This document shows, in pieces, positions 1 to 64,000 of a DNA stretch of 64,000 nt; the stretch's first letter is position 1; the number at the start of each line of letters is the position of its first letter. The notes beneath the pieces are model-generated. The model saw only the letters and a program-made list of their open reading frames with translations, was not told the DNA's origin and did no database searches. This stretch comes from Treponema brennaborense (GTDB lineage: Bacteria > Spirochaetota > Spirochaetia > Treponematales > Treponemataceae): the NCBI GenBank assembly GCA_023666275.1, contig JAMPCJ010000006.1, positions 81,976 to 145,975 on the forward strand, written 5' to 3'. Position numbers and translations under genes: made by a program.

Positions 1-1
1 G

Positions 2-169
2 GTAAAATTCAAAGGCAATGTGTATGAAATAACCTGTGCCGCCAGCCGCCGCGCGTACCAGCTGTCTATGGTGCGCGATCCTGTCATCGAAGAAAATGAC
101 GGAAAAGTTGTTTCTTTGGCTGCACGGCAGCTTTTTACCGAGCAGGTGCACTATCGCCTGGAACAATAA
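2..169 (+). CDS. rpoZ: RNA polymerase omega subunit, 3' end (partial)
   Basis: The reading frame is open from base 2 to a TAA at 167-169 and gives 55 residues; the start lies outside the window. The visible part contains YEITCAASRRAYQLS and then VSLAARQLFTEQVHY. This resembles the conserved omega core, in which a Y-E-(L/M)-T-x-A-A-x-R-R-A motif contacts the beta-prime subunit. Omega is a small protein (about 60-90 aa) that helps assemble RNA polymerase. It ends 7 bp before miaA, and the rpoZ-miaA order fits other treponemes. The call rests on this short match and on context. Confidence 0.72.
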   Translation, partial: VKFKGNVYEITCAASRRAYQLSMVRDPVIEENDGKVVSLAARQLFTEQVHYRLEQ

Positions 170-176
170 ACGCTGA

Positions 177-1154
177 GTGAACTGCGTGTCCGGACGGCCT
201 GCCGACCGAAAGATTCCGGTTCTTGTTGTTTTCGCACCGACGGCTTCCGGAAAAACAGAACTGCTCTGGAATATCTTTTCCGATCTCGCCGATTCTCCGC
301 TTGCCGGCTGTGCGGAAATTATCAGCGCGGATTCCATGCAAGTGTACACCGATATGAATATCGGTACCGCAAAGCCGTCTTCCGATTTTCTGCGCCATCT
401 GCCGCATCATGTAATCGATGTCTGTCCGCCTTCCAGACAGTTTTCCGTTTCCGAATTTGTCCGCATGGCAGACGAATCATGCAATGATATAGTTTCCCGC
501 GGAAAATTTCCCGTTGTTTGCGGCGGCACGGCTTTCTACATCAAAAATTTTATAATGGGGCTTCCCGTTACGCCGCAGGCAGATGCCGAAATCCGATCGG
601 AAATACAGCGGCGTTTATCGCAGTACGGCGCCGCCGCGCTGCATAACGAACTGCAGAAAGCGGATCCCGCAAGTGCCGCGCGCATTCATGCCAATGATGC
701 ATACAGAATTGCCCGTGCGCTTGAAGTTTTTTATGCGTCCGGGCGCCCTTTGAGCGATTTTCCGCTGCAGGAAACGCCGCGCGGACAATACGACTGGCTC
801 ATTCTGGAACTGACGCGTCCGCGCGACGAATTGTACCGCCGCATTGACTTGCGGGCGGAACAAATGTTTGCGGACGGCTTGGCGCAGGAAGTCCGCGCTC
901 TTATTGAATCGGGATATTCCGCGGACAGTCCGGGCATGCAGGCAATCGGGTATCGGGAATTTTTCGCCTGCGGGGCGCCGCCGCATTGGTCTGACGGCGA
1001 ACTTCGGCTGATAAAAGAGCGCATCAAGCTTGACAGCAGGCATTATGCAAAAAGGCAGACGGTGTTTTTCCGCAGCGTGCGCTGTGCCGAGCGAATTTCG
1101 GCAGATTCCGCAGACGAAATTTGCCAAAAAGTTATGCGGTTTTATCGAAAATAA
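177..1154 (+). CDS. miaA: tRNA dimethylallyltransferase MiaA
   Basis: MiaA transfers the dimethylallyl group of DMAPP to N6 of adenosine 37 in tRNAs that read UNN codons. The 325-aa product has a P-loop APTASGKT (residues about 20-27), where most homologues have GPTASGKT, and the family signature DSMQVY (about 52-57) followed by NIGTAKP. Later family blocks include VVCGGTAFYIK and GMQAIGYREF. The start used is GTG at 177, 7 bp after the rpoZ stop, so the two are probably cotranscribed. Length is normal for the family. Confidence 0.95.
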   Translation: MNCVSGRPADRKIPVLVVFAPTASGKTELLWNIFSDLADSPLAGCAEIISADSMQVYTDMNIGTAKPSSDFLRHLPHHVIDVCPPSRQFSVSEFVRMADESCNDIVSRGKFPVVCGGTAFYIKNFIMGLPVTPQADAEIRSEIQRRLSQYGAAALHNELQKADPASAARIHANDAYRIARALEVFYASGRPLSDFPLQETPRGQYDWLILELTRPRDELYRRIDLRAEQMFADGLAQEVRALIESGYSADSPGMQAIGYREFFACGAPPHWSDGELRLIKERIKLDSRHYAKRQTVFFRSVRCAERISADSADEICQKVMRFYRK

Positions 1155-1290
1155 AGGCTGCCGAAATAAAATCCGCTGTTTATCAGGCAATTCTGCAAAA
1201 ATATCCTATGTTTTTGCAAAAATTACTTGAATTTTCTGTTTCTTTTAGATAGCTTTTATTGCATAACTTTATCTTAATAGGAGAACTGAA

Positions 1291-1785
1291 ATGAAGAAAT
1301 TCTTCGTTGTACTGTCTGCTCTTGTTTGTTTTTCATTCGGAACCGCATTCGCGAAAGACATCACCGCTTCTCACGGATCCTGGGCGTTGGGACTTCAGGG
1401 GGGCTATGTTGTTAACGGAGCTGCCGGCTTGTCTGTTACTTTTAAAGTTCCGAAAGCGCCGCTGGTTTTTGCCGCCGACCTCGGATTCAACAGCGACTAT
1501 TTTTCCGTCGGAGCAACCGGCGATTACTGGCTTGCAAACCCGAACATTACCGGTCCGCTGTATTGGTATTACGGACCCGGTCTTGCAGCCGCTTTTGCGA
1601 TTTATGATGACTATTTGGACATATTTGCGGGCGCACGCTTTGTCGTCGGTTTGAATGTATTCCCGATTCAGCCGCTTGAAATTTATCTTCAGGCAGCGGG
1701 ACAAATCGGTATAGACATCGACGACGGTTCTTTCGGTTTGGGCTGGGGCGTTCCTGTCAATCTCGGCATCAGATGGTGGTTCTAA
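1291..1785 (+). CDS. Small predicted outer-membrane beta-barrel protein
   Basis: A 164-aa protein with a clear signal peptide (MKKFFVVLSALVCFSFGTAFA, cleavage after about residue 21). The mature part of about 143 residues alternates hydrophobic and polar residues and is rich in Gly, Tyr, Phe and Trp, ending GIRWWF. A terminal aromatic residue is typical of barrel proteins inserted by BAM. It resembles the small barrel families of spirochetes (DUF3996-like), but I cannot confirm the family by reading. A Shine-Dalgarno AGGAGA precedes the ATG, and a strong terminator follows, so it is probably monocistronic. A G6 run sits near codon 35. Confidence 0.7.
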   Translation: MKKFFVVLSALVCFSFGTAFAKDITASHGSWALGLQGGYVVNGAAGLSVTFKVPKAPLVFAADLGFNSDYFSVGATGDYWLANPNITGPLYWYYGPGLAAAFAIYDDYLDIFAGARFVVGLNVFPIQPLEIYLQAAGQIGIDIDDGSFGLGWGVPVNLGIRWWF

Positions 1786-1803
1786 TCGAATAGGTTAACC
1801 GAA

Positions 1804-1841
1804 TAAAAAAAACACGCCGTACTTGCGGCGTGTTTTTTTTT
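1804..1841 (+). terminator. Rho-independent terminator after the small barrel gene
   Basis: The arms AACACGCCG and CGGCGTGTT enclose a 6-nt loop and are followed by eight or more T. An A-tract on the 5' side makes the hairpin symmetrical, so it could work on both strands. Confidence 0.9.
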
Positions 1842-1856
1842 ATATCCGCAGGATGC

Positions 1857-1904
1857 CGTACCTCACCGCTAGGCAGTCCGCGTACCTCTCCGCTTGACAG
1901 CCGG
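1857..1904. repeat. Two imperfect 24-bp tandem units
   Basis: CGTACCTC-x-CCGCT is repeated at a 24-bp period (1857-1880 and 1881-1904) with about five mismatches. It lies in the 270-bp gap between the barrel gene and rpsT. No gene is seen in this gap. Confidence 0.45.
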
Positions 1905-2001
1905 CAAACTAATCTGTATCGAACGAGTGCAGGCGAGTTCGAGCCGACGGCGCCGCAGGAAGCTTTTGAACTGCAAGCAATGCAGGCGCCGTTGCCGGTA
2001 C

Positions 2002-2030
2002 TTGACTAATAATTGCTTGTTTGATAACAT
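2002..2030 (+). promoter_or_regulatory. Promoter of rpsT
   Basis: TTGACT (2002-2007), a 17-bp spacer, then TAACAT (2025-2030). The expected start of transcription is about 2037, which leaves a leader of roughly 23 nt that contains the Shine-Dalgarno of rpsT. Confidence 0.6.
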
Positions 2031-2059
2031 ATTGCAAGTTTTTGTTTGGAGGCTTCCCG

Positions 2060-2344
2060 TTGGCAGTAAAAAGAACATCTGCAGAAAAAAGACATAAGCA
2101 AAGCGAAGTGCGCCGCATGCGCAATAAAGCGGTAAAAAGCTCGGTTCGCACAAGCGCAAAAAAGTTTATCGCGGCTGTGCATAAAAAAGATGCAGCCCTC
2201 GCCGAAGAAAATCTCAAACTTCTTGTAAAAGGACTTGATACTGCGGCAGGAAAAGGTATTTTGAAAAAGAATGCCGCCGCAAGAAAAAAATCCCGCATGA
2301 TGAAATTTTATAATGCATCGTTCGGTGTTCCGGCGGCAAAATAA
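2060..2344 (+). CDS. rpsT: 30S ribosomal protein S20
   Basis: A 94-aa basic protein with the S20 pattern: an N-terminal Lys/Arg-rich helix (KRTSAEKRHKQSEVRRMRNK), then a Lys-rich helical core ending KKNAAARKKSRMMK. S20 binds 16S rRNA near the base of the 30S body. The start is TTG at 2060: GGAGG at 2048-2052 is spaced 7 nt from it, while the upstream ATG at 2021 has no ribosome-binding site and would add a non-conserved hydrophobic tail. The gene has its own promoter and a terminator. Confidence 0.92.
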   Translation: MAVKRTSAEKRHKQSEVRRMRNKAVKSSVRTSAKKFIAAVHKKDAALAEENLKLLVKGLDTAAGKGILKKNAAARKKSRMMKFYNASFGVPAAK

Positions 2345-2357
2345 TCCGGCAAATAAA

Positions 2358-2398
2358 GTTGATGGACTGCTTTTCGGCAGTGCCGTCAACTGATTTTT
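2358..2398 (+). terminator. Terminator between rpsT and hup
   Basis: A stem-loop with outer arms GTTGA/TCAAC and inner arms ACTGC/GCAGT around a TTTTCG-type loop, followed by a T6 run at 2394-2399. Confidence 0.75.
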
Positions 2399-2427
2399 TC
2401 ATACTTTAGGCAGAAAGAGGGGTATGT

Positions 2428-2733
2428 ATGGCCGGAAAAAAAATCACCAAATATGACCTTGTGGAATCCGTTTATTCTGACACAAAATATGAAAAAAAAA
2501 CTGTTCAGGCTGTGCTTAATTCATTGCTGGAACATATCAAAGATTCATTAAAATCATCTGCTACGATCGAGCTGCGCGGTTTCGGAACATTCGAACTGCG
2601 TCTGCGCAAAGGCAAACAGGTTGCCAGAAATCCGAAAACCGGCGAAAAAGTTACTGTTGCGCCTCATTATATTGCGGCGTTCCGTGCCGGGCAGGAATTG
2701 AAAAATGATTTATGGAAACTGCCTGTGCGTTAA
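2428..2733 (+). CDS. hup: HU/IHF-family DNA-binding protein
   Basis: A 101-aa histone-like protein that bends DNA non-specifically as a dimer. It shows the HU fold in order: helical N-terminus (KYDLVESVYSDTKYEKKTVQ), the GFGTFELRLRKGKQ turn, the arm with RNPKTGEKV (RNPxTG is the DNA-intercalating signature), and the C-terminal PHYIAAFRAGQELK. A GAAAGAGG Shine-Dalgarno precedes the ATG. lnt follows after 9 bp, so the two probably share a transcript. Confidence 0.93.
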   Translation: MAGKKITKYDLVESVYSDTKYEKKTVQAVLNSLLEHIKDSLKSSATIELRGFGTFELRLRKGKQVARNPKTGEKVTVAPHYIAAFRAGQELKNDLWKLPVR

Positions 2734-2742
2734 CGGCGGTAT

Positions 2743-4398
2743 ATGGTACGCGCAGCTGTGAAATCTTTTTTTTCCGCAAAAAAATATCAAAACCTTTTGC
2801 TGCTTGCCGTTTCGATTGTTTTGTTTGCTTTGATGCATCCGGGAGCGGTGTTTTATAAAGGCTGTGCTTTTTTTTCGTATTTTTATGTTCTTCCTGTTTT
2901 TTTTCTTGTCCGCAATGCTTCTTGGAAGAGTGTTTCCGTTTACGGCATGCTGTACGGAATCGGTTCGTACTGCTTTTTTGCATATTGGCTTTCGGCGTTT
3001 CATCCGATGGGAATTACCGTTATATCCTGTTTGTACGGGGTATATCTTGCCGCGGCTTTCCCCTTGATGAAAGCCGCCTGGGTGTTTTTTCCGAAGCGCG
3101 GCTGGCTGGCGCAGTGGTGCGTGTGGTGCGGATATGAATTTGTAAAAACGCTGGGATTTGCTGGCTTTCACTACGGCGTAACCGCGTATACGCATTACCG
3201 CGTGCTTCCGCTGATTCAGTGCGCGGACATAGCCGGCGTCTGGGGCATTTCCGCGCTGATAACGTTTCCGGCAGCTTGGCTGTCGGTATGCATTTCTGAA
3301 CTGCGCAGAAAAAATGCGGCTGTGCCGGCACGTGCTGTTTTTTCCGCTCATCTTCCGAGCGGCGCGATCTGGTGCATAGTGTTTTTTTCCGCGCTCGTAT
3401 ACGGGCTCGTGCCGCACGGCAATGCGGCGCCGGCGGATAAAACCGTATCGGTTGCGCTTATTCAGCAGAACAGCGATCCCTGGCGCGGCGGCAAAGCGGC
3501 ATATCGGGAAAATTTGAAAGTTCTTATGCGGCTTACCGACGCTGCTCTTGCGGAAAATCCCGACACGGATTTAATTGTCTGGCCGGAAACCGCATTTATT
3601 CCGCGGATCGAGCATCATTATCAGACGCGGAAAGATTCGGAGCTTTTTCTGCTTGTGCGCACTTTGCTGGAATATATCGATTCGAAACAGGCGGCGTTTG
3701 TAATCGGCAACGATCATGCGGAATTCGGTTTTGCCCATGACGGCGAATACCGCCTGCTCGATTACAATGCCGCGCTGCTTTTTGAACCGCGTCAAAACAC
3801 GCTGCCGCCTGTTCCCGAAAAATATTTCAAAACGCATCTTGTGCCGTTTACGGAATATTTTCCGTTTGAAAAACTTTTTCCGCGGATATATCGAATGCTG
3901 CTGAACGGCGACACCCATTTGTGGGAAAAAGGGCAGGATCCGCGTGTTTTATCAATTGACGGTGTTGATTTCGGCACGCCGATTTGCTTTGAAGATACAT
4001 TCGGCAGTATCGGCAGGCGTTTTGTAAAGAACGGCGCGCGTTTTTTTGTCAATATATCGAACGATGCCTGGTCGAAAAGCCTTGCCTGCCAGTATCAGCA
4101 TGTATCGATGGCGGTATTTCGTTCCATAGAAAACAGAATACCGTCTGTGCGGGCGACCGCATCCGGACAAACCTGTATTATTTCTGCCGGCGGCGGCATC
4201 GAAAAAATGGCGGAGCCGTTCTGCGAAACCTATATTACAGGAGAAATTCCCGTTTGCACTGCGGCTGCCGAAACCGTGTATACGAAATTCGGCGATTATG
4301 CGGGATACTTTTTTTTAATTATGTCCTGTGTATTGCTTGCCGCCGGCGCAGTCCGCCGCTTATATATAACTTTGCCGAAAAAACAAAAAACGCGTTGA
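2743..4398 (+). CDS. lnt: Apolipoprotein N-acyltransferase
   Basis: Lnt adds the third acyl chain to the N-terminal cysteine of lipoproteins at the periplasmic face of the inner membrane. The 551-aa product has several N-terminal transmembrane helices (to about residue 220), then a nitrilase-like domain. The expected Glu-Lys-Cys triad is visible: the Glu in VWPETAF, the Lys in YFKTHLVPF and the Cys in PICFED, followed by NISNDAW. A last transmembrane helix lies near the C-terminus. The many predicted lipoproteins in this window are its substrates. Confidence 0.93.
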   Translation: MVRAAVKSFFSAKKYQNLLLLAVSIVLFALMHPGAVFYKGCAFFSYFYVLPVFFLVRNASWKSVSVYGMLYGIGSYCFFAYWLSAFHPMGITVISCLYGVYLAAAFPLMKAAWVFFPKRGWLAQWCVWCGYEFVKTLGFAGFHYGVTAYTHYRVLPLIQCADIAGVWGISALITFPAAWLSVCISELRRKNAAVPARAVFSAHLPSGAIWCIVFFSALVYGLVPHGNAAPADKTVSVALIQQNSDPWRGGKAAYRENLKVLMRLTDAALAENPDTDLIVWPETAFIPRIEHHYQTRKDSELFLLVRTLLEYIDSKQAAFVIGNDHAEFGFAHDGEYRLLDYNAALLFEPRQNTLPPVPEKYFKTHLVPFTEYFPFEKLFPRIYRMLLNGDTHLWEKGQDPRVLSIDGVDFGTPICFEDTFGSIGRRFVKNGARFFVNISNDAWSKSLACQYQHVSMAVFRSIENRIPSVRATASGQTCIISAGGGIEKMAEPFCETYITGEIPVCTAAAETVYTKFGDYAGYFFLIMSCVLLAAGAVRRLYITLPKKQKTR

Positions 4399-4430
4399 AA
4401 CGCGGAATTCGGATATTATCGGAGAAAAAT

Positions 4431-4868
4431 ATGGCGCATGTTAACCAGCAAAAACCTAAAAACAAAACGACTTTAGGCGCAGAAACTCAGTTCAGCGGGG
4501 TTCTTTCGTTTACGGATAATCTTGTAATTACCGGAAAGTTCGACGGCACGATCCGTGCGACAGGTTCTCTGTATGTTGCAAAAGACGCTGTGTGCAATGT
4601 GGATACATTGTCCGTGGAATCTGCCGTGATATGCGGACAAGTTACCGGAAATATGACGGCAGTTGATTTCATAGAAATGAAGAGCGGCAGCAGAATTATC
4701 GGAGATGTAACGTCTTCCCGGCTGCGCATAGAACAGGATGTCGATTTTCAGGGTCAAGTTGCTATGATAAACGACGCGGAAAAAATAGATTTGTTTGAAA
4801 AATCCGCTGCCGATTTCAAACAAACATTGCTCGATTCGAGAAGACATGTTTCCGATTCCGAAATATAA
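4431..4868 (+). CDS. Bactofilin family cytoskeletal protein
   Basis: A 145-aa protein with the bactofilin core: TTLGAETQFSGVLSF, then repeating short beta-strands with regular Gly and hydrophobic residues (VITGKFDGTIRATGSLYVAKDA, CGQVTGNMTA, GSRIIGDVTSSRL). This is the right-handed beta-helix that polymerises into filaments without nucleotide. Bactofilins help set cell shape and place cell-wall enzymes. The start is ATG 4431, with GGAG at 4421-4424. It follows lnt by 32 bp. Confidence 0.88.
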   Translation: MAHVNQQKPKNKTTLGAETQFSGVLSFTDNLVITGKFDGTIRATGSLYVAKDAVCNVDTLSVESAVICGQVTGNMTAVDFIEMKSGSRIIGDVTSSRLRIEQDVDFQGQVAMINDAEKIDLFEKSAADFKQTLLDSRRHVSDSEI

Positions 4869-4911
4869 CGGCGACTGAGCAGCCGCATTTTCTCCCTTTC
4901 CGCTTCGGTTA

Positions 4912-4940
4912 TTGCAAATTTATTGCAGCTGTCGTATAAT
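4912..4940 (+). promoter_or_regulatory. Promoter with -10 box 7 nt from the ATG (leaderless type)
   Basis: TTGCAA (4912-4917), 17 bp, TATAAT (4935-4940), then 7 nt to the ATG at 4948. No Shine-Dalgarno is present. The predicted transcript would start at or next to the A of the start codon. Confidence 0.6.
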
Positions 4941-4947
4941 TTTGTCA

Positions 4948-5727
4948 ATGGAACGTATAAAATTGACAAAAAAGATTATTGCGCTGCCGTTTTTGTTCGT
5001 TATGTGTGCGGCGCTTTCTTTTGCGGCGGAAATCAATTTTTTTACCCCGCACGCGGATTTTAATGTTTCGTTCGCGTCGGTTCATTCGTTTACCCCCCCC
5101 CCGTCGGATATTTCCGCTGACGCCGCCGCTTCGGAATTTATCGCCGTGTGCGATATGTCCGAACTCGTTTTTGATGCAGGAATAAGTTTTGCTTCTTCGT
5201 CATTTGATTTTACGGCACGCGCAGTTTATCACCCGACGCTGTTTGACAGAATCAATGTCGGCATAGGCGGCGTTTTTCATATTAAGCACGGATTTAAAGA
5301 TTTCCTCGAAACCGATGCTTTATGCGGTTTGTATGCGCGTGGCATTTTGGGTCACTATTTCCGCTTTTCCTGCAATTATTCGTATTTGTATAGATCCGCT
5401 TTTGTTTTTACGGGAGAAAAAACCGTCCGCCTGAATAATAAAAAGAGACCGCAGGCGGCTGTCGAATTGTTCTTCCTCCCGTGCAGCCGTCTGCTGTTAT
5501 CCGCCGGATTTTCAACGTATTCTTTTTTTGATTACTATTTGGCGGGAAATCCTCACTTCAAAATTGCCGCCGCCTATGATTTTTCAAACGGCGTATCATG
5601 CGGCATGGAAATCGGCGTGCGTTATTTGGATTTTTTCGGTTATTCCGATGCCGGCAATCCGGCGGAAATCAGAATGCGCACGTTTATACAAATCGGAATT
5701 CCGCGCCGCAGTAAAGCCGGCCGATAA
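4948..5727 (+). CDS. Predicted outer-membrane protein with a C10 tract
   Basis: A 259-aa protein with a signal peptide (core LPFLFVMCAALSFAA, cleavage near residue 27). The mature part alternates aromatic and polar residues (FDFTARAVYHPTLF, YFRFSCNYSYLYRSAF, FSTYSFFDYYLAG), as in a beta-barrel. No named family was recognised. A run of ten C at 5093-5102 encodes T-P-P-P at about codon 49-52. Gain or loss of one C would frameshift the gene early. The start ATG 4948 has no ribosome-binding site and lies 7 nt after a consensus -10 box. The metallophosphoesterase lipoprotein follows 13 bp downstream. Confidence 0.68.
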   Translation: MERIKLTKKIIALPFLFVMCAALSFAAEINFFTPHADFNVSFASVHSFTPPPSDISADAAASEFIAVCDMSELVFDAGISFASSSFDFTARAVYHPTLFDRINVGIGGVFHIKHGFKDFLETDALCGLYARGILGHYFRFSCNYSYLYRSAFVFTGEKTVRLNNKKRPQAAVELFFLPCSRLLLSAGFSTYSFFDYYLAGNPHFKIAAAYDFSNGVSCGMEIGVRYLDFFGYSDAGNPAEIRMRTFIQIGIPRRSKAGR

Positions 5728-5740
5728 AAGGATGCCGAAA

Positions 5741-6643
5741 ATGAATTTTTGCAAACAGACACACAATCACAACGGTGCCGCCCGCGGCGCAGCGTGCATA
5801 AGCTTTGCGGCGCTGCTGTTCTTTTGTTTTTCCTGCGGCGATGATATTAACCGAAACGAATTGCTGTACAGCAGGAACAACGTCTATGCCCGCTCGGCGT
5901 ATTGCAAAGTGCTTGCGGATGATGCGGATGTGCCGGAGATTCCCGCTTCGCAGGAGTATTCGGTTCTTGTGATGTCCGATCTTCACTTTCATGATTCCGG
6001 AGATGAAGAAAAATACGAAAAGATTTTCGCGGAGCTTGACGGCGGCAGGCTTGCTTCCGAAAAAAAGCCGCTGTTCTGCATCAATTTGGGCGATTCGGCG
6101 GATTCTGGGCTCCGCAGCGAATATGAACGCTTTGCATCGTTTGTGAAGCGGCTGGAAGACGAATACGGCATTCGCACGTATACTATTGCCGGAAACCACG
6201 ATTTGTTTAATTCAGGCTGGGAAAATTATAAAACACTCTGTTATCCGTATGCCTCGTTTTATAAATTCGAAACGCCGGAATTCGCTTTTTATTTTTTGGA
6301 TACGGCTGACGGAACTGCGGGCAGGCAGCAGCTTGCTTTGTTTAAGAGCGCGCTCCGCTCCGATTCCAAAGCGAAAATCGTTTGTTCGCATTTTCCGCTT
6401 TATGCGCAGGGAGATACCGAATGTCTCGCCGACACCGAAGAGCGGAACTCCCTGATTGCCGCAATGGCGAAAAACGGCGTAAAGCTTGCGCTTACCGGTC
6501 ATACGCACCGAAAACATATCAGCGATCTCGGAACATTTACGGAATATAATATTCCCGCATATTTGAGCGACGGCGGTTTTGCCGCTGTTCATGTCAATGA
6601 AAAAACATGCGAGGTTTCGTGCGATATTTTTTATCTGGAATAA
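5741..6643 (+). CDS. Metallophosphoesterase lipoprotein
   Basis: A 300-aa calcineurin-like phosphoesterase exported as a lipoprotein (hydrophobic segment ending FCFSC, lipidation at about Cys32). The five metal-binding blocks are all visible: SDLHFH (D-x-H), LGDSADS (GD), GNHD, CSHFP (H) and TGHTHR (G-H-x-H). The enzyme should therefore be an active two-metal phosphodiesterase or phosphatase; the substrate cannot be read. ATG 5741 is preferred because AAGG at 5728-5731 is spaced 9 nt from it, while the ATG at 5732 touches that motif. Confidence 0.85.
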   Translation: MNFCKQTHNHNGAARGAACISFAALLFFCFSCGDDINRNELLYSRNNVYARSAYCKVLADDADVPEIPASQEYSVLVMSDLHFHDSGDEEKYEKIFAELDGGRLASEKKPLFCINLGDSADSGLRSEYERFASFVKRLEDEYGIRTYTIAGNHDLFNSGWENYKTLCYPYASFYKFETPEFAFYFLDTADGTAGRQQLALFKSALRSDSKAKIVCSHFPLYAQGDTECLADTEERNSLIAAMAKNGVKLALTGHTHRKHISDLGTFTEYNIPAYLSDGGFAAVHVNEKTCEVSCDIFYLE

Positions 6644-6759
6644 TTTGTACAATCTGTATCCGATATGCGTGCCGTGTGCGGAAAATCGCTCGGTTCCGCA
6701 GCGTTTTGCACCGAAAGCGATTTCGGCTTCCGATAACTGCACCGATGTGCTTTGCCTTG

Positions 6760-6788
6760 TTGACAAAGTCCCCGAAAAACTATATCTT
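6760..6788 (+). promoter_or_regulatory. Promoter of rho
   Basis: TTGACA (6760-6765), a 17-bp spacer and TATCTT (6783-6788), giving a leader of about 50 nt before the rho start. Confidence 0.6.
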
Positions 6789-6846
6789 TTTAGAAAGATT
6801 TTTCTACTTTCTTTTATTTTAATCACGTACAGTATGGAGTTTTTTG

Positions 6847-8469
6847 ATGGCACCGATTAGAAAACGGCATTTTGCCGAGCCGTCTGGTGAACAAATTTCG
6901 AATAATGACGGACAGCAGCAATTAAGTCTTGATGACAAACAATCGGATCTCCAAAACGAAGATAATTCCTCCGCACAGCCTACGGCTGCTCAGAACGAAA
7001 ATCATGACTTGCAGAAAGAAAAAATAGTAGTCCGCCCGCGAGTCCGCCGCAGGATTCCCTCGAAAACGGAAAATGCTGTCCGCGATCAGAAAAACAGCCG
7101 TCCGCTTCCGGATATTTCCGCAGCAAATACTGCGGCGGAACAAAATGCCGCTCATGCCGGAATCTGCGATGACGAAAACACCGATGCAAACCGCCGGCTT
7201 TTGATAAACGATTTGACCATCATGGGAATGCACGATTTGCGGCAAGTCGCGGAAACCGAATACGGAATTCATCGCGATGATCTTGTGCAGATGAAAAAAC
7301 AGGATCTTATTTTTTCGATTTTGAAAGCACACACGGATCGCGGCGGCATCATTTTTGCTTCCGGCGCGCTGGAAATACTGCCTGACGGATACGGTTTTCT
7401 GCGTTCGCCGCAGAACAGCTATCTTTACGGTGCCGACGATATTTATATTTCTCCAAGCCAGATACGGCTGTTCAATCTGAAAACCGGAGATACCGTTTAC
7501 GGACAAATTCGTTCTCCCAAAGACAGCGAACGTTTTTTTGCCTTGCTGCGAGTAGAAACAGTCAATTTCGACGACGCCCGCGTTGCGCAGTCCCGCATTC
7601 CGTTTGAGAATCTTACGCCGCTGTATCCGAATGAAAAACTGAACCTTGAAACAAAAACCGAAGAACTTTCGACAAGAATTATCAATCTCTTTTGTCCTAT
7701 CGGAAAAGGGCAGCGCGCGCTGATTGTTGCTCCGCCGAAAGCCGGAAAAACTATTCTTATGCAGAAAATAGCCAACGCAATAACGGCAAATCATCCGGAA
7801 GTGTATTTAATTGTGCTTTTAATAGACGAACGTCCGGAAGAAGTAACGGAAATGGAGCGTTCCATAAAAGCGGAAGTTATTTCTTCGACATTTGACGAAC
7901 AGGCTGCACGGCATGTCCAGGTTGCCGAAATGGTTTTGGAGAAGGCGAAGCGCTTGGTTGAACATAAACGCGATGTGGTTATTTTTCTCGATTCGATTAC
8001 CCGCCTTGCCCGTGCCTATAATCAGACAGTGCCTACTTCCGGCAAAGTGCTTTCCGGCGGCGTCGATTCAAACGCGCTGCATAAACCGAAACGTTTTTTC
8101 GGTGCGGCGCGGAATGTCGAAGAAGGTGGCAGCCTGACGATTATATCGACTGCCTTGATTGAAACCGGCAGCCGCATGGATGAAGTTATCTTTGAGGAAT
8201 TCAAGGGCACGGGAAACATGGAAATCAATTTGGACAGAAAACTTGCCGACCGCCGTCTTTTTCCGGCAATCAATATCAAGCGTTCCGGAACCCGAAAAGA
8301 AGAATTGCTTCTTTCGGAAGAAGAACTGCAGAAAATTTGGATATTGCGCAAAGTCATAAATCCTATGGATGACGCCGAAATACTTGAACTGATTCAGGAA
8401 AAAATGCGCAAAAGCAAAAATAACGAAGCTTTTCTCCGTTCTATGAATACAAGCGGCGATATAGGCTAG
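6847..8469 (+). CDS. rho: Transcription termination factor Rho
   Basis: A 540-aa hexameric RNA helicase. Residues 1 to about 118 are a low-complexity extension rich in Gln, Asn, Ser, Glu and Arg. The Rho-N helix bundle spans about 120-160, the RNA-binding cold-shock-like domain about 166-240, and the ATPase starts near 275. Walker A is APPKAGKT (about 295-302), Walker B is [15 protein letters not shown], and the Q/R-loop region [21 protein letters not shown] and FKGTGNME are intact. ATG 6847 (preceded by TTG 6844) has GGAG spaced 7 nt. The core is standard; only the N-terminal insert is unusual. Confidence 0.95.
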
Positions 8470-8673
8470 ATTATTTTTGCCGTTTCCTGTATACTTTTTC
8501 TGTTTTAAGGAAAACGCGATTTATAAAGCAGAATGGTTATCGCGGATACTGCAATTTTCCGGCAGATGTTTTGTTTTTTGCAGTCTGCGTTCTTGTGAAA
8601 AAGAAAGGTTTGCTGCTGCAATTTGCCTTTGCTTTGCGGCAATGCAACCCTTATCGAATATTTGGAGGATAAA

Positions 8674-8877
8674 ATGAAAGAGAATATTCATCCTAAGTAT
8701 GAATTGACAAAAATAACATGCGTATGCGGCAATGTTATTGAAACGCGTTCAACAGTAAAAGACATCAATGTTGAAATTTGTTCTGCATGTCATCCGTTTT
8801 TTACCGGCAAGCAGAAACTTGTTGATACTGCCGGACGTATCGACCGCTTCAATAAGCGCTATAATATAAAAAAATAG
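8674..8877 (+). CDS. rpmE: 50S ribosomal protein L31 (zinc-binding type)
   Basis: A 67-aa protein beginning [16 protein letters not shown]. Cysteines at about 16, 18, 36 and 39 (CVC and CSAC) mark the zinc-containing L31 form rather than the zinc-free paralogue. The C-terminal [10 protein letters not shown] is typical. The start is ATG 8674, with GGAGG at 8664-8668. It lies about 200 bp after rho, in the common rho-rpmE order, and is followed by a terminator. Confidence 0.94.
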
Positions 8878-8896
8878 CGGGTTGTTTGTTTTACAG

Positions 8897-8925
8897 CGCA
8901 GGCGTTTTTTCGGCCTGCGTTTTTT
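8897..8925 (+). terminator. Terminator after rpmE
   Basis: Arms CGCAGGC (8897-8903) and GCCTGCG (8913-8919), then a T-run. Confidence 0.88.
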
Positions 8926-9054
8926 ATTAGTGCGGAGATTTATACCGCGGCGAATGTGCTGCGGTTTGTTCGTTAAAACGTTAAAGACGGTGCACACTGT
9001 TTTTGACTGAATTTGTTTCTTTCGGCAATGCTTCTTGCCGATGTTGGAGCAAAT

Positions 9055-9696
9055 ATGCTCGATAAAAATAAAATACCGGCGGTTCCGTCTATCCGAAGGC
9101 TTCCGTCATATCTGCATGTAATTCGGCAGGCAGAAAATGAGGGATATCAATTTATATCAGGTACGTTTATAGCTCAGGAACTGCATCTGGAGCCGATTCA
9201 GGTGAGAAAAGATCTTGCTATCACCGGAATTGCCGGTACGCCGAAACGCGGGTATCCGGTCGTTCCGCTTATCGGCGCGATAGAACGCTTTCTCGGCTGG
9301 GACCGCTCGAAAAATGCGGTAATCATCGGTGCGGGAAATTTGGCAACGGCGCTTACCGGTTATTCCGAATTTTGCCATCACGGCTTAAATTTTGTTGCGG
9401 CATTTGATTCCGATGAAAAAAAAGCCGGTTCGAATATTCACGGCGTGCCTGTTTTCCCTTTGGAACAAATTTCCGGTCAAGTAAAAAAATTGCAGGCATC
9501 TATAGCAGTGCTTACCGTTCCGTCGAATTCTGCGCAGGAAACAGCCGATTTGGTTGTTGCAGCCGGCATAAAAGCGATATGGAATTTCACAAACGTGAAA
9601 ATAAAAGTGCCCGATACGGTTGTTTCTCAGCGGGAAGATCTTACTTCCGGATACGCGGTGCTGTCTGTCATGATGGGCGCACGGCTGTCGGTGTAG
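9055..9696 (+). CDS. rex: Redox-sensing transcriptional repressor Rex
   Basis: A 213-aa repressor that senses the NADH/NAD+ ratio. The N-terminal winged helix (about 10-75) includes the recognition segment QVRKDLAITG. The Rossmann domain begins with VIIGAGNLATAL (about 89-100), matching the family GxGNL signature, and continues with AAFDSDEKKAG. The C-terminal domain-swap helix is present. ATG 9055 is chosen because TTGGAG lies 5 nt before it. The methyltransferase gene begins 9 bp downstream. I found no clear Rex operator in front of it. Confidence 0.92.
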   Translation: MLDKNKIPAVPSIRRLPSYLHVIRQAENEGYQFISGTFIAQELHLEPIQVRKDLAITGIAGTPKRGYPVVPLIGAIERFLGWDRSKNAVIIGAGNLATALTGYSEFCHHGLNFVAAFDSDEKKAGSNIHGVPVFPLEQISGQVKKLQASIAVLTVPSNSAQETADLVVAAGIKAIWNFTNVKIKVPDTVVSQREDLTSGYAVLSVMMGARLSV

Positions 9697-9705
9697 CTGC
9701 GAAAA

Positions 9706-10731
9706 ATGACTGCTCCTGAAACGGAAAAAACAGCGCGCCAGAAATTGCTGTTTGAAAATCGATTAAAAAAGCGGTATGCGCATTTGAAAAAATGGGCAGC
9801 GAGAACGGGCATTACTTGCTTCAGACTTTATGACAAAGATATTCCCGAAATTCCGTTGGTGCTTGATATTTATAAGTCTTTCCCTGATGAAAAAATATAT
9901 GCACAGCTTTCTTTATATGAACGTCCCTATTATAAAAACGAAGCGGAAGAAGATGCCTGGCTTTTGATGATGAAGCAGGCTGTTTCTGCCGTATTGTCGG
10001 CGGATCCGGAACGGATTGCATTAAAAATACGGAAAAAACAGCACGGACTTTCGCAATATGAAAAAATGACGGAAAAACAGCAAATGCTGCCGTTTGTTAT
10101 TCGGGAACAAGATGCGTTGTTTGAAGTCAATCTTTTTTCATATCTTGATACGGGGATTTTTTTTGATCACAGAGTACTGCGGAATAGAATTCGATCGGAG
10201 TGTGCCGGAAAACGCGTACTGAATTTGTATTGCTACACCGGTGCGTTTTCGGTGTATGCAGCTTTGGGAAATGCCGCGCGTGTCGATTCTGTGGATATGT
10301 CAAAAACTTATCTTGAGTGGGCTAAGCGCAATTTTGCTTTGAACGGTTTTCCTGTTTCCGAAGCAAAGGAAAATCAAAAATACGGATTTTTTCAGCAGGA
10401 TTGCAGCGTTTTTTTGCGCCGCGCGGTGCCGAAAAACATAAAATGGGATATAATAATTTTGGATCCGCCGACTTTTTCCAATTCAAAGCGATCCGAAAAT
10501 ATACTTGACCTGAACCGAGATTGGATCGATCTTGTGCGCAGCTGTGTCCGCCTGCTTTCTCGTTCAGGCGTGCTGTATTTTTCGACAAACAGCAGGCGGC
10601 TTGTGTTTGATGAATCGCTGATAAAGGATATCGGAGTTTCCGTGTCTGATATTTCCGCGGAAACAATACCGGAAGATTTCAGAAACGCAAAAATTCATCG
10701 GTGCTGGCGTATTGTTCGCGCCGCGTTGTGA
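9706..10731 (+). CDS. Class I SAM-dependent rRNA methyltransferase (RlmK/RlmI-like)
   Basis: A 341-aa protein that matches the C-terminal half of E. coli RlmKL as a stand-alone enzyme. It has an N-terminal segment with FENRLKKRYAHLKKWA and CFRLYDKDIPEIPL, then a Rossmann methyltransferase with motif I VLNLYCYTGAFSVYA and motif IV ILDPPTFSNSK. In RlmKL this half makes m7G2069 in 23S rRNA. The exact target here is inferred from that likeness. It sits between rex and the cytidylate kinase, 15 bp before the latter. Confidence 0.82.
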   Translation: MTAPETEKTARQKLLFENRLKKRYAHLKKWAARTGITCFRLYDKDIPEIPLVLDIYKSFPDEKIYAQLSLYERPYYKNEAEEDAWLLMMKQAVSAVLSADPERIALKIRKKQHGLSQYEKMTEKQQMLPFVIREQDALFEVNLFSYLDTGIFFDHRVLRNRIRSECAGKRVLNLYCYTGAFSVYAALGNAARVDSVDMSKTYLEWAKRNFALNGFPVSEAKENQKYGFFQQDCSVFLRRAVPKNIKWDIIILDPPTFSNSKRSENILDLNRDWIDLVRSCVRLLSRSGVLYFSTNSRRLVFDESLIKDIGVSVSDISAETIPEDFRNAKIHRCWRIVRAAL

Positions 10732-10746
10732 TATGAGGTAAATTAT

Positions 10747-11316
10747 ATGAAATATTTTATTCCCGACAGTTCGGCTGTTCGTGTGGCAATTTCCGGAAAA
10801 AGCGGCTGCGGCAATACTACTGTCAGTACGCTGCTGGCAGAAAGAATCGGCGTGCCTGTTATAAATTATACATTCCGCTCTCTCGCAGCGGAACTCGGCA
10901 TTTCTCTTGCGCAGATACTTGAAAAAGCAAAAACAGATGACAGCTTTGATATACAAGTTGATACGCATCAGGTTGAAATGGCGCGGAAAACTTCATGTGT
11001 GCTCGGTTCCCGCCTTGCCATTTGGATGCTGAAAGAAGCCGATTTGAAAATATATCTGCTTGCCGATGACGCGATTCGCGCAAAACGCATTCAGAATAGG
11101 GAAGGCGGGGTTCTTTCGGAAATTACGGCGTTTACTAAAATGCGCGACGCACAGGATACTGAACGCTATGCTCGGCTGTATAATATCAATAACGAAGATT
11201 ATTCCTGTGCTGATTTGGTCATCGATACGGCACTGCATGTGCCGGAGCAAATTGCGCAGATAATTATCGATGAACTTTTGAAAAGAAACCTGCTTGCGAG
11301 CAGCTGTTCGGAATAA
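10747..11316 (+). CDS. Cytidylate kinase, archaeal-type
   Basis: A 189-aa P-loop kinase expected to phosphorylate CMP/dCMP. The nucleotide loop reads ISGKSGCGNTTVS: Asn stands where most P-loops have the invariant Lys. The archaeal-type Cmk family also lacks that Lys (GxGTTT), so this fits the family. Further family features are FRSLAAELGISL, VLGSRLAIWML and the LID-like RIQNREGG. It is much shorter than bacterial Cmk (about 225 aa). GAGGT precedes the ATG. It is followed within 14 bp by the MutY-like gene. Confidence 0.75.
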   Translation: MKYFIPDSSAVRVAISGKSGCGNTTVSTLLAERIGVPVINYTFRSLAAELGISLAQILEKAKTDDSFDIQVDTHQVEMARKTSCVLGSRLAIWMLKEADLKIYLLADDAIRAKRIQNREGGVLSEITAFTKMRDAQDTERYARLYNINNEDYSCADLVIDTALHVPEQIAQIIIDELLKRNLLASSCSE

Positions 11317-11329
11317 AACGGATTTACGC

Positions 11330-12160
11330 ATGAAAATTTTGACGGCAGAAGAGCGCCGCGAATTTCGGAACACGATACTGTCGCATTATGAACTGCACGG
11401 GCGGGATTTTCCTTGGAGAAATACAAAAAATCCTTACGAAATTCTTGTGTCTGAGATAATGCTTCAGCAAACGCAGACAGAGCGTGTCGTGCCGAAATAC
11501 ATTGCCTGGCTGCAAAAATTTCCGTCTGTCCGCGAGCTTGCTTCGGCTTCTCTTTGCGATGTGCTGGCAGCCTGGAATGGACTCGGATATAACAGGCGCG
11601 CCCGCTTTCTGCAGGAAACATGCAAAATAATCGATTCGGAGTATAACGGTAAATTTCCGGAAGATCCTGCCGTGCTTGTTTCTTTTCCGGGAATCGGCAG
11701 TTATACGGCAAAAGCCGTCGCGACATTTTCGTTTAACCGTCCGGAAATCTTTATTGAAACAAATATCCGCTCGGTTTTTATTTTTTTCTTTTTTGCGGAC
11801 GAGAAAAATGTATCCGATGCGGAATTGCTGCCGCTTATAGAACAAGTTGTCGATTATGAAAATCCTCGGATATGGTATTATGCTCTTATGGATTACGGCG
11901 CCGTTTTAAAGCGTCATGTGAAAAATCCAAACAGGCAAAGCCGTCATTATGCCAAGCAGTCGAAATTCGACGGCTCTTTTCGGCAGGCGCGCGGTGCGGT
12001 TATCAGATGTCTGACTTCCGCAAATGCCCGCGTCGGCGCATCTGCGGCATATATTGCGGAGGAAGAGCATCTTCCCTTTGAACGGGTAAAAGATGCTGCC
12101 GACTGCTTGTGTGCCGAGAAAATTGTATATCAGGAAAACGGAATATATCGAATTTTATAA
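11330..12160 (+). CDS. MutY-like adenine DNA glycosylase without Fe-S cluster
   Basis: A 276-aa HhH-GPD glycosylase. The N-terminal FPWRNTKNPYEILVSEIMLQQTQTERV is strongly MutY-like (the WR.T..PY and LQQT signatures), as is the helix-hairpin-helix FPGIGSYTAKAVATF. Two points differ from classical MutY. The position of the catalytic Asp is Glu (FIETNIRSVF), and the four cysteines of the [4Fe-4S] loop are missing after MDYGAVL. The MutT-like C-terminal domain is also absent. It belongs with the cluster-less MutY-like proteins of anaerobes. Substrate specificity is inferred. Confidence 0.75.
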   Translation: MKILTAEERREFRNTILSHYELHGRDFPWRNTKNPYEILVSEIMLQQTQTERVVPKYIAWLQKFPSVRELASASLCDVLAAWNGLGYNRRARFLQETCKIIDSEYNGKFPEDPAVLVSFPGIGSYTAKAVATFSFNRPEIFIETNIRSVFIFFFFADEKNVSDAELLPLIEQVVDYENPRIWYYALMDYGAVLKRHVKNPNRQSRHYAKQSKFDGSFRQARGAVIRCLTSANARVGASAAYIAEEEHLPFERVKDAADCLCAEKIVYQENGIYRIL

Positions 12161-12221
12161 AATATGCGCCGCTTTTGTGCAAAAAAATAGTTTTTTCCGC
12201 CTAAAAATTAAAAACAGATGT

Positions 12222-12227
12222 TATAAT
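12222..12227 (+). promoter_or_regulatory. Likely -10 box of the unknown gene at 12252
   Basis: TATAAT within TTATAATAAA, 24 nt before the ATG, with TTAGGAGA as ribosome-binding site in between. No convincing -35 box is seen. Confidence 0.45.
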
Positions 12228-12251
12228 AAAGTGTATTAGGAGAATTTCAGT

Positions 12252-12641
12252 ATGGAACAATTTGTCGGCAAAGCACTTTATTTTCAGCAGCTGAAAAATG
12301 CGGATTTAAAAAACACGGTGAATAAAATTGTCTTTTCTCAAAAAAATTGCGGCGCTGAATTGGGCGAAGTTTTATGCAGTGAAGATTTTTCCTGCACGGC
12401 CGTTGTGGCATTGTCTTTTTCGGTTGAATTGCGGCAAGCTCTGGCAAAAAAAAATATTATGACAATCGAACTGGATAAACTTATGCTGGAAGATATTTTC
12501 CGAATTTTTTCCGCTAAAGATACGGACTGCACAATAAAGAAAAACGAAGACGGCAGCGCAAAAATTAAATTAGTATCGGGAAGTTTGTCAAAAAGTTTTT
12601 GTTTTAAAATCGATCAGTTGGTTGCCGAATTTCTAAAATAG
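12252..12641 (+). CDS. Uncharacterised 129-aa protein
   Basis: A soluble protein of 129 residues with no signal peptide or membrane segment and no motif I recognise. It is mildly acidic in the middle (IELDKLMLEDIFRIF) and looks mixed alpha/beta. Three Cys are scattered without CxxC spacing. It has a good ribosome-binding site (AGGAG) and a consensus -10 box, so it is likely real and transcribed alone. A short hairpin, TCAAAAC/GTTTTGA (12673-12690), follows the gene. No function is proposed. Confidence 0.6.
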   Translation: MEQFVGKALYFQQLKNADLKNTVNKIVFSQKNCGAELGEVLCSEDFSCTAVVALSFSVELRQALAKKNIMTIELDKLMLEDIFRIFSAKDTDCTIKKNEDGSAKIKLVSGSLSKSFCFKIDQLVAEFLK

Positions 12642-12725
12642 AAGCAATTATGTAATAGTAATGTGTTAACGATCAAAACGGCGGTTTTGAATTCCAATAT
12701 ATAGCCTGTCAAAATCGCCGAAATT

Positions 12726-12935
12726 TCAGCACAAAACTTCGAAACCGCAGCCGGTAATCGCAGACGTTATAGCGTCGTCAATACCCGCTATTGTTTCGTC
12801 GTAATCTACAAGTACTTGTGCTTTGATAGCGTTTGCTTTGCAGCTTAAAACTCCAGAAACGGCAGAAACTGCGGTGTTCACTTTGTTTTCGCAATTTTCG
12901 CAGCTCATTCCTGCAACATATAATTTCTTTTCCAT
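12726..12935 (-). CDS. Heavy-metal-associated (CopZ-like) protein, copy 1
   Basis: A 69-aa stand-alone HMA domain with the metal site GMSCENCENKV (M-x-C-x-x-C, Cys at about 12 and 15) and the ferredoxin-like beta-alpha-beta-beta-alpha-beta pattern ending GCGFEVLC. Such proteins carry Cu(I) or a similar soft metal to a P-type ATPase; none is in this window. It is nearly identical to the gene just upstream and differs mainly at the extreme C-terminus. GAGG 9-12 nt before the ATG serves as ribosome-binding site. Confidence 0.88.
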   Translation of the reverse strand: MEKKLYVAGMSCENCENKVNTAVSAVSGVLSCKANAIKAQVLVDYDETIAGIDDAITSAITGCGFEVLC

Positions 12936-13158
12936 GCCACTACCTCACTTCGAAACCGCAGCCGGTAATCGCAGCTGTTATAGCGTCGTCAATGCCAGCT
13001 ATTGTTTCGTCGTAATCTACAAGTACTTGTGCTTTGATAGCGTTTGCTTTGCAGCTTAAAACTCCCGAAACGGCAGAAACTGCGGCGTTCACTTTGTTTT
13101 CGCAATTTTCACAGCTCATTCCTGCAACGTATAATTTTTTTTCCATGCCACTACCTCA
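12737..13158. repeat. Tandem duplication, two 211-bp units
   Basis: Units 12737-12947 and 12948-13158 align without gaps and differ at about ten positions. Each unit holds one HMA gene with its ribosome-binding site. Most differences are silent, which points to a fairly recent duplication or ongoing gene conversion under selection. Confidence 0.9.
12940..13146 (-). CDS. Heavy-metal-associated (CopZ-like) protein, copy 2
   Basis: A 68-aa HMA domain, first gene of the pair, again with GMSCENC. The two proteins differ at only a handful of residues, such as Thr/Ala at about position 21 and Ser/Ala at about 58. The duplication has set how this copy ends: its stop TAG (12942-12940) lies inside the Shine-Dalgarno region (TGAGGTAG) of the next copy. 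It has a good sigma70-type promoter immediately upstream. Confidence 0.88.
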   Translation of the reverse strand: MEKKLYVAGMSCENCENKVNAAVSAVSGVLSCKANAIKAQVLVDYDETIAGIDDAITAAITGCGFEVR

Positions 13159-13169
13159 GATAATATTAA

Positions 13170-13197
13170 AGTATACAGATTTTATGAATTTTATCAA
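13170..13197 (-). promoter_or_regulatory. Promoter of the HMA gene pair
   Basis: On the minus strand: TTGATA (13197-13192), a 16-bp spacer, TATACT (13175-13170), with the ATG 23 nt further on. Confidence 0.65.
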
Positions 13198-13231
13198 CAT
13201 GCGGAATACTTTTGTTTCCCGAAAAAAAGTA

Positions 13232-14263
13232 TTATGTTTTTGTGCTGCCAAGCTGTCCGCATGCACCGCCGATTTTTCTGCCCCTTTTGGTACGCATCGT
13301 TATATTGATTCCGCGCGAGCGCAAATTTTCGATGTACGCCGCGCATTCCGATGCAGACGGTTCCGTGAAAGGGAGCTGTTTTACCGGATTCCATGGAATG
13401 ATATTTATGTGCGCTGCCGTATCTTTTGCAAAGGAATACATTGCATCCATACTGGTTTTGTCCGTATTTATGTTTCCCAGCAATGCGGCTTCCAGCGTGC
13501 ATCGTTTCCTTGTTTTTTGAATGAAATACTTAATCGCTTTTTTCAATTCCGGCAGCGGATTTGCTTTTGCGCTGGGCATCAGCTGTTCGCGCAGTTTTTG
13601 CTCAGCTGCCGTCAAAGAAACAGCAAGTCTGACTGACGGACCGTTATCTGCAAGGTCATATATTCCTTCGATAATGCCTGCCGTCGATATGGTTATGCGT
13701 CTGCTTGAAAGGGCTCTTCCGTCCGGATGCGTAAGAATTGTTACGGCTTTCCGTATTTCGGCAAGATTCAGCAGCGGTTCGCCCATTCCCATGAATACAA
13801 TATTATCCAGTTTTCCGGCGGCATGTTCCAGATACAGGAATTGTTCTACTATTTCGCCCGCAGAAAGATTCCGTGCAAAGCCTAATGTTCCCGTCATGCA
13901 AAATGCGCACTTCATTGCGCAGCCGACTTGGCAGGAAACGCATGCTGTTTTTCTGCCCGTTCCGTCAATCAGCAAAACCGTTTCTACGCAAAGCCCGTCA
14001 TGCAGTTTTATTTGCAACTTTATCGTTCCGTCCGGATCTTTCAGTGTCTGCGAAACTGATGCGGAACGAATCAAAGCCGTTTCCGCGAGCTGCGTGCGCA
14101 ATGAGCATGAAAGGTTTGTCATTTGCGAGAACGATACGGCACCATCCGCAATCCATTTAAATATCTGTCTGCCTCTGTACGTTTCTTTTAGATGCAGTTC
14201 ATTTGTGATTTCCTGAGGCAGCAAACCTGATAAAAAAATATAAGAGCCGGCGTTTTTATCCAT
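13232..14263 (-). CDS. rlmN: Dual-specificity RNA methyltransferase RlmN
   Basis: A 343-aa radical-SAM enzyme that makes m2A2503 in 23S rRNA and m2A37 in some tRNAs. The iron-sulfur motif is CAMKCAFC (C115-x3-C119-x2-C122) and the SAM-binding stretch is MGMGEPLLN. The C-terminal Cys (about 335, in GGACGQL), which forms the covalent RNA adduct, is present. Length is normal. It starts 9 bp after the stop of the TPR gene and is probably cotranscribed with it. Confidence 0.95.
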   Translation of the reverse strand: MDKNAGSYIFLSGLLPQEITNELHLKETYRGRQIFKWIADGAVSFSQMTNLSCSLRTQLAETALIRSASVSQTLKDPDGTIKLQIKLHDGLCVETVLLIDGTGRKTACVSCQVGCAMKCAFCMTGTLGFARNLSAGEIVEQFLYLEHAAGKLDNIVFMGMGEPLLNLAEIRKAVTILTHPDGRALSSRRITISTAGIIEGIYDLADNGPSVRLAVSLTAAEQKLREQLMPSAKANPLPELKKAIKYFIQKTRKRCTLEAALLGNINTDKTSMDAMYSFAKDTAAHINIIPWNPVKQLPFTEPSASECAAYIENLRSRGINITMRTKRGRKIGGACGQLGSTKT

Positions 14264-14272
14264 GGCGGATTG

Positions 14273-15415
14273 TCAGCTTAATTGCAGCTTTTCAAGCATT
14301 TCGGATATGGCTTGGCTTCTTATTCCTAATTTTTGGAAACTTTGCAGCGTATCGACAGCTTTTCGCGGCTGATTCAGTTTTACATAGCAGTCCGCAAGAT
14401 CCATATAAAGCCGGTAATTTTTCGGATCTGCCTGAATCAGTCTGGTAAGGCTTTGTATGGCGTCTTCGTATTTGCCCTGTCCCTTGCTGATTAAAGCAAG
14501 ACCCAAAACCGCATATAAATCAAATTCGATATCCAATGCTTTTTCGTAATATTGAACGGCTGTGTCATAGTCGCCTGTGTTTCTGTATGCGTCGCCTGCC
14601 CGTGTCAAAATAACTTTATTTCTCGGATCTATTTCAAGAATTTTATTCCAATATTCGATTGATCGATATTGCTGATTCATGCCTCTGTAGCAGTCTGCCA
14701 AACCGAACAGCGCGTAAAAATTTTTGCTGTCTATGGCAAGCGCCCGTTCGAAATAGACGATTCCTTTGTCAAATGTTTTCAGTTTTCTATGGCAATTTCC
14801 GATAGAAGTGAGCACGCGGATATCTACCGCCGATTCATTCAGCTCCAGCATTCTTGACCAATAGTACAATGCATCCCGATATTCTTTGAAATCATAATGC
14901 AGATGACCGAGCCCGATCAATGCATACGCATTATTGCTTTCCATATCAAGCACCTGCAAATACAATTGCTTGGATTTTTTAAAATCGCGGATTTTCCGAT
15001 ACGCATCGGCAACTCTTGTCAATACGGTGATATTGCGGTCATCATGAATAAGATACTGTTCCCATATTTCTATGGCTTTTGTGTATTGGTTCAGAGCTTT
15101 ATAACAGTCCGCAAGTCCGAAAAGCGCATAATTATTTCCCGGATGAACCGAAAGACAGCGCGAATAATAATCGATAGCTTCGTTAAAATGATTTCGTTTC
15201 CGTTCGGAATCGCCGAGACCGACAAGTGCATAATTATTGTTGTTCTCAATCGTGAGAATCTGCATAAAAGCGTTTTTTGCTTCTTCTATGCGGTTCTCTT
15301 TCAGCAGCTGGTAGCCTTTTTGGGAAAGCCCCGATATTTCATCTGTTTTCGTATCGATGCTTTGTGTATCTGTTTTATTAAAGTTATCCGGAATAATCGA
15401 AAATGAATCTTCCAT
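14273..15415 (-). CDS. Tetratricopeptide-repeat protein
   Basis: A 380-aa protein built almost wholly of TPR units of 34-36 residues. About ten can be counted by the recurring A-L-x-G-L-A/G-D/H and Y-x-x-A-L-x-x-D pattern (for example NNYALVGLGDSERKRNHFNEA and NFYALFGLADCYRGM). No signal peptide or other domain is seen, so it is probably a cytoplasmic scaffold. The partner is unknown. An AAAGGGA ribosome-binding site precedes the ATG. It lies between an unknown small gene and rlmN in one minus-strand operon. Confidence 0.85.
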   Translation of the reverse strand: MEDSFSIIPDNFNKTDTQSIDTKTDEISGLSQKGYQLLKENRIEEAKNAFMQILTIENNNNYALVGLGDSERKRNHFNEAIDYYSRCLSVHPGNNYALFGLADCYKALNQYTKAIEIWEQYLIHDDRNITVLTRVADAYRKIRDFKKSKQLYLQVLDMESNNAYALIGLGHLHYDFKEYRDALYYWSRMLELNESAVDIRVLTSIGNCHRKLKTFDKGIVYFERALAIDSKNFYALFGLADCYRGMNQQYRSIEYWNKILEIDPRNKVILTRAGDAYRNTGDYDTAVQYYEKALDIEFDLYAVLGLALISKGQGKYEDAIQSLTRLIQADPKNYRLYMDLADCYVKLNQPRKAVDTLQSFQKLGIRSQAISEMLEKLQLS

Positions 15416-15425
15416 TTTTTTCCCT

Positions 15426-15758
15426 TTATTTTATCAATGCTGATATTATTTTTGCTATTTTTTCAATTATCGGTCCGCATTTTTTTTTGTTATGTGCCAG
15501 CCAATACAGTTTTAAAGCGGATAAATCGCTGCCTTCTTCTTCCAAAATGTCGCCTATTCTTGTCAGTCCGTCCGAATATCCGGTTGTGAGAAAAAGACGT
15601 TTCGCCTGAAGTATATTTCGCTGATTCAGCAGCATATTTCCTCTGCGGTTTAATATGACTTTTTGTTCAGCTGTTAAGTTTTTCAGAGGTGTATCTGTTG
15701 TTTTGATAAAACCGTCTGTTTCGTTTTGATTGGCAAATATATTTTCAGCGTTTTTCAT
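15426..15758 (-). CDS. Uncharacterised 110-aa protein, first gene of the TPR-rlmN operon
   Basis: A 110-aa soluble protein with a polar N-terminus and a helical C-terminal part (LTAEQKVILNRRGNMLLNQ, YSDGLTRIGDILEEEG). The helix-turn-helix spacing suggests one or two degenerate TPR-like units, in keeping with the TPR gene 10 bp downstream. No motif with a known function is seen. It has its own promoter just upstream. Confidence 0.65.
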   Translation of the reverse strand: MKNAENIFANQNETDGFIKTTDTPLKNLTAEQKVILNRRGNMLLNQRNILQAKRLFLTTGYSDGLTRIGDILEEEGSDLSALKLYWLAHNKKKCGPIIEKIAKIISALIK

Positions 15759-15782
15759 CTGAAATTCTCTTATGAATAATAT

Positions 15783-15810
15783 ATGATACTTGAATAATCT
15801 AAAATGTCAA
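15783..15810 (-). promoter_or_regulatory. Promoter of the 15758-13232 operon
   Basis: On the minus strand: TTGACA (15810-15805), a 16-bp spacer, TATCAT (15788-15783), about 25 nt before the ATG. Confidence 0.6.
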
Positions 15811-15871
15811 GTCGGATTTATTTTTCATAAAATTCAAAACCTGAAAAACATACGCGGAAATTATTTTTCGG

Positions 15872-15901
15872 TTGATAGTTCTGTCTGTTTTAAAGTATTA
15901 T
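15872..15901 (+). promoter_or_regulatory. Promoter of the FAD gene, leaderless type
   Basis: TTGATA (15872-15877), an 18-bp spacer, TATTAT (15896-15901), then 7 nt to the ATG at 15909. No Shine-Dalgarno is present. Confidence 0.55.
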
Positions 15902-15908
15902 AGAAGCA

Positions 15909-17198
15909 ATGAAATATTACGATTACATCATTGTCGGTTCCGGACCGGCAGGGCTCGGCGCGGCATTTACGCTGACAGACAATCATCGCGAGGCGTCTGT
16001 CTTAATGCTGGAGCAAGCTGAAATTTCTTCCGGCGGTTTGCGGAATGACTGCAAAATGAATTTCACGTTTCCGGTCGGATTTCCCGCCGAATACTGGAAA
16101 AAAGAGCAGGCGGAGAAGTATCTTCTGAAAATAGAAGAATTCCTGCATCCCGATATTCTGGAAAAAAAGAATCTGGATATATATGAACGCCGCGCAGCCC
16201 GCATCGGCGTTGATTTGCTGAGAATCCGCCAGTCGCATCTCGGAACCGACGGCGGAATAAAGTTAATCCGCCGGCTGACCGATGAGCTTCGAAACCGCGG
16301 CGTGGATATTTCGTTCGGAGAAACATTCCTTTCGGCAGATGAATGTGCTCATGCTGCCGCAACTTCGGCAGGCGAATATTCATACGGTTCATTGATAGTT
16401 GCTCCCGGCCGGCACGGTTTTGACTTCCTGCGGACTTTTATGAAGAAAACGGGAATCTGCTATCAAGACAACAGCATAGATGTCGGCGTCCGCATAGAAA
16501 CAAAGCTTGAGCATTATCCCATTGTGCGTGATTACTATGATCCCAAATTTTTTTTTCCGGAAAAAACCCGAACTTTTTGTACCAATTCCGGCTGTGCGCA
16601 GGTAGTACAGGAACGCTACGAAACATCAGGCGGAAACATCTATTACACTGTAAACGGTCATGCGTATTCCGAGAAATTAAAAAGCAACGGGCTTGTAAAT
16701 TTTGCGGTGCTGCGGACGGTTTCATTTACGGAACCTATTGCTTCAGGGCAGGATTATGCGGAATATTTAGGCGCGCTTGCCATGCTTACCGGCGGAGGGC
16801 ATCCGATTATGCAGCGTATCGGTGATTTCAGAATGCGGACACGGACAACTGCTGCCGGTTTGAATTCCGATTTGTATGATTTCGAGCCGACATTGAAATC
16901 CGCGACTCCCGGCGATATTTCGCTGGCAGTTCCGTCGAAATTTCTTGACTCAATCTGGCGCGCTTTAAAACAGCTTGATACAATCGTGCCCGGTGTCATG
17001 CATCCGTGTACGATTATGTATTATCCCGAAATAAAATTGTATGCAAATAAACCGGTATTCAAAAATGAATATTTTATGGCAGCCGAAGATATTTATTTGG
17101 TAGGCGACGGCGCCGGAACTTCCCGCGGTATTACCGGAGCCTGGGCTTCCGGGATTCGTGCGGCGGAGGGCGCTTTGAAAAAAGCAGGTTTGCTGTGA
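15909..17198 (+). CDS. FAD-dependent oxidoreductase
   Basis: A 429-aa flavoprotein. The N-terminal dinucleotide fold reads YIIVGSGPAGLGAAF (GxGxxG), a mid-protein segment SLIVAPGRHGFDFL follows, and the C-terminal FAD contact is IYLVGDGAGTSRGITGAWASG. It resembles the COG2509 group of FAD-dependent dehydrogenases, whose substrates are largely unknown. A Cys-containing middle part (TFCTNSGCAQVV) might be redox-active; this is a guess. Its stop overlaps the GTG start of rsmD (GTGA), so the two are translationally coupled. Confidence 0.82.
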   Translation: MKYYDYIIVGSGPAGLGAAFTLTDNHREASVLMLEQAEISSGGLRNDCKMNFTFPVGFPAEYWKKEQAEKYLLKIEEFLHPDILEKKNLDIYERRAARIGVDLLRIRQSHLGTDGGIKLIRRLTDELRNRGVDISFGETFLSADECAHAAATSAGEYSYGSLIVAPGRHGFDFLRTFMKKTGICYQDNSIDVGVRIETKLEHYPIVRDYYDPKFFFPEKTRTFCTNSGCAQVVQERYETSGGNIYYTVNGHAYSEKLKSNGLVNFAVLRTVSFTEPIASGQDYAEYLGALAMLTGGGHPIMQRIGDFRMRTRTTAAGLNSDLYDFEPTLKSATPGDISLAVPSKFLDSIWRALKQLDTIVPGVMHPCTIMYYPEIKLYANKPVFKNEYFMAAEDIYLVGDGAGTSRGITGAWASGIRAAEGALKKAGLL

Positions 17199-17734
17199 GA
17201 ATTATCGGCGGAACTTTAAAAGGGCGGACAATAGAATGTCCTCAGGGAATTATCAGACCTGCGATGGACAAAATGAAAGAAACCGTTTTTTCTGTTTTGG
17301 GCGATCTTTCGGGAGTTTCTTTTTTGGATTTGTTTTCCGGATCCGGCAGCATTGCGCTGGAGGCATTGTCCCGCGGTGCGGATTTTGTAACGCTGGTTGA
17401 AAAAGACCGAGGAAAGATTCCGACTATACTGAAAAACGTTTCGATTGCAGACAGAAAAATCGAATGCAAATTTATGCCGGCGGAACTGTTTATCAAGCGG
17501 AACAAAAAACGCTTTGATATAATCTTCTGCGATCCGCCGTTTCCCTATAATTTTCATCGGGAACTTGTTGCTTCCTGCGCACAATATCCGGTGCTCGATG
17601 ATAAAGGACAATTGCTGATTCATTATCCTGCGGAACGTCCGCTGCCGCAGGAAATATCGGGGCTGGTGCGTACCGATCGGCGGGTTTTCGGGCGTTCCAT
17701 TGTTGATTTTTACAGCAAAGGCGAAAAAACATGA
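17195..17734 (+). CDS. rsmD: 16S rRNA (guanine(966)-N(2))-methyltransferase RsmD
   Basis: A 179-aa enzyme that methylates G966 of 16S rRNA. It begins MRIIGGTLKGRTIECP and has RPAMDKMKETVFSVL, motif I FLDLFSGSGSIALEALSRGA and motif IV FCDPPFPY (the D-P-P-F catalytic motif of the family). The start is GTG 17195, which overlaps the preceding stop by 3 nt. It closes the operon; an accessory patch follows. Confidence 0.92.
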   Translation: MRIIGGTLKGRTIECPQGIIRPAMDKMKETVFSVLGDLSGVSFLDLFSGSGSIALEALSRGADFVTLVEKDRGKIPTILKNVSIADRKIECKFMPAELFIKRNKKRFDIIFCDPPFPYNFHRELVASCAQYPVLDDKGQLLIHYPAERPLPQEISGLVRTDRRVFGRSIVDFYSKGEKT

Positions 17735-17774
17735 ATTTTGCCGCGCTGCCGATATAAACTGCCGCCGAACTTAC

Positions 17775-17893
17775 TTGTCATTGCGAACGAGAAATTTTCT
17801 TGCGAAAACTCGTTAAGCAAACCGTAGGTTTTCGACCCATTGCGCGCGGCATTTGTCATTGCGAGAAGAACGCGCAGCGTTCGACGAAGCAAT
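17775..17893. repeat. Two palindromic TTGTCATTGCGA-type intergenic elements
   Basis: TTGTCATTGCGA occurs at 17775 and, as TTGTCATTGCGAGA, at 17853. Each copy closes with a complementary GCAA(T) (17817-17820 and 17888-17892) and holds internal pairs such as ACGAG/CTCGT and GAACGC/GCGTTC. This family of short palindromic intergenic repeats is common in several bacterial phyla. The spurious open frame across it is not a gene. Confidence 0.75.
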
Positions 17894-17912
17894 CTATACA
17901 CAATAAATTATA

Positions 17913-17934
17913 TTATGTATAGTATTATACATAA
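17913..17934. promoter_or_regulatory. 9-bp inverted repeat at the ribosome-binding site
   Basis: TTATGTATA and TATACATAA around GTAT. The 3' arm abuts the strong Shine-Dalgarno AAGGGGG of the next gene, so the site could be an operator or could mask translation. Confidence 0.45.
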
Positions 17935-17945
17935 GGGGGTACGAA

Positions 17946-18287
17946 ATGTTTGGTGTAATTTTATTCATTATTATGTTTATTTTATACGCGGTAGGGTTAG
18001 TATCAGAAAGTGAGTTTCAAGGATATTTGACACGCGATGCTATTTATCATTCAGCTAATACACTAAATGAAAGTATGTATGAAATAGACAGCAGGGCAGA
18101 ATCTCGTCATGCCGCAGCAATGAGTGAAGTACGTGATTTTCTTTGCTCAAATGTACAGCAATCGGAGCTGAATCACAAAAGAAACACAAGAGGAAAACAA
18201 AAAGAGAGGAGAAGAGTGGTTAAAGATAAAAGCGGTCGTGTCTTATATGAAGAAGTAATTGTTAAATACCAAGAAGGAATCTTATGA
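17946..18287 (+). CDS. Small membrane-anchored protein of an accessory patch
   Basis: A 113-aa protein. Residues about 3-20 are one hydrophobic segment (VILFIIMFILYAVGLV). The rest is polar and ends in a basic, repetitive stretch (HKRNTRGKQKERRRVVKDK). It has a strong ribosome-binding site (AAGGGGG). Its stop overlaps the next ATG (ATGA), so it was once coupled to the helicase gene behind it. Codon choice is more AT-rich than in its neighbours. No family was recognised; it looks like accessory or phage-type cargo. Confidence 0.55.
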   Translation: MFGVILFIIMFILYAVGLVSESEFQGYLTRDAIYHSANTLNESMYEIDSRAESRHAAAMSEVRDFLCSNVQQSELNHKRNTRGKQKERRRVVKDKSGRVLYEEVIVKYQEGIL

Positions 18288-18412
18288 AAGAGCTCTGGGA
18301 ACACCAGAAAAGGGCAGTGGAGAAATACAAGGACAAAGAATACTTCGGCTTACTCTTTGATATGGGACTTGGAAAATATCGTGCGCCGTTGACAGCGGAA
18401 CACTGTCAATGA
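18284..18412 (+). pseudogene. Helicase N-terminal remnant (cut at motif I)
   Basis: A 42-codon frame that starts like a phage or plasmid SNF2/DEAD-type helicase: LWEHQKRAVEKYKDKEYFGL and then LFDMGLGK, which is the beginning of the DMGLGKT nucleotide-binding loop. The match stops exactly after GLGK. The remaining codons are unrelated and end at a TGA. A 7-bp inverted repeat, TTGACAG/CTGTCAA (18389-18409), spans the tail. I read this as the 5' relic of a deleted helicase gene. Confidence 0.7.
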
Positions 18413-18453
18413 GTCCTTCTCTTTCCGATGCGGATTATGACTAGGAGAATGAT

Positions 18454-18549
18454 ATGCAAAGATTTGCAGTTTATTTACTTCTAATCACGTTGCTCCCTGT
18501 GCTCATTTGGCTTGTTGATTTCCTTCAACGTGTTTCACATTATTTCTGA
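18454..18549 (+). CDS. 31-aa single-span membrane peptide
   Basis: ATG 18454 has AGGAG at 18443-18447. The product is almost all hydrophobic (FAVYLLLITLLPVLIWLVDF) with a short basic tail, that is, one membrane helix. It could be a small membrane protein or toxin-like peptide of the accessory patch. Size limits confidence, and no family was recognised. Confidence 0.4.
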   Translation: MQRFAVYLLLITLLPVLIWLVDFLQRVSHYF

Positions 18550-18570
18550 GTTTGGAAAATAATTATTGTT

Positions 18571-18738
18571 ATGCTGACTGAAAAGATTTCAAAGAACATC
18601 GGACAGCCCTATATTTATCTTCCGAAAGATAAAAAGTTCCTCTGCCAAAACGGCGTTTTGTTCACACTGGACGAGTACAAAGATGGAATAGATATTGCGG
18701 TTGAATACGAACGTCGGAGCATCTATTCCTTCCGCTAG
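18571..18738 (+). CDS. 55-aa uncharacterised ORF in the accessory patch
   Basis: ATG 18571 to TAG 18736-18738. The product is polar (QPYIYLPKDKKFLCQNG, FTLDEYKDGIDIAVEYE). Only a weak ribosome-binding site (TTTGGAAA) is seen. It may be a small cargo gene or the front of a longer gene that has been lost. Confidence 0.35.
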   Translation: MLTEKISKNIGQPYIYLPKDKKFLCQNGVLFTLDEYKDGIDIAVEYERRSIYSFR

Positions 18739-19053
18739 GCAGGCTGTTGCAGCACCGCAGCATTTGCATGACAGCGCGGAACGTTCTCCCTTGCAGCGGC
18801 TCTGACATCTGCCGTAATGACAATCGAACATCAGAGCAAATGAGGAACACGCATCTGTACAGATGCGTGCCGTAAATCCGTACAGATGCCGCTCCTTGTT
18901 AGCGCACTAACACAAACCTTATTACTGCTATAACACGTACCTTATTAGTACGGTATTGCACACACTGTCAGTGCGCTGTTGCAGACCGTGCTGACGCCGT
19001 ACATATCGTGCATCCGGCGCCGTTACTGATACCCGCACAACAGTTTTATGCAA
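18739..19053. repeat. Non-coding stretch dense in inverted repeats
   Basis: No gene is seen. A perfect 22-bp palindrome with half-site CACGCATCTGT lies at 18848-18869, and a third half-copy, TACAGATGC, at 18881-18889. TGTTAG/CTAACA lies at 18897-18912. CGTAC/GTACG and CACTG-T-CAGTG follow further on. Composition and density differ from other gaps in the window. Confidence 0.6.
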
Positions 19054-19082
19054 TTGACTAAAAATACGCAATCAGCTAATAT
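19054..19082 (+). promoter_or_regulatory. Promoter and leader of the rpsF operon
   Basis: TTGACT (19054-19059), 17 bp, TAATAT (19077-19082). The leader of about 50 nt holds a hairpin (GGA-GCGC ... GCGC-T-TCC, near 19095-19115) and the ribosome-binding site AAGGAG. Many bacteria control this operon by S6:S18 binding to such a leader. That role is possible here but not shown. Confidence 0.6.
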
Positions 19083-19138
19083 ATGAAAACCCCTTGGAGC
19101 GCTGTACGGCGCTTCCTTTATGTCCATAAGGAGCTATA

Positions 19139-19420
19139 ATGAGAAAATATGAATTGATGACTATCTTCCCTGTCGAGGAAGAGAAGTTCAAAACTGCTTC
19201 CGAAGCAGTTCGCGGTGTTTTATCCCAGTTCGGCGCGGAAATTGAAAGCGAAGAATCATACGGGGATAGAGAATTGTGTTACGAAATAAAAAAACAGAAA
19301 CACGGTCGTTTTCAGCTTTTTATTATCAAAGTAAATCCTGCGAAAATCACCGAAATCGACCGGCAGTTCAAATTGACGGCGGATCTATTGAAATATTTGT
19401 TTGTAAAAATTGACGAATAA
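19139..19420 (+). CDS. rpsF: 30S ribosomal protein S6
   Basis: A 93-aa protein starting MRKYELMTIFPVEEE, with the S6 fold markers YGDRELCYEIKKQKHGRFQLF and FKLTADLLKYLFVK. S6 pairs with S18 on the 30S platform. It is the first gene of rpsF-ssb-rpsR-rplI-dnaB. Confidence 0.95.
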   Translation: MRKYELMTIFPVEEEKFKTASEAVRGVLSQFGAEIESEESYGDRELCYEIKKQKHGRFQLFIIKVNPAKITEIDRQFKLTADLLKYLFVKIDE

Positions 19421-19441
19421 CCGTTTCTTCGGAGGACAGAT

Positions 19442-19954
19442 ATGGCTGATGTAAATCATGTAACAATTATCGGAAGACTGACTCGCGATGCGGAACTGAA
19501 GTATACGTCTGCGGGAATGGGTATTTCCAATTTTTCCATAGCTGTGAACCGAAGACGAAAAAGCGGAGATCAATGGATAGAAGAAGCTAATTTTTTTGAA
19601 ATAAATTTGTACGGAAAGTCCGCTGAAAGCCTTAAGCCGTATCTGGTAAAAGGCAAGCAGATTGCTGTCGAAGGCGAATTGCGGCAGGATCGTTGGGAAC
19701 AAGACGGTCAGCCGCGCAGTAAAGTTGTCATTACGGCGTCTAATATTCAGCTGTTAGGCGGCAATTCCGGATCGGGAAACGGCGGCGGATATGCTCAAGA
19801 GGGAAGGGGTGCCGGAGCATACGCAGGTCAGAATAACTTTGCCGGAAAAAATACTTTTCAGCAGCGTTATGATGCGCCTTCAGCCGATTCTTATGATTCC
19901 GATTCCTCCGCCTATAGTTCCGGAGACGGCTTTCCGGAAGATATTCCGTTCTAA
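19442..19954 (+). CDS. ssb: Single-stranded DNA-binding protein
   Basis: A 170-aa protein. The OB-fold (1 to about 110) contains VTIIGRLTRDAELKYT and FFEINLYGKSAESLKPYL. A Gly/Ser/Tyr-rich linker of about 50 residues leads to the acidic tip FPEDIPF, which binds partner proteins such as exonuclease I and PriA. An AGGA ribosome-binding site precedes the ATG. It sits between rpsF and rpsR as in many bacteria. Confidence 0.95.
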   Translation: MADVNHVTIIGRLTRDAELKYTSAGMGISNFSIAVNRRRKSGDQWIEEANFFEINLYGKSAESLKPYLVKGKQIAVEGELRQDRWEQDGQPRSKVVITASNIQLLGGNSGSGNGGGYAQEGRGAGAYAGQNNFAGKNTFQQRYDAPSADSYDSDSSAYSSGDGFPEDIPF

Positions 19955-19972
19955 AAACAAGGAGCAATTTAT

Positions 19973-20281
19973 ATGTCAGACGAAATGAAAAATACCGGTG
20001 CTGCATCTGAAATGCAAATGCAGGACGCCGTAAAAGATGCTGATGATCGTTCGGTGCTGCGTTCAAAACCGAAATTTTTCCGCAGAAAAGTATGCAAATT
20101 CTGCGCTCAAAAAGCGAAAATCGATTATAAAGATGCGGACGGTTTGCGCCGCTTTACGACAGAACGCGGCAAAATTTTGCCGCGCCGTATTACAGGAACA
20201 TGCGCCAAGCATCAAAGACGTCTTTCTCTCGAAATCAAACGGGCGAGAGCTATTTGTCTGCTGCCGTTCGTAACCGATTAG
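19973..20281 (+). CDS. rpsR: 30S ribosomal protein S18
   Basis: A 102-aa protein whose C-terminal 65 residues are the S18 core ([20 protein letters not shown], then [20 protein letters not shown]). A CxxC pair in the core and a later Cys suggest a zinc-type variant. The first 35 residues are an acidic extension. Two hairpins follow before rplI. Confidence 0.94.
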
Positions 20282-20293
20282 TTTTGATTTATG

Positions 20294-20315
20294 CGGAACG
20301 GCGGTTCCGATTTTT
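20294..20315 (+). terminator. Short terminator-like hairpin after rpsR
   Basis: CGGAAC (20294-20299) and GTTCCG (20304-20309) around GGCG, followed by ATTTTT. Confidence 0.55.
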
Positions 20316-20401
20316 GACAGCGAAAAATAAATGTTCCTGTCTGCCGATTTTATGAAAATACGACAGCTTGAACATTTCGTGTCTAAACTTGTTTATCAAT
20401 G

Positions 20402-20435
20402 AAAAAACCGATCCCACTCCTGGTAACGGTTTTTT
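20402..20435 (+). terminator. Attenuator-like hairpin 22 nt upstream of rplI
   Basis: AAAAAACCG (20402-20410) and CGGTTTTTT (20427-20435) form a 9-bp stem ending in a T6 run, just before the rplI ribosome-binding site. It would reduce read-through into rplI-dnaB unless antiterminated. Confidence 0.6.
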
Positions 20436-20457
20436 ACTGGTTTTAGAGGAGCTTGAA

Positions 20458-21003
20458 ATGAAAGTAATTTTAAATGCCGATGTAAAGTATCTCGGTGAAG
20501 AAGGCGATGTAAAAGTCGTTGCCAACGGCTATGCCCGCAATTATTTGTTTCCGCGCAATTTGGCTGTGCCGTATAATAATGCTACTATCGCTTTTTTCGA
20601 AAGCAAAAAAGAAGAAATCGAAGCCCGTAAGGCAGCAAAGCGTGCCGATGCAGCCAGCTTAAAGGAAAAATTGGCTGCGCTTTCGGTGATTATTCCTATG
20701 CCGGCAGGGCAAAACGGAAAATTGTACGGTGCTGTTACAAATCAAACGATTGCGGATGCTCTGAAAAAAGAGGGCTATGAAATTGAACGCAAACGTATCG
20801 ATATTCCGGGTGCGACAATTAAGAATACCGGTAAATATACGGTAACCGTTCGTTTGTATGAATCCGCATCTGCGGACGTTTCTGTTTCTGTTATCAGTCA
20901 GGAACAGGCAGATAAAGAAGCTGCGGAAACAGCTTCCGACGGGCAAAAATCTGCGGCAGCGGAAAGCTCTGTTTCTGAAAATACCGCAGAAAAGGCGGAA
21001 TAA
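20458..21003 (+). CDS. rplI: 50S ribosomal protein L9
   Basis: A 181-aa protein. The N-domain MKVILNADVKYLGEEGDVKVV with NGYARNYLFPRNLAV is the L9 signature. The long connecting helix and the C-domain follow. The last 30 or so residues are an Ala/Glu/Ser-rich tail beyond the usual length of about 150. ATG 20458 has AGAGGAG upstream. Its stop overlaps the dnaB ATG by 1 nt (TAATG). Confidence 0.95.
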   Translation: MKVILNADVKYLGEEGDVKVVANGYARNYLFPRNLAVPYNNATIAFFESKKEEIEARKAAKRADAASLKEKLAALSVIIPMPAGQNGKLYGAVTNQTIADALKKEGYEIERKRIDIPGATIKNTGKYTVTVRLYESASADVSVSVISQEQADKEAAETASDGQKSAAAESSVSENTAEKAE

Positions 21004-22337
21004 TGTCCGCTGCTTCCCTCAGGGACAAGGTTCCGCCTCATAATCTGGAGGCGGAACAAGCAACGCTCGGCGCTTTGCTCCTTGACTGGGAAGCGTTCGG
21101 TACCGTTGTCCGTTTTCTGCGGGCAGAACGTTTTTATTCTCTTCAAAATCAAAAAATATTTTCAGCCATGCTGGCTCTGTACAACAGAGGTATTCGCGGC
21201 GATATTATGACCCTTATTGAGGAGCTTCGCACATCAGGCGAACTGGAAGCTGCCGGCGGTTCGGCGTATATTACGGCGCTGACGGATACGGTGCCTACCA
21301 GCGCGAATGTCGAGTATTATGCCCGCATAGTGCTTGATCAATCGATAAGGCGCGAGCTGATACGTATTTCTTCTAAAATTATTTTGGATGCGCACGACGA
21401 AACTGCGGAAAGTTACCGTGTCTTGGAAGATGCGCAAAAATATATTTTTGAACTGACAGATGCTGAACAAATGGCGAATTTCAAAACAGCGCAGGAACTT
21501 GTTACGAAATCTATCGATATGATAGAGAAAATTTATAAAAACAAGGGCGCTTTTTCCGGTGTTCCGACAGGGTTTGAGGAACTCGATACAATGACCAGCG
21601 GTTTTCAGTCTTCCGAAATGATCATTATCGGAGCACGTCCTTCTATGGGAAAAACAGCTTTGGCGCTGTCAATGGCTCAGCATACTGCGATAGAAAAAAG
21701 AATTCCGACGGCGTTTTTTTCGCTTGAAATGTCCGATATGCAGATTATGCAGCGATTGATTGCACAGGAAGCAAAAATATCTTCGCAGAAACTCAGAAAA
21801 GGCCGCTTGACTGTTGATGATTTTACACGGATTCAAGAGGCTGCCGGACGCATGTATGACGCACCTTTGTTTATTGTCGATTCTCCGAATATGAAACTGC
21901 TGGATTTGCGCGCTATGGCACGCCGTCTGCGTTCTCAGGAAAAAATCGAAATTATTTTTATTGATTATATAGGTCTTATTGACCATGAAAATAAATCATT
22001 GCAGCGTTTTGAACAAGTGTCGGAGATATCCCGTTCATTGAAAAGTCTTGCACGGGAACTGAATATTCCTGTCGTTGCGTTATGCCAGGTAAGACGCGAT
22101 TCCGAAGGCAAACAGCCGACTTTGGCGGATTTGCGCGATTCGGGTTCTATTGAGCAGGACGCAGATGTTGTGCTCTTTTTGCACAGGGACCGGCAGACTT
22201 CGTCGCAAAGCGAGGAAGATAAACTTCAGCCTGTCGAAACTCAGCTTATTTTGTCAAAACAGCGCAACGGACCGACCGGCGTTATTGATATTTTGTTTTT
22301 GCCCATTTATACAAAATTTGTCGAAAAATCACGGTAA
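21003..22337 (+). CDS. dnaB: Replicative DNA helicase DnaB
   Basis: A 444-aa hexameric helicase. The N-terminal primase-interacting domain (about 10-150) starts PPHNLEAEQATLGALL. The RecA-like domain has Walker A GARPSMGKT (about 210-218), then AFFSLEMSD, Walker B IEIIFIDYIGLI, and DLRDSGSIEQDADVVLFLHR. It is coupled to rplI and ends in convergence with the minus-strand propeller gene. Confidence 0.96.
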   Translation: MSAASLRDKVPPHNLEAEQATLGALLLDWEAFGTVVRFLRAERFYSLQNQKIFSAMLALYNRGIRGDIMTLIEELRTSGELEAAGGSAYITALTDTVPTSANVEYYARIVLDQSIRRELIRISSKIILDAHDETAESYRVLEDAQKYIFELTDAEQMANFKTAQELVTKSIDMIEKIYKNKGAFSGVPTGFEELDTMTSGFQSSEMIIIGARPSMGKTALALSMAQHTAIEKRIPTAFFSLEMSDMQIMQRLIAQEAKISSQKLRKGRLTVDDFTRIQEAAGRMYDAPLFIVDSPNMKLLDLRAMARRLRSQEKIEIIFIDYIGLIDHENKSLQRFEQVSEISRSLKSLARELNIPVVALCQVRRDSEGKQPTLADLRDSGSIEQDADVVLFLHRDRQTSSQSEEDKLQPVETQLILSKQRNGPTGVIDILFLPIYTKFVEKSR

Positions 22338-22357
22338 ATAAAATCCGCATTTTTTTG

Positions 22358-24280
22358 TTATAATTCAAACCATTGCCCGCCGACAGTTAAATACCAGTCT
22401 GCTGTTTTTACATTCGTTTTTGAATTGAACCAGGAAATGCCGCCGTCCGAATTGAGAATCAATATTTTTTCTCCGCCATGCAGAAGTTTTATCGGCAATG
22501 AAGAAGCACGTTTTAATAAAATTTGTTTTCTTGTTGAAAGGTTTATGGATCTGACTGCGGTTTTTCCGATATTTGTATACAGCGACGTGCCTGATAGTGT
22601 GAGAAATGCGTTGATATCTTCATCATCCCATTTCACAAGCGGTGCGTATTTATTGGTTTGTTTTGTAATATAAAATATTTCCGTTGTTTTTTTCGAACCG
22701 TTTATATTTATACTGATGCCGTATACTGATGATGCGTTTGAAGACAATGACAGAACAATATCGCCGGATATTTTCAAAGGAACTGTTTCTCCGTTTGTGA
22801 TGTCAACTTTCAGCAGCGATGCTTTAGGTTCCGATGCAGAAGTTTTTGCCACTAATAATTCCGTATCGGAATACAGTATCGCGTCTTGAATTCCGCTGCC
22901 GGTAAAAAGCGTTGTTTTTTTATTCGATTGAAAATCAAATAATGACACAGATGCAGTACTTTCTATAAACAATAAATTTTGTTCATGCAGTTTTATCGTA
23001 TGTATCGGTTTTGACGGAACAAATAATTGTTTCGTTTCTTTTGTTTCAAATGAATAAAACAGAACCGGCAGCGAGGAATCTTTTTTCCATAATATGAATC
23101 CGTTTGCGCAGTCAAGAATATTCTGCTGCGGCATGGCATCCATAATTTTTGTTATATTCTCGGCCGAATCCGCTGTTTCGTAAATCCCGCTGTTCGCAAG
23201 AAAATAATAGGCATTTTTTTCCGGAGAAAACGCTGCGTCCAGAATTATGTCATATTCGGATTTTGTAATCGATTCAAGCGTAATGGTTTTGGAATTTTTT
23301 ACGGCTTGTGCATTCGCCGGCGGTATGAGTGCAAATAAATTTCCTTCGTTTGATCCGATATATATTGTTTCGTTTTCCGCAATACAAGAAGAAACCGTAT
23401 ATGAATCCTGTAAACAAAAATCCGTTATTTTTTCCGCAGCCTCTTCTGTTTTAAGAGTATCGGCAGATATTTTTTTTAATGCATATTGCTGCGGCGGAAT
23501 TGTTTTTTCTATGCAGTAAATAAATTGTGCGTCGGCGGCAGCTTCCGGTACGAGCAGCGGCGCCGATGACGCAATTTCCTCCGCTTTTGGTTTGCCGGAG
23601 ATTGCATCAATAAAATATATTTTGTCATTCTTTGTTCCGGCGAGAATTAAATTTTTATTGAACAAAACAGGCTGCTGCAATCCTTGTTCGCAGGAAAATT
23701 TTGCTTTGGTTTTTCCCGTTCGAAGATCGTAGTATGTCAAATATCCTGTCTGCGAATATACGAGCAATGTCGTTTCCGCGGCATTTGTCATGGCGTATGA
23801 AACAAGGCTGATTTTTTCGGAGATTTTCGATGCAAGGGGAGTGCCGGTTGCCGCATTCAAAAATATAAATCCGTTTGTGGATGCAGTGCCGACAAGCAAA
23901 TATGTGCTGTTGCCGGAATATGACAACGAAAGTACCGAATCGGAAAAACGCTGTGCAAATTTCCGCTTTTTTGTTTTCCAATCCCAGACGGATATTCTGT
24001 ATATAGATAAATTATCGGTTTCATATAATGCAATATCGTCATTGTTTTTGTTGAGCGCAATCATTTTGATTTGCAGATCGCTAAGCTGTGCGTGTTCGCC
24101 CCTGCCGTCTTCCGCCCACTTTACGACAAAGCCGTCGTTTCCTGCGGTGAACACCGATCCTTTTTTGGAAGCAAATGTATTTATTTGTGCTGCATGCGGC
24201 TGCGTAGAAAGATGTGTTTGCGAATATACTGCTGCGGAAACAGCTGCCAATAATATAAAAGCAAAAAAGTTTTTTTTCAT
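22358..24280 (-). CDS. Secreted beta-propeller (WD40/PQQ-like) protein
   Basis: A 640-aa exported protein with a signal peptide (MKKNFFAFILLAAVSAAVYS). The mature part is a run of beta-rich repeats of about 40 residues, such as VFTAGNDGFVVKWAEDGRG and LILAGTKNDKIYFIDAISG, giving two propellers or one large one. No enzyme motif is visible, so a scaffolding role in the periplasm is the likely guess. An AAGGAA ribosome-binding site precedes the ATG. It follows rseP by 43 bp on the same strand. Confidence 0.78.
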   Translation of the reverse strand: MKKNFFAFILLAAVSAAVYSQTHLSTQPHAAQINTFASKKGSVFTAGNDGFVVKWAEDGRGEHAQLSDLQIKMIALNKNNDDIALYETDNLSIYRISVWDWKTKKRKFAQRFSDSVLSLSYSGNSTYLLVGTASTNGFIFLNAATGTPLASKISEKISLVSYAMTNAAETTLLVYSQTGYLTYYDLRTGKTKAKFSCEQGLQQPVLFNKNLILAGTKNDKIYFIDAISGKPKAEEIASSAPLLVPEAAADAQFIYCIEKTIPPQQYALKKISADTLKTEEAAEKITDFCLQDSYTVSSCIAENETIYIGSNEGNLFALIPPANAQAVKNSKTITLESITKSEYDIILDAAFSPEKNAYYFLANSGIYETADSAENITKIMDAMPQQNILDCANGFILWKKDSSLPVLFYSFETKETKQLFVPSKPIHTIKLHEQNLLFIESTASVSLFDFQSNKKTTLFTGSGIQDAILYSDTELLVAKTSASEPKASLLKVDITNGETVPLKISGDIVLSLSSNASSVYGISININGSKKTTEIFYITKQTNKYAPLVKWDDEDINAFLTLSGTSLYTNIGKTAVRSINLSTRKQILLKRASSLPIKLLHGGEKILILNSDGGISWFNSKTNVKTADWYLTVGGQWFEL

Positions 24281-24323
24281 AATATTGATTCCTTATTTTT
24301 CAAAAACGAAGCGTCTTGTATAT

Positions 24324-25709
24324 TTAAAGGCTGCCTTTCGTTATATAACTGATGTCGCCGGCAAGCGCGGCTGCAAACAGCAGCAGCAGAACGGCGATGC
24401 CGATAAATTGAATATAATACTGTACTTTTCCCGGAATAGGCTTTTTCAAAATTGCTTCAATTGCAGAAAAAAGAATCAAACCGCCGTCTAAAATCGGAAT
24501 CGGCAGCAGATTCATGATAAATAAAGAAATGCTTATCATTGCAAGGAAGCGCAGAATTGCCGTCAAGCCCGTCAGAAAATCTTCCGAAAAGCCCGCTTTT
24601 GCCGTGGTGCCGAGCATAAACGTTATTCTGACAGGACCTGACACTGCTTTTGTTATATTGATGCCGCGAAAAAGCAATGTCATGCTTTTTAATGATATAA
24701 AAAACATATTTGCGGTTTCTTTTATTCCTTCCAGAATTGCAGCGGGAAAATTATAAGCTGCCGAATGGATTTTCAATGCTTCGAATAAAAGACCTATTTC
24801 CGCCGGCTTGTCTGCGGCTTCGGCGCTGTCCTTTTCGGGAACCAGCATCACATTCGTGTTTTGCATGGACGAATCTCTGATATACGAAACAGAAACGGCT
24901 GTTTGATTTGCGAGCTGTTTTTGAATGTCGATTGTGTTGCGGACAGATTCGCCGTTTACGGCGGAAATACGATCGCCGGCGCGCAGTCCGGCTTTATCTG
25001 CGGGACTGCCGGAGATTACTTCTGCGATAACCGGTTCGATCCAGCTTATAATGCCTATTTTGCCCGCGCCGGTTTCTTTGTCTAATGCGGGTTTTACGGT
25101 GAATGAAAAGTAACTGCTGTTTCTGTCGACTGTGACAGAAATATTTTCTTCCGGATGAATTGAAATAAAATTTGATATATCGGAAAAATACTTAATTTCT
25201 TTTCCGTTTATTGCGGTGATTCTGTCGCCTGTCTGCAATCCTGCATCAGCTGCAGCAGACTGCATGTCGGGATATATTTCTTTCGCAATAATTATTCTGT
25301 TATCGGCGGTATAATATGTATATCCGATGCCGGCCGTTATTGAAAATGCAGCGGCAGCAAATAAAAAATTGAAAAAAGGACCGGCAAAGGCAATTGCTGC
25401 CCTTTTCAGCGGACAGACTGCAAAAAAAGAATCCGGCGGAGGCGGAATCGCGCAGCCGTGTTCTGCCTCATTTGCTGCCGAATATTCAAACTGAATATCT
25501 TTTTGTCCTTTTAAGCCGCAGTAACCTCCAAGCGGAATAAGTGACAAACGATAATCGGTTTTTCCGATTGTTTTGTGCAGCAATATCGGTCCCATTCCTA
25601 TGGAAAAACTTTCTACGGCAACTCCGCATAATTTTGCCGAAAGAAAGTGTCCGAGTTCGTGTACAAAAACAACAATGCCCAGACAAAACAATCCGTATAA
25701 AACAGTCAT
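24324..25709 (-). CDS. rseP: Site-2 zinc metalloprotease RseP
   Basis: A 461-aa intramembrane protease. The zinc site HELGH (about 17-21) lies in the first transmembrane helix and the third ligand in NLLPIPILDGG. Two PDZ domains lie between (around GLQTGDRITAINGKEI and AGLRAGDRISAVNGESV). Family members cut anti-sigma factors and cleared signal peptides in the inner membrane. The start is ATG 25709 with AGGAG 7 nt upstream; the longer open frame runs into dxr and is not used. The start overlaps the dxr stop (ATGA). Confidence 0.93.
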   Translation of the reverse strand: MTVLYGLFCLGIVVFVHELGHFLSAKLCGVAVESFSIGMGPILLHKTIGKTDYRLSLIPLGGYCGLKGQKDIQFEYSAANEAEHGCAIPPPPDSFFAVCPLKRAAIAFAGPFFNFLFAAAAFSITAGIGYTYYTADNRIIIAKEIYPDMQSAAADAGLQTGDRITAINGKEIKYFSDISNFISIHPEENISVTVDRNSSYFSFTVKPALDKETGAGKIGIISWIEPVIAEVISGSPADKAGLRAGDRISAVNGESVRNTIDIQKQLANQTAVSVSYIRDSSMQNTNVMLVPEKDSAEAADKPAEIGLLFEALKIHSAAYNFPAAILEGIKETANMFFISLKSMTLLFRGINITKAVSGPVRITFMLGTTAKAGFSEDFLTGLTAILRFLAMISISLFIMNLLPIPILDGGLILFSAIEAILKKPIPGKVQYYIQFIGIAVLLLLFAAALAGDISYITKGSL

Positions 25710-26842
25710 TGAAGCTCCTGTGCCGCTGCCGACCGTGCTTCTGCGTCTATTGAAAAAACTTCTTCCAGACAATGTGCTTGACGCGTCCAATCCTTATTAA
25801 GGATTTGTTCCGTTATTTCTGCGATTTTTGTAAATGATATTTGATGATGCAAAAAAGCATCTGCTGCAATTTCATTTGCCGCATTATATGCGATTGCGTA
25901 TGAGCCGCCCGAACGCAGCGCCGTGTATGCCAAATCAAGCATCGGAAAATCTTTGAATCGCGGAAGCGAAAATGTCAGTGTAAAGTCCTGCGCCGAAGAA
26001 CCTGAAAATAAATCAAGTTTTTCAAAAGAATTTTCCACAAAGTGCGGCCATGTCAATGCGGAAAGAATCGGATGACGCATGTCCGGTTTCGACAGCTGTG
26101 CATACAGAACACCGTCTTTTGTTCGTATCAGGGAATGAACAATGCTCTGCGGATGAACGGCAACTTGAATTTTTTCCGGCGGCATGTCAAACAAAATGCT
26201 CGCTTCTATTACTTCGAGTCCTTTGTTTGCGAGCGTTGCGGAATCTATCGTTATTTTTTTCCCCATGTTCCAGGTCGGATGTTTCAGTGCGTCTTCCGCT
26301 GCGACAGAAGAAAGTTTGTCGGATGACATGGTTCTGAACGGACCGCCGGAAGCAGTGATGACAAGAGATTCAATCGATTCGATCTTGAATTTTTGAAGGA
26401 GATTGAAAATAGCGGAATGTTCGGAATCTACCGGCAAAATGGAGCAATTATTATCCTGCGCCATTTTTTTTATCAAACTGCCTGCCATGACAATTGTTTC
26501 TTTATTTGCGAGTGCGAGATTTTTTCCGCTTGTCAGTGCTGCTGCGGACGGCAGCAGTCCGGCAGAACCGGCTATTCCGTTTACAACGATATCCGCTTCT
26601 GTTTCTTGGATAAAACGAATTAAATCTTCTTTTCCCGCGTAGGGAACGGAATCTTCTCTGCTACCTGAAGCAAGGCATACGTTTTTGCAGCCGAAACAGG
26701 CGGCAGTTTCCAATAATTTTTGTTTGTTTTTATTTGCCGACAAACCCGCCAATTCAAATAGATGAGGAAATTCTTTCAGTATTGCAATAGTGCTTTCACC
26801 TATCGAACCCGTGCATCCTAAAACGAGAATTTTCTTTTTCAT
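25706..26842 (-). CDS. dxr: 1-deoxy-D-xylulose 5-phosphate reductoisomerase
   Basis: A 378-aa enzyme making MEP, the second step of the non-mevalonate isoprenoid route. It has the NADPH fold LVLGCTGSIGEST, then LALANKETIVMAG, the metal site VDSEHSAIF, the loop TASGGPFR and HPTWNMGKKITIDSATL. ATG 26842 is preferred; the upstream part of the open frame is not conserved in character. It lies between cdsA (4-bp gap) and rseP (overlap), and feeds undecaprenyl synthesis by UppS in the same cluster. Confidence 0.95.
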   Translation of the reverse strand: MKKKILVLGCTGSIGESTIAILKEFPHLFELAGLSANKNKQKLLETAACFGCKNVCLASGSREDSVPYAGKEDLIRFIQETEADIVVNGIAGSAGLLPSAAALTSGKNLALANKETIVMAGSLIKKMAQDNNCSILPVDSEHSAIFNLLQKFKIESIESLVITASGGPFRTMSSDKLSSVAAEDALKHPTWNMGKKITIDSATLANKGLEVIEASILFDMPPEKIQVAVHPQSIVHSLIRTKDGVLYAQLSKPDMRHPILSALTWPHFVENSFEKLDLFSGSSAQDFTLTFSLPRFKDFPMLDLAYTALRSGGSYAIAYNAANEIAADAFLHHQISFTKIAEITEQILNKDWTRQAHCLEEVFSIDAEARSAAAQELQ

Positions 26843-26846
26843 TATC

Positions 26847-27698
26847 TTACATGCCGAATAGTATTGTTGTGGCGATATAATACACCGGAGCAGCAATCAA
26901 TACCGAATCGATCGAATCGAGAATGCCGCCTCTGCCCGGAATCACATTTCCGGAATCCTTCTGTTTTGCGGAACGTTTGAATACGGATTCGGCAAGGTCG
27001 CCGAGAATAGCCGCAAGGGCGGTTAATAATCCAAGCAAAATAACTTTTACGGGACTGCCGTAAAAAATATCGGGAAACACATAATGCGCTGCGATTCCTG
27101 CACATATAGAACCTGCTGTTCCGCCGATAAATCCGATAATGCTTTTATTCGGACTTGCGGCAATGTATCCGCGGTTGTTTTTTCCGAACAGCATTCCGAA
27201 AAACCAAGCCAAAGAATCGCAGCCGTAAACCATGAGAAAAAATATATACAAACATTCCTTTGAGTTTTCCCAGGTCGTCATGCGGGAAAGAAACGTTATC
27301 AGATAGCCGCTGTAAACAAAATCAAAAACGGCTGCGCTTATCCGCTGATTTGACTCGCTGAAAATTTCGGCATCCGCTTTGCAGGGGAAAAAAACTTCAT
27401 AAAGCATGGAAAGAATAACTGCAAATATCAAGCCGAATGTGATCAGTTCTTTTGCCAAGTCAAAAATGCAGCAAAGCGCGGCAATGACGGATATCAACAC
27501 TGTCAGCAAAATAACAAATTTTTTGGGCTGCTTTGATCCTGCGGTATTCAGTCCGTATATTTCATTTGCTGCGATGAAAACAACAATGATAATCGCAGCA
27601 TGCAGTAAAATATGGTTTAATGTGTCAAAATGCACGAGTGCCAGCAGAAGCGGCAAACCAATAAAAAATATTAAAAGCCGTTTTATCAGTTTTTCCAT
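26847..27698 (-). CDS. cdsA: Phosphatidate cytidylyltransferase
   Basis: A 283-aa integral membrane enzyme that makes CDP-diacylglycerol. Seven or so hydrophobic helices are visible, and the CDS signature region reads VYGCDSLAWFFGMLFGKN and then SPNKSIIGFIGGTAGS near residue 155-195. ATG 27698 with AAGGAA upstream is chosen over the TTG at 27704. A hairpin ending in T5 sits directly before its ribosome-binding site. Confidence 0.93.
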   Translation of the reverse strand: MEKLIKRLLIFFIGLPLLLALVHFDTLNHILLHAAIIIVVFIAANEIYGLNTAGSKQPKKFVILLTVLISVIAALCCIFDLAKELITFGLIFAVILSMLYEVFFPCKADAEIFSESNQRISAAVFDFVYSGYLITFLSRMTTWENSKECLYIFFLMVYGCDSLAWFFGMLFGKNNRGYIAASPNKSIIGFIGGTAGSICAGIAAHYVFPDIFYGSPVKVILLGLLTALAAILGDLAESVFKRSAKQKDSGNVIPGRGGILDSIDSVLIAAPVYYIATTILFGM

Positions 27699-27712
27699 AA
27701 ACAAGATTCCTT

Positions 27713-27760
27713 AAAAACAATCGGCGTCTGAAATATCGATTTCCGAAAACGATTGTTTTT
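27713..27760. repeat. Dispersed hairpin element, copy A
   Basis: Arms AAAAACAATCG (27713-27723) and CGATTGTTTTT (27750-27760) around a 26-nt loop that ends TTTCCGAAAA. On the minus strand it ends in a T-run directly in front of the cdsA ribosome-binding site, so it may act as an attenuator. A related copy is at 51906-51949. Confidence 0.7.
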
Positions 27761-27789
27761 TCCGCGCAACTAATATGCAAACAAATTAA

Positions 27790-27846
27790 GATAGTTTTGC
27801 GCAAACTATCGCTGAAAAGAAACGCGCCTGTTTCGGCGGTTTCTTT
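27790..27846 (-). terminator. Two hairpins between uppS and cdsA
   Basis: GATAGTTT/AAACTATC (27790-27810) and a longer stem with arms AAAGAAAC-(G)-CGCC / GGCG-GTTTCTTT (27816-27846). Read on the minus strand, the second looks like a terminator or RNA-processing site just after the uppS stop. Confidence 0.65.
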
Positions 27847-27860
27847 TAAATCTTCCTGAA

Positions 27861-28589
27861 TTACAAACCGCCGAACCGTCTGTTTCTTTTTTGATAATCC
27901 TTAATGCTTTCGAAAAAATTGTCGGCTGTATAATCAGGCCATAATACCGGAGAAAATTCCAATTCCGCGTACGCTGCCTGCCAAAGCAGAAAATTACTGA
28001 GCCGTTTTTCGCCGCCGGTACGTATCAGCAAATCAATATCGGGCATTTCCCTTGTGTCAAGATACTCGGAGAAATCCCGCTCTGTCAGTACAGCCTGTGA
28101 AGCATTATTGTTTTTTATCTGAGTGTCTTGGTATTTTTTTACTGCCCGCAAAATTTCATTTCTGCTGCCGTAATTTATTGCGAGTGCAACCGTAATTCCC
28201 GAAAAATCTTTGCAGTCTTGTACTGCCAAATCAATTTCGCGGAGAACTTCCGGCGGCAGACTGTTTCTGTCCCCGATATGCAGGAGCTTTACTTCGTTTT
28301 TTTTGTAGAATTCAAATTCATTGCGCAAATGCGTTGCAATTAAATTCATTAAAAAACCGACTTCTTCCTGTGTCCGTTTCCAATTCTCTGTGGAAAAAGC
28401 ATACAGCGTAATATATTTTATGCCTGCATCACGGGCGGCGCCGATTATTTTTTTTGCGGTTTTCAGACCTTCTTTGTGTCCCTGTGTCCTCGGAAGATTT
28501 CTCTGTTTTGCCCAGCGTCCGTTTCCGTCCATGATGATGCCTACATGGTTCGGCACCGGCGCCGTTTGTAAAGAGTTTGCAGCAGACAT
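27861..28589 (-). CDS. uppS: Undecaprenyl diphosphate synthase (cis-prenyltransferase)
   Basis: A 242-aa enzyme that builds the C55 lipid carrier for peptidoglycan. It has the catalytic Asp in IIMDGNGRWAKQR (about D21), GHKEGLKT, TLYAFSTENWKR, VALAINYGSRNEI and DLLIRTGGEKRLSNFLLWQ. ATG 28589 overlaps the frr stop by one base (TGATG). The TTG three bases before it is not needed. Confidence 0.95.
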   Translation of the reverse strand: MSAANSLQTAPVPNHVGIIMDGNGRWAKQRNLPRTQGHKEGLKTAKKIIGAARDAGIKYITLYAFSTENWKRTQEEVGFLMNLIATHLRNEFEFYKKNEVKLLHIGDRNSLPPEVLREIDLAVQDCKDFSGITVALAINYGSRNEILRAVKKYQDTQIKNNNASQAVLTERDFSEYLDTREMPDIDLLIRTGGEKRLSNFLLWQAAYAELEFSPVLWPDYTADNFFESIKDYQKRNRRFGGL

Positions 28590-29143
28590 CAATTTTCCAT
28601 TATTTCTTTTTCTTTCGTTTCGAATATTTTATTTATATCTTGAATATACGAATCTGTTGATTTCTGCAAAGCATCTTCTGCGGCTTTTAAACCGTCTTCC
28701 GTCAAAAGTCCGTCTTTTTGCTGTTTTTTCAGGGCATCATTTCCGTCGCGTCTGATATTTCGGACAGCAATGCGGCTTTGTTCAGCAATATTTTTTGCCT
28801 GCTTCACTAATTCTTTTCTGCGGTCGGCAGTCAGCGGCGGAATGGCAATGCGGATAATTTTTCCGTCATTAGAGGGATTCAATCCTAAATCTGCCATTTG
28901 AATAGCTTTTTCGATGTCCGAAATAATTCCTTTATCCCATGGCTGAATGATAATAGAGCGCGCGTCCGGAATAGAAATGTTTGAAACTTGATTGAGCGGA
29001 GTTTTATTACCGTAATAATCAACCTTTACTTTATCGAAAATTGCCGCGGATGCCCGTCCTGTGCGTATCGCACCGAGTTCGTCTTTCAATGCGGCAATTG
29101 TTTTATTCATTTTTTCAACGCAAAGATCCTGTATTTCTGCCAT
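28589..29143 (-). CDS. frr: Ribosome recycling factor
   Basis: A 184-aa protein of the expected length. It shows the RRF hallmarks LGAIRTGRASAAIFDKVKV, YGNKTPLNQVSNISIPDAR, LPLT-like PPLTADRRKELVK and RNIRRDGNDALKK. RRF with EF-G splits post-termination ribosomes. It is coupled to uppS. An AGGAG precedes its ATG. Confidence 0.96.
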   Translation of the reverse strand: MAEIQDLCVEKMNKTIAALKDELGAIRTGRASAAIFDKVKVDYYGNKTPLNQVSNISIPDARSIIIQPWDKGIISDIEKAIQMADLGLNPSNDGKIIRIAIPPLTADRRKELVKQAKNIAEQSRIAVRNIRRDGNDALKKQQKDGLLTEDGLKAAEDALQKSTDSYIQDINKIFETKEKEIMEN

Positions 29144-29256
29144 GAAAATACTCCTGAGAATTTTTACAAGCTATTTAAAATACAAAGCCGCACAAAACAG
29201 CGAAATGTTTCTTTTGTTGTTTTGCGGTTTTATAAAGCCCTGTGCTGTTTTATACC

Positions 29257-29300
29257 GAATGATGCCCGCTGAATTTTTATATATTTGCGCAGCATCATTC
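29257..29300. other. Inverted repeat between tsf and frr
   Basis: GAATGATGC (29257-29265) and GCATCATTC (29292-29300), with further pairing inside (CCGC/GCG). It lies 8 bp after the tsf stop. There is no T-run on the minus strand, so a processing or stability role is as likely as termination. Confidence 0.5.
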
Positions 29301-29307
29301 AGCGCCG

Positions 29308-30144
29308 TTACGCACCTAACTGATATAAAACAACTTTATTCAGAGCAAGCGCAGTGCCCATTTCTTTGCCAAGCTGCTTCATTTTCTCTGAAACAGAAAC
29401 TTTATCGTCTTTGACAAACGGCTGATCCATGAAACAGATTTCCGCCAAATGTTTGTTCAGTTTTCCCTGAATAATTCCGGCTTTTACATTTTCCGGTTTG
29501 TTCAGATCTGCAACCTGTGCGGTGAAAATTTCTTTCTGCTCCGCGATGTATTTTTCGTCGACATCGGCACGGGTAATATATGCAGGCGTGAAAGCGGCAA
29601 TATGCAGGCAGCAGTCATACGCAAATTCTTTGAGTTTTTCGTTTTCAAGCGCACTTGCGCTGTCTGCTGTGATAACCGTGATGACGCCGGTTTTTCCGTC
29701 GCTGTGAATATATTTTGCAAAAAGCGCTCCGTCGGGGATTTCCACGATTTGCAAACGGCGGACTGTCATGTTTTCCCGGATTTTTGTCGCGAGATCAAGA
29801 AGCATATCCGAAAGTTCTTTTGTTACTTCCGTAATATTTTTTTCCAGCGCCGTGCGTGTGATTTTTTCACCGATCGCGATGAAATCCGCATTCTTTGCGA
29901 CAAAATCCGTTTCGCAAGTTAATTCGCATATAGCGGCTTTTTTGTTTTCTGCGGCAATAAAAATGCGTCCCTCGCTTGTCGTTCGTCCGGCCCGTTTTTC
30001 AACGGCGGCGAGTCCTTTTTCTTTCAGCAGTTTTGCCGCGGCTTCGGCGTCTCCGCTGCATTCAACAAGCGCTTTTTTGCATTCCATCATGCCGGCGCCG
30101 GTTTTGTCTCTGAGAGCTTTTACTTCAGATGCTTTTATATCCAT
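29308..30144 (-). CDS. tsf: Elongation factor Ts
   Basis: A 278-aa nucleotide exchange factor for EF-Tu. The N-terminal UBA-like part reads VKALRDKTGAGMMECKKALVE, followed by AAKLLKEKGLAAVEKRAGRTTSEG. The core includes LTCETDFVAKN, the TDFV motif that displaces the EF-Tu magnesium. It follows rpsB by 42 bp in the usual rpsB-tsf order. Confidence 0.96.
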   Translation of the reverse strand: MDIKASEVKALRDKTGAGMMECKKALVECSGDAEAAAKLLKEKGLAAVEKRAGRTTSEGRIFIAAENKKAAICELTCETDFVAKNADFIAIGEKITRTALEKNITEVTKELSDMLLDLATKIRENMTVRRLQIVEIPDGALFAKYIHSDGKTGVITVITADSASALENEKLKEFAYDCCLHIAAFTPAYITRADVDEKYIAEQKEIFTAQVADLNKPENVKAGIIQGKLNKHLAEICFMDQPFVKDDKVSVSEKMKQLGKEMGTALALNKVVLYQLGA

Positions 30145-30186
30145 AACTATTTCTCCTAAAAATCAAACTCGAACAGCTTTATGCTT

Positions 30187-31068
30187 TTATTCATACATTT
30201 TATCTTCGTCAACAAGCGAATCGGCATCGCTTTCTTCTGTTTCCATGTCTTCTTCTTTCGGTTCTGTGGGAGTATAATTGCTGTAGTCGACGATTTCTTC
30301 ATCATCGGTTTTTGAAGAATTCAGACCGAGTCCGAATTGCGCATCGTCATCTTCTTCTTGAAGATTTTCGATGATTTTCAATCCGGTTTCATTGTCCGCT
30401 TCGATAACCGCATTTGCGATAATTTGCGTGAATAAAGTGATTGCGCGAATTGCGTCGTCGTTTCCCGGAATAGGGTAATCTATGCCTTCCGGATTGCAGT
30501 TTGTATCGACAACGGCGACAATCGGAATGCCCATGCGGCGTGCTTCCGTAACGGCAATTTGTTCTTTATGCGTATCGATGATAAAAACAATTCCCGGCAG
30601 TTCTTTCATTTCTTTTATGCCGCCGAGGTTTTTTTCAAGTTTTGCTTTTTCTTTCTGTATAGAAGCGATTTCTTTTTTTGTCAGATTTTCAAATGTTCCG
30701 TCAATTTCCATTTTTTCGAGTTTCTTCAGACGGAGCAATGATTTTTTTATTGTGGAAAAATTGGTCAGCATTCCGCCGAGCCATCGATTGTTGACATAAA
30801 ACTGTCCGCAGCGTTCTGCTTCTTTTGCAACGGCTTGCTGTGCTTGTTTTTTTGTACCGACAAATAAAACGGATTTTCCCGCCGTTGTTACTTTGCGGAC
30901 TGCTTCATAGGCATCTTTAATTGAAGCAATTGTTTTCTGCAAATCAATAATATGAATTCCGTTGCGCTGCGCAAAAATGTACTTTTTCATGCGGGGATCC
31001 CAGCGTTTGACTTGATGACCAAAGTGCACACCGGCTTCAAGCAGACTTTTCATGGTTACAACTGCCAT
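30187..31068 (-). CDS. rpsB: 30S ribosomal protein S2 with acidic tail
   Basis: A 293-aa protein. The S2 core (1 to about 230) has [55 protein letters not shown] and [13 protein letters not shown]. The last 60 or so residues are a very acidic extension ([22 protein letters not shown]). ATG 31068 has AAGGAG spaced 7 nt; the longer open frame upstream is not conserved in character. Confidence 0.95.
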
Positions 31069-31205
31069 ATAAACTCCTTCACCGGAAAACGCAACTATAT
31101 CCGATTGCATTTTCCATCTAACTCTGTTTCTCACGGACATAAATCAAAGCATCCGCGGAAGATTTCAGAATAAAGCAGCAAACAGGCGCTTTTATTCCGG
31201 CACAG

Positions 31206-31796
31206 TCAGTCTAAAAAAGAATAGCCATGCTCTTTCAGTATGTCATAAAATTCGAATATTGGCAAGCCGATTACCGATGAATAACTGCCGCTGATATGCG
31301 TTATGAAGCAGGAACCCATTTCCTGTATGCGGTATCCGCCGGCGGCGCCGTGCCATTCGCCGGTTCCGATATACCATTCTATTTCTTCCGCACTCATTTG
31401 CGCAAAAGTAACGGATGTTTTGTTTGTTCGTGTCGACAAATAATTTAATTTCCCGTTAAAAAGTGCGATGGAAGTTATTACCGTATGCGTTTTGCCTGAA
31501 AGCTGCCGCAGAAAATGCGCGGCTTGTTCGGTATCTTTCGGTTTTCCGTATATCGTACCCTCAAGTGCGACGAGCGTATCGGCACCGAGAATCCACGGAA
31601 TAGCTTGTTCTGCGGATGTATTCCGTGTAACGGCATTTACTTTTTTTATCGCCAATAATTCCGCCGCTTCTTCCGGGGATGTGCCGGCAGGCAGAGTTTC
31701 GTCCGTTTCCGGCAAAACAACTTTAAAAGGAACTCCCAAGTCTTTCAGTATCGCCTGTCTTCTCGGCGATGATGAGGCTAAAATAATAGGCTCCAT
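31206..31796 (-). CDS. maf: Maf-like nucleoside triphosphate pyrophosphatase
   Basis: A 196-aa Maf/HAM1-fold enzyme that hydrolyses non-canonical or modified NTPs such as dTTP/UTP analogues. It has ILASSSPRRQAILKDLG at the start, GADTLVALEGTIYGKP (catalytic Asp) and YRIQEMGSCFITHISGSYSSVIGLP at the end. ATG 31796 has AAGGA upstream. It lies upstream of rpsB on the same strand and is divergent from the tRNA-Arg gene. Confidence 0.93.
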   Translation of the reverse strand: MEPIILASSSPRRQAILKDLGVPFKVVLPETDETLPAGTSPEEAAELLAIKKVNAVTRNTSAEQAIPWILGADTLVALEGTIYGKPKDTEQAAHFLRQLSGKTHTVITSIALFNGKLNYLSTRTNKTSVTFAQMSAEEIEWYIGTGEWHGAAGGYRIQEMGSCFITHISGSYSSVIGLPIFEFYDILKEHGYSFLD

Positions 31797-31804
31797 AATA
31801 TTCC

Positions 31805-31831
31805 TTGACAAAAAAAAGTATAAACTATATG
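31805..31831 (+). promoter_or_regulatory. Promoter of tRNA-Arg
   Basis: TTGACA (31805-31810) and a TATATG-type -10 (31826-31831) with a 15-bp spacer. It overlaps the 5' untranslated region of maf on the other strand. Confidence 0.5.
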
Positions 31832-31841
31832 CTGGAAGCAT

Positions 31842-31915
31842 GAGAGATTAGCTCATTTGGATAGAGCGTCACCCTCCGGAGGTGAAGGCGGCAGGTTCGA
31901 ATCCTGTATCTCTCA
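31842..31915 (+). tRNA. tRNA-Arg (anticodon CCG)
   Basis: A 74-nt cloverleaf. Acceptor arms are GAGAGAT and ATCTCTC, the D-stem is GCTC/GAGC, and the anticodon stem is TCACC/GGTGA with loop CTCCGGA (anticodon CCG at loop positions 3-5). The T-arm is GCAGG-TTCGAAT-CCTGT and the discriminator is A. The 3' CCA is not encoded. It reads the CGG codon. Confidence 0.95.
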
Positions 31916-31928
31916 TCGTATTTGCGGA

Positions 31929-31953
31929 AACCGGCATCACTGCCGGTTTTTTT
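31929..31953 (+). terminator. Terminator after tRNA-Arg
   Basis: AACCGGCA (31929-31936) and TGCCGGTT (31941-31948), loop TCAC, then T-run. It abuts the stop codon of the convergent HEAT gene and may serve both strands. Confidence 0.88.
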
Positions 31954-31954
31954 A

Positions 31955-32674
31955 TTACTTGCGGCTGCCTTTTCCGGTCATTTTTTCAAGGAGTTCCTGA
32001 GCCTTTTCCCGTACAGCCGGAACATATCTGTAATTTGTCGATATAGATGAAATCGACTGAATAACAGGTCCTTTGTTTGCGATCGTCGGCAGAAGTTTTT
32101 CGTATGCATTAAGTGTTTCAAGCGCCAGACTGCTCGTCGGATTGAGCATGGAATATTTTCTGTGAGTCCATGCTATGGTCGATACTGTTTCGTCGCCGTT
32201 GTTTATGCCGATTTCACCGAGCGCTCTGATTGCATTCGTGGCAACCCAGGGTTCGTTCTCTGCAAGCGCAACTTTTGTCAGAATGTCTTTTGCCTGCTGT
32301 TTTTTATCCTCTGCCTGTACTTTGCCGAGCAGTTTGCACGCTTCTGCCCGAATATCGGGATAATCATTTTCAACATGCCCGCCCGTACGCGATTTTGTGA
32401 AAGTTCCTTCGCCCGCGAGCGAATCGAGTGCATTTACAACTGCCTGCGAATCGTTGCCGCTTTCAACGGCATCTTTCAGATAATTCAAGGCGACCAATTT
32501 ACTGTCCTTATCAGGCGCATAAGCAAGTTCTTTTATGACGATATCTTGATATTCCTGAAGGTATTTTTCTTCCGCGGATTGTTCCTGCCGCTGCGTACGT
32601 TGTTCCTGCGCCGGCATAAATCCAACGCATCCGGCAATAAAAATTACAACGGCTGCTTTTTTCCCGAATTTCAT
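31955..32674 (-). CDS. Exported HEAT-repeat protein
   Basis: A 239-aa protein with a signal peptide (KKAAVVIFIAGCVGFMPAQ). Cys16 could be a lipid site, but cleavage after MPAQ is as plausible. The rest is helical HEAT-type repeats (SKLVALNYLKDAVES, IRAEACKLLGKV, WVATNAIRALGEIG, VPAVREKAQELLEKM). Such repeats bind partners; no catalytic motif is present. It has AGGAGG before the ATG and its own promoter. Confidence 0.78.
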   Translation of the reverse strand: MKFGKKAAVVIFIAGCVGFMPAQEQRTQRQEQSAEEKYLQEYQDIVIKELAYAPDKDSKLVALNYLKDAVESGNDSQAVVNALDSLAGEGTFTKSRTGGHVENDYPDIRAEACKLLGKVQAEDKKQQAKDILTKVALAENEPWVATNAIRALGEIGINNGDETVSTIAWTHRKYSMLNPTSSLALETLNAYEKLLPTIANKGPVIQSISSISTNYRYVPAVREKAQELLEKMTGKGSRK

Positions 32675-32698
32675 ACGTCCTCCTAATTTTGGTATTGG

Positions 32699-32727
32699 AT
32701 TATATAGTATAAATATTGAAAAAGCAA
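32699..32727 (-). promoter_or_regulatory. Promoter of the HEAT gene
   Basis: On the minus strand: TTGCTT (32727-32722), 17 bp, TATAAT (32704-32699), about 24 nt before the ATG. Confidence 0.65.
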
Positions 32728-32751
32728 TAATTTTGTTTATTCAATCATTTA

Positions 32752-33366
32752 TTACAGTGTATCCAAATACAAAAGCCATTTGTCATTTTGTTTTATAAAT
32801 GTGTAAAAAATAATATCTTCGTCGTTTTGCATCTGCACAGCTTTCAGCTGGTTTTCGCCGATATACCGAATTTCATACATATCGTTGTTCCTGTTTTTGC
32901 GGGACGGTATAAAAACCCAATTGAAATAGTCTTCAAGCGAACGCAGACGAATTCCTTTAACGGGCAGCCTGTTGGACACGGCGGCAAGATTTTGCGTGTT
33001 GCTCCAATATGCGCGTGATTCGGCGCATACGTGCTGCTGCCAGCTTTTGAAATCTTTCCGTTCCATAATAGACCCGAGCTCTTGTATAATATTGAGTATA
33101 TTGTTTTTGTCGATTTTGAATGTGTCTACGGAAACTTGCTGCAGCGAACCGACAGAACGCGAGTATTCTGTTTCCTCAACGATCGGTTCCGGAGCGGCCG
33201 GCTGTATTTCCGGTGTTTTTTCTTGTTTTGCTTCCGCCGGTACCTGCCGAATTTCTTCTGTCTGCAGCGCTTCAGGCTCGTCCGCTTTTATGTTTTTTGA
33301 GGACGCGCATGAAAACAAAAATGAGAGTACCGTTCCCGTTAATACGAATAAATAAATTTTCTTCAT
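32752..33366 (-). CDS. Uncharacterised lipoprotein
   Basis: A 204-aa lipoprotein. The signal ends LFSCASS with lipidation at Cys20. Residues about 25-70 are a Glu/Pro/Ala-rich linker (EKTPEIQPAAPEPIVEETE). The C-terminal 130 residues form a compact domain with MERKDFKSWQQHVC, YFNWVFIPSRKN and KQNDKWLLYLDTL, reminiscent of an NTF2-like fold, which I cannot prove by eye. There is no ribosome-binding site; a consensus promoter ends 6 nt before the ATG. Confidence 0.72.
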   Translation of the reverse strand: MKKIYLFVLTGTVLSFLFSCASSKNIKADEPEALQTEEIRQVPAEAKQEKTPEIQPAAPEPIVEETEYSRSVGSLQQVSVDTFKIDKNNILNIIQELGSIMERKDFKSWQQHVCAESRAYWSNTQNLAAVSNRLPVKGIRLRSLEDYFNWVFIPSRKNRNNDMYEIRYIGENQLKAVQMQNDEDIIFYTFIKQNDKWLLYLDTL

Positions 33367-33372
33367 ACCGTC

Positions 33373-33401
33373 ATTGTACTATGCGTATGCGTTTTCGTCA
33401 A
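33373..33401 (-). promoter_or_regulatory. Promoter of the lipoprotein at 33366, leaderless type
   Basis: On the minus strand: TTGACG (33401-33396), 17 bp, TACAAT (33378-33373), then 6 nt to the ATG at 33366. No Shine-Dalgarno. Confidence 0.6.
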
Positions 33402-33455
33402 ATATGAATTGCTGTTTCCATGCCTTTGAAGGATGTGTGTGACTGCACTCATGTC

Positions 33456-33484
33456 TTGACTGAATGAATGACAACGTTTAAAAT
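33456..33484 (+). promoter_or_regulatory. Promoter upstream of coaD
   Basis: TTGACT (33456-33461), 17 bp, TAAAAT (33479-33484), about 98 nt before the coaD ATG. Confidence 0.5.
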
Positions 33485-33582
33485 CGTTTGCCGAAGATGC
33501 AGCGGCAGATTCGGGACTGAACTATAAAATAGAAAATTTTGCTGTGATGCCGTGTTTAAAAAACTGATTTTAGGATAGATTT

Positions 33583-34062
33583 ATGATGAGTGCTGTTTTT
33601 GCGGGATCTTTTGATCCGCCGACATACGGACATTTGAATATAGTCGAACGGGCACGTGCTATTTTCAGTGAAATTCATGTTGTTGTTGCTGTCAACAATG
33701 CAAAACAGTATTTGTTTTCCGATAAAGAACGTTTCGATATGATGAGCCGCCTTGTCGAGTCTTGGGACAATGTGAAAGTTCATTTGTGCGATAAACTGAT
33801 TGTCGAATATGCGAAAGAATTGAATGCGTCTGTTTTGCTGAGGGGAGTCAGAAATACTGCCGATTTTTCCTATGAACTGGATTTATCTCTGCTGAACAAA
33901 GGTCTGGATCCGCACATTGAAACTGTTTTTTTTCCGACCGATCATCAGTATTTTATTTTAAAATCGAGTGCGATAAAAGAGCTTGCTTCTTTCGGCGGAG
34001 ATGTTTCCAAAATGGTGCCGCCGCTTGTGGAAAAAGAATTGAAAAAAAAATATAATCGGTAA
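33583..34062 (+). CDS. coaD: Phosphopantetheine adenylyltransferase
   Basis: A 159-aa enzyme of coenzyme A synthesis that joins ATP and 4'-phosphopantetheine. The nucleotidyltransferase motif is [14 protein letters not shown] (T-x-G-H). [17 protein letters not shown] and the C-terminal [23 protein letters not shown] are family blocks. TTAGGA lies 8-13 nt before the ATG; a second ATG follows directly (33586). Confidence 0.95.
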
Positions 34063-34100
34063 AAATTAAACGGCAGCGGAATCAAATTGCGCAATTATAT

Positions 34101-34128
34101 TTGACAAAAAACGTTATTTTGTTATAAT
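34101..34128 (+). promoter_or_regulatory. Promoter of rpmF-acpP
   Basis: TTGACA (34101-34106), 16 bp, TATAAT (34123-34128). A near-consensus promoter with a leader of about 70 nt. Confidence 0.75.
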
Positions 34129-34203
34129 GGATTGACATGTTCAGGTACATGTTGTATGTTGGACAAGTTACGTAAACAACAAATTATTTAGCGAGGTTAA
34201 TAT

Positions 34204-34392
34204 ATGGCAGTACCAAGAGCGAAAACGTCAAAAGCTCGCACAAAGCGGCGCAGAGGGATAAATATGAGATTATCTGCTCCCAGTTTGGCAGAGTGCGGGA
34301 ATTGCGGAAACTTAATTATGTTGCACCGCGTATGCCCGAAATGCGGATATTATCGCGGACGCCAAGTTATGGCGCCTGAAAGCAACGGTTAA
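34204..34392 (+). CDS. rpmF: 50S ribosomal protein L32 (zinc type)
   Basis: A 62-aa protein: MAVPRAKTSKARTKRRRG, then CGNC (31, 34) and CPKC (44, 47), the zinc-ribbon form of L32. GCGAGG precedes the ATG. It is followed by acpP after 13 bp; rpmF commonly clusters with fatty-acid genes. Confidence 0.95.
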   Translation: MAVPRAKTSKARTKRRRGINMRLSAPSLAECGNCGNLIMLHRVCPKCGYYRGRQVMAPESNG

Positions 34393-34405
34393 CAGGAGAA
34401 CAACA

Positions 34406-34642
34406 ATGGACGAATTGTTCAAAAAAATGCAGAAACTTATTGCGGACAAGCTGGAAATCGAAGAAGAAAAAATCACGCTTGATTCATCTTTCCGCCAGGA
34501 TCTCGGCGCGGACAGTCTCGATACGTATGAGCTTGTGTACGCAATTGAAGAAGAATTAGGCGTAAGCGTTCCCGATGAAAAAGCAAACGAATTTGAAACC
34601 GTTCGCGACGCTTATGATTTTATCAAATCTCAGGGAAAATAA
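34406..34642 (+). CDS. acpP: Acyl carrier protein
   Basis: A 78-aa acidic protein with the phosphopantetheine attachment site GADSLDTYEL (Ser37). It carries growing acyl chains in fatty-acid synthesis. CAGGAG precedes the ATG, and a strong terminator follows. Confidence 0.96.
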   Translation: MDELFKKMQKLIADKLEIEEEKITLDSSFRQDLGADSLDTYELVYAIEEELGVSVPDEKANEFETVRDAYDFIKSQGK

Positions 34643-34666
34643 TTTTTATTTTTTTGTTAAAAATAA

Positions 34667-34715
34667 AACACAGGAAAAACTGTTTACGGACAGAAAATTC
34701 CTGTGTTATTTTTTT
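34667..34715 (+). terminator. Terminator after acpP
   Basis: Outer arms AACACAGGAA (34667-34676) and TTCCTGTGTT (34698-34707), inner CTGT/ACAG, then a T-run. Confidence 0.88.
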
Positions 34716-34730
34716 AAATTATTATGAGAT

Positions 34731-35471
34731 ATGCCGGCACAAAATCAGCAAATATATTTGCTTTCGGAACGAAAAAAGCAGCTGAATTGTTTTCAGAAAA
34801 AGAATAAAATTCATTTCAAAGATTTGAATTTGCTGAATCTTGCGTTTAGTCACCGTTCGTTCGCGAATGAAAGTGCGGCGCTGCTTGCGAATAATGAGCG
34901 CCTGGAATTCCTCGGAGATGCTGTTCTCGGCATGATTGTTGCTGCAAAGCTCTATCAAATGCTGGCGCCGAATCATGCGGAAGGGGATCTTGCCAGAATA
35001 AAATCCATTGTCGTTTCGGAGCACTCGCTGGCAGATGCTGCGGATGCTATGGAAATAGACAAATATCTCTTGCTGGGAAAAGGCGAAGAGCTTTCCGGCG
35101 GCCGTTCGAAAAAAGCAATTCTTGCGGATGCCGTAGAGGCTGTTATCGGTGCATATTATCTCGATTCCGGCTATAAAGAAGCGGAACGGTTTGTGCTTTC
35201 TTTTATGCTTCCGCGGATTACGGATGTTATCGACAATAATTATATATATGACTACAAAACCATACTTCAGGAATTTGTGCAGAAAAAATATAAAGAATGC
35301 CCGAAATATGAATTGGCGCGCATGTCCGGTCCGGATCATGACAGAACGTTTTGGATGACTGTGGTAATCCGCGGCGTATCCTATGGTCCCGCGCAGGGGA
35401 AAAATAAAAAATCCGCAGAGCAGGCGGCGGCAAAGTATGCCTGGAACGAAATTGCAAATGACAAAATATAA
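34731..35471 (+). CDS. rnc: Ribonuclease III
   Basis: A 246-aa double-strand-specific RNase that processes rRNA. The catalytic signature is NNERLEFLGDAVLGMIV (about 54-70), with the second acidic site ADAVEAVIGAYYLDSG. A double-stranded RNA-binding domain fills the C-terminal 70 residues (DYKTILQEFVQKKYK, KNKKSAEQAAAKYAW). The ribosome-binding site is weak (ATGAGAT). Confidence 0.95.
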   Translation: MPAQNQQIYLLSERKKQLNCFQKKNKIHFKDLNLLNLAFSHRSFANESAALLANNERLEFLGDAVLGMIVAAKLYQMLAPNHAEGDLARIKSIVVSEHSLADAADAMEIDKYLLLGKGEELSGGRSKKAILADAVEAVIGAYYLDSGYKEAERFVLSFMLPRITDVIDNNYIYDYKTILQEFVQKKYKECPKYELARMSGPDHDRTFWMTVVIRGVSYGPAQGKNKKSAEQAAAKYAWNEIANDKI

Positions 35472-35494
35472 ATAAAAAGCAGGAGGAATGTAAT

Positions 35495-36532
35495 ATGTGT
35501 TACTTTTTGAAAAAAAAGCCGGTACTGATTGCTGTCATTTATGCGGCTGTCTGCTGCGGAATTTTTGCTGCCGGCGCGCGGGATTCCGAACCGCAGAAAG
35601 CTGTCGGGACAGAAAAGGAAATCAAACCGCATGTTATTCGTGCGGCGGTGCTTAACGGACCGAGCGGGATAGGATTATCCTATTTGTTTGAATTCAAACC
35701 GGCGGCATTCGGCTGCGATGTGCAGATGGAAGTTGATGCTTCTCCGGATGTAATGCTGCCTAAACTCTTGAAAGGGGAGCTTGATATAGGAATTCTGCCG
35801 CCGAATGCCGCGGCAAAAGTGTACAATACAACCGGCGCCGTTGTTATGGGCGCTGTCGTCGGAAACGGTATGCTGCACTTGCTTGCGAAAAATTCGGATG
35901 TGCCGTCTTTGGCTGCTTTGCGCGGAAAAACCGTATATACTGCCGGGCAGGGAGCTACTCCGGAATATGTGTTCCGCTATTTGCTTGCGAAAAGCGGAAT
36001 TGCCGAAAACGGCGGTGCCGACGGCGTTTCCATTGATTTTTCGCTTCCGCCTGCCGAAATTGCCGCTGCTCTTGCCGCCGGAAAAATTTCGTACGCACTG
36101 CTGCCGGAACCGTTTGCGACAGTGGCGCAGATGAAATCTTCCGATGTAAAACGGGCGCTGGATATTCAAAAAGTTTTTGCGGAATTGTCCGGGAGCGAAG
36201 AAGACACTGCCGAGTATCCTATGACGCTGGTCGTCGTCCGTAAGGAATTTGCGGAACGATATGCTCAGACCGTGCGTTTGTTTTTGCAGTCCTGCGCACA
36301 GTCTGTCGCTTTAACGAACGGCAATCCGTCCGAAGCCGCGCTGCTTGCCGAAAAACATAGTCTGGGATTAAAAGCAGCTGTTGCGGAAAAATCAATTCCG
36401 AATGCGGCTTTTGTATATAAGGATGCGGGTGCTGCGCGCGCTGATGTCGAAAAGCTGCTGTCGGTGTTTCTTGATTTTGCGCCGGAATCAATCGGCGGAA
36501 AACTGCCCGATGACGCATTTTACTTCAAATAA
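35495..36532 (+). CDS. ABC transporter substrate-binding protein (NMT1/SsuA-like)
   Basis: A 345-aa exported binding protein. The signal is hydrophobic (VLIAVIYAAVCCGIFAAG); Cys20 or Cys21 could be lipidated. The mature part has the NMT1/SsuA type-2 pattern: VLNGPSGIG, KLLKGELDIGILPPNAAAKVYN, LRGKTVYTAGQGATPEYVF, IAAALAAGKISYALLPEPFA. The family binds sulfonates, nitrate, bicarbonate or thiamine precursors. Nothing nearby settles the substrate. AGGAGG precedes the ATG. The gene overlaps the permease gene by 23 bp. Confidence 0.82.
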   Translation: MCYFLKKKPVLIAVIYAAVCCGIFAAGARDSEPQKAVGTEKEIKPHVIRAAVLNGPSGIGLSYLFEFKPAAFGCDVQMEVDASPDVMLPKLLKGELDIGILPPNAAAKVYNTTGAVVMGAVVGNGMLHLLAKNSDVPSLAALRGKTVYTAGQGATPEYVFRYLLAKSGIAENGGADGVSIDFSLPPAEIAAALAAGKISYALLPEPFATVAQMKSSDVKRALDIQKVFAELSGSEEDTAEYPMTLVVVRKEFAERYAQTVRLFLQSCAQSVALTNGNPSEAALLAEKHSLGLKAAVAEKSIPNAAFVYKDAGAARADVEKLLSVFLDFAPESIGGKLPDDAFYFK

Positions 36533-37316
36533 AACAATATTCCGTGCGGGATCATCGATTTTTTCGATTTCCGTTGTTGTTTTATCTGCGGCATGTTTAT
36601 TTGCCGTTTGGCAGCTGGCGGCGCAGAAAATCGATTCGCCGCTGATTTTGCCGTATCCGGCAGAAACATGCCGTGCGTTTATTCGATTGTGTGCTTTATC
36701 GGATTTCCGCAGCGCATTGCTGATGACATTGTATCGAAGCGCCCTTGCTTTCGCTGTGTCGTTTATGATTTCTCTGGTGCTGGGATTCTGCGCCGGCATG
36801 AACATTTTTGCGTTTTATTTTCTGCAGTTTCCGATAAGCATAATAAAAACAACGCCGGTTGTTTCTTTTATATTATTGGCGGCTTTTTGGTTTTCAACAA
36901 ATACGGTTCCCATGTTTGTTTCCGTATTGATGACATTTCCGATAATGACTTCTGCGGTTTGCAGCGGCTTGCGGAATACCGACAAAAAACTTCTTGAAAT
37001 GGCAGATGCCTATCATTTTTCATGGCTGTCGAAAATAATGAATATATATGTGCCGTCTGTGCTGCCGTATCTTTCCGGAAGTATGGGAAGTACTTTTTCC
37101 CAGAGCTGGAAAGTTGTTGTCGCAGCGGAAGTGCTGGGACTGCCGCGACATGCTGCCGGCACTTTGCTTCATTCGGCAAAAACGCATCTTGAAACAGCGG
37201 ATGTTTTTGCTGTCAGCATTGCGCTGATACTTTTGAGCTTTTTTTGCGAAAAAACTGCAGTGCTTATGTGCCGTTTCTTTTTATTTGTAAAAAAACATGC
37301 AGAACGTAGAAATTAA
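36510..37316 (+). CDS. ABC transporter permease (SsuC/TauC-like)
   Basis: A 268-aa inner-membrane permease with about six helices. The BPD_transp_1 features include the early FRSALLMTLYRSALAFAVSF and the cytoplasmic EMADAYHFSWLSKIMNIYVPS, equivalent to the EAA loop that docks the ATPase. ATG 36510 starts inside the binding-protein gene, with GGCGGA about 10 nt upstream. It overlaps the ATPase gene by 20 bp. Confidence 0.85.
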   Translation: MTHFTSNKTIFRAGSSIFSISVVVLSAACLFAVWQLAAQKIDSPLILPYPAETCRAFIRLCALSDFRSALLMTLYRSALAFAVSFMISLVLGFCAGMNIFAFYFLQFPISIIKTTPVVSFILLAAFWFSTNTVPMFVSVLMTFPIMTSAVCSGLRNTDKKLLEMADAYHFSWLSKIMNIYVPSVLPYLSGSMGSTFSQSWKVVVAAEVLGLPRHAAGTLLHSAKTHLETADVFAVSIALILLSFFCEKTAVLMCRFFLFVKKHAERRN

Positions 37317-38013
37317 AAATCTTACATTTTCGTATATCGAAGATTCCCCGATTTATCGGAATTTTTCCGTTTCTTTCGCTGCAGGAACGATTACGGCAAT
37401 AGCCGGAAAATCCGGATGCGGAAAAACCACATTATTGAACATCATCGCTTCGGCGGAGGAAACTTCGTATCTTTTTCAGGAACCGCGGCTTCTGCCCTGG
37501 CGTACACTGAAAAAAAACATTATGCTGGCGCTTGCTGCGAAAATGGACAAAAATTGCGCGGATAAAACTGCCGCAAAAATGCTTTCCCGCGTAGGTTTGG
37601 CAGACCGCCTGAATGCTTTTCCTGCCGATATTTCCGGCGGCGAACGTCAGCGGGCGGCGCTTGCACGAGCCTTTGCGTATCCTGCTTCGGTGCTGCTGAT
37701 GGATGAAGCATTTCAATCGCAGGATACAGCGCTTAAAATTAAGCTGATGGATACTTTTTTGTTTTTGCGCGCAGAAGAAGCCGAAAACCGCCGAACGACA
37801 ATTCTTGTAACGCATGATATACGGGAGGCATTGTGTCTTGCGGATCGGATTATTGTGCTTGACGGCCGTCCGGTGCACATAGCGCTTGACAGGCAATTGG
37901 AGCCGCGCACTGTTTCTGTGTCCGAAGCGTATATCAATCCGCCGGAATATCTGCGCCGCATTGAACGGGATGTATTTGCAATGCTTGACTGTTCCGCTCG
38001 GCAATCGGATTAG
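37297..38013 (+). CDS. ABC transporter ATP-binding protein (SsuB/TauB-like)
   Basis: A 238-aa ATPase. Walker A is GKSGCGKTT (about 37-45), the Q-loop is FQEPRLLPWRTL (the L-P-W motif is typical of the Ssu/Tau/nitrate group), the signature is ISGGERQRAALARA, Walker B is VLLMDEAFQ and the H-loop is VTHDIREAL. Its 3' end overlaps the convergent cysteine desulfurase gene by 4 bp. Confidence 0.92.
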   Translation: MQNVEIKNLTFSYIEDSPIYRNFSVSFAAGTITAIAGKSGCGKTTLLNIIASAEETSYLFQEPRLLPWRTLKKNIMLALAAKMDKNCADKTAAKMLSRVGLADRLNAFPADISGGERQRAALARAFAYPASVLLMDEAFQSQDTALKIKLMDTFLFLRAEEAENRRTTILVTHDIREALCLADRIIVLDGRPVHIALDRQLEPRTVSVSEAYINPPEYLRRIERDVFAMLDCSARQSD

Positions 38014-39182
38014 TATGTTGCAGCTATTTCGCGTAAAACCTGCACAAGATGCATTGCGGCGTTTTCCGTTGTTTCAGATCCGAATGAAAAACGCACGGCA
38101 GAAGATGCGTCTTCTTTTGCTACATGCATCGCTTCAAGCACGGGACGCGATAATTTGCGTGCGGAACACGCGGAGCCGGTGGAAATGTATATGTTTTTTT
38201 CGCTGAGTGCACGCACGAGCACTTCTCCGGGAATGTTTTTAAAGGACGCCTGCACAATCCACGGCGAAAAACGCTTGTCGTATATATTGCAGGATGATGA
38301 CTGGCGGGATTCCGGCAGTATTTTGCAGCCGGAAATATTTTTCAATTCCGAAATAAATGACAATGCCGATTTTTCCTGATTTGCGGAAGAATTCTGCTTT
38401 CCGGCGTATTTTTCAATGCACAAGGAAAACGCAAATGCGCCTGACGTGTTTTCCGTTCCGCTTCTGATGCCGTTTTCCTGTCCGCCGCCTTTAATAAATG
38501 AATCCATTCCGTGCGCGAGATACAAAAGCCCGACTCCGCGCGGACCGCGAATTTTGTGCGCACTCATCGATGCGCTGTCGATTCCCCGATGCGAAAGGCA
38601 AAGCGGTATTTTTCCAAGCGCCTGTACGCAGTCCGTATGGAACCATGGACGTTTTTTTCCTGCGCAATGCGTCGAAACGGCATCTGCTATATCATATATC
38701 GGCTGAATCGCTCCGGTTTCGTTGTTGACAGCCATTACGCAGAGCATCGCCGTATCGCCGCGCATTTTCTGCAGAACAGCTTCCGGCGTGATAATTCCGT
38801 GCGTATCCGGCTGCACGAAAATAATATCCCAGCCGCAGTGCTTCATCATAGCGGCTTGCTCTCTTATCGAGGGATGTTCTATTGCGCTGACAAGTATCGA
38901 ACCTTTGTTCGGACGGCAAAGAAGCGAAAGCATCGGCAAATAATTGCTTTCTGTTCCGCCGGAAGTAAAGTACAGCGTGTCTGCCGGAACTTGCAGCACC
39001 TTTGCACAGCGCTGCCGCGCTTCTGACAGCATTTGTCTGGCGCAGCGGCCTGCTTCGTGAACGCTTGACGGATTGCCGAATACCCGACAAGCTGTTTCGG
39101 CGGCTTGTTTGAGAATTTCGGAATCGGCGGGGGCAGTTGCTGCCCAGTCAAAGTAATAATCCGTTGATAAAAAAGTTTCCAT
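38010..39182 (-). CDS. Cysteine desulfurase (NifS/IscS-like)
   Basis: A 390-aa PLP enzyme that releases sulfur from cysteine for Fe-S clusters and tRNA thiolation. Family blocks are YFDWAATAP, FGNPSSVHEAGR, FTSGGTESNYL, AVNNETGAIQP, the PLP lysine in SAHKIRGPRG and the reactive Cys in STGSACSAR. The position of the short Cys loop fits class I. There is no ribosome-binding site; TACAAT (39194-39189) lies 6 nt before the ATG. No iscU-type scaffold gene is beside it. Confidence 0.9.
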   Translation of the reverse strand: METFLSTDYYFDWAATAPADSEILKQAAETACRVFGNPSSVHEAGRCARQMLSEARQRCAKVLQVPADTLYFTSGGTESNYLPMLSLLCRPNKGSILVSAIEHPSIREQAAMMKHCGWDIIFVQPDTHGIITPEAVLQKMRGDTAMLCVMAVNNETGAIQPIYDIADAVSTHCAGKKRPWFHTDCVQALGKIPLCLSHRGIDSASMSAHKIRGPRGVGLLYLAHGMDSFIKGGGQENGIRSGTENTSGAFAFSLCIEKYAGKQNSSANQEKSALSFISELKNISGCKILPESRQSSSCNIYDKRFSPWIVQASFKNIPGEVLVRALSEKNIYISTGSACSARKLSRPVLEAMHVAKEDASSAVRFSFGSETTENAAMHLVQVLREIAATY

Positions 39183-39188
39183 AAGCCA

Positions 39189-39194
39189 ATTGTA
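39189..39194 (-). promoter_or_regulatory. -10 box 6 nt before the desulfurase ATG
   Basis: TACAAT on the minus strand, with no convincing -35 box and no Shine-Dalgarno. The spacing matches the other leaderless-type starts in this window. Confidence 0.4.
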
Positions 39195-39309
39195 GTGATT
39201 TTGAAAAATATACGCTATTCTTTCGAAAGATTTTAGTCGAAATTTATACAGAAATCTTTCCGCTCTTATTGTAACATATTATATGAAACAAATACAAAGG
39301 TATTTCGCA

Positions 39310-40887
39310 ATGAAGCAATACATATATATCTTGATAATTATTTTTTCGGTGTTTGTTTGTTCGTGTTTATTTGAAAGCGTATCGGAAAATAATGATTCCG
39401 TGTGGAAAACAGTTATTTCCGAATCCGGCATTTCGCGCTGTCTGCGGGATGCTTCCGGCAAATACTTCGCCAGAAGATTATATGCCGGAAAAACCGGAAC
39501 GGAAATAGAATTCGGCGTTTCAAAGACCGTCGGCACGGAAGGAAAAGACGGAGCTTTCGGCGTTGTTTTTTGGTTTGTCGATTGGAATAATTATTACGCG
39601 CTGGACATTGACACGGACTGTTCGTTTTCCGTTACGCAGTGCACTGACGGGACTGTAAATACAATCGGCAGCGGAACAAACGAACACGCGCTGAAAAAAG
39701 GCCGCGGCACGGAAAATGTGATAAAAATGACGGCAAGCGGCGGTTTTCTGCACATATACGCAAATTGTCCCGAAAGTTCGGAAGCCGGCGATGAAGAACT
39801 TTTCGAACTTAATTATTCCGCAAGCGGAGAAAAACTTGCGCCGCCTCGTGACTTCGGCAGTTCTTTCGGAAGATTATATTTCAGAGCGCTGGTGCCGTCT
39901 GAAGCAAAAGAACGTCAGGCCGTTTCGTTCCGCATGATTTCAGCCGGCGCGGAAGACGCAGAAAAAACAACGGATTATAAAAACGGTTTTCAAGACAATG
40001 CGGCAGGAACAAAACGCGTGTTTTACTGCGATGAAGAAAGCTGGAGCGGAAAAACTTTTTCCGAAAACGCACGGATTGATTCTTATGAAAAGTCTTCCAG
40101 AAAATTCGCTTTGGGAATAAAAAAAATATCCGGTTCTCTGGATTGGGGGCGGGGTTTCGCGTTTTGCTGCACGGAAAAACCCAGCGTGCAGTATTATTTT
40201 TTCTGCATTGACGGCAACAAAAACTATTACGCAGGCAAAGTTCAGGGAACGGATATTTCGTACTATCACGCCGATGACGATGCAAATCCGTGGCAGGAAA
40301 AACCGCTGCTGCAAAAATCGGATCTTTTGCAAGCCGGCACGGAAGAAAATATTTTTTATGTGGAAGCACGGCGTGGTTTTTTTTCAGTCAGAACCGATGC
40401 AAACGGCCAGGCATTGATTGAATGCTTCGATGATTCGGATTCCGCGTTTTCTCCGGAAAAAGGAACCGTGCGTTTCCTTGCGGGTGTGGGAGATGAACGC
40501 GATGAAGATTTGAAACATGAAGCTGTCGAGCTGGAATTCAGAATGATTGCGCTGACGCCGCGCGTTGTTATTTCAAAAAAAACAGACGGGAATAATGCCG
40601 GATCTTCAACCAACTCCGAACTTTCGCTTGAAGCCGGCGGTTCTGCCGTTTTATCCGCCGAAGAGAAAAACGGATGTACGGGCGTACTTTCTTATCAATG
40701 GTACGTAACAAATTCCGAAAATAAAAAAACAAAAATACCTAACGCTCAGGGAAAAGAATACACTGTCAGTGCGGAAAAAACGGGCGCCTATACATATACC
40801 TGCGAAATAACCAATACTGTTCCGGCTGCGACAAAAGAAAAACCATCCGCGACTGGCGAGGGAACATTTGTTGTCAACGTTTCCTAA
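39310..40887 (+). CDS. Modular surface lipoprotein with two jelly-roll-like modules and an Ig-like domain
   Basis: A 525-aa lipoprotein; the signal ends FSVFVCSC with lipidation at about Cys19. Two modules share a W/F-x-x-x-x-NNYYA-type strand pair: FGVVFWFVDWNNYYALDID and FFCIDGNKNYYAGKVQG. Each looks like a concanavalin-type carbohydrate-binding jelly roll. The last 90 residues form an Ig-like domain (SYQWYVTNSENKK, TGAYTYTCEITN). ATG 39310 has AAAGG 9 nt upstream; an ATG at 39283 lies close after TAACAT and could be a second, leaderless start. Ligand unknown. Confidence 0.68.
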   Translation: MKQYIYILIIIFSVFVCSCLFESVSENNDSVWKTVISESGISRCLRDASGKYFARRLYAGKTGTEIEFGVSKTVGTEGKDGAFGVVFWFVDWNNYYALDIDTDCSFSVTQCTDGTVNTIGSGTNEHALKKGRGTENVIKMTASGGFLHIYANCPESSEAGDEELFELNYSASGEKLAPPRDFGSSFGRLYFRALVPSEAKERQAVSFRMISAGAEDAEKTTDYKNGFQDNAAGTKRVFYCDEESWSGKTFSENARIDSYEKSSRKFALGIKKISGSLDWGRGFAFCCTEKPSVQYYFFCIDGNKNYYAGKVQGTDISYYHADDDANPWQEKPLLQKSDLLQAGTEENIFYVEARRGFFSVRTDANGQALIECFDDSDSAFSPEKGTVRFLAGVGDERDEDLKHEAVELEFRMIALTPRVVISKKTDGNNAGSSTNSELSLEAGGSAVLSAEEKNGCTGVLSYQWYVTNSENKKTKIPNAQGKEYTVSAEKTGAYTYTCEITNTVPAATKEKPSATGEGTFVVNVS

Positions 40888-40902
40888 GCGCAGCATGCGG
40901 AG

Positions 40903-40962
40903 CAGCAATTCCCGAAAAACGAAGCGCTTGTGCGAATTGTTTTTCGGGAATTGCTGTTTTTA
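40903..40962. terminator. 18-bp terminator hairpin between convergent genes
   Basis: Perfect arms CAGCAATTCCCGAAAAAC (40903-40920) and its complement (40939-40956), 18-nt loop, then TTTTTATTT. It lies between the lipoprotein gene and the convergent M16 gene and may act in both directions. Confidence 0.88.
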
Positions 40963-40978
40963 TTTCAAAACAGATTAT

Positions 40979-42391
40979 TCATTCCGTAACGACGAATAAA
41001 CGTGACGGCTTATTGATCCAATATGTTTCAAACGCGTTTATTACGTCCTGCATGGAAACATTCCGGATTTTTTCTGCGGCGTTTAAATATTCATAGGGAT
41101 TCCCGTAGGTAATAAGGCTTGCACTTATTTGCGCCGCTGTGCCGGAACAAGAATCAACCGATGAATACAATGATGTTATGCGGCTGTTTTTTGCGCCTTC
41201 GAGCATATTCTCTGCGGATTCTGTTTTGAACGTTCCTGTTTTTCCGTCTTTTTCGGTAATAACTTTCCCTGCGCGGAAAATATTTTTTGCTTCCCCGATA
41301 TATGCTTCGATATTGGCGATGTCGCTTATCCGATATGCGGTAAGCACGCCGAGTCCGCCGCCTGACGAGAAAACGCTGTTGCCGATACTATAGCATGCGC
41401 CGTATTGTTCGCGGACAACGTTGAACAATACGGTATCGTATAAATCCGCCGCAATGCACGCCGCGTAATAATCCGGATCGCTTGGGCGCGGGAACGAAAA
41501 CATCTGCGCGGAAAATGCGGTTCCTTTTGCTGCGGGAGAATGCAAATGTACCGGCGCTTCCGCGTTTACTGCGCACAGCGGAATTTTCGGTTTGCTGTAC
41601 GAAAGAGAGGGAAGCGCTCCCAGATAAAAATCAAGCGTACTCTTTAAATGTGCACTGTCAAAATTGCCCACTGCGACGACGGTTATGCGCTCTTTGTTCA
41701 AAAGAACTGCGTGATGTTTCACAAGGTCGCTGATATGTATGTTGTTTATCGAATCATTGGTCATAATACCGGATCGGTACGGATGATTTTCCGCCGCTGT
41801 TTTCCATGCGGTTTGCAAAAGCAGCGAAAACGGATCATGCTCTTTTTTTTGCACGGCATCTTTATAAAAAAGAATCAGTTCATCGAATTCTTTTTGCGGA
41901 AATGACGGATGCAAAAAGCAGTCAAGAAGCATATCAAGCAGATCGTCAAAATAATAGTCAAGACATGTCAACGACAAAACCGACGAATCGTTGTATGCGC
42001 TGCCCGAAAACGACGCTTGCTTTTGAAAAAGGGTTTCTCTGATTTTTTCTGCCGAATATTTTTGCGAGCCTTTTGTCATCATGGAAAAAACTGCGTCTTC
42101 CAGTCCGGCTTTTTCCTGCGGAATAAATGCTGTGCCGCCTTCGGCAATTATGCGGATATGACGGATATGCGAAGCATCTGTTTTTTTTACGACAAGCTTG
42201 ATGCCGTTTTCAAGGCTGAGAATTTCAAAATCCCGTACCGCGTGCTGCCGAAAATGTTCCGCTTCCGCAGTGTTTTTCGATGCGCAGGATGCCGTCGTAA
42301 TCATTGCGCACAGCAGCAGCCATAGCGGAATTGCAAACACTGCATGCGCACGCGGAATAGTTGTTTTTTTTATATTTGCATATTGATTCAT
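40979..42391 (-). CDS. Inactive M16 peptidase-like lipoprotein
   Basis: A 470-aa M16B-fold protein with a lipoprotein signal (ITTASC, about Cys36). The M16 N-terminal pattern is recognisable (LENGIKLVVKK, GGTAFIPQEKAGLEDAVFSMM), but the zinc motif HxxEH is missing; LEDAV stands at that place. The C-terminal M16 domain (REQYGACYSIGNSVFSSGG) keeps the substrate-binding R-x-x-x-x-x-Y type residues. It is the non-catalytic partner of the gene upstream, with which it overlaps by 4 bp (ATGA). Confidence 0.85.
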   Translation of the reverse strand: MNQYANIKKTTIPRAHAVFAIPLWLLLCAMITTASCASKNTAEAEHFRQHAVRDFEILSLENGIKLVVKKTDASHIRHIRIIAEGGTAFIPQEKAGLEDAVFSMMTKGSQKYSAEKIRETLFQKQASFSGSAYNDSSVLSLTCLDYYFDDLLDMLLDCFLHPSFPQKEFDELILFYKDAVQKKEHDPFSLLLQTAWKTAAENHPYRSGIMTNDSINNIHISDLVKHHAVLLNKERITVVAVGNFDSAHLKSTLDFYLGALPSLSYSKPKIPLCAVNAEAPVHLHSPAAKGTAFSAQMFSFPRPSDPDYYAACIAADLYDTVLFNVVREQYGACYSIGNSVFSSGGGLGVLTAYRISDIANIEAYIGEAKNIFRAGKVITEKDGKTGTFKTESAENMLEGAKNSRITSLYSSVDSCSGTAAQISASLITYGNPYEYLNAAEKIRNVSMQDVINAFETYWINKPSRLFVVTE

Positions 42392-43884
42392 TTTTCGTTT
42401 CCTTGATATGAGTACCAGCGGGCATTTTCTGCCGTTATTTCCGTAAAGCCTGCGCTGCGGAATTGCTGCTTTTGCTGTTCATAGACGTCGGGATTCAGCA
42501 GAACAATAATCATCGGCTCGGCGTCCGCGATATAGTTTTTCAGAAACTGCGAAATATCTTCCGGCGAAGTTTTTTCCATTTGCGCGATGTATGTGCGGTA
42601 ATACGAAACGGATGAAGACGCCCACCAAAAACGCAGCGTTTGCAGATAATTGGCGGCGGTTTCGGCTGAAAGCAGCGTATCGTCAAGCAGCCGCTGTTTT
42701 ACGGAATTGTATTCCTGCACCGGAAAGTAATCGTGATCGAGAATCATCGCGGGAATTTCCGTTTTTGCGGCTTTTTCCCAAAACAGCAGTGCCCGCTCCG
42801 CCGCGTGTTCCGTGCCGGAAAGCATTGCGGAAAAAGCAATCCTGCCGGAATACCGTTTTGTTGCGTAGCTGCAGCTGAGGCAGTTTTCCGACGGAATGGA
42901 AAGCCGATTGTCTGCTGTCATATTTTGCACAAACTTCGATGAAGGATTATTGATAAGTTCCGTCCAAATGTCGGCGGGATAGGTGTCTTGCGGAACAATG
43001 CCCGCATCCGGACCGCGGTAATACGCGGTTACGTAAAAGCTCTGTTCGGAAATCCCCGGATCCGTCTGCACAAAGTACGCCGCTTTCTGAAACGGACGCA
43101 TCGTCTGCTGCGGATAATCGGCTGCCGCGGAATTTTGCGAATTCCGTTTCCAGCCGCCGAATATTTTTTCTGCAAGTTTCACCACCTGCTCGCGGCTGAC
43201 GTCTCCGCCGATAAAAAGCGCGGTGTTTTCCGGCACGTACCAATTTTTTTGAATATCCCGCAGCTGTTCGACCGTAGCGTTTTTTACGTTTTCGGGATTT
43301 CCTGCGGGATCCGTCTTCCATGGATAATCCGGAAATAAATTGCGCAGTATAAATGAGCTGCGGATATTCGAGGGAGAAGCCGCCGTTCCCGTTATTTCGG
43401 ATAAGACAACCGCTTTTTCGTTTTCAAGTTCCGTTTCGTTGAGCAGCGGCGTTCTGACCGCGTAAGACCAAAATTCCATGCCTTGCTTTAAAAGCGCGGA
43501 CGGCACGGTAAAATAATAATTGACATATTCGTCCGCTGTCGAACCGTTCCAATCGGATACGCCCAGGTCGGAGAGCGCTTTTTGCACGGCGGCGGCTGTT
43601 CGGTATTTGCTGTTCCCTTTAAACATCATGTGCTCATACAAATGAAACAAGCCGGCTGTTTCCGGCGTCTGCGAAATCCCTCCGGTGCGGACCGCAATCT
43701 CGATGTATGCCAGCGGGACTGCGGAATTTTCGGCAGTGAAAATTTCCAGACCGTTTGAAAGCGTATCATGATAAAAAAAGTCCGCATCCGATTCGGCAGT
43801 ATCCTCATCCGCAAAAATGCGCGCGAAAGACAGCAGACAGCATGCCGCGCAGAAAATAATTGTTTTTTTTCCGTGGAATATCAT
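42388..43884 (-). CDS. Active M16 zinc peptidase
   Basis: A 498-aa exported peptidase with a signal peptide ([17 protein letters not shown]). The inverted zinc motif HLYEH is at about 81-85, and the downstream acidic ligand is in [11 protein letters not shown]. It probably forms a heterodimer with the adjacent inactive subunit, as other M16B pairs do, and degrades peptides in the periplasm. TATAGT lies 6 nt before the ATG; AGAGG directly before the ATG is too close to act as a normal ribosome-binding site. Confidence 0.9.
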
Positions 43885-43890
43885 ACCTCT

Positions 43891-43968
43891 ACTATATCAG
43901 AAAGACAGTATTTCAGCAGCCGCAGTTTTTATGTTTTTCTTGATTTCTTTGTTCTTTATTCGTACATT
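43891..43968. promoter_or_regulatory. Divergent promoter region between M16 and clpB
   Basis: For clpB (+): TTGATT (43940-43945), 17 bp, TACATT (43963-43968), then 6 nt to the ATG, no Shine-Dalgarno. For the M16 operon (-): TATAGT (43896-43891), then 6 nt to the ATG. No CIRCE-type heat-shock operator is seen. Confidence 0.55.
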
Positions 43969-43974
43969 TACAGT

Positions 43975-46554
43975 ATGAAATACGATCAATTTACATTGAA
44001 AATGCAGGATGCGGTGCAGACGGCGAATTCTTTGGCACAGCAGTCCGATCATAGCGAAATAGGAACAGAGCACATGCTGAAAGCGCTGCTCGAACAGGAA
44101 GGCGGTGTTGTTCCGCCGCTTGTGGAACGCATCGGCGTAAATCCGCGGCTTTTGCTGACGGAAATAGATGATTTGCTTTCCCGCTGTCCGCGCATTACGG
44201 GAAGCAATGCGCAAATATCTTTTTCGCCTGAAGCGCAGAAAATTCTTGCCAATGCGGAAAAAGAAGTTTCCGCGCTGAAGGACGAATATCTTTCCACGGA
44301 GCATTTTTTTCTTGCCGCCGCGCAGTCGGACGGCCGCTGCGGCGAATTGCTGAAGCGGAACGGCATTACGCGGAATACGATTCTCGAAGCGCTGAAAGCC
44401 GTCCGCGGCAACCAGCGCGTAACAAACCAAGACCCCGAAGCTACGATGCAGGCGCTTGAAAAATACTGCCGCGACCTTACCGCGCTGGCGCGGCAGGAAA
44501 AAATAGATCCGGTTATCGGCAGGGACGAAGAAATCCGCCGCGTTATGCAGGTGCTTTCGCGCCGCACGAAAAACAATCCGGTGCTCATCGGCGAACCTGG
44601 CGTCGGAAAAACAGCCATTGCGGAAGGACTCGCGCGCCGTATCGTTTCCGGCGATGTTCCCGACAGCCTGAAAGATAAGCAGCTTTTGTCGCTTGACCTC
44701 GGAGCGCTCGTTGCCGGCGCGAAATTCCGCGGAGAATTCGAAGAGCGATTGAAAAGCGTCATTCAAGACGTGCAGAAATCCGAAGGCAGAATAATCCTGT
44801 TTATCGACGAACTGCATACGCTTGTCGGTGCGGGCGCAGCAGAAGGTTCAATGGACGCTTCCAATATGCTTAAGCCGGCGCTTGCCCGCGGCGAGCTTCA
44901 CGTAATCGGTGCGACGACGCTCGACGAATACCGCAAATACATCGAAAAAGATTCCGCGCTGGAACGCCGTTTTCAGCAGGTGTATTGTGCGGAACCGTCG
45001 GTCGAAGATTCGATTGCGATTTTGCGCGGATTAAAGGAAAAGTACGAAGTGCATCACGGCGTTCGCATCAAAGACGAAGCGCTTGTCGCCGCTGCGGTGC
45101 TGTCCAATCGGTATATCACCAGCCGTTTTCTGCCGGATAAAGCGATTGACTTGGTGGATGAAGCGGCAAGCCGGCTGAAAATGGAAATAGAAAGTCAGCC
45201 GACGGAACTCGATCAAGTGGAGCGGCGCATTCTTCAGCTGAATATCGAAAAGCAGGCGCTTTCCAAAGAAACGGATCAGGCATCTGTCGAACGGCTTGAA
45301 AAACTCGAAAAAGAGCTCGCGGAGCTTTCGTCAAAACAGCAGGCGATGCGCTTATGCTGGGAAAACGAAAAAAAACGCATCGACGAAGGACGTCAGCTGA
45401 AAGAGAAATTGGAACAGCTGCATAACGATGAAATACGCTATACGCGCGAAGGAAATCTGAATAAAGCCGCGGAAATAAAATACGGACTTATTCCCGATAT
45501 CGAACGCAAGCTTGCCGCCATGACGGATGCAGATGATTCCGGTAAGGAAAACAGCTTGCTGCGGGAAGAAGTTTCCGAAGAAGACATTGCGCGCGTCGTT
45601 TCCAGCTGGACAGGCATACCGGTAAGCAAAATGATGGCAAGCGAACAGCAGAAATATCTCGAACTTGAAAGCGTGCTGCACAAGCGCGTGGTAGGACAAA
45701 ACGAAGCTGTCGTAAAAGTTGCGGATGCTATCAGGCGCAACAGGGCAGGGCTTTCCGACGAAAATAAGCCGCTCGGCAGTTTTTTGTTCATCGGTCCTAC
45801 CGGCGTCGGAAAAACGGAACTCGCCAAAACGCTTGCCGATTTTTTGTTCAACGACGAAAAAGCGCTCACCCGCATCGATATGAGTGAATATATGGAAAAA
45901 TTCGCCGTCAGCAGGCTGATCGGAGCGCCGCCCGGCTATGTGGGCTACGATGAAGGCGGTCAGCTTACCGAAGCCGTCCGCCGCCGTCCGTACAGTGTCG
46001 TGCTGTTCGATGAAATCGAAAAAGCGCACCCCGATGTTTTCAACGTGCTTCTGCAAGTGCTTGACGACGGCCGCCTCACAGATTCGCAGGGACGCCTTAT
46101 CGATTTCAAAAATACGATCATTATTATGACGAGCAATCTCGGAAGCGATCTTATTTTGCAGGCGGATACAAATGAAAAACTCAAGGAACTTGCGCCGAAA
46201 ATCCATGATATGCTCAATTCATCGTTCCGGCCGGAATTTATCAACCGCATTGACGAAGTTATAACGTTCAGCCGGCTCGATCATTCGTGCATAGAATCCA
46301 TTGTGCGCAATCAGCTTGCGCGCGTCGCGCTCAGACTCGAAAGCCGGCGGCTGAAACTTTCCGTAACCGACGACGCCGTGCGCTTCCTCGCCGATGCGGG
46401 ATACGATCCGCTGTTCGGCGCCCGTCCCGTGAAACGGGCAGTGCAGACATACCTTGAAAATCCGCTTTCAAAGGAATTGATTGCCGGCAAATACAGCGAA
46501 GACACTACCATTGTGGTGAAAAAATCACCGGACGGAGATCTTGCGTTTGCCTGA
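43975..46554 (+). CDS. clpB: Chaperone ClpB (AAA+ disaggregase)
   Basis: An 859-aa hexameric disaggregase that works with DnaK. The N-domain (1-145) begins [18 protein letters not shown]. Walker A1 is GEPGVGKT (about 206-213). The coiled-coil M-domain lies around 400-525 ([20 protein letters not shown]) and separates ClpB from ClpC. Walker A2 is GPTGVGKT, and arginine-finger and sensor regions ([10 protein letters not shown]) are intact. The start is ATG 43975; there is no ribosome-binding site, and a promoter ends 6 nt before it. Confidence 0.95.
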
Positions 46555-46623
46555 TTCCGCCGCATTTGTTTTGCCGCGTTTTTGTTTTGCAAAGCGCCGG
46601 TTTTAAGCGCCGCCGTCAATGTA

Positions 46624-48267
46624 CTAAATGGAATACTTTATTTTTTTATTGTCGTTTCGGTAGTACCGGCGGCGCAAATCCCGTATGCTTTCGTCTTTCA
46701 GGTAATCGTCGAAATTCATCATGCGGTCGATGACGCCTTCCGGCGTTATTTCAATGATGCGGTTTGCGATGGAACTGATGAATTCATGGTCATGACTGTT
46801 GAACAGAACAACGCCGGGAAACTGCGTCAGCGCATCATTCAAGCTGGTAATGGCTTCCAAATCGAGATGGTTTGTCGGTTCATCCAGAATAAGCACGTTT
46901 GCGCCCGTAAGCATCAGTTTGGACAGCATGCAGCGGACTTTTTCTCCGCCGGAAAGAACTTTTACCGGCTTCATCGATTCGTCGCCGGTAAACAGCATAC
47001 GTCCCAAAAAGCTTCTCACGTAGGCATCATCCTGTTCCGGCGAATACTGGCGCAGCCAATCCGTTATGGAAAGATCGTTATTAAAATACGGCGCGCTGTC
47101 CCTGCCGAGGTAAGCGTGAGTTACGGTCTGCCCCCAGTAATATTCGCCGGAATCGCTTTGAATAACGCCGGAAATAATATCAAACAGCGCGGATTTTGAT
47201 TTATGTTCCAATCCGACAAATGCTATTTTGTCCGTTCTGTTTACGGTCATGGAAAAATCGCGGAGCAGCGGAATTCCGTCCGCGGCGTAATTGAGTTTTT
47301 CTATACGCAGCACATTGTTCCCGATTTCGCGGTTCGGTTTGAAGTTAACATAAGGAAATTTCCTGCTTGTTACCGGCAGTTCTTCAAGCACAAGTTTGTC
47401 ATAGATTTTCTTGCGGCTTGTCGCCTGGCGGGATTTCGCCGCGTTTGACGCGAATCTGAGAATGAATTCTTTCAGATCCTTCATTTTTTCTTCGCGCTTT
47501 TTTGCCTGATCCTTTGCCTGGCGCTGCATAATCTGGCTCATTTGATACCAAAAATCATAATTTCCGCTGAACATACTGATTTTTCCGTAATCAATGTCGC
47601 AGATGCAGGTACATATTGTATTGAGAAAATGCCGGTCATGGCTTACGACAATAACGATATTCGGAAAATCCAGCAGAAAATCTTCCAGCCAGGAAATCGA
47701 TTCGAGATCGAGACCGTTTGTCGGTTCGTCAAGGAGCAGGATATCCGGTTCTCCGTAAATTGCCTGCGCAAGCAGCACGCGCACTTTCTGCGCTTCGGAA
47801 AGCTCATCCATCATGCGGTCATGATATTCTTCTTCCAAGCCGAGCCCCGAAAGCATCTGTTCTATTTGGTTTTCTGCCTCCCAGCCGCCGAGTTCCGAAA
47901 ACTCGGCTTCCAGTTCGGACGCGCGGATTCCGTCGGCTTCGCTGAAATCTTCTTTTTCGTAAACGGCTTCGCGTTCTTTGAAGCATCGGTACAAAGCGGG
48001 ATGCCCCATCATAACCGTGTCTTTGACGGAATACCGATCAAACGCGAAATGGTCCTGCTTCAGTACGGCAAGGCGCTGATCGCTGGAAACGGAAATTTGG
48101 CCGCCGTCGTGTTCTATTTCTCCGGAAAGAACTTTCAGAAATGTCGATTTTCCGGCGCCGTTTGCGCCGATGATGCCGTAGCAGTTCCCTTCGGTAAATT
48201 TCAAATTAACGTCTTTGAATAAAAGCTGCTCGCCGAATTTCAGGCTTACATCGCTTACTGTTATCAT
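46624..48267 (-). CDS. ABC-F family ATPase with a degenerate second P-loop
   Basis: A 547-aa tandem-ATPase protein without membrane domain, so of the ribosome-acting ABC-F group (YbiT/Uup type). Domain 1 has GANGAGKST (about 34-42), an unusual signature LSEAQKVRV and Walker B ILLLDEPTNGLDLE. The linker is rich in Lys/Arg (RQAKDQAKKREEKMKDLK). In domain 2 the P-loop reads GLEHKSKSALF instead of GxxxxGK(S/T), while its signature LSGGEKVR and Walker B LILDEPTNHLD are normal. GAGGA spaced 7 nt precedes the ATG. Confidence 0.9.
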   Translation of the reverse strand: MITVSDVSLKFGEQLLFKDVNLKFTEGNCYGIIGANGAGKSTFLKVLSGEIEHDGGQISVSSDQRLAVLKQDHFAFDRYSVKDTVMMGHPALYRCFKEREAVYEKEDFSEADGIRASELEAEFSELGGWEAENQIEQMLSGLGLEEEYHDRMMDELSEAQKVRVLLAQAIYGEPDILLLDEPTNGLDLESISWLEDFLLDFPNIVIVVSHDRHFLNTICTCICDIDYGKISMFSGNYDFWYQMSQIMQRQAKDQAKKREEKMKDLKEFILRFASNAAKSRQATSRKKIYDKLVLEELPVTSRKFPYVNFKPNREIGNNVLRIEKLNYAADGIPLLRDFSMTVNRTDKIAFVGLEHKSKSALFDIISGVIQSDSGEYYWGQTVTHAYLGRDSAPYFNNDLSITDWLRQYSPEQDDAYVRSFLGRMLFTGDESMKPVKVLSGGEKVRCMLSKLMLTGANVLILDEPTNHLDLEAITSLNDALTQFPGVVLFNSHDHEFISSIANRIIEITPEGVIDRMMNFDDYLKDESIRDLRRRYYRNDNKKIKYSI

Positions 48268-48315
48268 CTGTTATTCCTCATTGTATTTGAATCCGTGCGA
48301 TCAAGGCGGCGCAGT

Positions 48316-50091
48316 TCAGGAATTGCGCTTGAATAACGAACGGATTTTTCCGAGCAGTCCGAATGACTGCACGCCTTTTTGTTCCTGCGGTCTGCGCTGC
48401 CGGCTGCCGGCCGCCGCTTTTTGCCGTTCGCCGTCATGCCGGACGCTTTTAGCCGCGTTTTTGCCGTTCCGCGGCGTATTCCGCGCATTTTTTGCGGCGG
48501 CGGATTTTCTGTTTTTTCCGCCGGAATCGGAATGCGCTGCGGTGTTTGCAGCGCGTTTTGCCGTTTCCGTGTTCGGCGCCGAAGCGGATGAAGCCGCCGA
48601 CGCGTACTTTTCTTTGTACAGTTTCATGCGTTCCTCAAAAGAAAGCGCCGAAAGTTCCGCCGCGTTTATTCCTATTGCGGCAGACGGATTTTTCTGCCTG
48701 CGTTTATCTTCTTTTGCGTTTCGGCGCGGCTGACGTTTTGTATCTTTATCACTACGCGCAAATTCTCCGGCTCCGGTGGCAGCTCTGATGCTGTCCCTGG
48801 TTTTTGTTCCGTCTATGCGGTTCTGCTTTGAAAAACGGCGTTCTTTGCCGTTTCCGCGCGCCGTTCTTTCGCGGTTCCCCGATCGTTCCCTGTGTGTTCT
48901 GTCTTCTCGGCGGTCCGAAAACACTTCCGTGTGTATGTACATGCCGTCGCTTTTATCGTCCGCGAACAGAGATTCTTCCGCCATTTCGGACGGAATGGAG
49001 CCGCCGATATAGCGTTCTATCGGCGGCAGATTGTAGACGTCTTGTTCGCTGCAGAACGTGTATGCTTTTCCGGTTTTCCCTGCGCGGGCGGTGCGTCCTA
49101 TTCTGTGCACGTAATTTTCGGGTTCATTCGGGAGATCGTAATTTATCACCATTGCCAAATCGCTGACGTCTATGCCGCGCGCGGCGACATCTGTTGCGAC
49201 AAGACAGGCAAGTTCTCCGCGTTTGAAAGAATTAAGCACTTGCAGGCGTTTCGACTGCGGCAGATCTCCGATAATGAATTCGCTTTTTATGCCGTTTATT
49301 ACAAGCCGCTTGGAAACAACCTCGCAGGAACGTTTTGTGTTGCAGAATATAATCACGCTTTCGGGTTTTTCGTTTTGCATGATGCCGACAAGCAGCTTCA
49401 TTTTATTGTCGCTTGAAACATGCAGCAATGTTTGATCGATTTCATCGACAGTTACGTTGTCGGCTTCTATCGTTATTTCTTTTGCCTCAAGCGTGTATTC
49501 CCAGGCAAGGTTTTTCACGTACGTATTCAATGTCGCGCTGAAAAGCATCGTCTGGCGTTTTTCGGGCTGGGGAAGCACTTTTATGAGCGTGCGCAAATCG
49601 GGATAAAAGCCCATATCAAACATGCGGTCGGCTTCGTCAATAACAAGAAACGAAACTTCGCTTAAATCCAGCGTGCCCGATTTCTGCAAATCGATGACGC
49701 GCCCCGGCGTTCCGACGATAATATCGATATTTTGTTTTATCGCCGCGGTTTGGCGCGAATATCCGACGCCGCCGTAAAAACTCGCGGCTTTCAGCGCCGT
49801 GCAGGAAAGCAGCAAATCCGCTTCCTGCTCCACTTGCGCCGCGAGTTCCCGTGTCGGAACAAGAATCAGCGCTTTTTTGCCCTTGTTTTCCGCTGCTGCC
49901 GTCAATTCCTGAATAATCGGCACAAGATACGCCGCGGTTTTTCCTGTTCCCGTCTGCGACTGTACATACAAATCCGTTCCGTTAAGGGCGTTTTTCAGCA
50001 CCTGTTCCTGAACAGGCGTGCAGGCGGTATATCCTGCTTTTTCAAGACCTTTCATAAGATCGCTGTTAAGATTGAATTCGGTAAAATCCAT
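48316..50091 (-). CDS. DEAD-box RNA helicase with long basic tail
   Basis: A 591-aa RhlE/CshA-like helicase. Q-motif region FTEFNLNSDLMKGLEKAGY, motif I SQTGTGKT (about 45-52), PTRELAAQ, DEAD in VIDEADRMFDMGF, SAT in LFSATLN, and HRIGRTARAG are all present. From about residue 390 the chain is a disordered tail rich in Arg, Lys, Ala, Ser and Asn, probably for RNA binding. AAGGATT precedes the ATG. An unusual inverted repeat lies in its leader. Confidence 0.92.
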   Translation of the reverse strand: MDFTEFNLNSDLMKGLEKAGYTACTPVQEQVLKNALNGTDLYVQSQTGTGKTAAYLVPIIQELTAAAENKGKKALILVPTRELAAQVEQEADLLLSCTALKAASFYGGVGYSRQTAAIKQNIDIIVGTPGRVIDLQKSGTLDLSEVSFLVIDEADRMFDMGFYPDLRTLIKVLPQPEKRQTMLFSATLNTYVKNLAWEYTLEAKEITIEADNVTVDEIDQTLLHVSSDNKMKLLVGIMQNEKPESVIIFCNTKRSCEVVSKRLVINGIKSEFIIGDLPQSKRLQVLNSFKRGELACLVATDVAARGIDVSDLAMVINYDLPNEPENYVHRIGRTARAGKTGKAYTFCSEQDVYNLPPIERYIGGSIPSEMAEESLFADDKSDGMYIHTEVFSDRREDRTHRERSGNRERTARGNGKERRFSKQNRIDGTKTRDSIRAATGAGEFARSDKDTKRQPRRNAKEDKRRQKNPSAAIGINAAELSALSFEERMKLYKEKYASAASSASAPNTETAKRAANTAAHSDSGGKNRKSAAAKNARNTPRNGKNAAKSVRHDGERQKAAAGSRQRRPQEQKGVQSFGLLGKIRSLFKRNS

Positions 50092-50100
50092 AGGAATCCT

Positions 50101-50200
50101 TGTTTTCGTATATATAAATTAGGGGACGCGTACTGCTGTTCCGCGGTGCCGTGAAAACGGGCTGCCCCTCATACACTGCGAATTGAAAAATACGAAAACA
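50101..50200 (-). promoter_or_regulatory. Structured leader of the DEAD-box gene
   Basis: Arms TGTTTTCGTAT (50101-50111) and ATACGAAAACA (50190-50200) enclose about 78 nt, with an inner AGGGG/CCCCT pair (50121-50125 and 50165-50169). On the mRNA the 3' arm touches the ribosome-binding site. A -10 TATAGT (50207-50202) lies just upstream. The remaining gap to 50338 shows nothing else. Confidence 0.55.
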
Positions 50201-50338
50201 CTATATCATTTTCGGGCTTTTTATGGAAGTAAGCAGCCCGTATTGCGCAGCAATTTATGCAGCGGCGCAATCGACGCAATCGCGCAGCGTAAATTCGGCG
50301 GCGGAGTACTGCGGCAGCCGAAACCGCGGCAGTCCGTT

Positions 50339-51703
50339 TTACTTGAACCGCAGACGAAAAAACAATCGTGCGGCGGCATCTGCGGCTTTTTTTAACGGAT
50401 TGCCCTCCGCTGCGGAACGTTCGGCAACAAGCGGCACCGTTTCAAGCGGCACCGAACCGAGCATGTAGGTTGCCGTGCCGTATTCCGTGCCGGCGGCGAC
50501 AGGCGCGTTCAAAAAAGACGGCAGCGAAACATGCACGGCAAGCGGCGTTTCCGCATCGGTGCCGGCAATATGCGGAACGGTAAGGGGAGCGCCGTTCGCC
50601 GGAACAAGCCGAACTGCGCGCGTTTTTCCTTTTGCGCCGAAAACCGGCAGCACGGACGCGGCATCGGGTTTTTGTGCGGAATGAAAACCGGCAAAAGCCC
50701 ATTCCATGAGCGCGGTTCCGTCCTGCAAACGGAATGCGTTGCCCTCGGCGCTGTTTTCTCCGGGACCGAGCATGGTAATCGAAATGTAGCGCGTTCCGTT
50801 CCGTTCGGCTGTCAGCGCGAGATTGTATTTCGATTCGTAAATAAATCCCGTTTTCAAGCCGTCGGCGCCCGCAAGCTTTCCGAGCAGCTTATTGGTATTA
50901 TATTGAACAATCGGCTGCGCGCCGTTTCCGCGAAGATGCTGCGGCAGATTATGTTCCTGCGGAAAAGCAATCATTTTCCGCGCATGAAATTTTTCAAGCG
51001 CGTAAGGAAAGCGGCTGATATACACGCGCGCAAATGCGGAAAATTCCCGTGCGGTGGTAACGTTTTTTTCGCTGTATCCCGAAGGTTCTTCAAAATGCGT
51101 TTTTTGCAGTCCGAGTTTCCGCGCTTCTTCATTCATGCGTTCGACGAATGCGGATACCGTTCCGCCGAAATAGTGCGCAACGGCAGCAGCCGCATCGTTG
51201 CCCGACGCGACGGCAAGCCCCGTCAGCAGTTCTTCGAGCGTAACGATTTGTCCTTCCGCGAGAAACATCAGCGAAGAATCCGGCGGCATATTGACAGCCC
51301 AGCATTCCGGCGGCAGCGGCACAACGTCCGAAAATGCCGCGCGTCCCGCTTCTATTTCCTGCATCGCGATGTACATGACGAACAATTTTGTCATGGAAGC
51401 AGGCGGAATTATTTCATCGGCGTTTTTTTCATACAAAATGCAGCCGTTCGCGGCGTCGATCAAAACGGCGGAATGCGCATGTATGAAAAGATCGGGCGGC
51501 ACAAGCGAATACGGCAGCGGCGAAACAAGCGGCTGCGGATATAATTGCCGTATGTCCGCGTCTGCGGGATTTTCTTGCGGATGAAACGACGCCGGCGCGT
51601 TTACAAATGCACGAACGCGCAGTGCAGTGAACAGTGCCGAAAACGCGAGGCACGCGGCGGCAATCGCGGTAATTCGGACGGGAAACGCTTTTTTGAAATT
51701 CAT
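50339..51703 (-). CDS. D-alanyl-D-alanine carboxypeptidase (DacA/PBP5-like)
   Basis: A 454-aa exported serine peptidase that trims the terminal D-Ala of peptidoglycan stems. The N-terminal helix is a signal or anchor (ITAIAAACLAFSALFTAL). The three catalytic motifs are intact: SMTK (103-106), SGN (167-169) and KTG (284-286). A C-terminal beta-domain of about 110 residues follows. TATATT (51716-51711) lies 7 nt before the ATG and no Shine-Dalgarno is seen. Confidence 0.92.
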   Translation of the reverse strand: MNFKKAFPVRITAIAAACLAFSALFTALRVRAFVNAPASFHPQENPADADIRQLYPQPLVSPLPYSLVPPDLFIHAHSAVLIDAANGCILYEKNADEIIPPASMTKLFVMYIAMQEIEAGRAAFSDVVPLPPECWAVNMPPDSSLMFLAEGQIVTLEELLTGLAVASGNDAAAAVAHYFGGTVSAFVERMNEEARKLGLQKTHFEEPSGYSEKNVTTAREFSAFARVYISRFPYALEKFHARKMIAFPQEHNLPQHLRGNGAQPIVQYNTNKLLGKLAGADGLKTGFIYESKYNLALTAERNGTRYISITMLGPGENSAEGNAFRLQDGTALMEWAFAGFHSAQKPDAASVLPVFGAKGKTRAVRLVPANGAPLTVPHIAGTDAETPLAVHVSLPSFLNAPVAAGTEYGTATYMLGSVPLETVPLVAERSAAEGNPLKKAADAAARLFFRLRFK

Positions 51704-51905
51704 GCAAACGAATATAGCACACTCGGCAAAGAAAATAAATATAAATGCCGCCCTGTTTTATTGCGTGAGTGCATTTTCGCCATTGCAAAACGGAGCGTTT
51801 TGTCCTGTATTATCCTAATTTTCGGCTGAAAAAACCAATAATCTGCTAGTACGCTTAATATAAGAAACAAAAATAGAATGCCGCGCTGCATTCAGGCGTT
51901 TCCGA

Positions 51906-51949
51906 AAACAATCACCGCGAAAATCAATGCTTTCCGAAAATGATTGTTT
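51906..51949. repeat. Dispersed hairpin element, copy B
   Basis: AAACAATCA (51906-51914) and TGATTGTTT (51941-51949) around a 26-nt loop ending TTTCCGAAAA, the same loop length and end as copy A at 27713. It lies in the 340-bp gap 51704-52043 before the pectate lyase gene. No gene is seen in the rest of that gap. Confidence 0.65.
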
Positions 51950-52043
51950 CATGCGTTTTTCGCACATACGCTGATAAAACAATGCGCGGCGCGGCTCGAA
52001 AACAAAGACTGCATACAGACACATCTGCGAAAAAGGGGACGGT

Positions 52044-54383
52044 ATGAAAAAAACTATTTTGAACCGGCTGTTTTGCGGCACGGCGGCATTGCTGCTGCTT
52101 GTTGCCGGCTGCAAATCAGGCGATGACGACTATAACGGCACGGGGGGGGATATAACCGATCCCTCCGGAAACGGCAGCGATAGCGATAATACCGGCAGCG
52201 ATCCGAGTGTTCCCGGAGGAGTGCTTCAAAAGCCGATCGAAATCGTCGCTTCGGGAAGTTTAGACGCGAAGGCTGGCGGTTGGCTTGAAAGCGCGTGGAT
52301 CGAATGGAAGCCCGTTTCTGCGGACGTCGACGCGGCTTACAACGTTTACGTGAAAGGCGAAAATCTCGCCAGCTGGACGAAAATCGACAATGAGCTTATC
52401 CGCGGCTACAACGAGACCGCCGGCTCCACGACGGTGACTTATTTCAGGGCGGACGCTCTGGGCTTGAAGGCGGGAACTTACGATATGAAGGTCGAACTTG
52501 CGGACGACACGATGCAAACCGCCGAAGTTTCGGGCATAACCGTTCTTGCGCACGACAGGAGCGGATTCGCCCATTTTGGGTATACAAAAGGAATTGGAGC
52601 ATACAATGACGACGGAACATTGAAGACGGGTGCGAAAGTCGTTTATGTCACAAAGGACAATGCAAAAACCGTTACTGCCACAGTAAAAACTGGCAGCAAC
52701 AAGAGTGAAGAATTTAAGGGAATGCAGGCAATTATTAACGCATATCAAAAGGGAGCTGATACCACGCCTATAACGTTCCGAATTATCGGTGTTGTTTCAA
52801 AAGACGATATGGACGCTTTGGGTTCTTCAGAAGAAGGTTTGCAGATAAAAGGCAAAAATGCCAATTCGGAAATGAACATAACGGTTGAAGGCGTTGGCGA
52901 AGATGCGGTAATAACGGGATTTGGAATTCTTGTTAGAAACTCATCAAGCGTCGAATTAAGAAATTTCGCCGTCATTTACTGTATGGACGATTGTGTTTCT
53001 ATCGACACGGGCGACAGCAGACTTTGGGTGCATAACCTTGATTTATTCTACGGACCGCAAGGTTCAGGCGATCACGCAAAAGGCGACGGATCACTCGACT
53101 CTAAAAACGCAACGATGTCAACATATTCTTATAATCACTTTTGGGATTCAGGAAAATGTAATTTGCTCGAAAATGGCTCACAACCTTACAGTTATGCGAG
53201 TGGTTCCAATTACTTGACATATCATCACAACTGGTACGACCATTCAGATTCAAGGCATCCTCGTGTTCGCTACGACAATGTTCATGTGTACAACAACTAC
53301 TACGACGGAAACTCAAAATACGGCGTTGGGTCAACTAATGGTTCGTCAGTGTTTGTCGAAAACAACTACTTTAGAAACTGCAAGTTCCCCATGCTCACAT
53401 CAATGCAAGGAAACGATGTTTACGCGGGAACAAAAACTTACAAAGAAGACAACGGCACATTCTCAAGCGAGGACGGCGGAACAATTAAGGCGTACAACAA
53501 CTATATGACGGGCAACACGATGAGTTATGCTGCTTATGCTGCAACATCAATAATAATAAAAGGCTCACCCGTCGATGCAAGTGGCTATTTTGACACGAAA
53601 ACGCACTTTGACGCTTACGAAGTTGCAAATCGGACGGACAAAGTTCCAAACACACTTCACCCTGTAAAAGGAACAGCGCATTATTATTCAAACTTCGACA
53701 CAGATTCTTCGATTATGTACACATACAAAGTTGATACGCCCGACGACGCAAAAACGAATGTTGAAAACTTTGCCGGACGAATGAACGGTGGCGACATTTT
53801 GCGAAAAACCGATATGTATGATTTGACGGCAGAAAGTGAAGACACAAACCACGAATTGATTCCTGGTTTTGTCACATTCTTAAAGTCGTACAAATCAAAA
53901 CTTGTCAGCACGAACGTAACCGCTGATTCTTCGTCAAGCACCGGCGGAAGCGGAAGCACAGGCACAAGTGGTAGTGGCACAACAGGTGACGGAAGCAGCA
54001 CGACGACAACTGAAACGCCTGCGACTATAACTTACCCGACTGCAACGTTGAAAGCGGGAACGATTTCTGATTTTACGGCGACTGATATAAATTGGACACT
54101 CATTGCTAACAGCACTTCTTCAAGTATTGCAAGCAAGACACAAGTTAATGTTTTCCCTGGTGCTTATCTTGCGTTCCATTTGGATAAAGAAGCGACATTA
54201 ACTTTTGAAACGATTGGTAATAAGCCTGGCAAAATAGTAAGTTCAACGGGAACAGCATCTGAGGTTGCACAATCGACAAATGTTTCTGTAAAACTTCCTG
54301 CTGGAAATTATTATTTTACATCAGCTCACGCAGAGAAAGATTCTCGAATTAAAGGTAGCATAACGGTAACTTATACAAACTAG
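52044..54383 (+). CDS. Pectate lyase lipoprotein (polysaccharide lyase family 1)
   Basis: A 779-aa surface enzyme that cleaves polygalacturonate by beta-elimination. The signal ends LLLVAGC (lipidation at about Cys23). An acidic Gly/Ser/Asn linker with a G8 tract (52142-52149) follows, then a fibronectin-like region (about 60-175), then the PL1 beta-helix (about 200-600). Catalytic blocks are DDCVSIDTGDSRLWVHNLD, STYSYNHFWDSGK and YHHNWYDHSDSRHPRVRY (RHPR holds the catalytic Arg). A Ser/Thr/Gly linker and a C-terminal beta-domain of about 115 residues close the protein. Codon use turns AT-richer after about 52570. GGGGA precedes the ATG. Confidence 0.9.
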   Translation: MKKTILNRLFCGTAALLLLVAGCKSGDDDYNGTGGDITDPSGNGSDSDNTGSDPSVPGGVLQKPIEIVASGSLDAKAGGWLESAWIEWKPVSADVDAAYNVYVKGENLASWTKIDNELIRGYNETAGSTTVTYFRADALGLKAGTYDMKVELADDTMQTAEVSGITVLAHDRSGFAHFGYTKGIGAYNDDGTLKTGAKVVYVTKDNAKTVTATVKTGSNKSEEFKGMQAIINAYQKGADTTPITFRIIGVVSKDDMDALGSSEEGLQIKGKNANSEMNITVEGVGEDAVITGFGILVRNSSSVELRNFAVIYCMDDCVSIDTGDSRLWVHNLDLFYGPQGSGDHAKGDGSLDSKNATMSTYSYNHFWDSGKCNLLENGSQPYSYASGSNYLTYHHNWYDHSDSRHPRVRYDNVHVYNNYYDGNSKYGVGSTNGSSVFVENNYFRNCKFPMLTSMQGNDVYAGTKTYKEDNGTFSSEDGGTIKAYNNYMTGNTMSYAAYAATSIIIKGSPVDASGYFDTKTHFDAYEVANRTDKVPNTLHPVKGTAHYYSNFDTDSSIMYTYKVDTPDDAKTNVENFAGRMNGGDILRKTDMYDLTAESEDTNHELIPGFVTFLKSYKSKLVSTNVTADSSSSTGGSGSTGTSGSGTTGDGSSTTTTETPATITYPTATLKAGTISDFTATDINWTLIANSTSSSIASKTQVNVFPGAYLAFHLDKEATLTFETIGNKPGKIVSSTGTASEVAQSTNVSVKLPAGNYYFTSAHAEKDSRIKGSITVTYTN

Positions 54384-54401
54384 CGTAAAACCCCGTACTT
54401 T

Positions 54402-54432
54402 CCCCGCCCGATATCGGGCGGGGATTTTTTTT
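54402..54432 (+). terminator. Terminator after the pectate lyase gene
   Basis: A perfect palindrome with half-site CCCCGCCCGAT (54402-54423), then a T8 run. Confidence 0.92.
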
Positions 54433-54554
54433 GCCGGCGGCGCGGTTCCCCAAGACGCACCTATTCTGTGTTCGGCATTATTTTCCCCGCACGTTTCCGC
54501 ATGGTTTCCGCGCTTTTTTTTCGCATTTTTTGACTGAAAAATCACATATATATC

Positions 54555-54563
54555 TGGTATACT
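54555..54563 (+). promoter_or_regulatory. Extended -10 promoter of the pectinesterase gene
   Basis: TGG-TATACT, an extended -10 of the TGn type, with no good -35 at 17 bp. A TTGACT 22 bp upstream is too far. The ribosome-binding site AGGAGG follows at 54584-54589. Confidence 0.5.
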
Positions 54564-54595
54564 GTTCCTTGTTATTTTGTATCAGGAGGGGTATG

Positions 54596-57500
54596 GTGAA
54601 ACAGCTGAAACTTCGCGCACTGCTTTGCGGCGCCGCGCTGTTATGCGTGTCGGTGCTGTCGGCGCAGACGCGGAAAATCGATATATGGGATTTCGGAGGA
54701 GTGGAAACCGGCGGTGCTGTGTACCGCAACAATATTACCGGCGCCGATCTCGAATCGCTCGGCGATATGCAGGGCGGAAAATTCATTGCGGAAGCGCAGA
54801 AAACGCGCAGCATCGAATTCGGGGATCTTGTGCTCGGCGTTATAAACAACGACCGCCTGTATTACAACAAAGCGGACGGTTCGCAGGGAAAAAACAGCGC
54901 CGGACAGCAGGGCTACATGAGTTTCGATTTCAATGACGGCTATGTTTCCAACGGAATTTATTACTGCAACGGCAGCGGCGGCGAGGGACGCCGCTATATT
55001 ATCATCAATAATGTAAAAGCCGGCGACAAAATTACGTTTTACGGACGCACCAGCAATTCCGCGGAAGCGTCTGTGCACTTTGTCCATTTGGGAGCGGACG
55101 GCGCGGCAAGCGGCAGACAGTCGGAATCCGCCAAGCTCGAAGCCGTGTCCGCAAAATACGAATATGCCGCCGCGCATGACGGTTCGTATAAAATATATTC
55201 CGGCACGGAATCCGGAAAGCCCGTGTATTACCGCGTCGTGCGCACTCCGGGCATTGCCGTCGTCGGCGCGCTTTCGGTTGCCGCGGGCGCTTCGAACTTC
55301 CGCATCCGCTTTGTGAATCAAACAACGAATGCCGAAACGGACGCCGTTATATCGGGAAAATCCTATACGGCGGTGCTTGCACCCGGCTACACATACACGG
55401 CTGTTCTCTCAGGCGCGAAAGGCTACGGCGTGAGCGGCAGCACGAAGACGATTGAAGTGCCCGATTCCGCATTTGCTTCCGGAAAAATCAATGCGCCGCT
55501 TTCCGTCGTGGAACAGAAAATCTATGCGGCGTCGGGAAATATTGCGGGCTTTGCGGCGGATTACGATATATCGAAATTATCGGTTGATTTTGTGCCGCCG
55601 TCGGGAACAACTGCACAGCCGGTTTCTGCGGAAATAAAAGACGGCGCTTCGTATTCGGCGGTACTGGAACCGAATGTCGCGTATTCGGTAATTTTGGGCG
55701 GCGTGAATGATTACCAAACGCCGGCGGATTTTGTTTTCAATGAAACGGAAGACACCGTAAAAGACATTCCGGCAGAGAAAAAACCGCTGCAGAATGTTTC
55801 CGGCACGTTTGCAGGGCTTGAAAAAGGCGCGCTTCCGTCGGGAATTACGTTTATCAATATCGAAGACGAATACCGGTACCAAGGCGTTATTAACGGAAAC
55901 GGATATACCGCTTCGCTGCGGCGCGGTGCATATACGGTCCGCCTCGATCTGAGCGGCTATGAAACAAAAACGCATATTGTTGTAAACGATGCGGCGGTTT
56001 CCAAAAACATCAAAGTCAATAAAACCGCCGCCGCGGAAAAAGTCAAATACGCAAAAAAATTATATGTAGGCGGAAAAAAAGGCAAATTCAAAACCGTTTC
56101 GGAAGCGCTTGCCGCGGCCGACGCCATGGAAATCGCTTCGGAAAAGCAGCGCGTTACCGTTTATATAGCGCCGGGAGTATACCGCGAACAAATCCGTGTC
56201 CGTTCTCCGTATATTACGCTTGCAAACACGGATCCTTCGAAAGAAGTAAAACTGACCTGGTATTACGGCATCGGCTACAAATATTTCAGCGCCGGCACCG
56301 ACGGATTTTACGACGAAGACTGCGCGTTTGATTTATACGAAAAACGCACTGTCAGCCGCTGGGGCGCCGCGGCGCAGATACTGCCGGCCGCAGTCGGCTT
56401 CAGAGCGGAAAACATCACATTCGAAACGTCGTTCGGCAAATATATTACCGATGAAGAAATTGCGGACGGCGTCGAATCCGACGGTTCCATGCCGTTTGTA
56501 CGCAAGCTGACTTCGGATCCTGCGTCCCGCGCCGCAACGGAACGTTCCGCGGCAATGGCATCCGAAGCCGACCTTGCGGAATTCAAAAACTGCCGCTTTA
56601 TCGGAACTCAAGATACGCTGTATATCGGAAAAAATACGCGGCAGTATTATCGGAACTGTTACATCGAGGGGAATACGGATTTTATTTTCGGCGACGTTGA
56701 CACCGATATTGTATTCGATTCGTGCGAAATTGCCTGGTGCGGATACAGCGATACCGCGTCGGGAGGTTATATTGCGGTGTCGAAAGACTGCGCTTCCAAA
56801 GGATATTTGTTCATCGACTGCTTTGTGTCATCAAAAGACGGCATGAAGCATGCTCCCGGATATTTCGGACGCCCCTGGGGACAGAACGCCCGCATTGCTT
56901 TTGTCGGCACAAAACTCGACCGCGCGGATTCAATCGCGCCGCAGGGCTGGACAAGCATGAGCGGCAATGTGCCCGAAAAAGCCGCGTACAAAGAAATCGG
57001 CACGACATACAACGCGGCGCCTGTCGATACGGCACAGCGTGTTTCGGGAACGATTGCCGCGTCTGCGGAAGAATTCTCCAAAGAATCCTATTTCGGCGAA
57101 TGGAAGCCGATGTTTTACGAGCCGTCTTTGCAGCGTGCGCCGTCGTTTTCAAAAAGGCCGTCTTTGACATCGAATGACGACATCAATTTGCCGTATGCGG
57201 GACATGTTCTTACGCTGCATTACGAACTTGACAAACAAGCGGCGCCGTTCGATACTTCGCTTATCCGCTGGTACCGTGTCGGCAAAGACGGAACGGAAAC
57301 GCCGGTAAAAACGGAATCGGGCGTTTCTTCCGACCGCACGTATACGATTTCTTCCGCGGATGCCGGCTGCATCATAAAAGTGATTGTCGACAGCGAAATT
57401 TCCGGCGGGTACAAAGGCGAGTCGCTTGCGGCATCAACCGAAGCCACCGTGCGCGAGGGAACGGCGGTTGCTTCCAAAGGAAAAGCGGTTTCCCGCGCCG

Positions 57501-58492
57501 AAAATAAAATCAATATTTTTCTTGCTGGCGATTCCACGGTGAAAGATTATTCGGCTGCCGGCATGTACAACGGCGGCGTTGCACGGAACGAGGGCGCCTG
57601 GGGAGAATATTTGCAGGATTTCTTTGCAAAAGATGCCGTCGCCGTGCACAATTACGCAAACGGCGGACGCAGTACGCGCAATTTTATAAACGAAGGAACG
57701 CTTGAAAAAATCGCCGCCGAGATCAAAGCAGGGGATTACTTGTTCATTCAATTCGGACATAATGACAGTTCCAACGGTGCGGGCTATCTCGACGACCGCT
57801 ATGTTCCGCTCGGAAAACCGAACAAGGCCGGCGTATATCCTGTTCAGGCGGGGAAAAAAGTGCCGACGCCTTCTTCGTTTGCCGATAAATACGGCAGCGA
57901 ATTTTATTCGTATGACTGCGGCGGCACGCAGAAATGGTATTTGATGCAGTACATCGATGCTGCGCGGAAAGCAGGCGCGATACCGGTACTTGTAACGCCG
58001 GTTGCGCGTCAGTATTTCGACGGCAACGGAAAAATCCGTCCGCATCATGATTCTACCGATACAAAAACCGGCACGCTTACGACAAGCGGCAACGCGTATG
58101 TGGAAGTTGTCCGCCAGCTGGCAGAGGAACAGCATGTCGCACTGATAGACGGATTTGAACTGACATGCGCATTGTATGAAGAAAGCTATGCCGCCGGAAA
58201 AAAATATCCGGGACTGCTTATGGCAGCGGGCGACAGTACGCATAACAACAAACTCGGCGGTTTTATCATTGCAGGTCTTATTGCGCAGAAAATAAAAACC
58301 GCCGGCTGGAGCGTATCGCCGTATGCCGAAAAACCGTCCCGCGTACTCGGAGAAAATAACGACGGTCAGTACGTGTTTACGGTAGGCGCGGACAGTACTT
58401 TTTCCGCCTTTAAGGCAGGCTTGGACGGAAAATACAGCATTGCAAGCGATTACTGGACGGATTACGGACAAAAGCTGATTAACCGTTTTTAG
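54596..58492 (+). CDS. Fused pectin methylesterase (CE8) and rhamnogalacturonan acetylesterase-like (CE12) protein
   Basis: A 1298-aa secreted enzyme. Signal peptide LLCGAALLCVSVLSA; then a beta-rich N-terminal part (about 20-480) with a carbohydrate-binding look and short Ig/SpaA-like repeats. The CE8 domain (about 490-880) has FIGTQDTLYI, NTDFIFGDVDTDIVFDSCE and the RPW motif in GYFGRPWGQNARI, the two catalytic Asp being in QDT and DFIFG. An Ig-like spacer follows. The CE12 SGNH domain (about 980-1240) has FLAGDSTVKDY, NGGRSTRNF, FGHND and GDSTHNN. GTG 54596 is spaced 6 nt from AGGAGG; ATG 54593 is an alternative. Confidence 0.9.
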   Translation: MKQLKLRALLCGAALLCVSVLSAQTRKIDIWDFGGVETGGAVYRNNITGADLESLGDMQGGKFIAEAQKTRSIEFGDLVLGVINNDRLYYNKADGSQGKNSAGQQGYMSFDFNDGYVSNGIYYCNGSGGEGRRYIIINNVKAGDKITFYGRTSNSAEASVHFVHLGADGAASGRQSESAKLEAVSAKYEYAAAHDGSYKIYSGTESGKPVYYRVVRTPGIAVVGALSVAAGASNFRIRFVNQTTNAETDAVISGKSYTAVLAPGYTYTAVLSGAKGYGVSGSTKTIEVPDSAFASGKINAPLSVVEQKIYAASGNIAGFAADYDISKLSVDFVPPSGTTAQPVSAEIKDGASYSAVLEPNVAYSVILGGVNDYQTPADFVFNETEDTVKDIPAEKKPLQNVSGTFAGLEKGALPSGITFINIEDEYRYQGVINGNGYTASLRRGAYTVRLDLSGYETKTHIVVNDAAVSKNIKVNKTAAAEKVKYAKKLYVGGKKGKFKTVSEALAAADAMEIASEKQRVTVYIAPGVYREQIRVRSPYITLANTDPSKEVKLTWYYGIGYKYFSAGTDGFYDEDCAFDLYEKRTVSRWGAAAQILPAAVGFRAENITFETSFGKYITDEEIADGVESDGSMPFVRKLTSDPASRAATERSAAMASEADLAEFKNCRFIGTQDTLYIGKNTRQYYRNCYIEGNTDFIFGDVDTDIVFDSCEIAWCGYSDTASGGYIAVSKDCASKGYLFIDCFVSSKDGMKHAPGYFGRPWGQNARIAFVGTKLDRADSIAPQGWTSMSGNVPEKAAYKEIGTTYNAAPVDTAQRVSGTIAASAEEFSKESYFGEWKPMFYEPSLQRAPSFSKRPSLTSNDDINLPYAGHVLTLHYELDKQAAPFDTSLIRWYRVGKDGTETPVKTESGVSSDRTYTISSADAGCIIKVIVDSEISGGYKGESLAASTEATVREGTAVASKGKAVSRAENKINIFLAGDSTVKDYSAAGMYNGGVARNEGAWGEYLQDFFAKDAVAVHNYANGGRSTRNFINEGTLEKIAAEIKAGDYLFIQFGHNDSSNGAGYLDDRYVPLGKPNKAGVYPVQAGKKVPTPSSFADKYGSEFYSYDCGGTQKWYLMQYIDAARKAGAIPVLVTPVARQYFDGNGKIRPHHDSTDTKTGTLTTSGNAYVEVVRQLAEEQHVALIDGFELTCALYEESYAAGKKYPGLLMAAGDSTHNNKLGGFIIAGLIAQKIKTAGWSVSPYAEKPSRVLGENNDGQYVFTVGADSTFSAFKAGLDGKYSIASDYWTDYGQKLINRF

Positions 58493-58532
58493 CTGTTTTA
58501 TTCACGTAAAGATTTTATACCGATATGCTTTG

Positions 58533-58579
58533 ACGATTGAGTGTACTGCGGGATTTTTACACGCAGTACACTCAATCGT
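58533..58579. repeat. 18-bp perfect inverted repeat
   Basis: ACGATTGAGTGTACTGCG (58533-58550) and its complement (58562-58579) around an 11-nt loop, between two convergent genes. There is no clear T-run, so termination is possible but not typical. Confidence 0.7.
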
Positions 58580-58613
58580 TGTTATTCGAAAAAAGGCGGA
58601 TGCGCGGAATTTT

Positions 58614-59492
58614 TTACAGCGATTCTCTGATTTCTTCTGTTCGGTAGCCCGCTTCCAGCGCAGTTTGCAGTGCAATGTCAAAGGCAAAATCGATTTTTTC
58701 CGCCTGATGCGCATCGGCGTTTATTATGAGCGGGATATTTTTTTTCCGCAGTATCCGCAGAAAATCCGCAGAAGGGTAGGTTTCCCGCACTGTGCCGCGT
58801 GCCATGCCGCCGGTATTTATTTCGACGATTTTTCCCGTACCGGCAATAGCCGCCGCCGTAGCTTCCAGCTCCCGCGTATACCATGCTTCCGTCTTGTCGA
58901 AAAAACGCACACGGGAGTTTAATTTTTTTATAAGGTCGATATGACCGATAATATCAAAATCGTAATTTTTGATCATCTCCCTTTCGAGTGCAAAATATGT
59001 CTGCACCGCTTTTTTGCCGTCGCCGCCGAAAACAGACGCAATGCCGCCGGCAAGCTCTTCTGCGGTATTGTCGACTGCGAAAAATCCGCGGGGAATGTTA
59101 TTCGCATCCGGTGCTGCTGAGGCTGCGGCGGATTTTTCCGGATCCCAGAGAAAGTGCAGAGAACCGATTAAATAATCCGGCGCAAAGCGGCTGTAGCGTT
59201 TTTTATCGGGCGACGTATATGCCGAAAGAAAATCGGCTTCAAATCCAAGCTTGACGGAAATACGATCCGCGTATAATTCGGCAGCTCTGCGGATTTCCGC
59301 GCAGCAGGCATCGTAACTTTCTTCGGCGATATATCCCGCAGCGGAAAGCGGAAACATCGCATGGTCGGAAAAACCGATTTCGGAAAAATGCTTATTGACG
59401 GCAGTCTGTATGATTTCTTCTATTGTATTTTCGCCGTCGCTGAATGTTGTGTGCGTGTGATAGTTTGTTTTTTTTCTTTCCGCGTGATTCAT
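58614..59492 (-). CDS. PHP-domain phosphatase (histidinol-phosphatase type)
   Basis: A 292-aa PHP metalloenzyme. Metal-binding blocks in order are NYHTHTTFSDG, GFSDHA, KLGFEADFL, GSLHFL, IIGHIDLI, VEINTGGM and INADAH, matching the HisK-type histidinol-phosphatase fold. No other histidine-pathway gene is nearby, so the physiological substrate is open. TATACT lies 11 nt before the ATG without a Shine-Dalgarno. A 79-bp gap separates it from the HTH gene. Confidence 0.82.
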   Translation of the reverse strand: MNHAERKKTNYHTHTTFSDGENTIEEIIQTAVNKHFSEIGFSDHAMFPLSAAGYIAEESYDACCAEIRRAAELYADRISVKLGFEADFLSAYTSPDKKRYSRFAPDYLIGSLHFLWDPEKSAAASAAPDANNIPRGFFAVDNTAEELAGGIASVFGGDGKKAVQTYFALEREMIKNYDFDIIGHIDLIKKLNSRVRFFDKTEAWYTRELEATAAAIAGTGKIVEINTGGMARGTVRETYPSADFLRILRKKNIPLIINADAHQAEKIDFAFDIALQTALEAGYRTEEIRESL

Positions 59493-59571
59493 ACGGTAAA
59501 AAAGTATAGCATGCCGCGGACGTGTTGTACAGCCGAAGATAAATTTTGCGGCGGGGCACTTCGGATTCCCG

Positions 59572-59913
59572 CTATTTTACCAGAGTTTCGAGCAGGCGCA
59601 AAAGCGCCTCCCGCTGGGCTTCTTCCATTTGTTCGAGTTTTCGGATAAAAGCCGCGTATTTTCTGTAAAGATGCGTTTCGCGGCTTGCAGTGGAATTCTT
59701 TTCCGCGGCGGAAGATTCCGATGCTCCCACAAGGTATTCCGCAGTTACGCCGAGCGCGCGGGCAATGCGCACCGCAAGATCCGCTGCGGGAATTCCGTTT
59801 CGGGCGATTCCTTTCGGAATATAGGACGGATCAAAATCCGCTTCCGCGGCAAGTTCTTTCCGTGATTTCCCCAAGTATTTGAGCTCGTCGTCGACAACTT
59901 CCCAAAAATTCAT
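59572..59913 (-). CDS. XRE-family HTH regulator
   Basis: A 113-aa DNA-binding protein. The helix-turn-helix lies at about residues 15-65 (GKSRKELAAEADFDPSYI, then NGIPAADLAVRIARALGVTAEYLVG). The C-terminal part (75-113) is a charged helix, probably for dimer formation (KYAAFIRKLEQMEEAQREALLRLLE). It is divergent from the CotH gene. Its predicted promoter, with -10 6 nt before the ATG, contains the palindrome GACAATTGTC, which suggests self-control. Confidence 0.85.
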   Translation of the reverse strand: MNFWEVVDDELKYLGKSRKELAAEADFDPSYIPKGIARNGIPAADLAVRIARALGVTAEYLVGASESSAAEKNSTASRETHLYRKYAAFIRKLEQMEEAQREALLRLLETLVK

Positions 59914-59919
59914 TGTAAA

Positions 59920-59975
59920 ATTCTACGGACAATTGTCATTTATGTCTTGCATAAAATGACAAAAAGTACTAAAAT
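59920..59975. promoter_or_regulatory. Divergent promoters and operator between the HTH and CotH genes
   Basis: HTH promoter (-): AAGACA (59948-59943), 17 bp, TAGAAT (59925-59920), 6 nt to the ATG. CotH promoter (+): TTGCAT (59947-59952), 17 bp, TAAAAT (59970-59975), 7 nt to ATG 59983. The two -35 boxes overlap. GACAATTGTC (59928-59937) lies in the HTH spacer, and TTGTCATTT (59933-59941) with AAATGACAA (59954-59962) forms an inverted repeat across both -35 boxes. Confidence 0.6.
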
Positions 59976-59982
59976 CCTAAAT

Positions 59983-61374
59983 ATGTCAATTGGTAGTTAT
60001 GTCAGAAATAATGTAAATCGCCACTTTGCGAAAAAGAACACAATAATGCTTGCGGCGAAAAAATGCATGTATGCAGCAGTGGCGGCGATACTGCTCGTTT
60101 CCTGCGGGAACGAAACGGAATATGCGCCGGAAATTCCGACGGGAAGCGAAAATGATATTGAACCTGATCCTGTCGTGGAAGAAAAAGTGCACGATTACCG
60201 GCATTACAACCTTGAATCGACGGGGCTTCCCATTGTCTTCATCGAAACGCAGGACGGAGAAGACATCACTTCAAAAGAAAATTGGGTGAGTGTTGCGATT
60301 TCGATTCAAGACGGCGAAAAAACACAAACCTATGCCGCGCAAATGAAAGGACGCGGAAATTCGTCGTGGGGTCAGCCGAAAAAGCCGTATTCAATCAAGC
60401 TCGACAGCAGAGAAAAGGTGCTCGGCATGAAAAAACACAAGCGCTGGGTGCTCGTCGCAAACTATTCCGACAAAACGCTTTTGCGCAACGACTGGGCTTC
60501 CTATATCGGGAACGAAATTTTTACCGGCATGAAATGGAATCCGAGCTTCGAAGCCGTCGAAGTCGTGCTGAACGGAGAATACAAGGGAAGCTACCTTATT
60601 GGCGAGCAGATAAAAATCGACAAAAACCGCGTCGACATTCCCGACATTTCGGAATTTTCGGGAAAGAAAATTGAAAACGGCGGTTTCATCTGCGAAGTGA
60701 ATCAGCAAATGGACGAAGCGTTCAATTTCGAGACAACTCATGGCGTGTGCATAAGCTTGAAAGATCCCGACGAAGTTTCGGAGGAAATTCAGAACTTCGT
60801 TCGGGAAACCGTACAGGCGGCGGAAGACGCGATTTTTTCGGAAAACTTTGCCGACGAAGAAGAAGGATACGCGAAATATATTGACGTTTCATCTTTCATC
60901 GACTGGTATCTTGTAAACGAACTCACAAAAAACAACGATGCGATTTTCTTTTCTTCCGTGTATTTTTATTACGACCCCGACGCAAAAAAACTTTTCATGG
61001 GTCCCGACTGGGACTTCGATATTTCATGCGGAAACATCAATTACAACGGCTGCGACGAACCCGAAGGTTTCTGGATAAAAAATGCGGCTTGGTACGCGCA
61101 GCTTTTCGAAGACGAAAATTTTCAAGCGAAACTCAAGGCGCGCTGGCAGGAAGTGCGCGCGGATGTTGTGCAGGCGGCTTCGGAGGTCATCGACGAAAAG
61201 GCAGGAAAACTGGAAAAAAGCGCAGAAGCCAATTTTACAAGATGGCCGATTCTCGGAAGTTATGTTTGGCCGAACGCCGCAGGATATGAAAGCCGCACCA
61301 CATACCAAAGTGAAGTGGACTACTTGAAGGACTGGCTTTCAAAGCGGATTGACTGGCTCGACTCGCAGCTTTGA
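59983..61374 (+). CDS. CotH-kinase family lipoprotein
   Basis: A CotH-type secretory protein kinase fold, 463 aa from ATG 59983. Family blocks are QMKGRGNSSWGQPKKPYSIK, RNDWASYIG, YKGSYLIGEQIKIDKNRV, FIDWYLVNELTKN and the metal-binding GPDWDFDISCGN. The lipoprotein signal is AAVAAILLVSC. ATG 59983 fits a leaderless promoter; ATG 60046 would give a shorter, more ordinary signal peptide but has no ribosome-binding site. CotH proteins phosphorylate spore-coat proteins in Bacillus; in spirochetes the target is unknown. The divergent HTH gene is the likely regulator. Confidence 0.82.
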   Translation: MSIGSYVRNNVNRHFAKKNTIMLAAKKCMYAAVAAILLVSCGNETEYAPEIPTGSENDIEPDPVVEEKVHDYRHYNLESTGLPIVFIETQDGEDITSKENWVSVAISIQDGEKTQTYAAQMKGRGNSSWGQPKKPYSIKLDSREKVLGMKKHKRWVLVANYSDKTLLRNDWASYIGNEIFTGMKWNPSFEAVEVVLNGEYKGSYLIGEQIKIDKNRVDIPDISEFSGKKIENGGFICEVNQQMDEAFNFETTHGVCISLKDPDEVSEEIQNFVRETVQAAEDAIFSENFADEEEGYAKYIDVSSFIDWYLVNELTKNNDAIFFSSVYFYYDPDAKKLFMGPDWDFDISCGNINYNGCDEPEGFWIKNAAWYAQLFEDENFQAKLKARWQEVRADVVQAASEVIDEKAGKLEKSAEANFTRWPILGSYVWPNAAGYESRTTYQSEVDYLKDWLSKRIDWLDSQL

Positions 61375-61466
61375 ACGGTCGCCGGCATTGCAGGAAAACT
61401 GCGCAGGCGGGACTGCTCGCGCAGGCTTTACCATGCCTTTTGTCCGTGCGGTTTTCGATGCCCGCT

Positions 61467-62378
61467 TTACAGCAGTGCGTTCACCAGAATTCCCGTGGCA
61501 AACGAAAACGCCATCACGAACAAAACATAGAGCGCGAAATTTTTCACGCCGAGCGCAATCTTGAGCGCGCCGAGGTTCGTGATTTTCGTGGCGGGACCGG
61601 TTATCATAAACGCCGCCGCGCTTCCCGCGCTCATTCCGTTTGCAAGCCAGTCGAGCAAGAGCGGAATCGTGCCGCCGCCGCAGACGTATATCGGCACGCC
61701 GACGGTCGCCGCCATCAAAACGCCCCAGGCATTGCTTCCGCCGAAAATCCGCGTTATCAAATCTTCGGGAATGTACCGCTGAAAAACCGCGCTCAAAAAT
61801 ATTCCCAGCAAAAACCATCCGCCCGTGGCACGGATGTTCCGTAAAACATTTTTCAAATACCGCAGGAACATATTTTTGTCCGTGTCGTTGTCGCGCGGAT
61901 TCTCGAAGCCGCCGAAATCGAAATACGAATTTTTTTTGCCGCAATACATTTTTACGAGCACGCCCGCAAGGATTCCGCACAAAAAACAGCTTGCGATTCG
62001 CACCGCGAGGATTTCAGGACCGAGCGCGGCGCTGTAAACGATAAGCTGCGGATTGAGCAGAATCGAACTCATCATGAACGCCGCCAAAAAATCGTCTTTC
62101 ACGCCTTTTTTCGAAAACGCCGCGCAAATGGGAATCGTACCGTACATGCACAAAGGCGAAGCGATGCCGAGCGCGCTTGCAAAAATCAAGCCGACGATTC
62201 CGGGAATTTTTCCGCCGAGCAATTCCGCCGCTTTGTGAATCCGGTTTTTCGCGAAAACGGAAACCGCCGAACCGAGCAGAATTCCCAGCAGCCAATAGCG
62301 GAAAATCTGCCGCAGCTGAATGTCAAAGTAATACCAAAGATAAATCGCCTCGCGGCGGAGGATGTTGAACACTTCCAT
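61467..62378 (-). CDS. DUF318/COG0701-type permease
   Basis: A 303-aa membrane protein with eight or so helices. It has the family's paired motifs SPLCMYGTIPICAAFSKKG and GVPIYVCGGGTIPLLLDWL, with a Cys in each half, and FMITGPATKITNLGALK near the end. Relatives are linked to metal, arsenic or organic-acid export, but the substrate here is unknown. ATG 62378 is used; TAATAC (62392-62387) lies 8 nt before it, with TTGAAG 17 bp further up and no Shine-Dalgarno. ATG 62396 is an alternative start. Confidence 0.78.
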   Translation of the reverse strand: MEVFNILRREAIYLWYYFDIQLRQIFRYWLLGILLGSAVSVFAKNRIHKAAELLGGKIPGIVGLIFASALGIASPLCMYGTIPICAAFSKKGVKDDFLAAFMMSSILLNPQLIVYSAALGPEILAVRIASCFLCGILAGVLVKMYCGKKNSYFDFGGFENPRDNDTDKNMFLRYLKNVLRNIRATGGWFLLGIFLSAVFQRYIPEDLITRIFGGSNAWGVLMAATVGVPIYVCGGGTIPLLLDWLANGMSAGSAAAFMITGPATKITNLGALKIALGVKNFALYVLFVMAFSFATGILVNALL

Positions 62379-62510
62379 ATTATGATGTATTAGCATAAAA
62401 ATATACTTTCTTCAACTGAATATTATAATGGAAGAGTTTTCCTAAAAAAGAAGCGTAATTGCAAATAATATCAGCAAGCTTCTTTACATATTGAAACCGG
62501 CCGCGCGATT

Positions 62511-62745
62511 TTCTCTGTGAGGACGCATTTGCTCCGCACGTGAGAAACGGCACTTTTTGCCCGAAAAAACAGCGGTTTCTCACGTGAGAAACCGAACCGT
62601 CTTCTGTGAGCGAGGTGGCGTTTTGCAGTGAGGAGCGATCGGCTTCTCACTGCAAAACGGGTGCGTTCTCTGTGAGTATCGGAGTGATATCCAGTGCGTA
62701 CCGATTTTTTCTCACTGCGTATCGAAATTTTCTCAGTGAGAAATT
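62511..62745. repeat. Array of GTGAG/CTCAC dyads
   Basis: Ten GTGAG or CTCAC words lie within 225 bp: 62517, 62540, 62579, 62584, 62606, 62628, 62646, 62672, 62711 and 62736. They form a perfect 22-bp palindrome (62573-62594, half-site CGGTTTCTCAC), a 14-bp stem CGTTTTGCAGTGAG/CTCACTGCAAAACG (62619-62632, 62646-62659) and TTTCTCA-G-TGAGAAA near 62735. No gene is seen here. Confidence 0.75.
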
Positions 62746-62813
62746 CGAGTATTTCGGAAAATCGAAAAAACTTCTTTTTTCCTTGCCGATTGTCAATAAT
62801 TTTAATTTTTTTC

Positions 62814-62843
62814 TTGACGGTGTGCATATAAATTTATTATATT
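62814..62843 (+). promoter_or_regulatory. Promoter of the HU-HIG gene with a long leader
   Basis: TTGACG (62814-62819), 17-18 bp, TTATAT/TATATT (62837-62843). The leader to 63052 is about 200 nt and can fold, for example TCCGCAGGAA/TTCCTGCGGA near 62916-62950. Confidence 0.6.
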
Positions 62844-63052
62844 CCGAATCGGAAGTTTCCTCGAAACTCGTTGAGCTAAAAGGAAATTTTCGGGCGTTCC
62901 GTCGGAGCGTCCGAACTTCCGCAGGAATCGTGCAAGCTGTTTCCTGCGGAGAGCGGAAAGATTTCCGCGAAAATTTATTGACGGTTCGGGGTGTAGTCGC
63001 CTCGGAACAAGGAGGCAGCCTATCGCCTTGAACGCATTTTATGGAGGTACAA

Positions 63053-63424
63053 ATGCTGTACAAAATTTTGGTTCGGGAGAATCCTCTGGATCGCTCTCAA
63101 AAGAAGTTTTACGCCGCGCCGTCGTATGTGAATGACGTAAATCTTCGTAAGGTTGCGCAGGATATTTCAAAAAACTGCACACTTACTCCTGCCGACATCG
63201 CCGCCGTTTTGGAAAGTTTCCTTGACAAGCTTCCGGATTATCTGGAAGAAGGACACTCGATTAAAATGGGCGAATTCGGACGATTCAGGCTTTCGTTTTC
63301 GAGCAAAGGACAGGACAAGAAAGACGACGTGAGTCCGAACGACATTAAGAAATCTCGGATTATTTTTGTTCCGAGTCCCGCGCTGAAGACACGGCTTGAA
63401 GAAATCGCGTACGAGGAGCGTTAG
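63053..63424 (+). CDS. HU-related DNA-binding protein (HU-HIG type)
   Basis: A 123-aa histone-like protein of the variant HU group common in Bacteroidota. It begins MLYKILVRENPLDRSQKKFYA, has VAQDISKNCTLTPADIAAVLESFLDKLPDYLEEGHSIKMGEFG condensed around the HU helices, and GRFRLSFSSKG in place of the HU beta-turn. The arm lacks RNPxTG. ATG 63053 has GGAGG at 63043-63047. It is separate from the ordinary HU gene at 2428. The long leader and the upstream dyad array suggest tight control. Confidence 0.8.
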   Translation: MLYKILVRENPLDRSQKKFYAAPSYVNDVNLRKVAQDISKNCTLTPADIAAVLESFLDKLPDYLEEGHSIKMGEFGRFRLSFSSKGQDKKDDVSPNDIKKSRIIFVPSPALKTRLEEIAYEER

Positions 63425-63585
63425 GCGAGGCGAGTCTTATTTCAAGACACAATCTTGAAACTTTGACGTTCAACAATCAGATTAGAAAATCAACGAATCA
63501 TGCTGCGTCGCACCGAAACGCCGAACGCACATAAGATAAAAATGAATTGATTGACCAAAGGAATAAAGAAAATGTGTGGTTCAGT

Positions 63586-63999
63586 TCAGGGCTGCCGCTT
63601 TTGCGGCAGCCCTTTTTTACGCTTCCATGTCCGCACGCTGCTGCCGTGCACGAGGAACGCTTTTTTCGCCAACTTCGCAAGCGGAGCATCGCTCTTGGAA
63701 TCCGAATAGAAAAATTCGATGTTTGCGTTCGGGAAAAGGGCAAAGAAACGCGCGACTTTTTCGGATCCTTTGCAGTTTTCGCCTGCGATTTTTGCCGTGC
63801 GTGTGTCCACCTCTGTTGCGATGACATTTTTTATTCCCAAGATTTGCGCACCGCCTTCCACCAAAAACTCAGGTGATGCCGAAATGACGGCGCTTTCTGC
63901 GAAAGCCTCGTTCGCGCACGTCCTTGCAAAAAAATCCGTTTTCAGTTTTCGCGCTCCCGCTTCGCGCCAGAAGATTTCCGCTTCTGTTTGCGCGTCGAT
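63586..63999 (-). CDS. HAD-superfamily hydrolase, SerB-like (partial)
   Basis: The 3' part (138 codons) of a HAD-IB phosphatase; the start is beyond the window. Motif II is seen as AVISASPEFLVEGGAQ, and the later acidic motif as FFYSDSKSDAPLAKLA (S/D-D-S-x-x-D), with the Lys of motif III in KGSEKVARF. Relatives dephosphorylate phosphoserine, histidinol phosphate or lipid-linked phosphates. The last codons overlap a terminator for the opposite strand. Confidence 0.8.
   Translation of the reverse strand: MDAQTEAEIFWREAGARKLKTDFFARTCANEAFAESAVISASPEFLVEGGAQILGIKNVIATEVDTRTAKIAGENCKGSEKVARFFALFPNANIEFFYSDSKSDAPLAKLAKKAFLVHGSSVRTWKRKKGLPQKRQP
63589..63618 (+). terminator. Terminator of the HU-HIG transcript inside the HAD gene
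   Basis: GGGCTGCCGC (63589-63598), loop TTTT, GCGGCAGCCC (63603-63612), then T6. On the + strand it is a classic terminator; on the minus strand the same bases encode the last residues of the HAD protein. Confidence 0.85.
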
Positions 64000-64000
64000 T

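Follow-up and report, generated by a model that had tools for sequence, protein, structure and literature searches.

Several described systems resemble parts of the locus reported here. In ParB–parS and ParR–parC, the gene of a DNA-binding protein lies beside repeated or symmetric sites that have few genomic copies, and plasmid iterons (~22-bp repeats) likewise accompany such a gene. HU/IHF autoregulation involves proteins of the HU fold, REP/BIME and MITE elements are dispersed intergenic palindromic repeats, and CRISPR arrays combine short palindromic repeats with spacers. Here we analyse an array of short dyads next to an HU-HIG gene in a 64,000-nucleotide stretch of Treponema brennaborense DNA (hereafter the window), together with its counterparts in other spirochaetes. 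The literature that we searched, with most subscription papers outside its reach, held no description of HU-HIG-linked arrays, and a match to the exact 13-mer was irrelevant by title.

The window locus shares with ParB–parS and ParR–parC both the adjacency of gene and sites and the small number of genomic copies. In contrast to these systems, however, the linked HU-HIG protein lacks ParB_N and HTH_ParB domains, no ATPase partner is seen at the window locus, and the sites form 22-bp ladders that differ in sequence between paralogues. HU/IHF autoregulation is matched by the protein fold (PF18291, AlphaFold and Foldseek) and by the promoter-proximal sites found here, but HU-HIG arrays are private, symmetric and clade-specific, and just one of ten canonical spirochaete HU genes tested carries an array. 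The 22-bp spacing beside a DNA-binding protein gene recalls iterons, and copy-dependent regulation is conceivable; the array nevertheless consists of dyads rather than direct repeats, no replication initiator was recognised, and several dispersed families occur in a single genome. A replication-linked role, one of the possibilities raised in the preliminary description of this DNA, found no support among the immediate neighbours scanned. Unlike REP/BIME and MITE elements, the arrays keep a 21–22-bp helical ladder, are tied to one gene family and vary with the clade of that family. A CRISPR assignment was rejected: the window array has a repeat of ~13 bp and spacers of ~9 bp, no cas genes lie beside it, and its neighbours are an ArsP permease gene and the HU-HIG gene.

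Structure of the dyad array

Ten GTGAG/CTCAC words lie within 224 bp (starting at 62517, 62540, 62579, 62584, 62606, 62628, 62646, 62672, 62711 and 62736), whereas the density elsewhere in the window would give 0.09 (Poisson P ~ 1e-17); no other 232-bp stretch of the window holds more than two. The preliminary description had noted this cluster as far above chance, and the palindromes that it listed are present as well (Table 1), the 14-bp arms at 62619–62632 and 62646–62659 being exact complements. The spacing, noted there as close to two helical turns for some words, proved more regular than described: the dyad centres, located by reading the sequence, fall at ~62517, 62539.5, 62583.5, 62606, 62628, 62650, 62672, 62694, 62715 and 62736, with a step of 21–22.5 bp and a blank rung near 62561. 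The ladder places the ten symmetric dyads on a single face of the DNA. Elsewhere in the window, 18852–18900 has local self-similarity at a 23-bp lag.

Clustering through chance or low complexity is very improbable, and so is a purely structural element such as a cruciform or terminator. The dyad read from 62594 to 62573 did resemble a minus-strand terminator in one scan, but many dyads are symmetric through their centre, a better fit to duplex recognition than to hairpins. The word density, and a diverged second copy that retains most sites and differs by a one-unit indel, already contradict chance.

Table 1 Coordinates of the array, promoter, leader and gene in the window
Feature	Position	Strand	Remarks
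Array of ten dyads, TTCTCASTGAGAA-like, core CASTG / CWGTGAG	62511..62743	no strand	22-bp ladder, one blank rung
Dyad 3, CGGTTTCTCACGTGAGAAACCG, perfect 22-bp palindrome	62573..62594	no strand	
Two adjacent dyads, 14-bp perfect (18-bp 94%) inverted repeat	62619..62659	no strand	
101-bp exact match to the dispersed G000:C2 copy (L005 from 9617)	62634..62734	no strand	
Last dyad, TTTCTCAGTGAGAAA, 7-bp arms around 62736	62729..62743	no strand	
Sigma-70-like promoter TTGACG-18-TATATT	62814..62843	+	consensus match only, 10/12 positions
Structured 5′ leader, CGUCG-loop hairpin and GGAGGCAGCCTAT box	62848..63052	+	folding; related leaders
HU-HIG gene (PF18291), 123 aa	63053..63424	+	

Array copies in the same genome

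The genome that contains the window (G000) is a 2.35-Mb draft in 18 contigs, in which arrays were counted by pattern searches. A second copy of the window array (C2:17470–17724) is 83% identical; it includes an exact run of 101 bp and differs by a 22-bp indel of one unit. This copy occupies the gap in which a CotH-like gene and a convergent gene end. Because this position is outside any promoter, the array is not solely a promoter operator. All four HU-HIG genes of the genome have a linked array, drawn from three motif families: CTCASTGAG arrays lie upstream of the window gene and of the gene on C13, a TTCATACGTATGAA array lies downstream of the gene at C15:8216 and a TTATCCTTTGGATAA array downstream of that at C18:71505. 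Dispersed copies of the three families were found on C2, C11 and C16 (CTCASTGAG), on C1, C10, C12 and C13 (TTCATACGTATGAA), and on C10 and C11 (TTATCCTTTGGATAA), so that each family accompanies one or two HU-HIG genes and recurs at 2–4 other places. The dispersed arrays occupy varied, mostly intergenic settings, one of them near cas2. The TTCATACGTATGAA array on C12 (L233:4086–4241) lies directly behind parB (L233:3045–4001). At L236 (4052–4172), L237 (4000–4120) and L238 (4035–4155) there are three copies of one array, and a 59-bp part of the L237 array is inverted relative to the other two, as if recombined between dyads.

Some copies have more than the array in common. For the TTCATACGTATGAA copies, homology continues into the flanks and takes in a terminator hairpin; for TTATCCTTTGGATAA, 371 bp are common to two copies. 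This indicates that arrays were copied as units. This flanking homology, the 101-bp exact run and the varied intergenic placement would suit MITE- or REP-like interspersed repeats, whose proximity to HU-HIG genes would come from ancestry, insertion preference or a mobile unit rather than from binding. We consider such an origin unlikely, given that no transposase was recognised in the flanking genes scanned beside the copies in this genome, that the helical period and dyad symmetry persist even where clades have entirely different array sequences, and that the association with HU-HIG genes is strong and holds outside the family too.

Association with HU-HIG genes across spirochaetes

Of 274 genomes of the family, 72 contain single TTCTCWSTGAGAA dyads, although not each of these matches must represent an array. 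Scanning 257 Gb of genome sequence for paired dyads gave 24 stretches, mostly from Treponema and other spirochaetes, and several of these arrays lie 100–450 bp from an HU-HIG gene. The two-dyad pattern had no match in viral contigs, and a phage or plasmid origin of the array was rejected. A match in Variovorax (L099) may be due to chance.

For the reverse test, HU-HIG genes were gathered by protein, and self-similarity was scored by lag without a fixed motif. Among 84 upstream regions, which include some loci fetched for their array, lags of 21, 22, 43 and 44 were prominent (29, 42, 30 and 30 regions, respectively); other lags mostly gave 3–18 regions, and shuffles gave 2–10. Arrays were called at a score of at least 8, a threshold chosen after the first lag spectrum and applied equally to all comparisons. 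With array-fetched loci excluded, upstream arrays were detected at 33/76 HU-HIG genes and 6/79 control genes. An array with a 20–23-bp lag lay within 500 bp of 53/75 HU-HIG genes, which come from related genomes and were selected independently of arrays, compared with 2/41 window genes, one of which shares the array under study (Fisher P 8e-13); the comparison lags of 26–29 gave 0/75. Because the genes of one family are related, these P values imply more independent cases than there are. The pattern extends to other spirochaete families (f5 and f11), in which 9/10 HU-HIG genes have upstream arrays compared with 1/10 canonical HU genes; this is a small sample, in which one array (L245) lies on a contig that had first been located through that array and another (L250) is weak, and the array stretch at the lone positive canonical HU gene looks coding. 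Upstream of the HU-HIG gene at L248 (G554:C166) is a very long AGAGATGCGCATCTCT dyad ladder of more than ten units. The HU-HIG gene on a T. saccharophilum plasmid also has an array.

The array lies upstream in 31 of the 53 loci, downstream in 20 and on both sides in two. About 18–20 HU-HIG genes have their array downstream, behind the terminator, and whole clades are arranged in this way; in the CTCASTGAG clade, by contrast, arrays lie at approximately −150 to −300, some 40 bp ahead of the −35 box. The multi-site or auto-regulatory HU-HIG operator suggested in the preliminary description, with conservation upstream of orthologues as its check, stands in part. Arrays of the same architecture are kept beside HU-HIG genes across spirochaetes, and in the CTCASTGAG clade they stay upstream near the promoter; one outcome that the description had named as refuting occurs as well, since the same cluster recurs at non-promoter places of the genome, and in other clades the array lies downstream, where it cannot serve autoregulation of a promoter. 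An operator acting at the promoter was rejected as the sole explanation: the array is tied to the HU-HIG gene and not to its promoter, and any role common to all clades must exceed promoter control. On the evidence of these sequences, ~22-bp ladder arrays of varying sequence generally accompany spirochaete HU-HIG genes, either upstream or downstream.

The companionship has exceptions. HU-HIG genes of the MKYRIVKR clade have no detectable array (L144, L146, L157, L142, L153, L156, L155, L138 and L147), and Bacteroidales HU-HIG loci gave no convincing ones. Several MKYRIVKR loci have, by eye, an apparent XRE-type regulator upstream. Dyad arrays are present in two drafts (G264 and G079) in which we found no clear HU-HIG gene. 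In Candidatus Scybalousia, similar 21-bp TTCTCASTGAGA ladders occur at L115 (4268–4364) and L117 (4249–4324); one of them is near a protein with a Por_Secre_tail-like end, with no HU-HIG gene among the scanned neighbours.

Array sequence and protein clade

The motifs seen in the arrays include TTCTCASTGAGAA, AAACGCASTGCGTTT, TTTCCASTGGAAA, AGTGGAAACGTWTCCACT, AAACTTCASTGAACTT, AAACGCTTAGCGTTT, TTCATACGTATGAA, TTATCCTTTGGATAA, TTATCTAGATGAA and others. Palindromes are enriched in them (83 observed compared with 27 expected from shuffles), with not every array visibly palindromic. The fraction of array pairs with common repeated 8-mers rises from 6% at less than 30% protein identity to 94–100% at more than 80%. 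Six of the eight same-genome paralogue pairs below 50% identity have no common repeated word; the window's own pair, counted among the six, nonetheless shares the core CTCASTGAG. The protein tree, in which many forks are unresolved, groups the motif classes (for example, TTTCCASTGGAAA at three genes in three genomes and GTGGAAACGTTCCAC at four genes in three genomes), and the presence or absence of an upstream array changes seven times on a tree of 81 rows. The nearest homologue of the window protein, at 65% identity, has an array with CTCAC..TATCG in common. These comparisons show that array sequence tracks the clade of the HU-HIG protein and that paralogues within a genome usually carry different arrays. 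Part of the sharing is accounted for by common descent of the locus. The dispersed copies, found for most cases examined, are the more independent argument. Other genomes bear this out in part: G164 has four arrays, one of them at an HU-HIG gene, and G114 carries its motif beside two HU-HIG genes and at two further positions. Of two variant motifs searched, that of G032 had no dispersed copy, only the linked array being found.

Dyads of 13–18 bp are typical for dimers of helix-turn-helix (HTH) proteins, and another DNA-binding protein, locus-encoded or global (for example, an HTH regulator), could bind the arrays and control HU-HIG among other genes. We judge another binder quite unlikely, as HU-HIG genes recur beside arrays on either side and no other common gene occurs in the scanned flanks. 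A single global regulator of all arrays was rejected, because paralogues of one genome usually have unrelated motifs and one such protein cannot serve them all.

The HU-HIG protein and a proposed role for the arrays

The window protein matches PF18291 with 105 bits (curated Pfam cut-off 26.2). In the AlphaFold model (pLDDT 96.3) it adopts an HU fold that includes two N-terminal strands, and the top Foldseek match in the PDB is 4fmr from Bacteroides vulgatus, followed by HU/IHF. HU-family proteins are generally weakly specific, with little sequence preference, so that specific binding by HU-HIG would be unusual. The usual HU arm motif, RNPxTG, is not present in the HU-HIG alignment, which makes a different mode of DNA contact likely if specific binding occurs.

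With modest confidence, we favour the reading that the array is a binding array linked to the HU-HIG gene beside it, each HU-HIG protein recognising its own array family. The protein, presumably dimeric, would occupy each of its own dyads as one dimer and bind cooperatively from rung to rung. At the window locus, with the array in front of the promoter, this would repress or fine-tune the protein's own gene, and such autoregulation from upstream is plausible; dispersed arrays would be extra loading or anchor sites for the same protein. HU-HIG proteins would then be locus-specific rather than general nucleoid proteins. The wider role common to all clades may lie in loading or anchoring at a small number of places, or else in maintaining copies.

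The same binding step could serve a different purpose, with HU-HIG and its array forming a centromere-like or anchoring site, for segregation or for uniting loci, to which the nearness of a promoter is incidental. The occurrence of arrays on either side of the gene, their small number per genome and the copy directly behind parB (L233) are consistent with such a site, but no NTPase partner was recognised beside the scanned arrays, the single parB neighbourhood excepted, and we find it somewhat doubtful. Array positions are known at contig level. More tentatively, binding of linked arrays by HU-HIG proteins may give spirochaetes several orthogonal chromosome-marking systems, in which each paralogue is sequence-specific, nucleates on its own ladder family (one ladder next to its gene and a few elsewhere) and controls or unites those loci, while protein and ladder co-diversify. 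That most HU-HIG genes stand beside their own helically phased dyad arrays, in sequences that vary from paralogue to paralogue and recur elsewhere, suggests many independent protein–site pairs. With the paralogue-specific arrays, pairs are at hand to test and swap in asking how specificity might arise in an HU-type protein, and the linkage provides a bioinformatic handle on HU-HIG function.

Promoter and leader of the HU-HIG gene

The promoter and foldable leader of ~200 nt that the preliminary description placed after the array are both borne out. The promoter, a consensus match, follows the last dyad by ~70 bp, and relatives have TTGCC(G)...TATTAT at a similar place. The leader (62848–63060) folds with −86.8 kcal/mol (z = −4.9), and none of 200 shuffles was equally stable. 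The start codon is most likely the ATG at 63053, the same as in homologues. Two leader hairpins are common to relatives, with changes on both sides at 7 of 15 pairs in ten related sequences and a structure drawn by hand, a level reached by 1 of 500 shuffles. Array and leader gave sub-threshold matches only in Rfam. As a secondary and less-tested finding, the leader is possibly a cis-regulatory RNA, which may add a second, RNA-level control of HU-HIG. A CGUYG-loop hairpin is present in 27/84 HU-HIG leaders compared with 0/84 reverse-strand controls. Together with a GGAGnnGCYUAU box, it occurs in the leaders of the window gene (62848–63060), L097, L130, L085, L127, L128, L091 and others.
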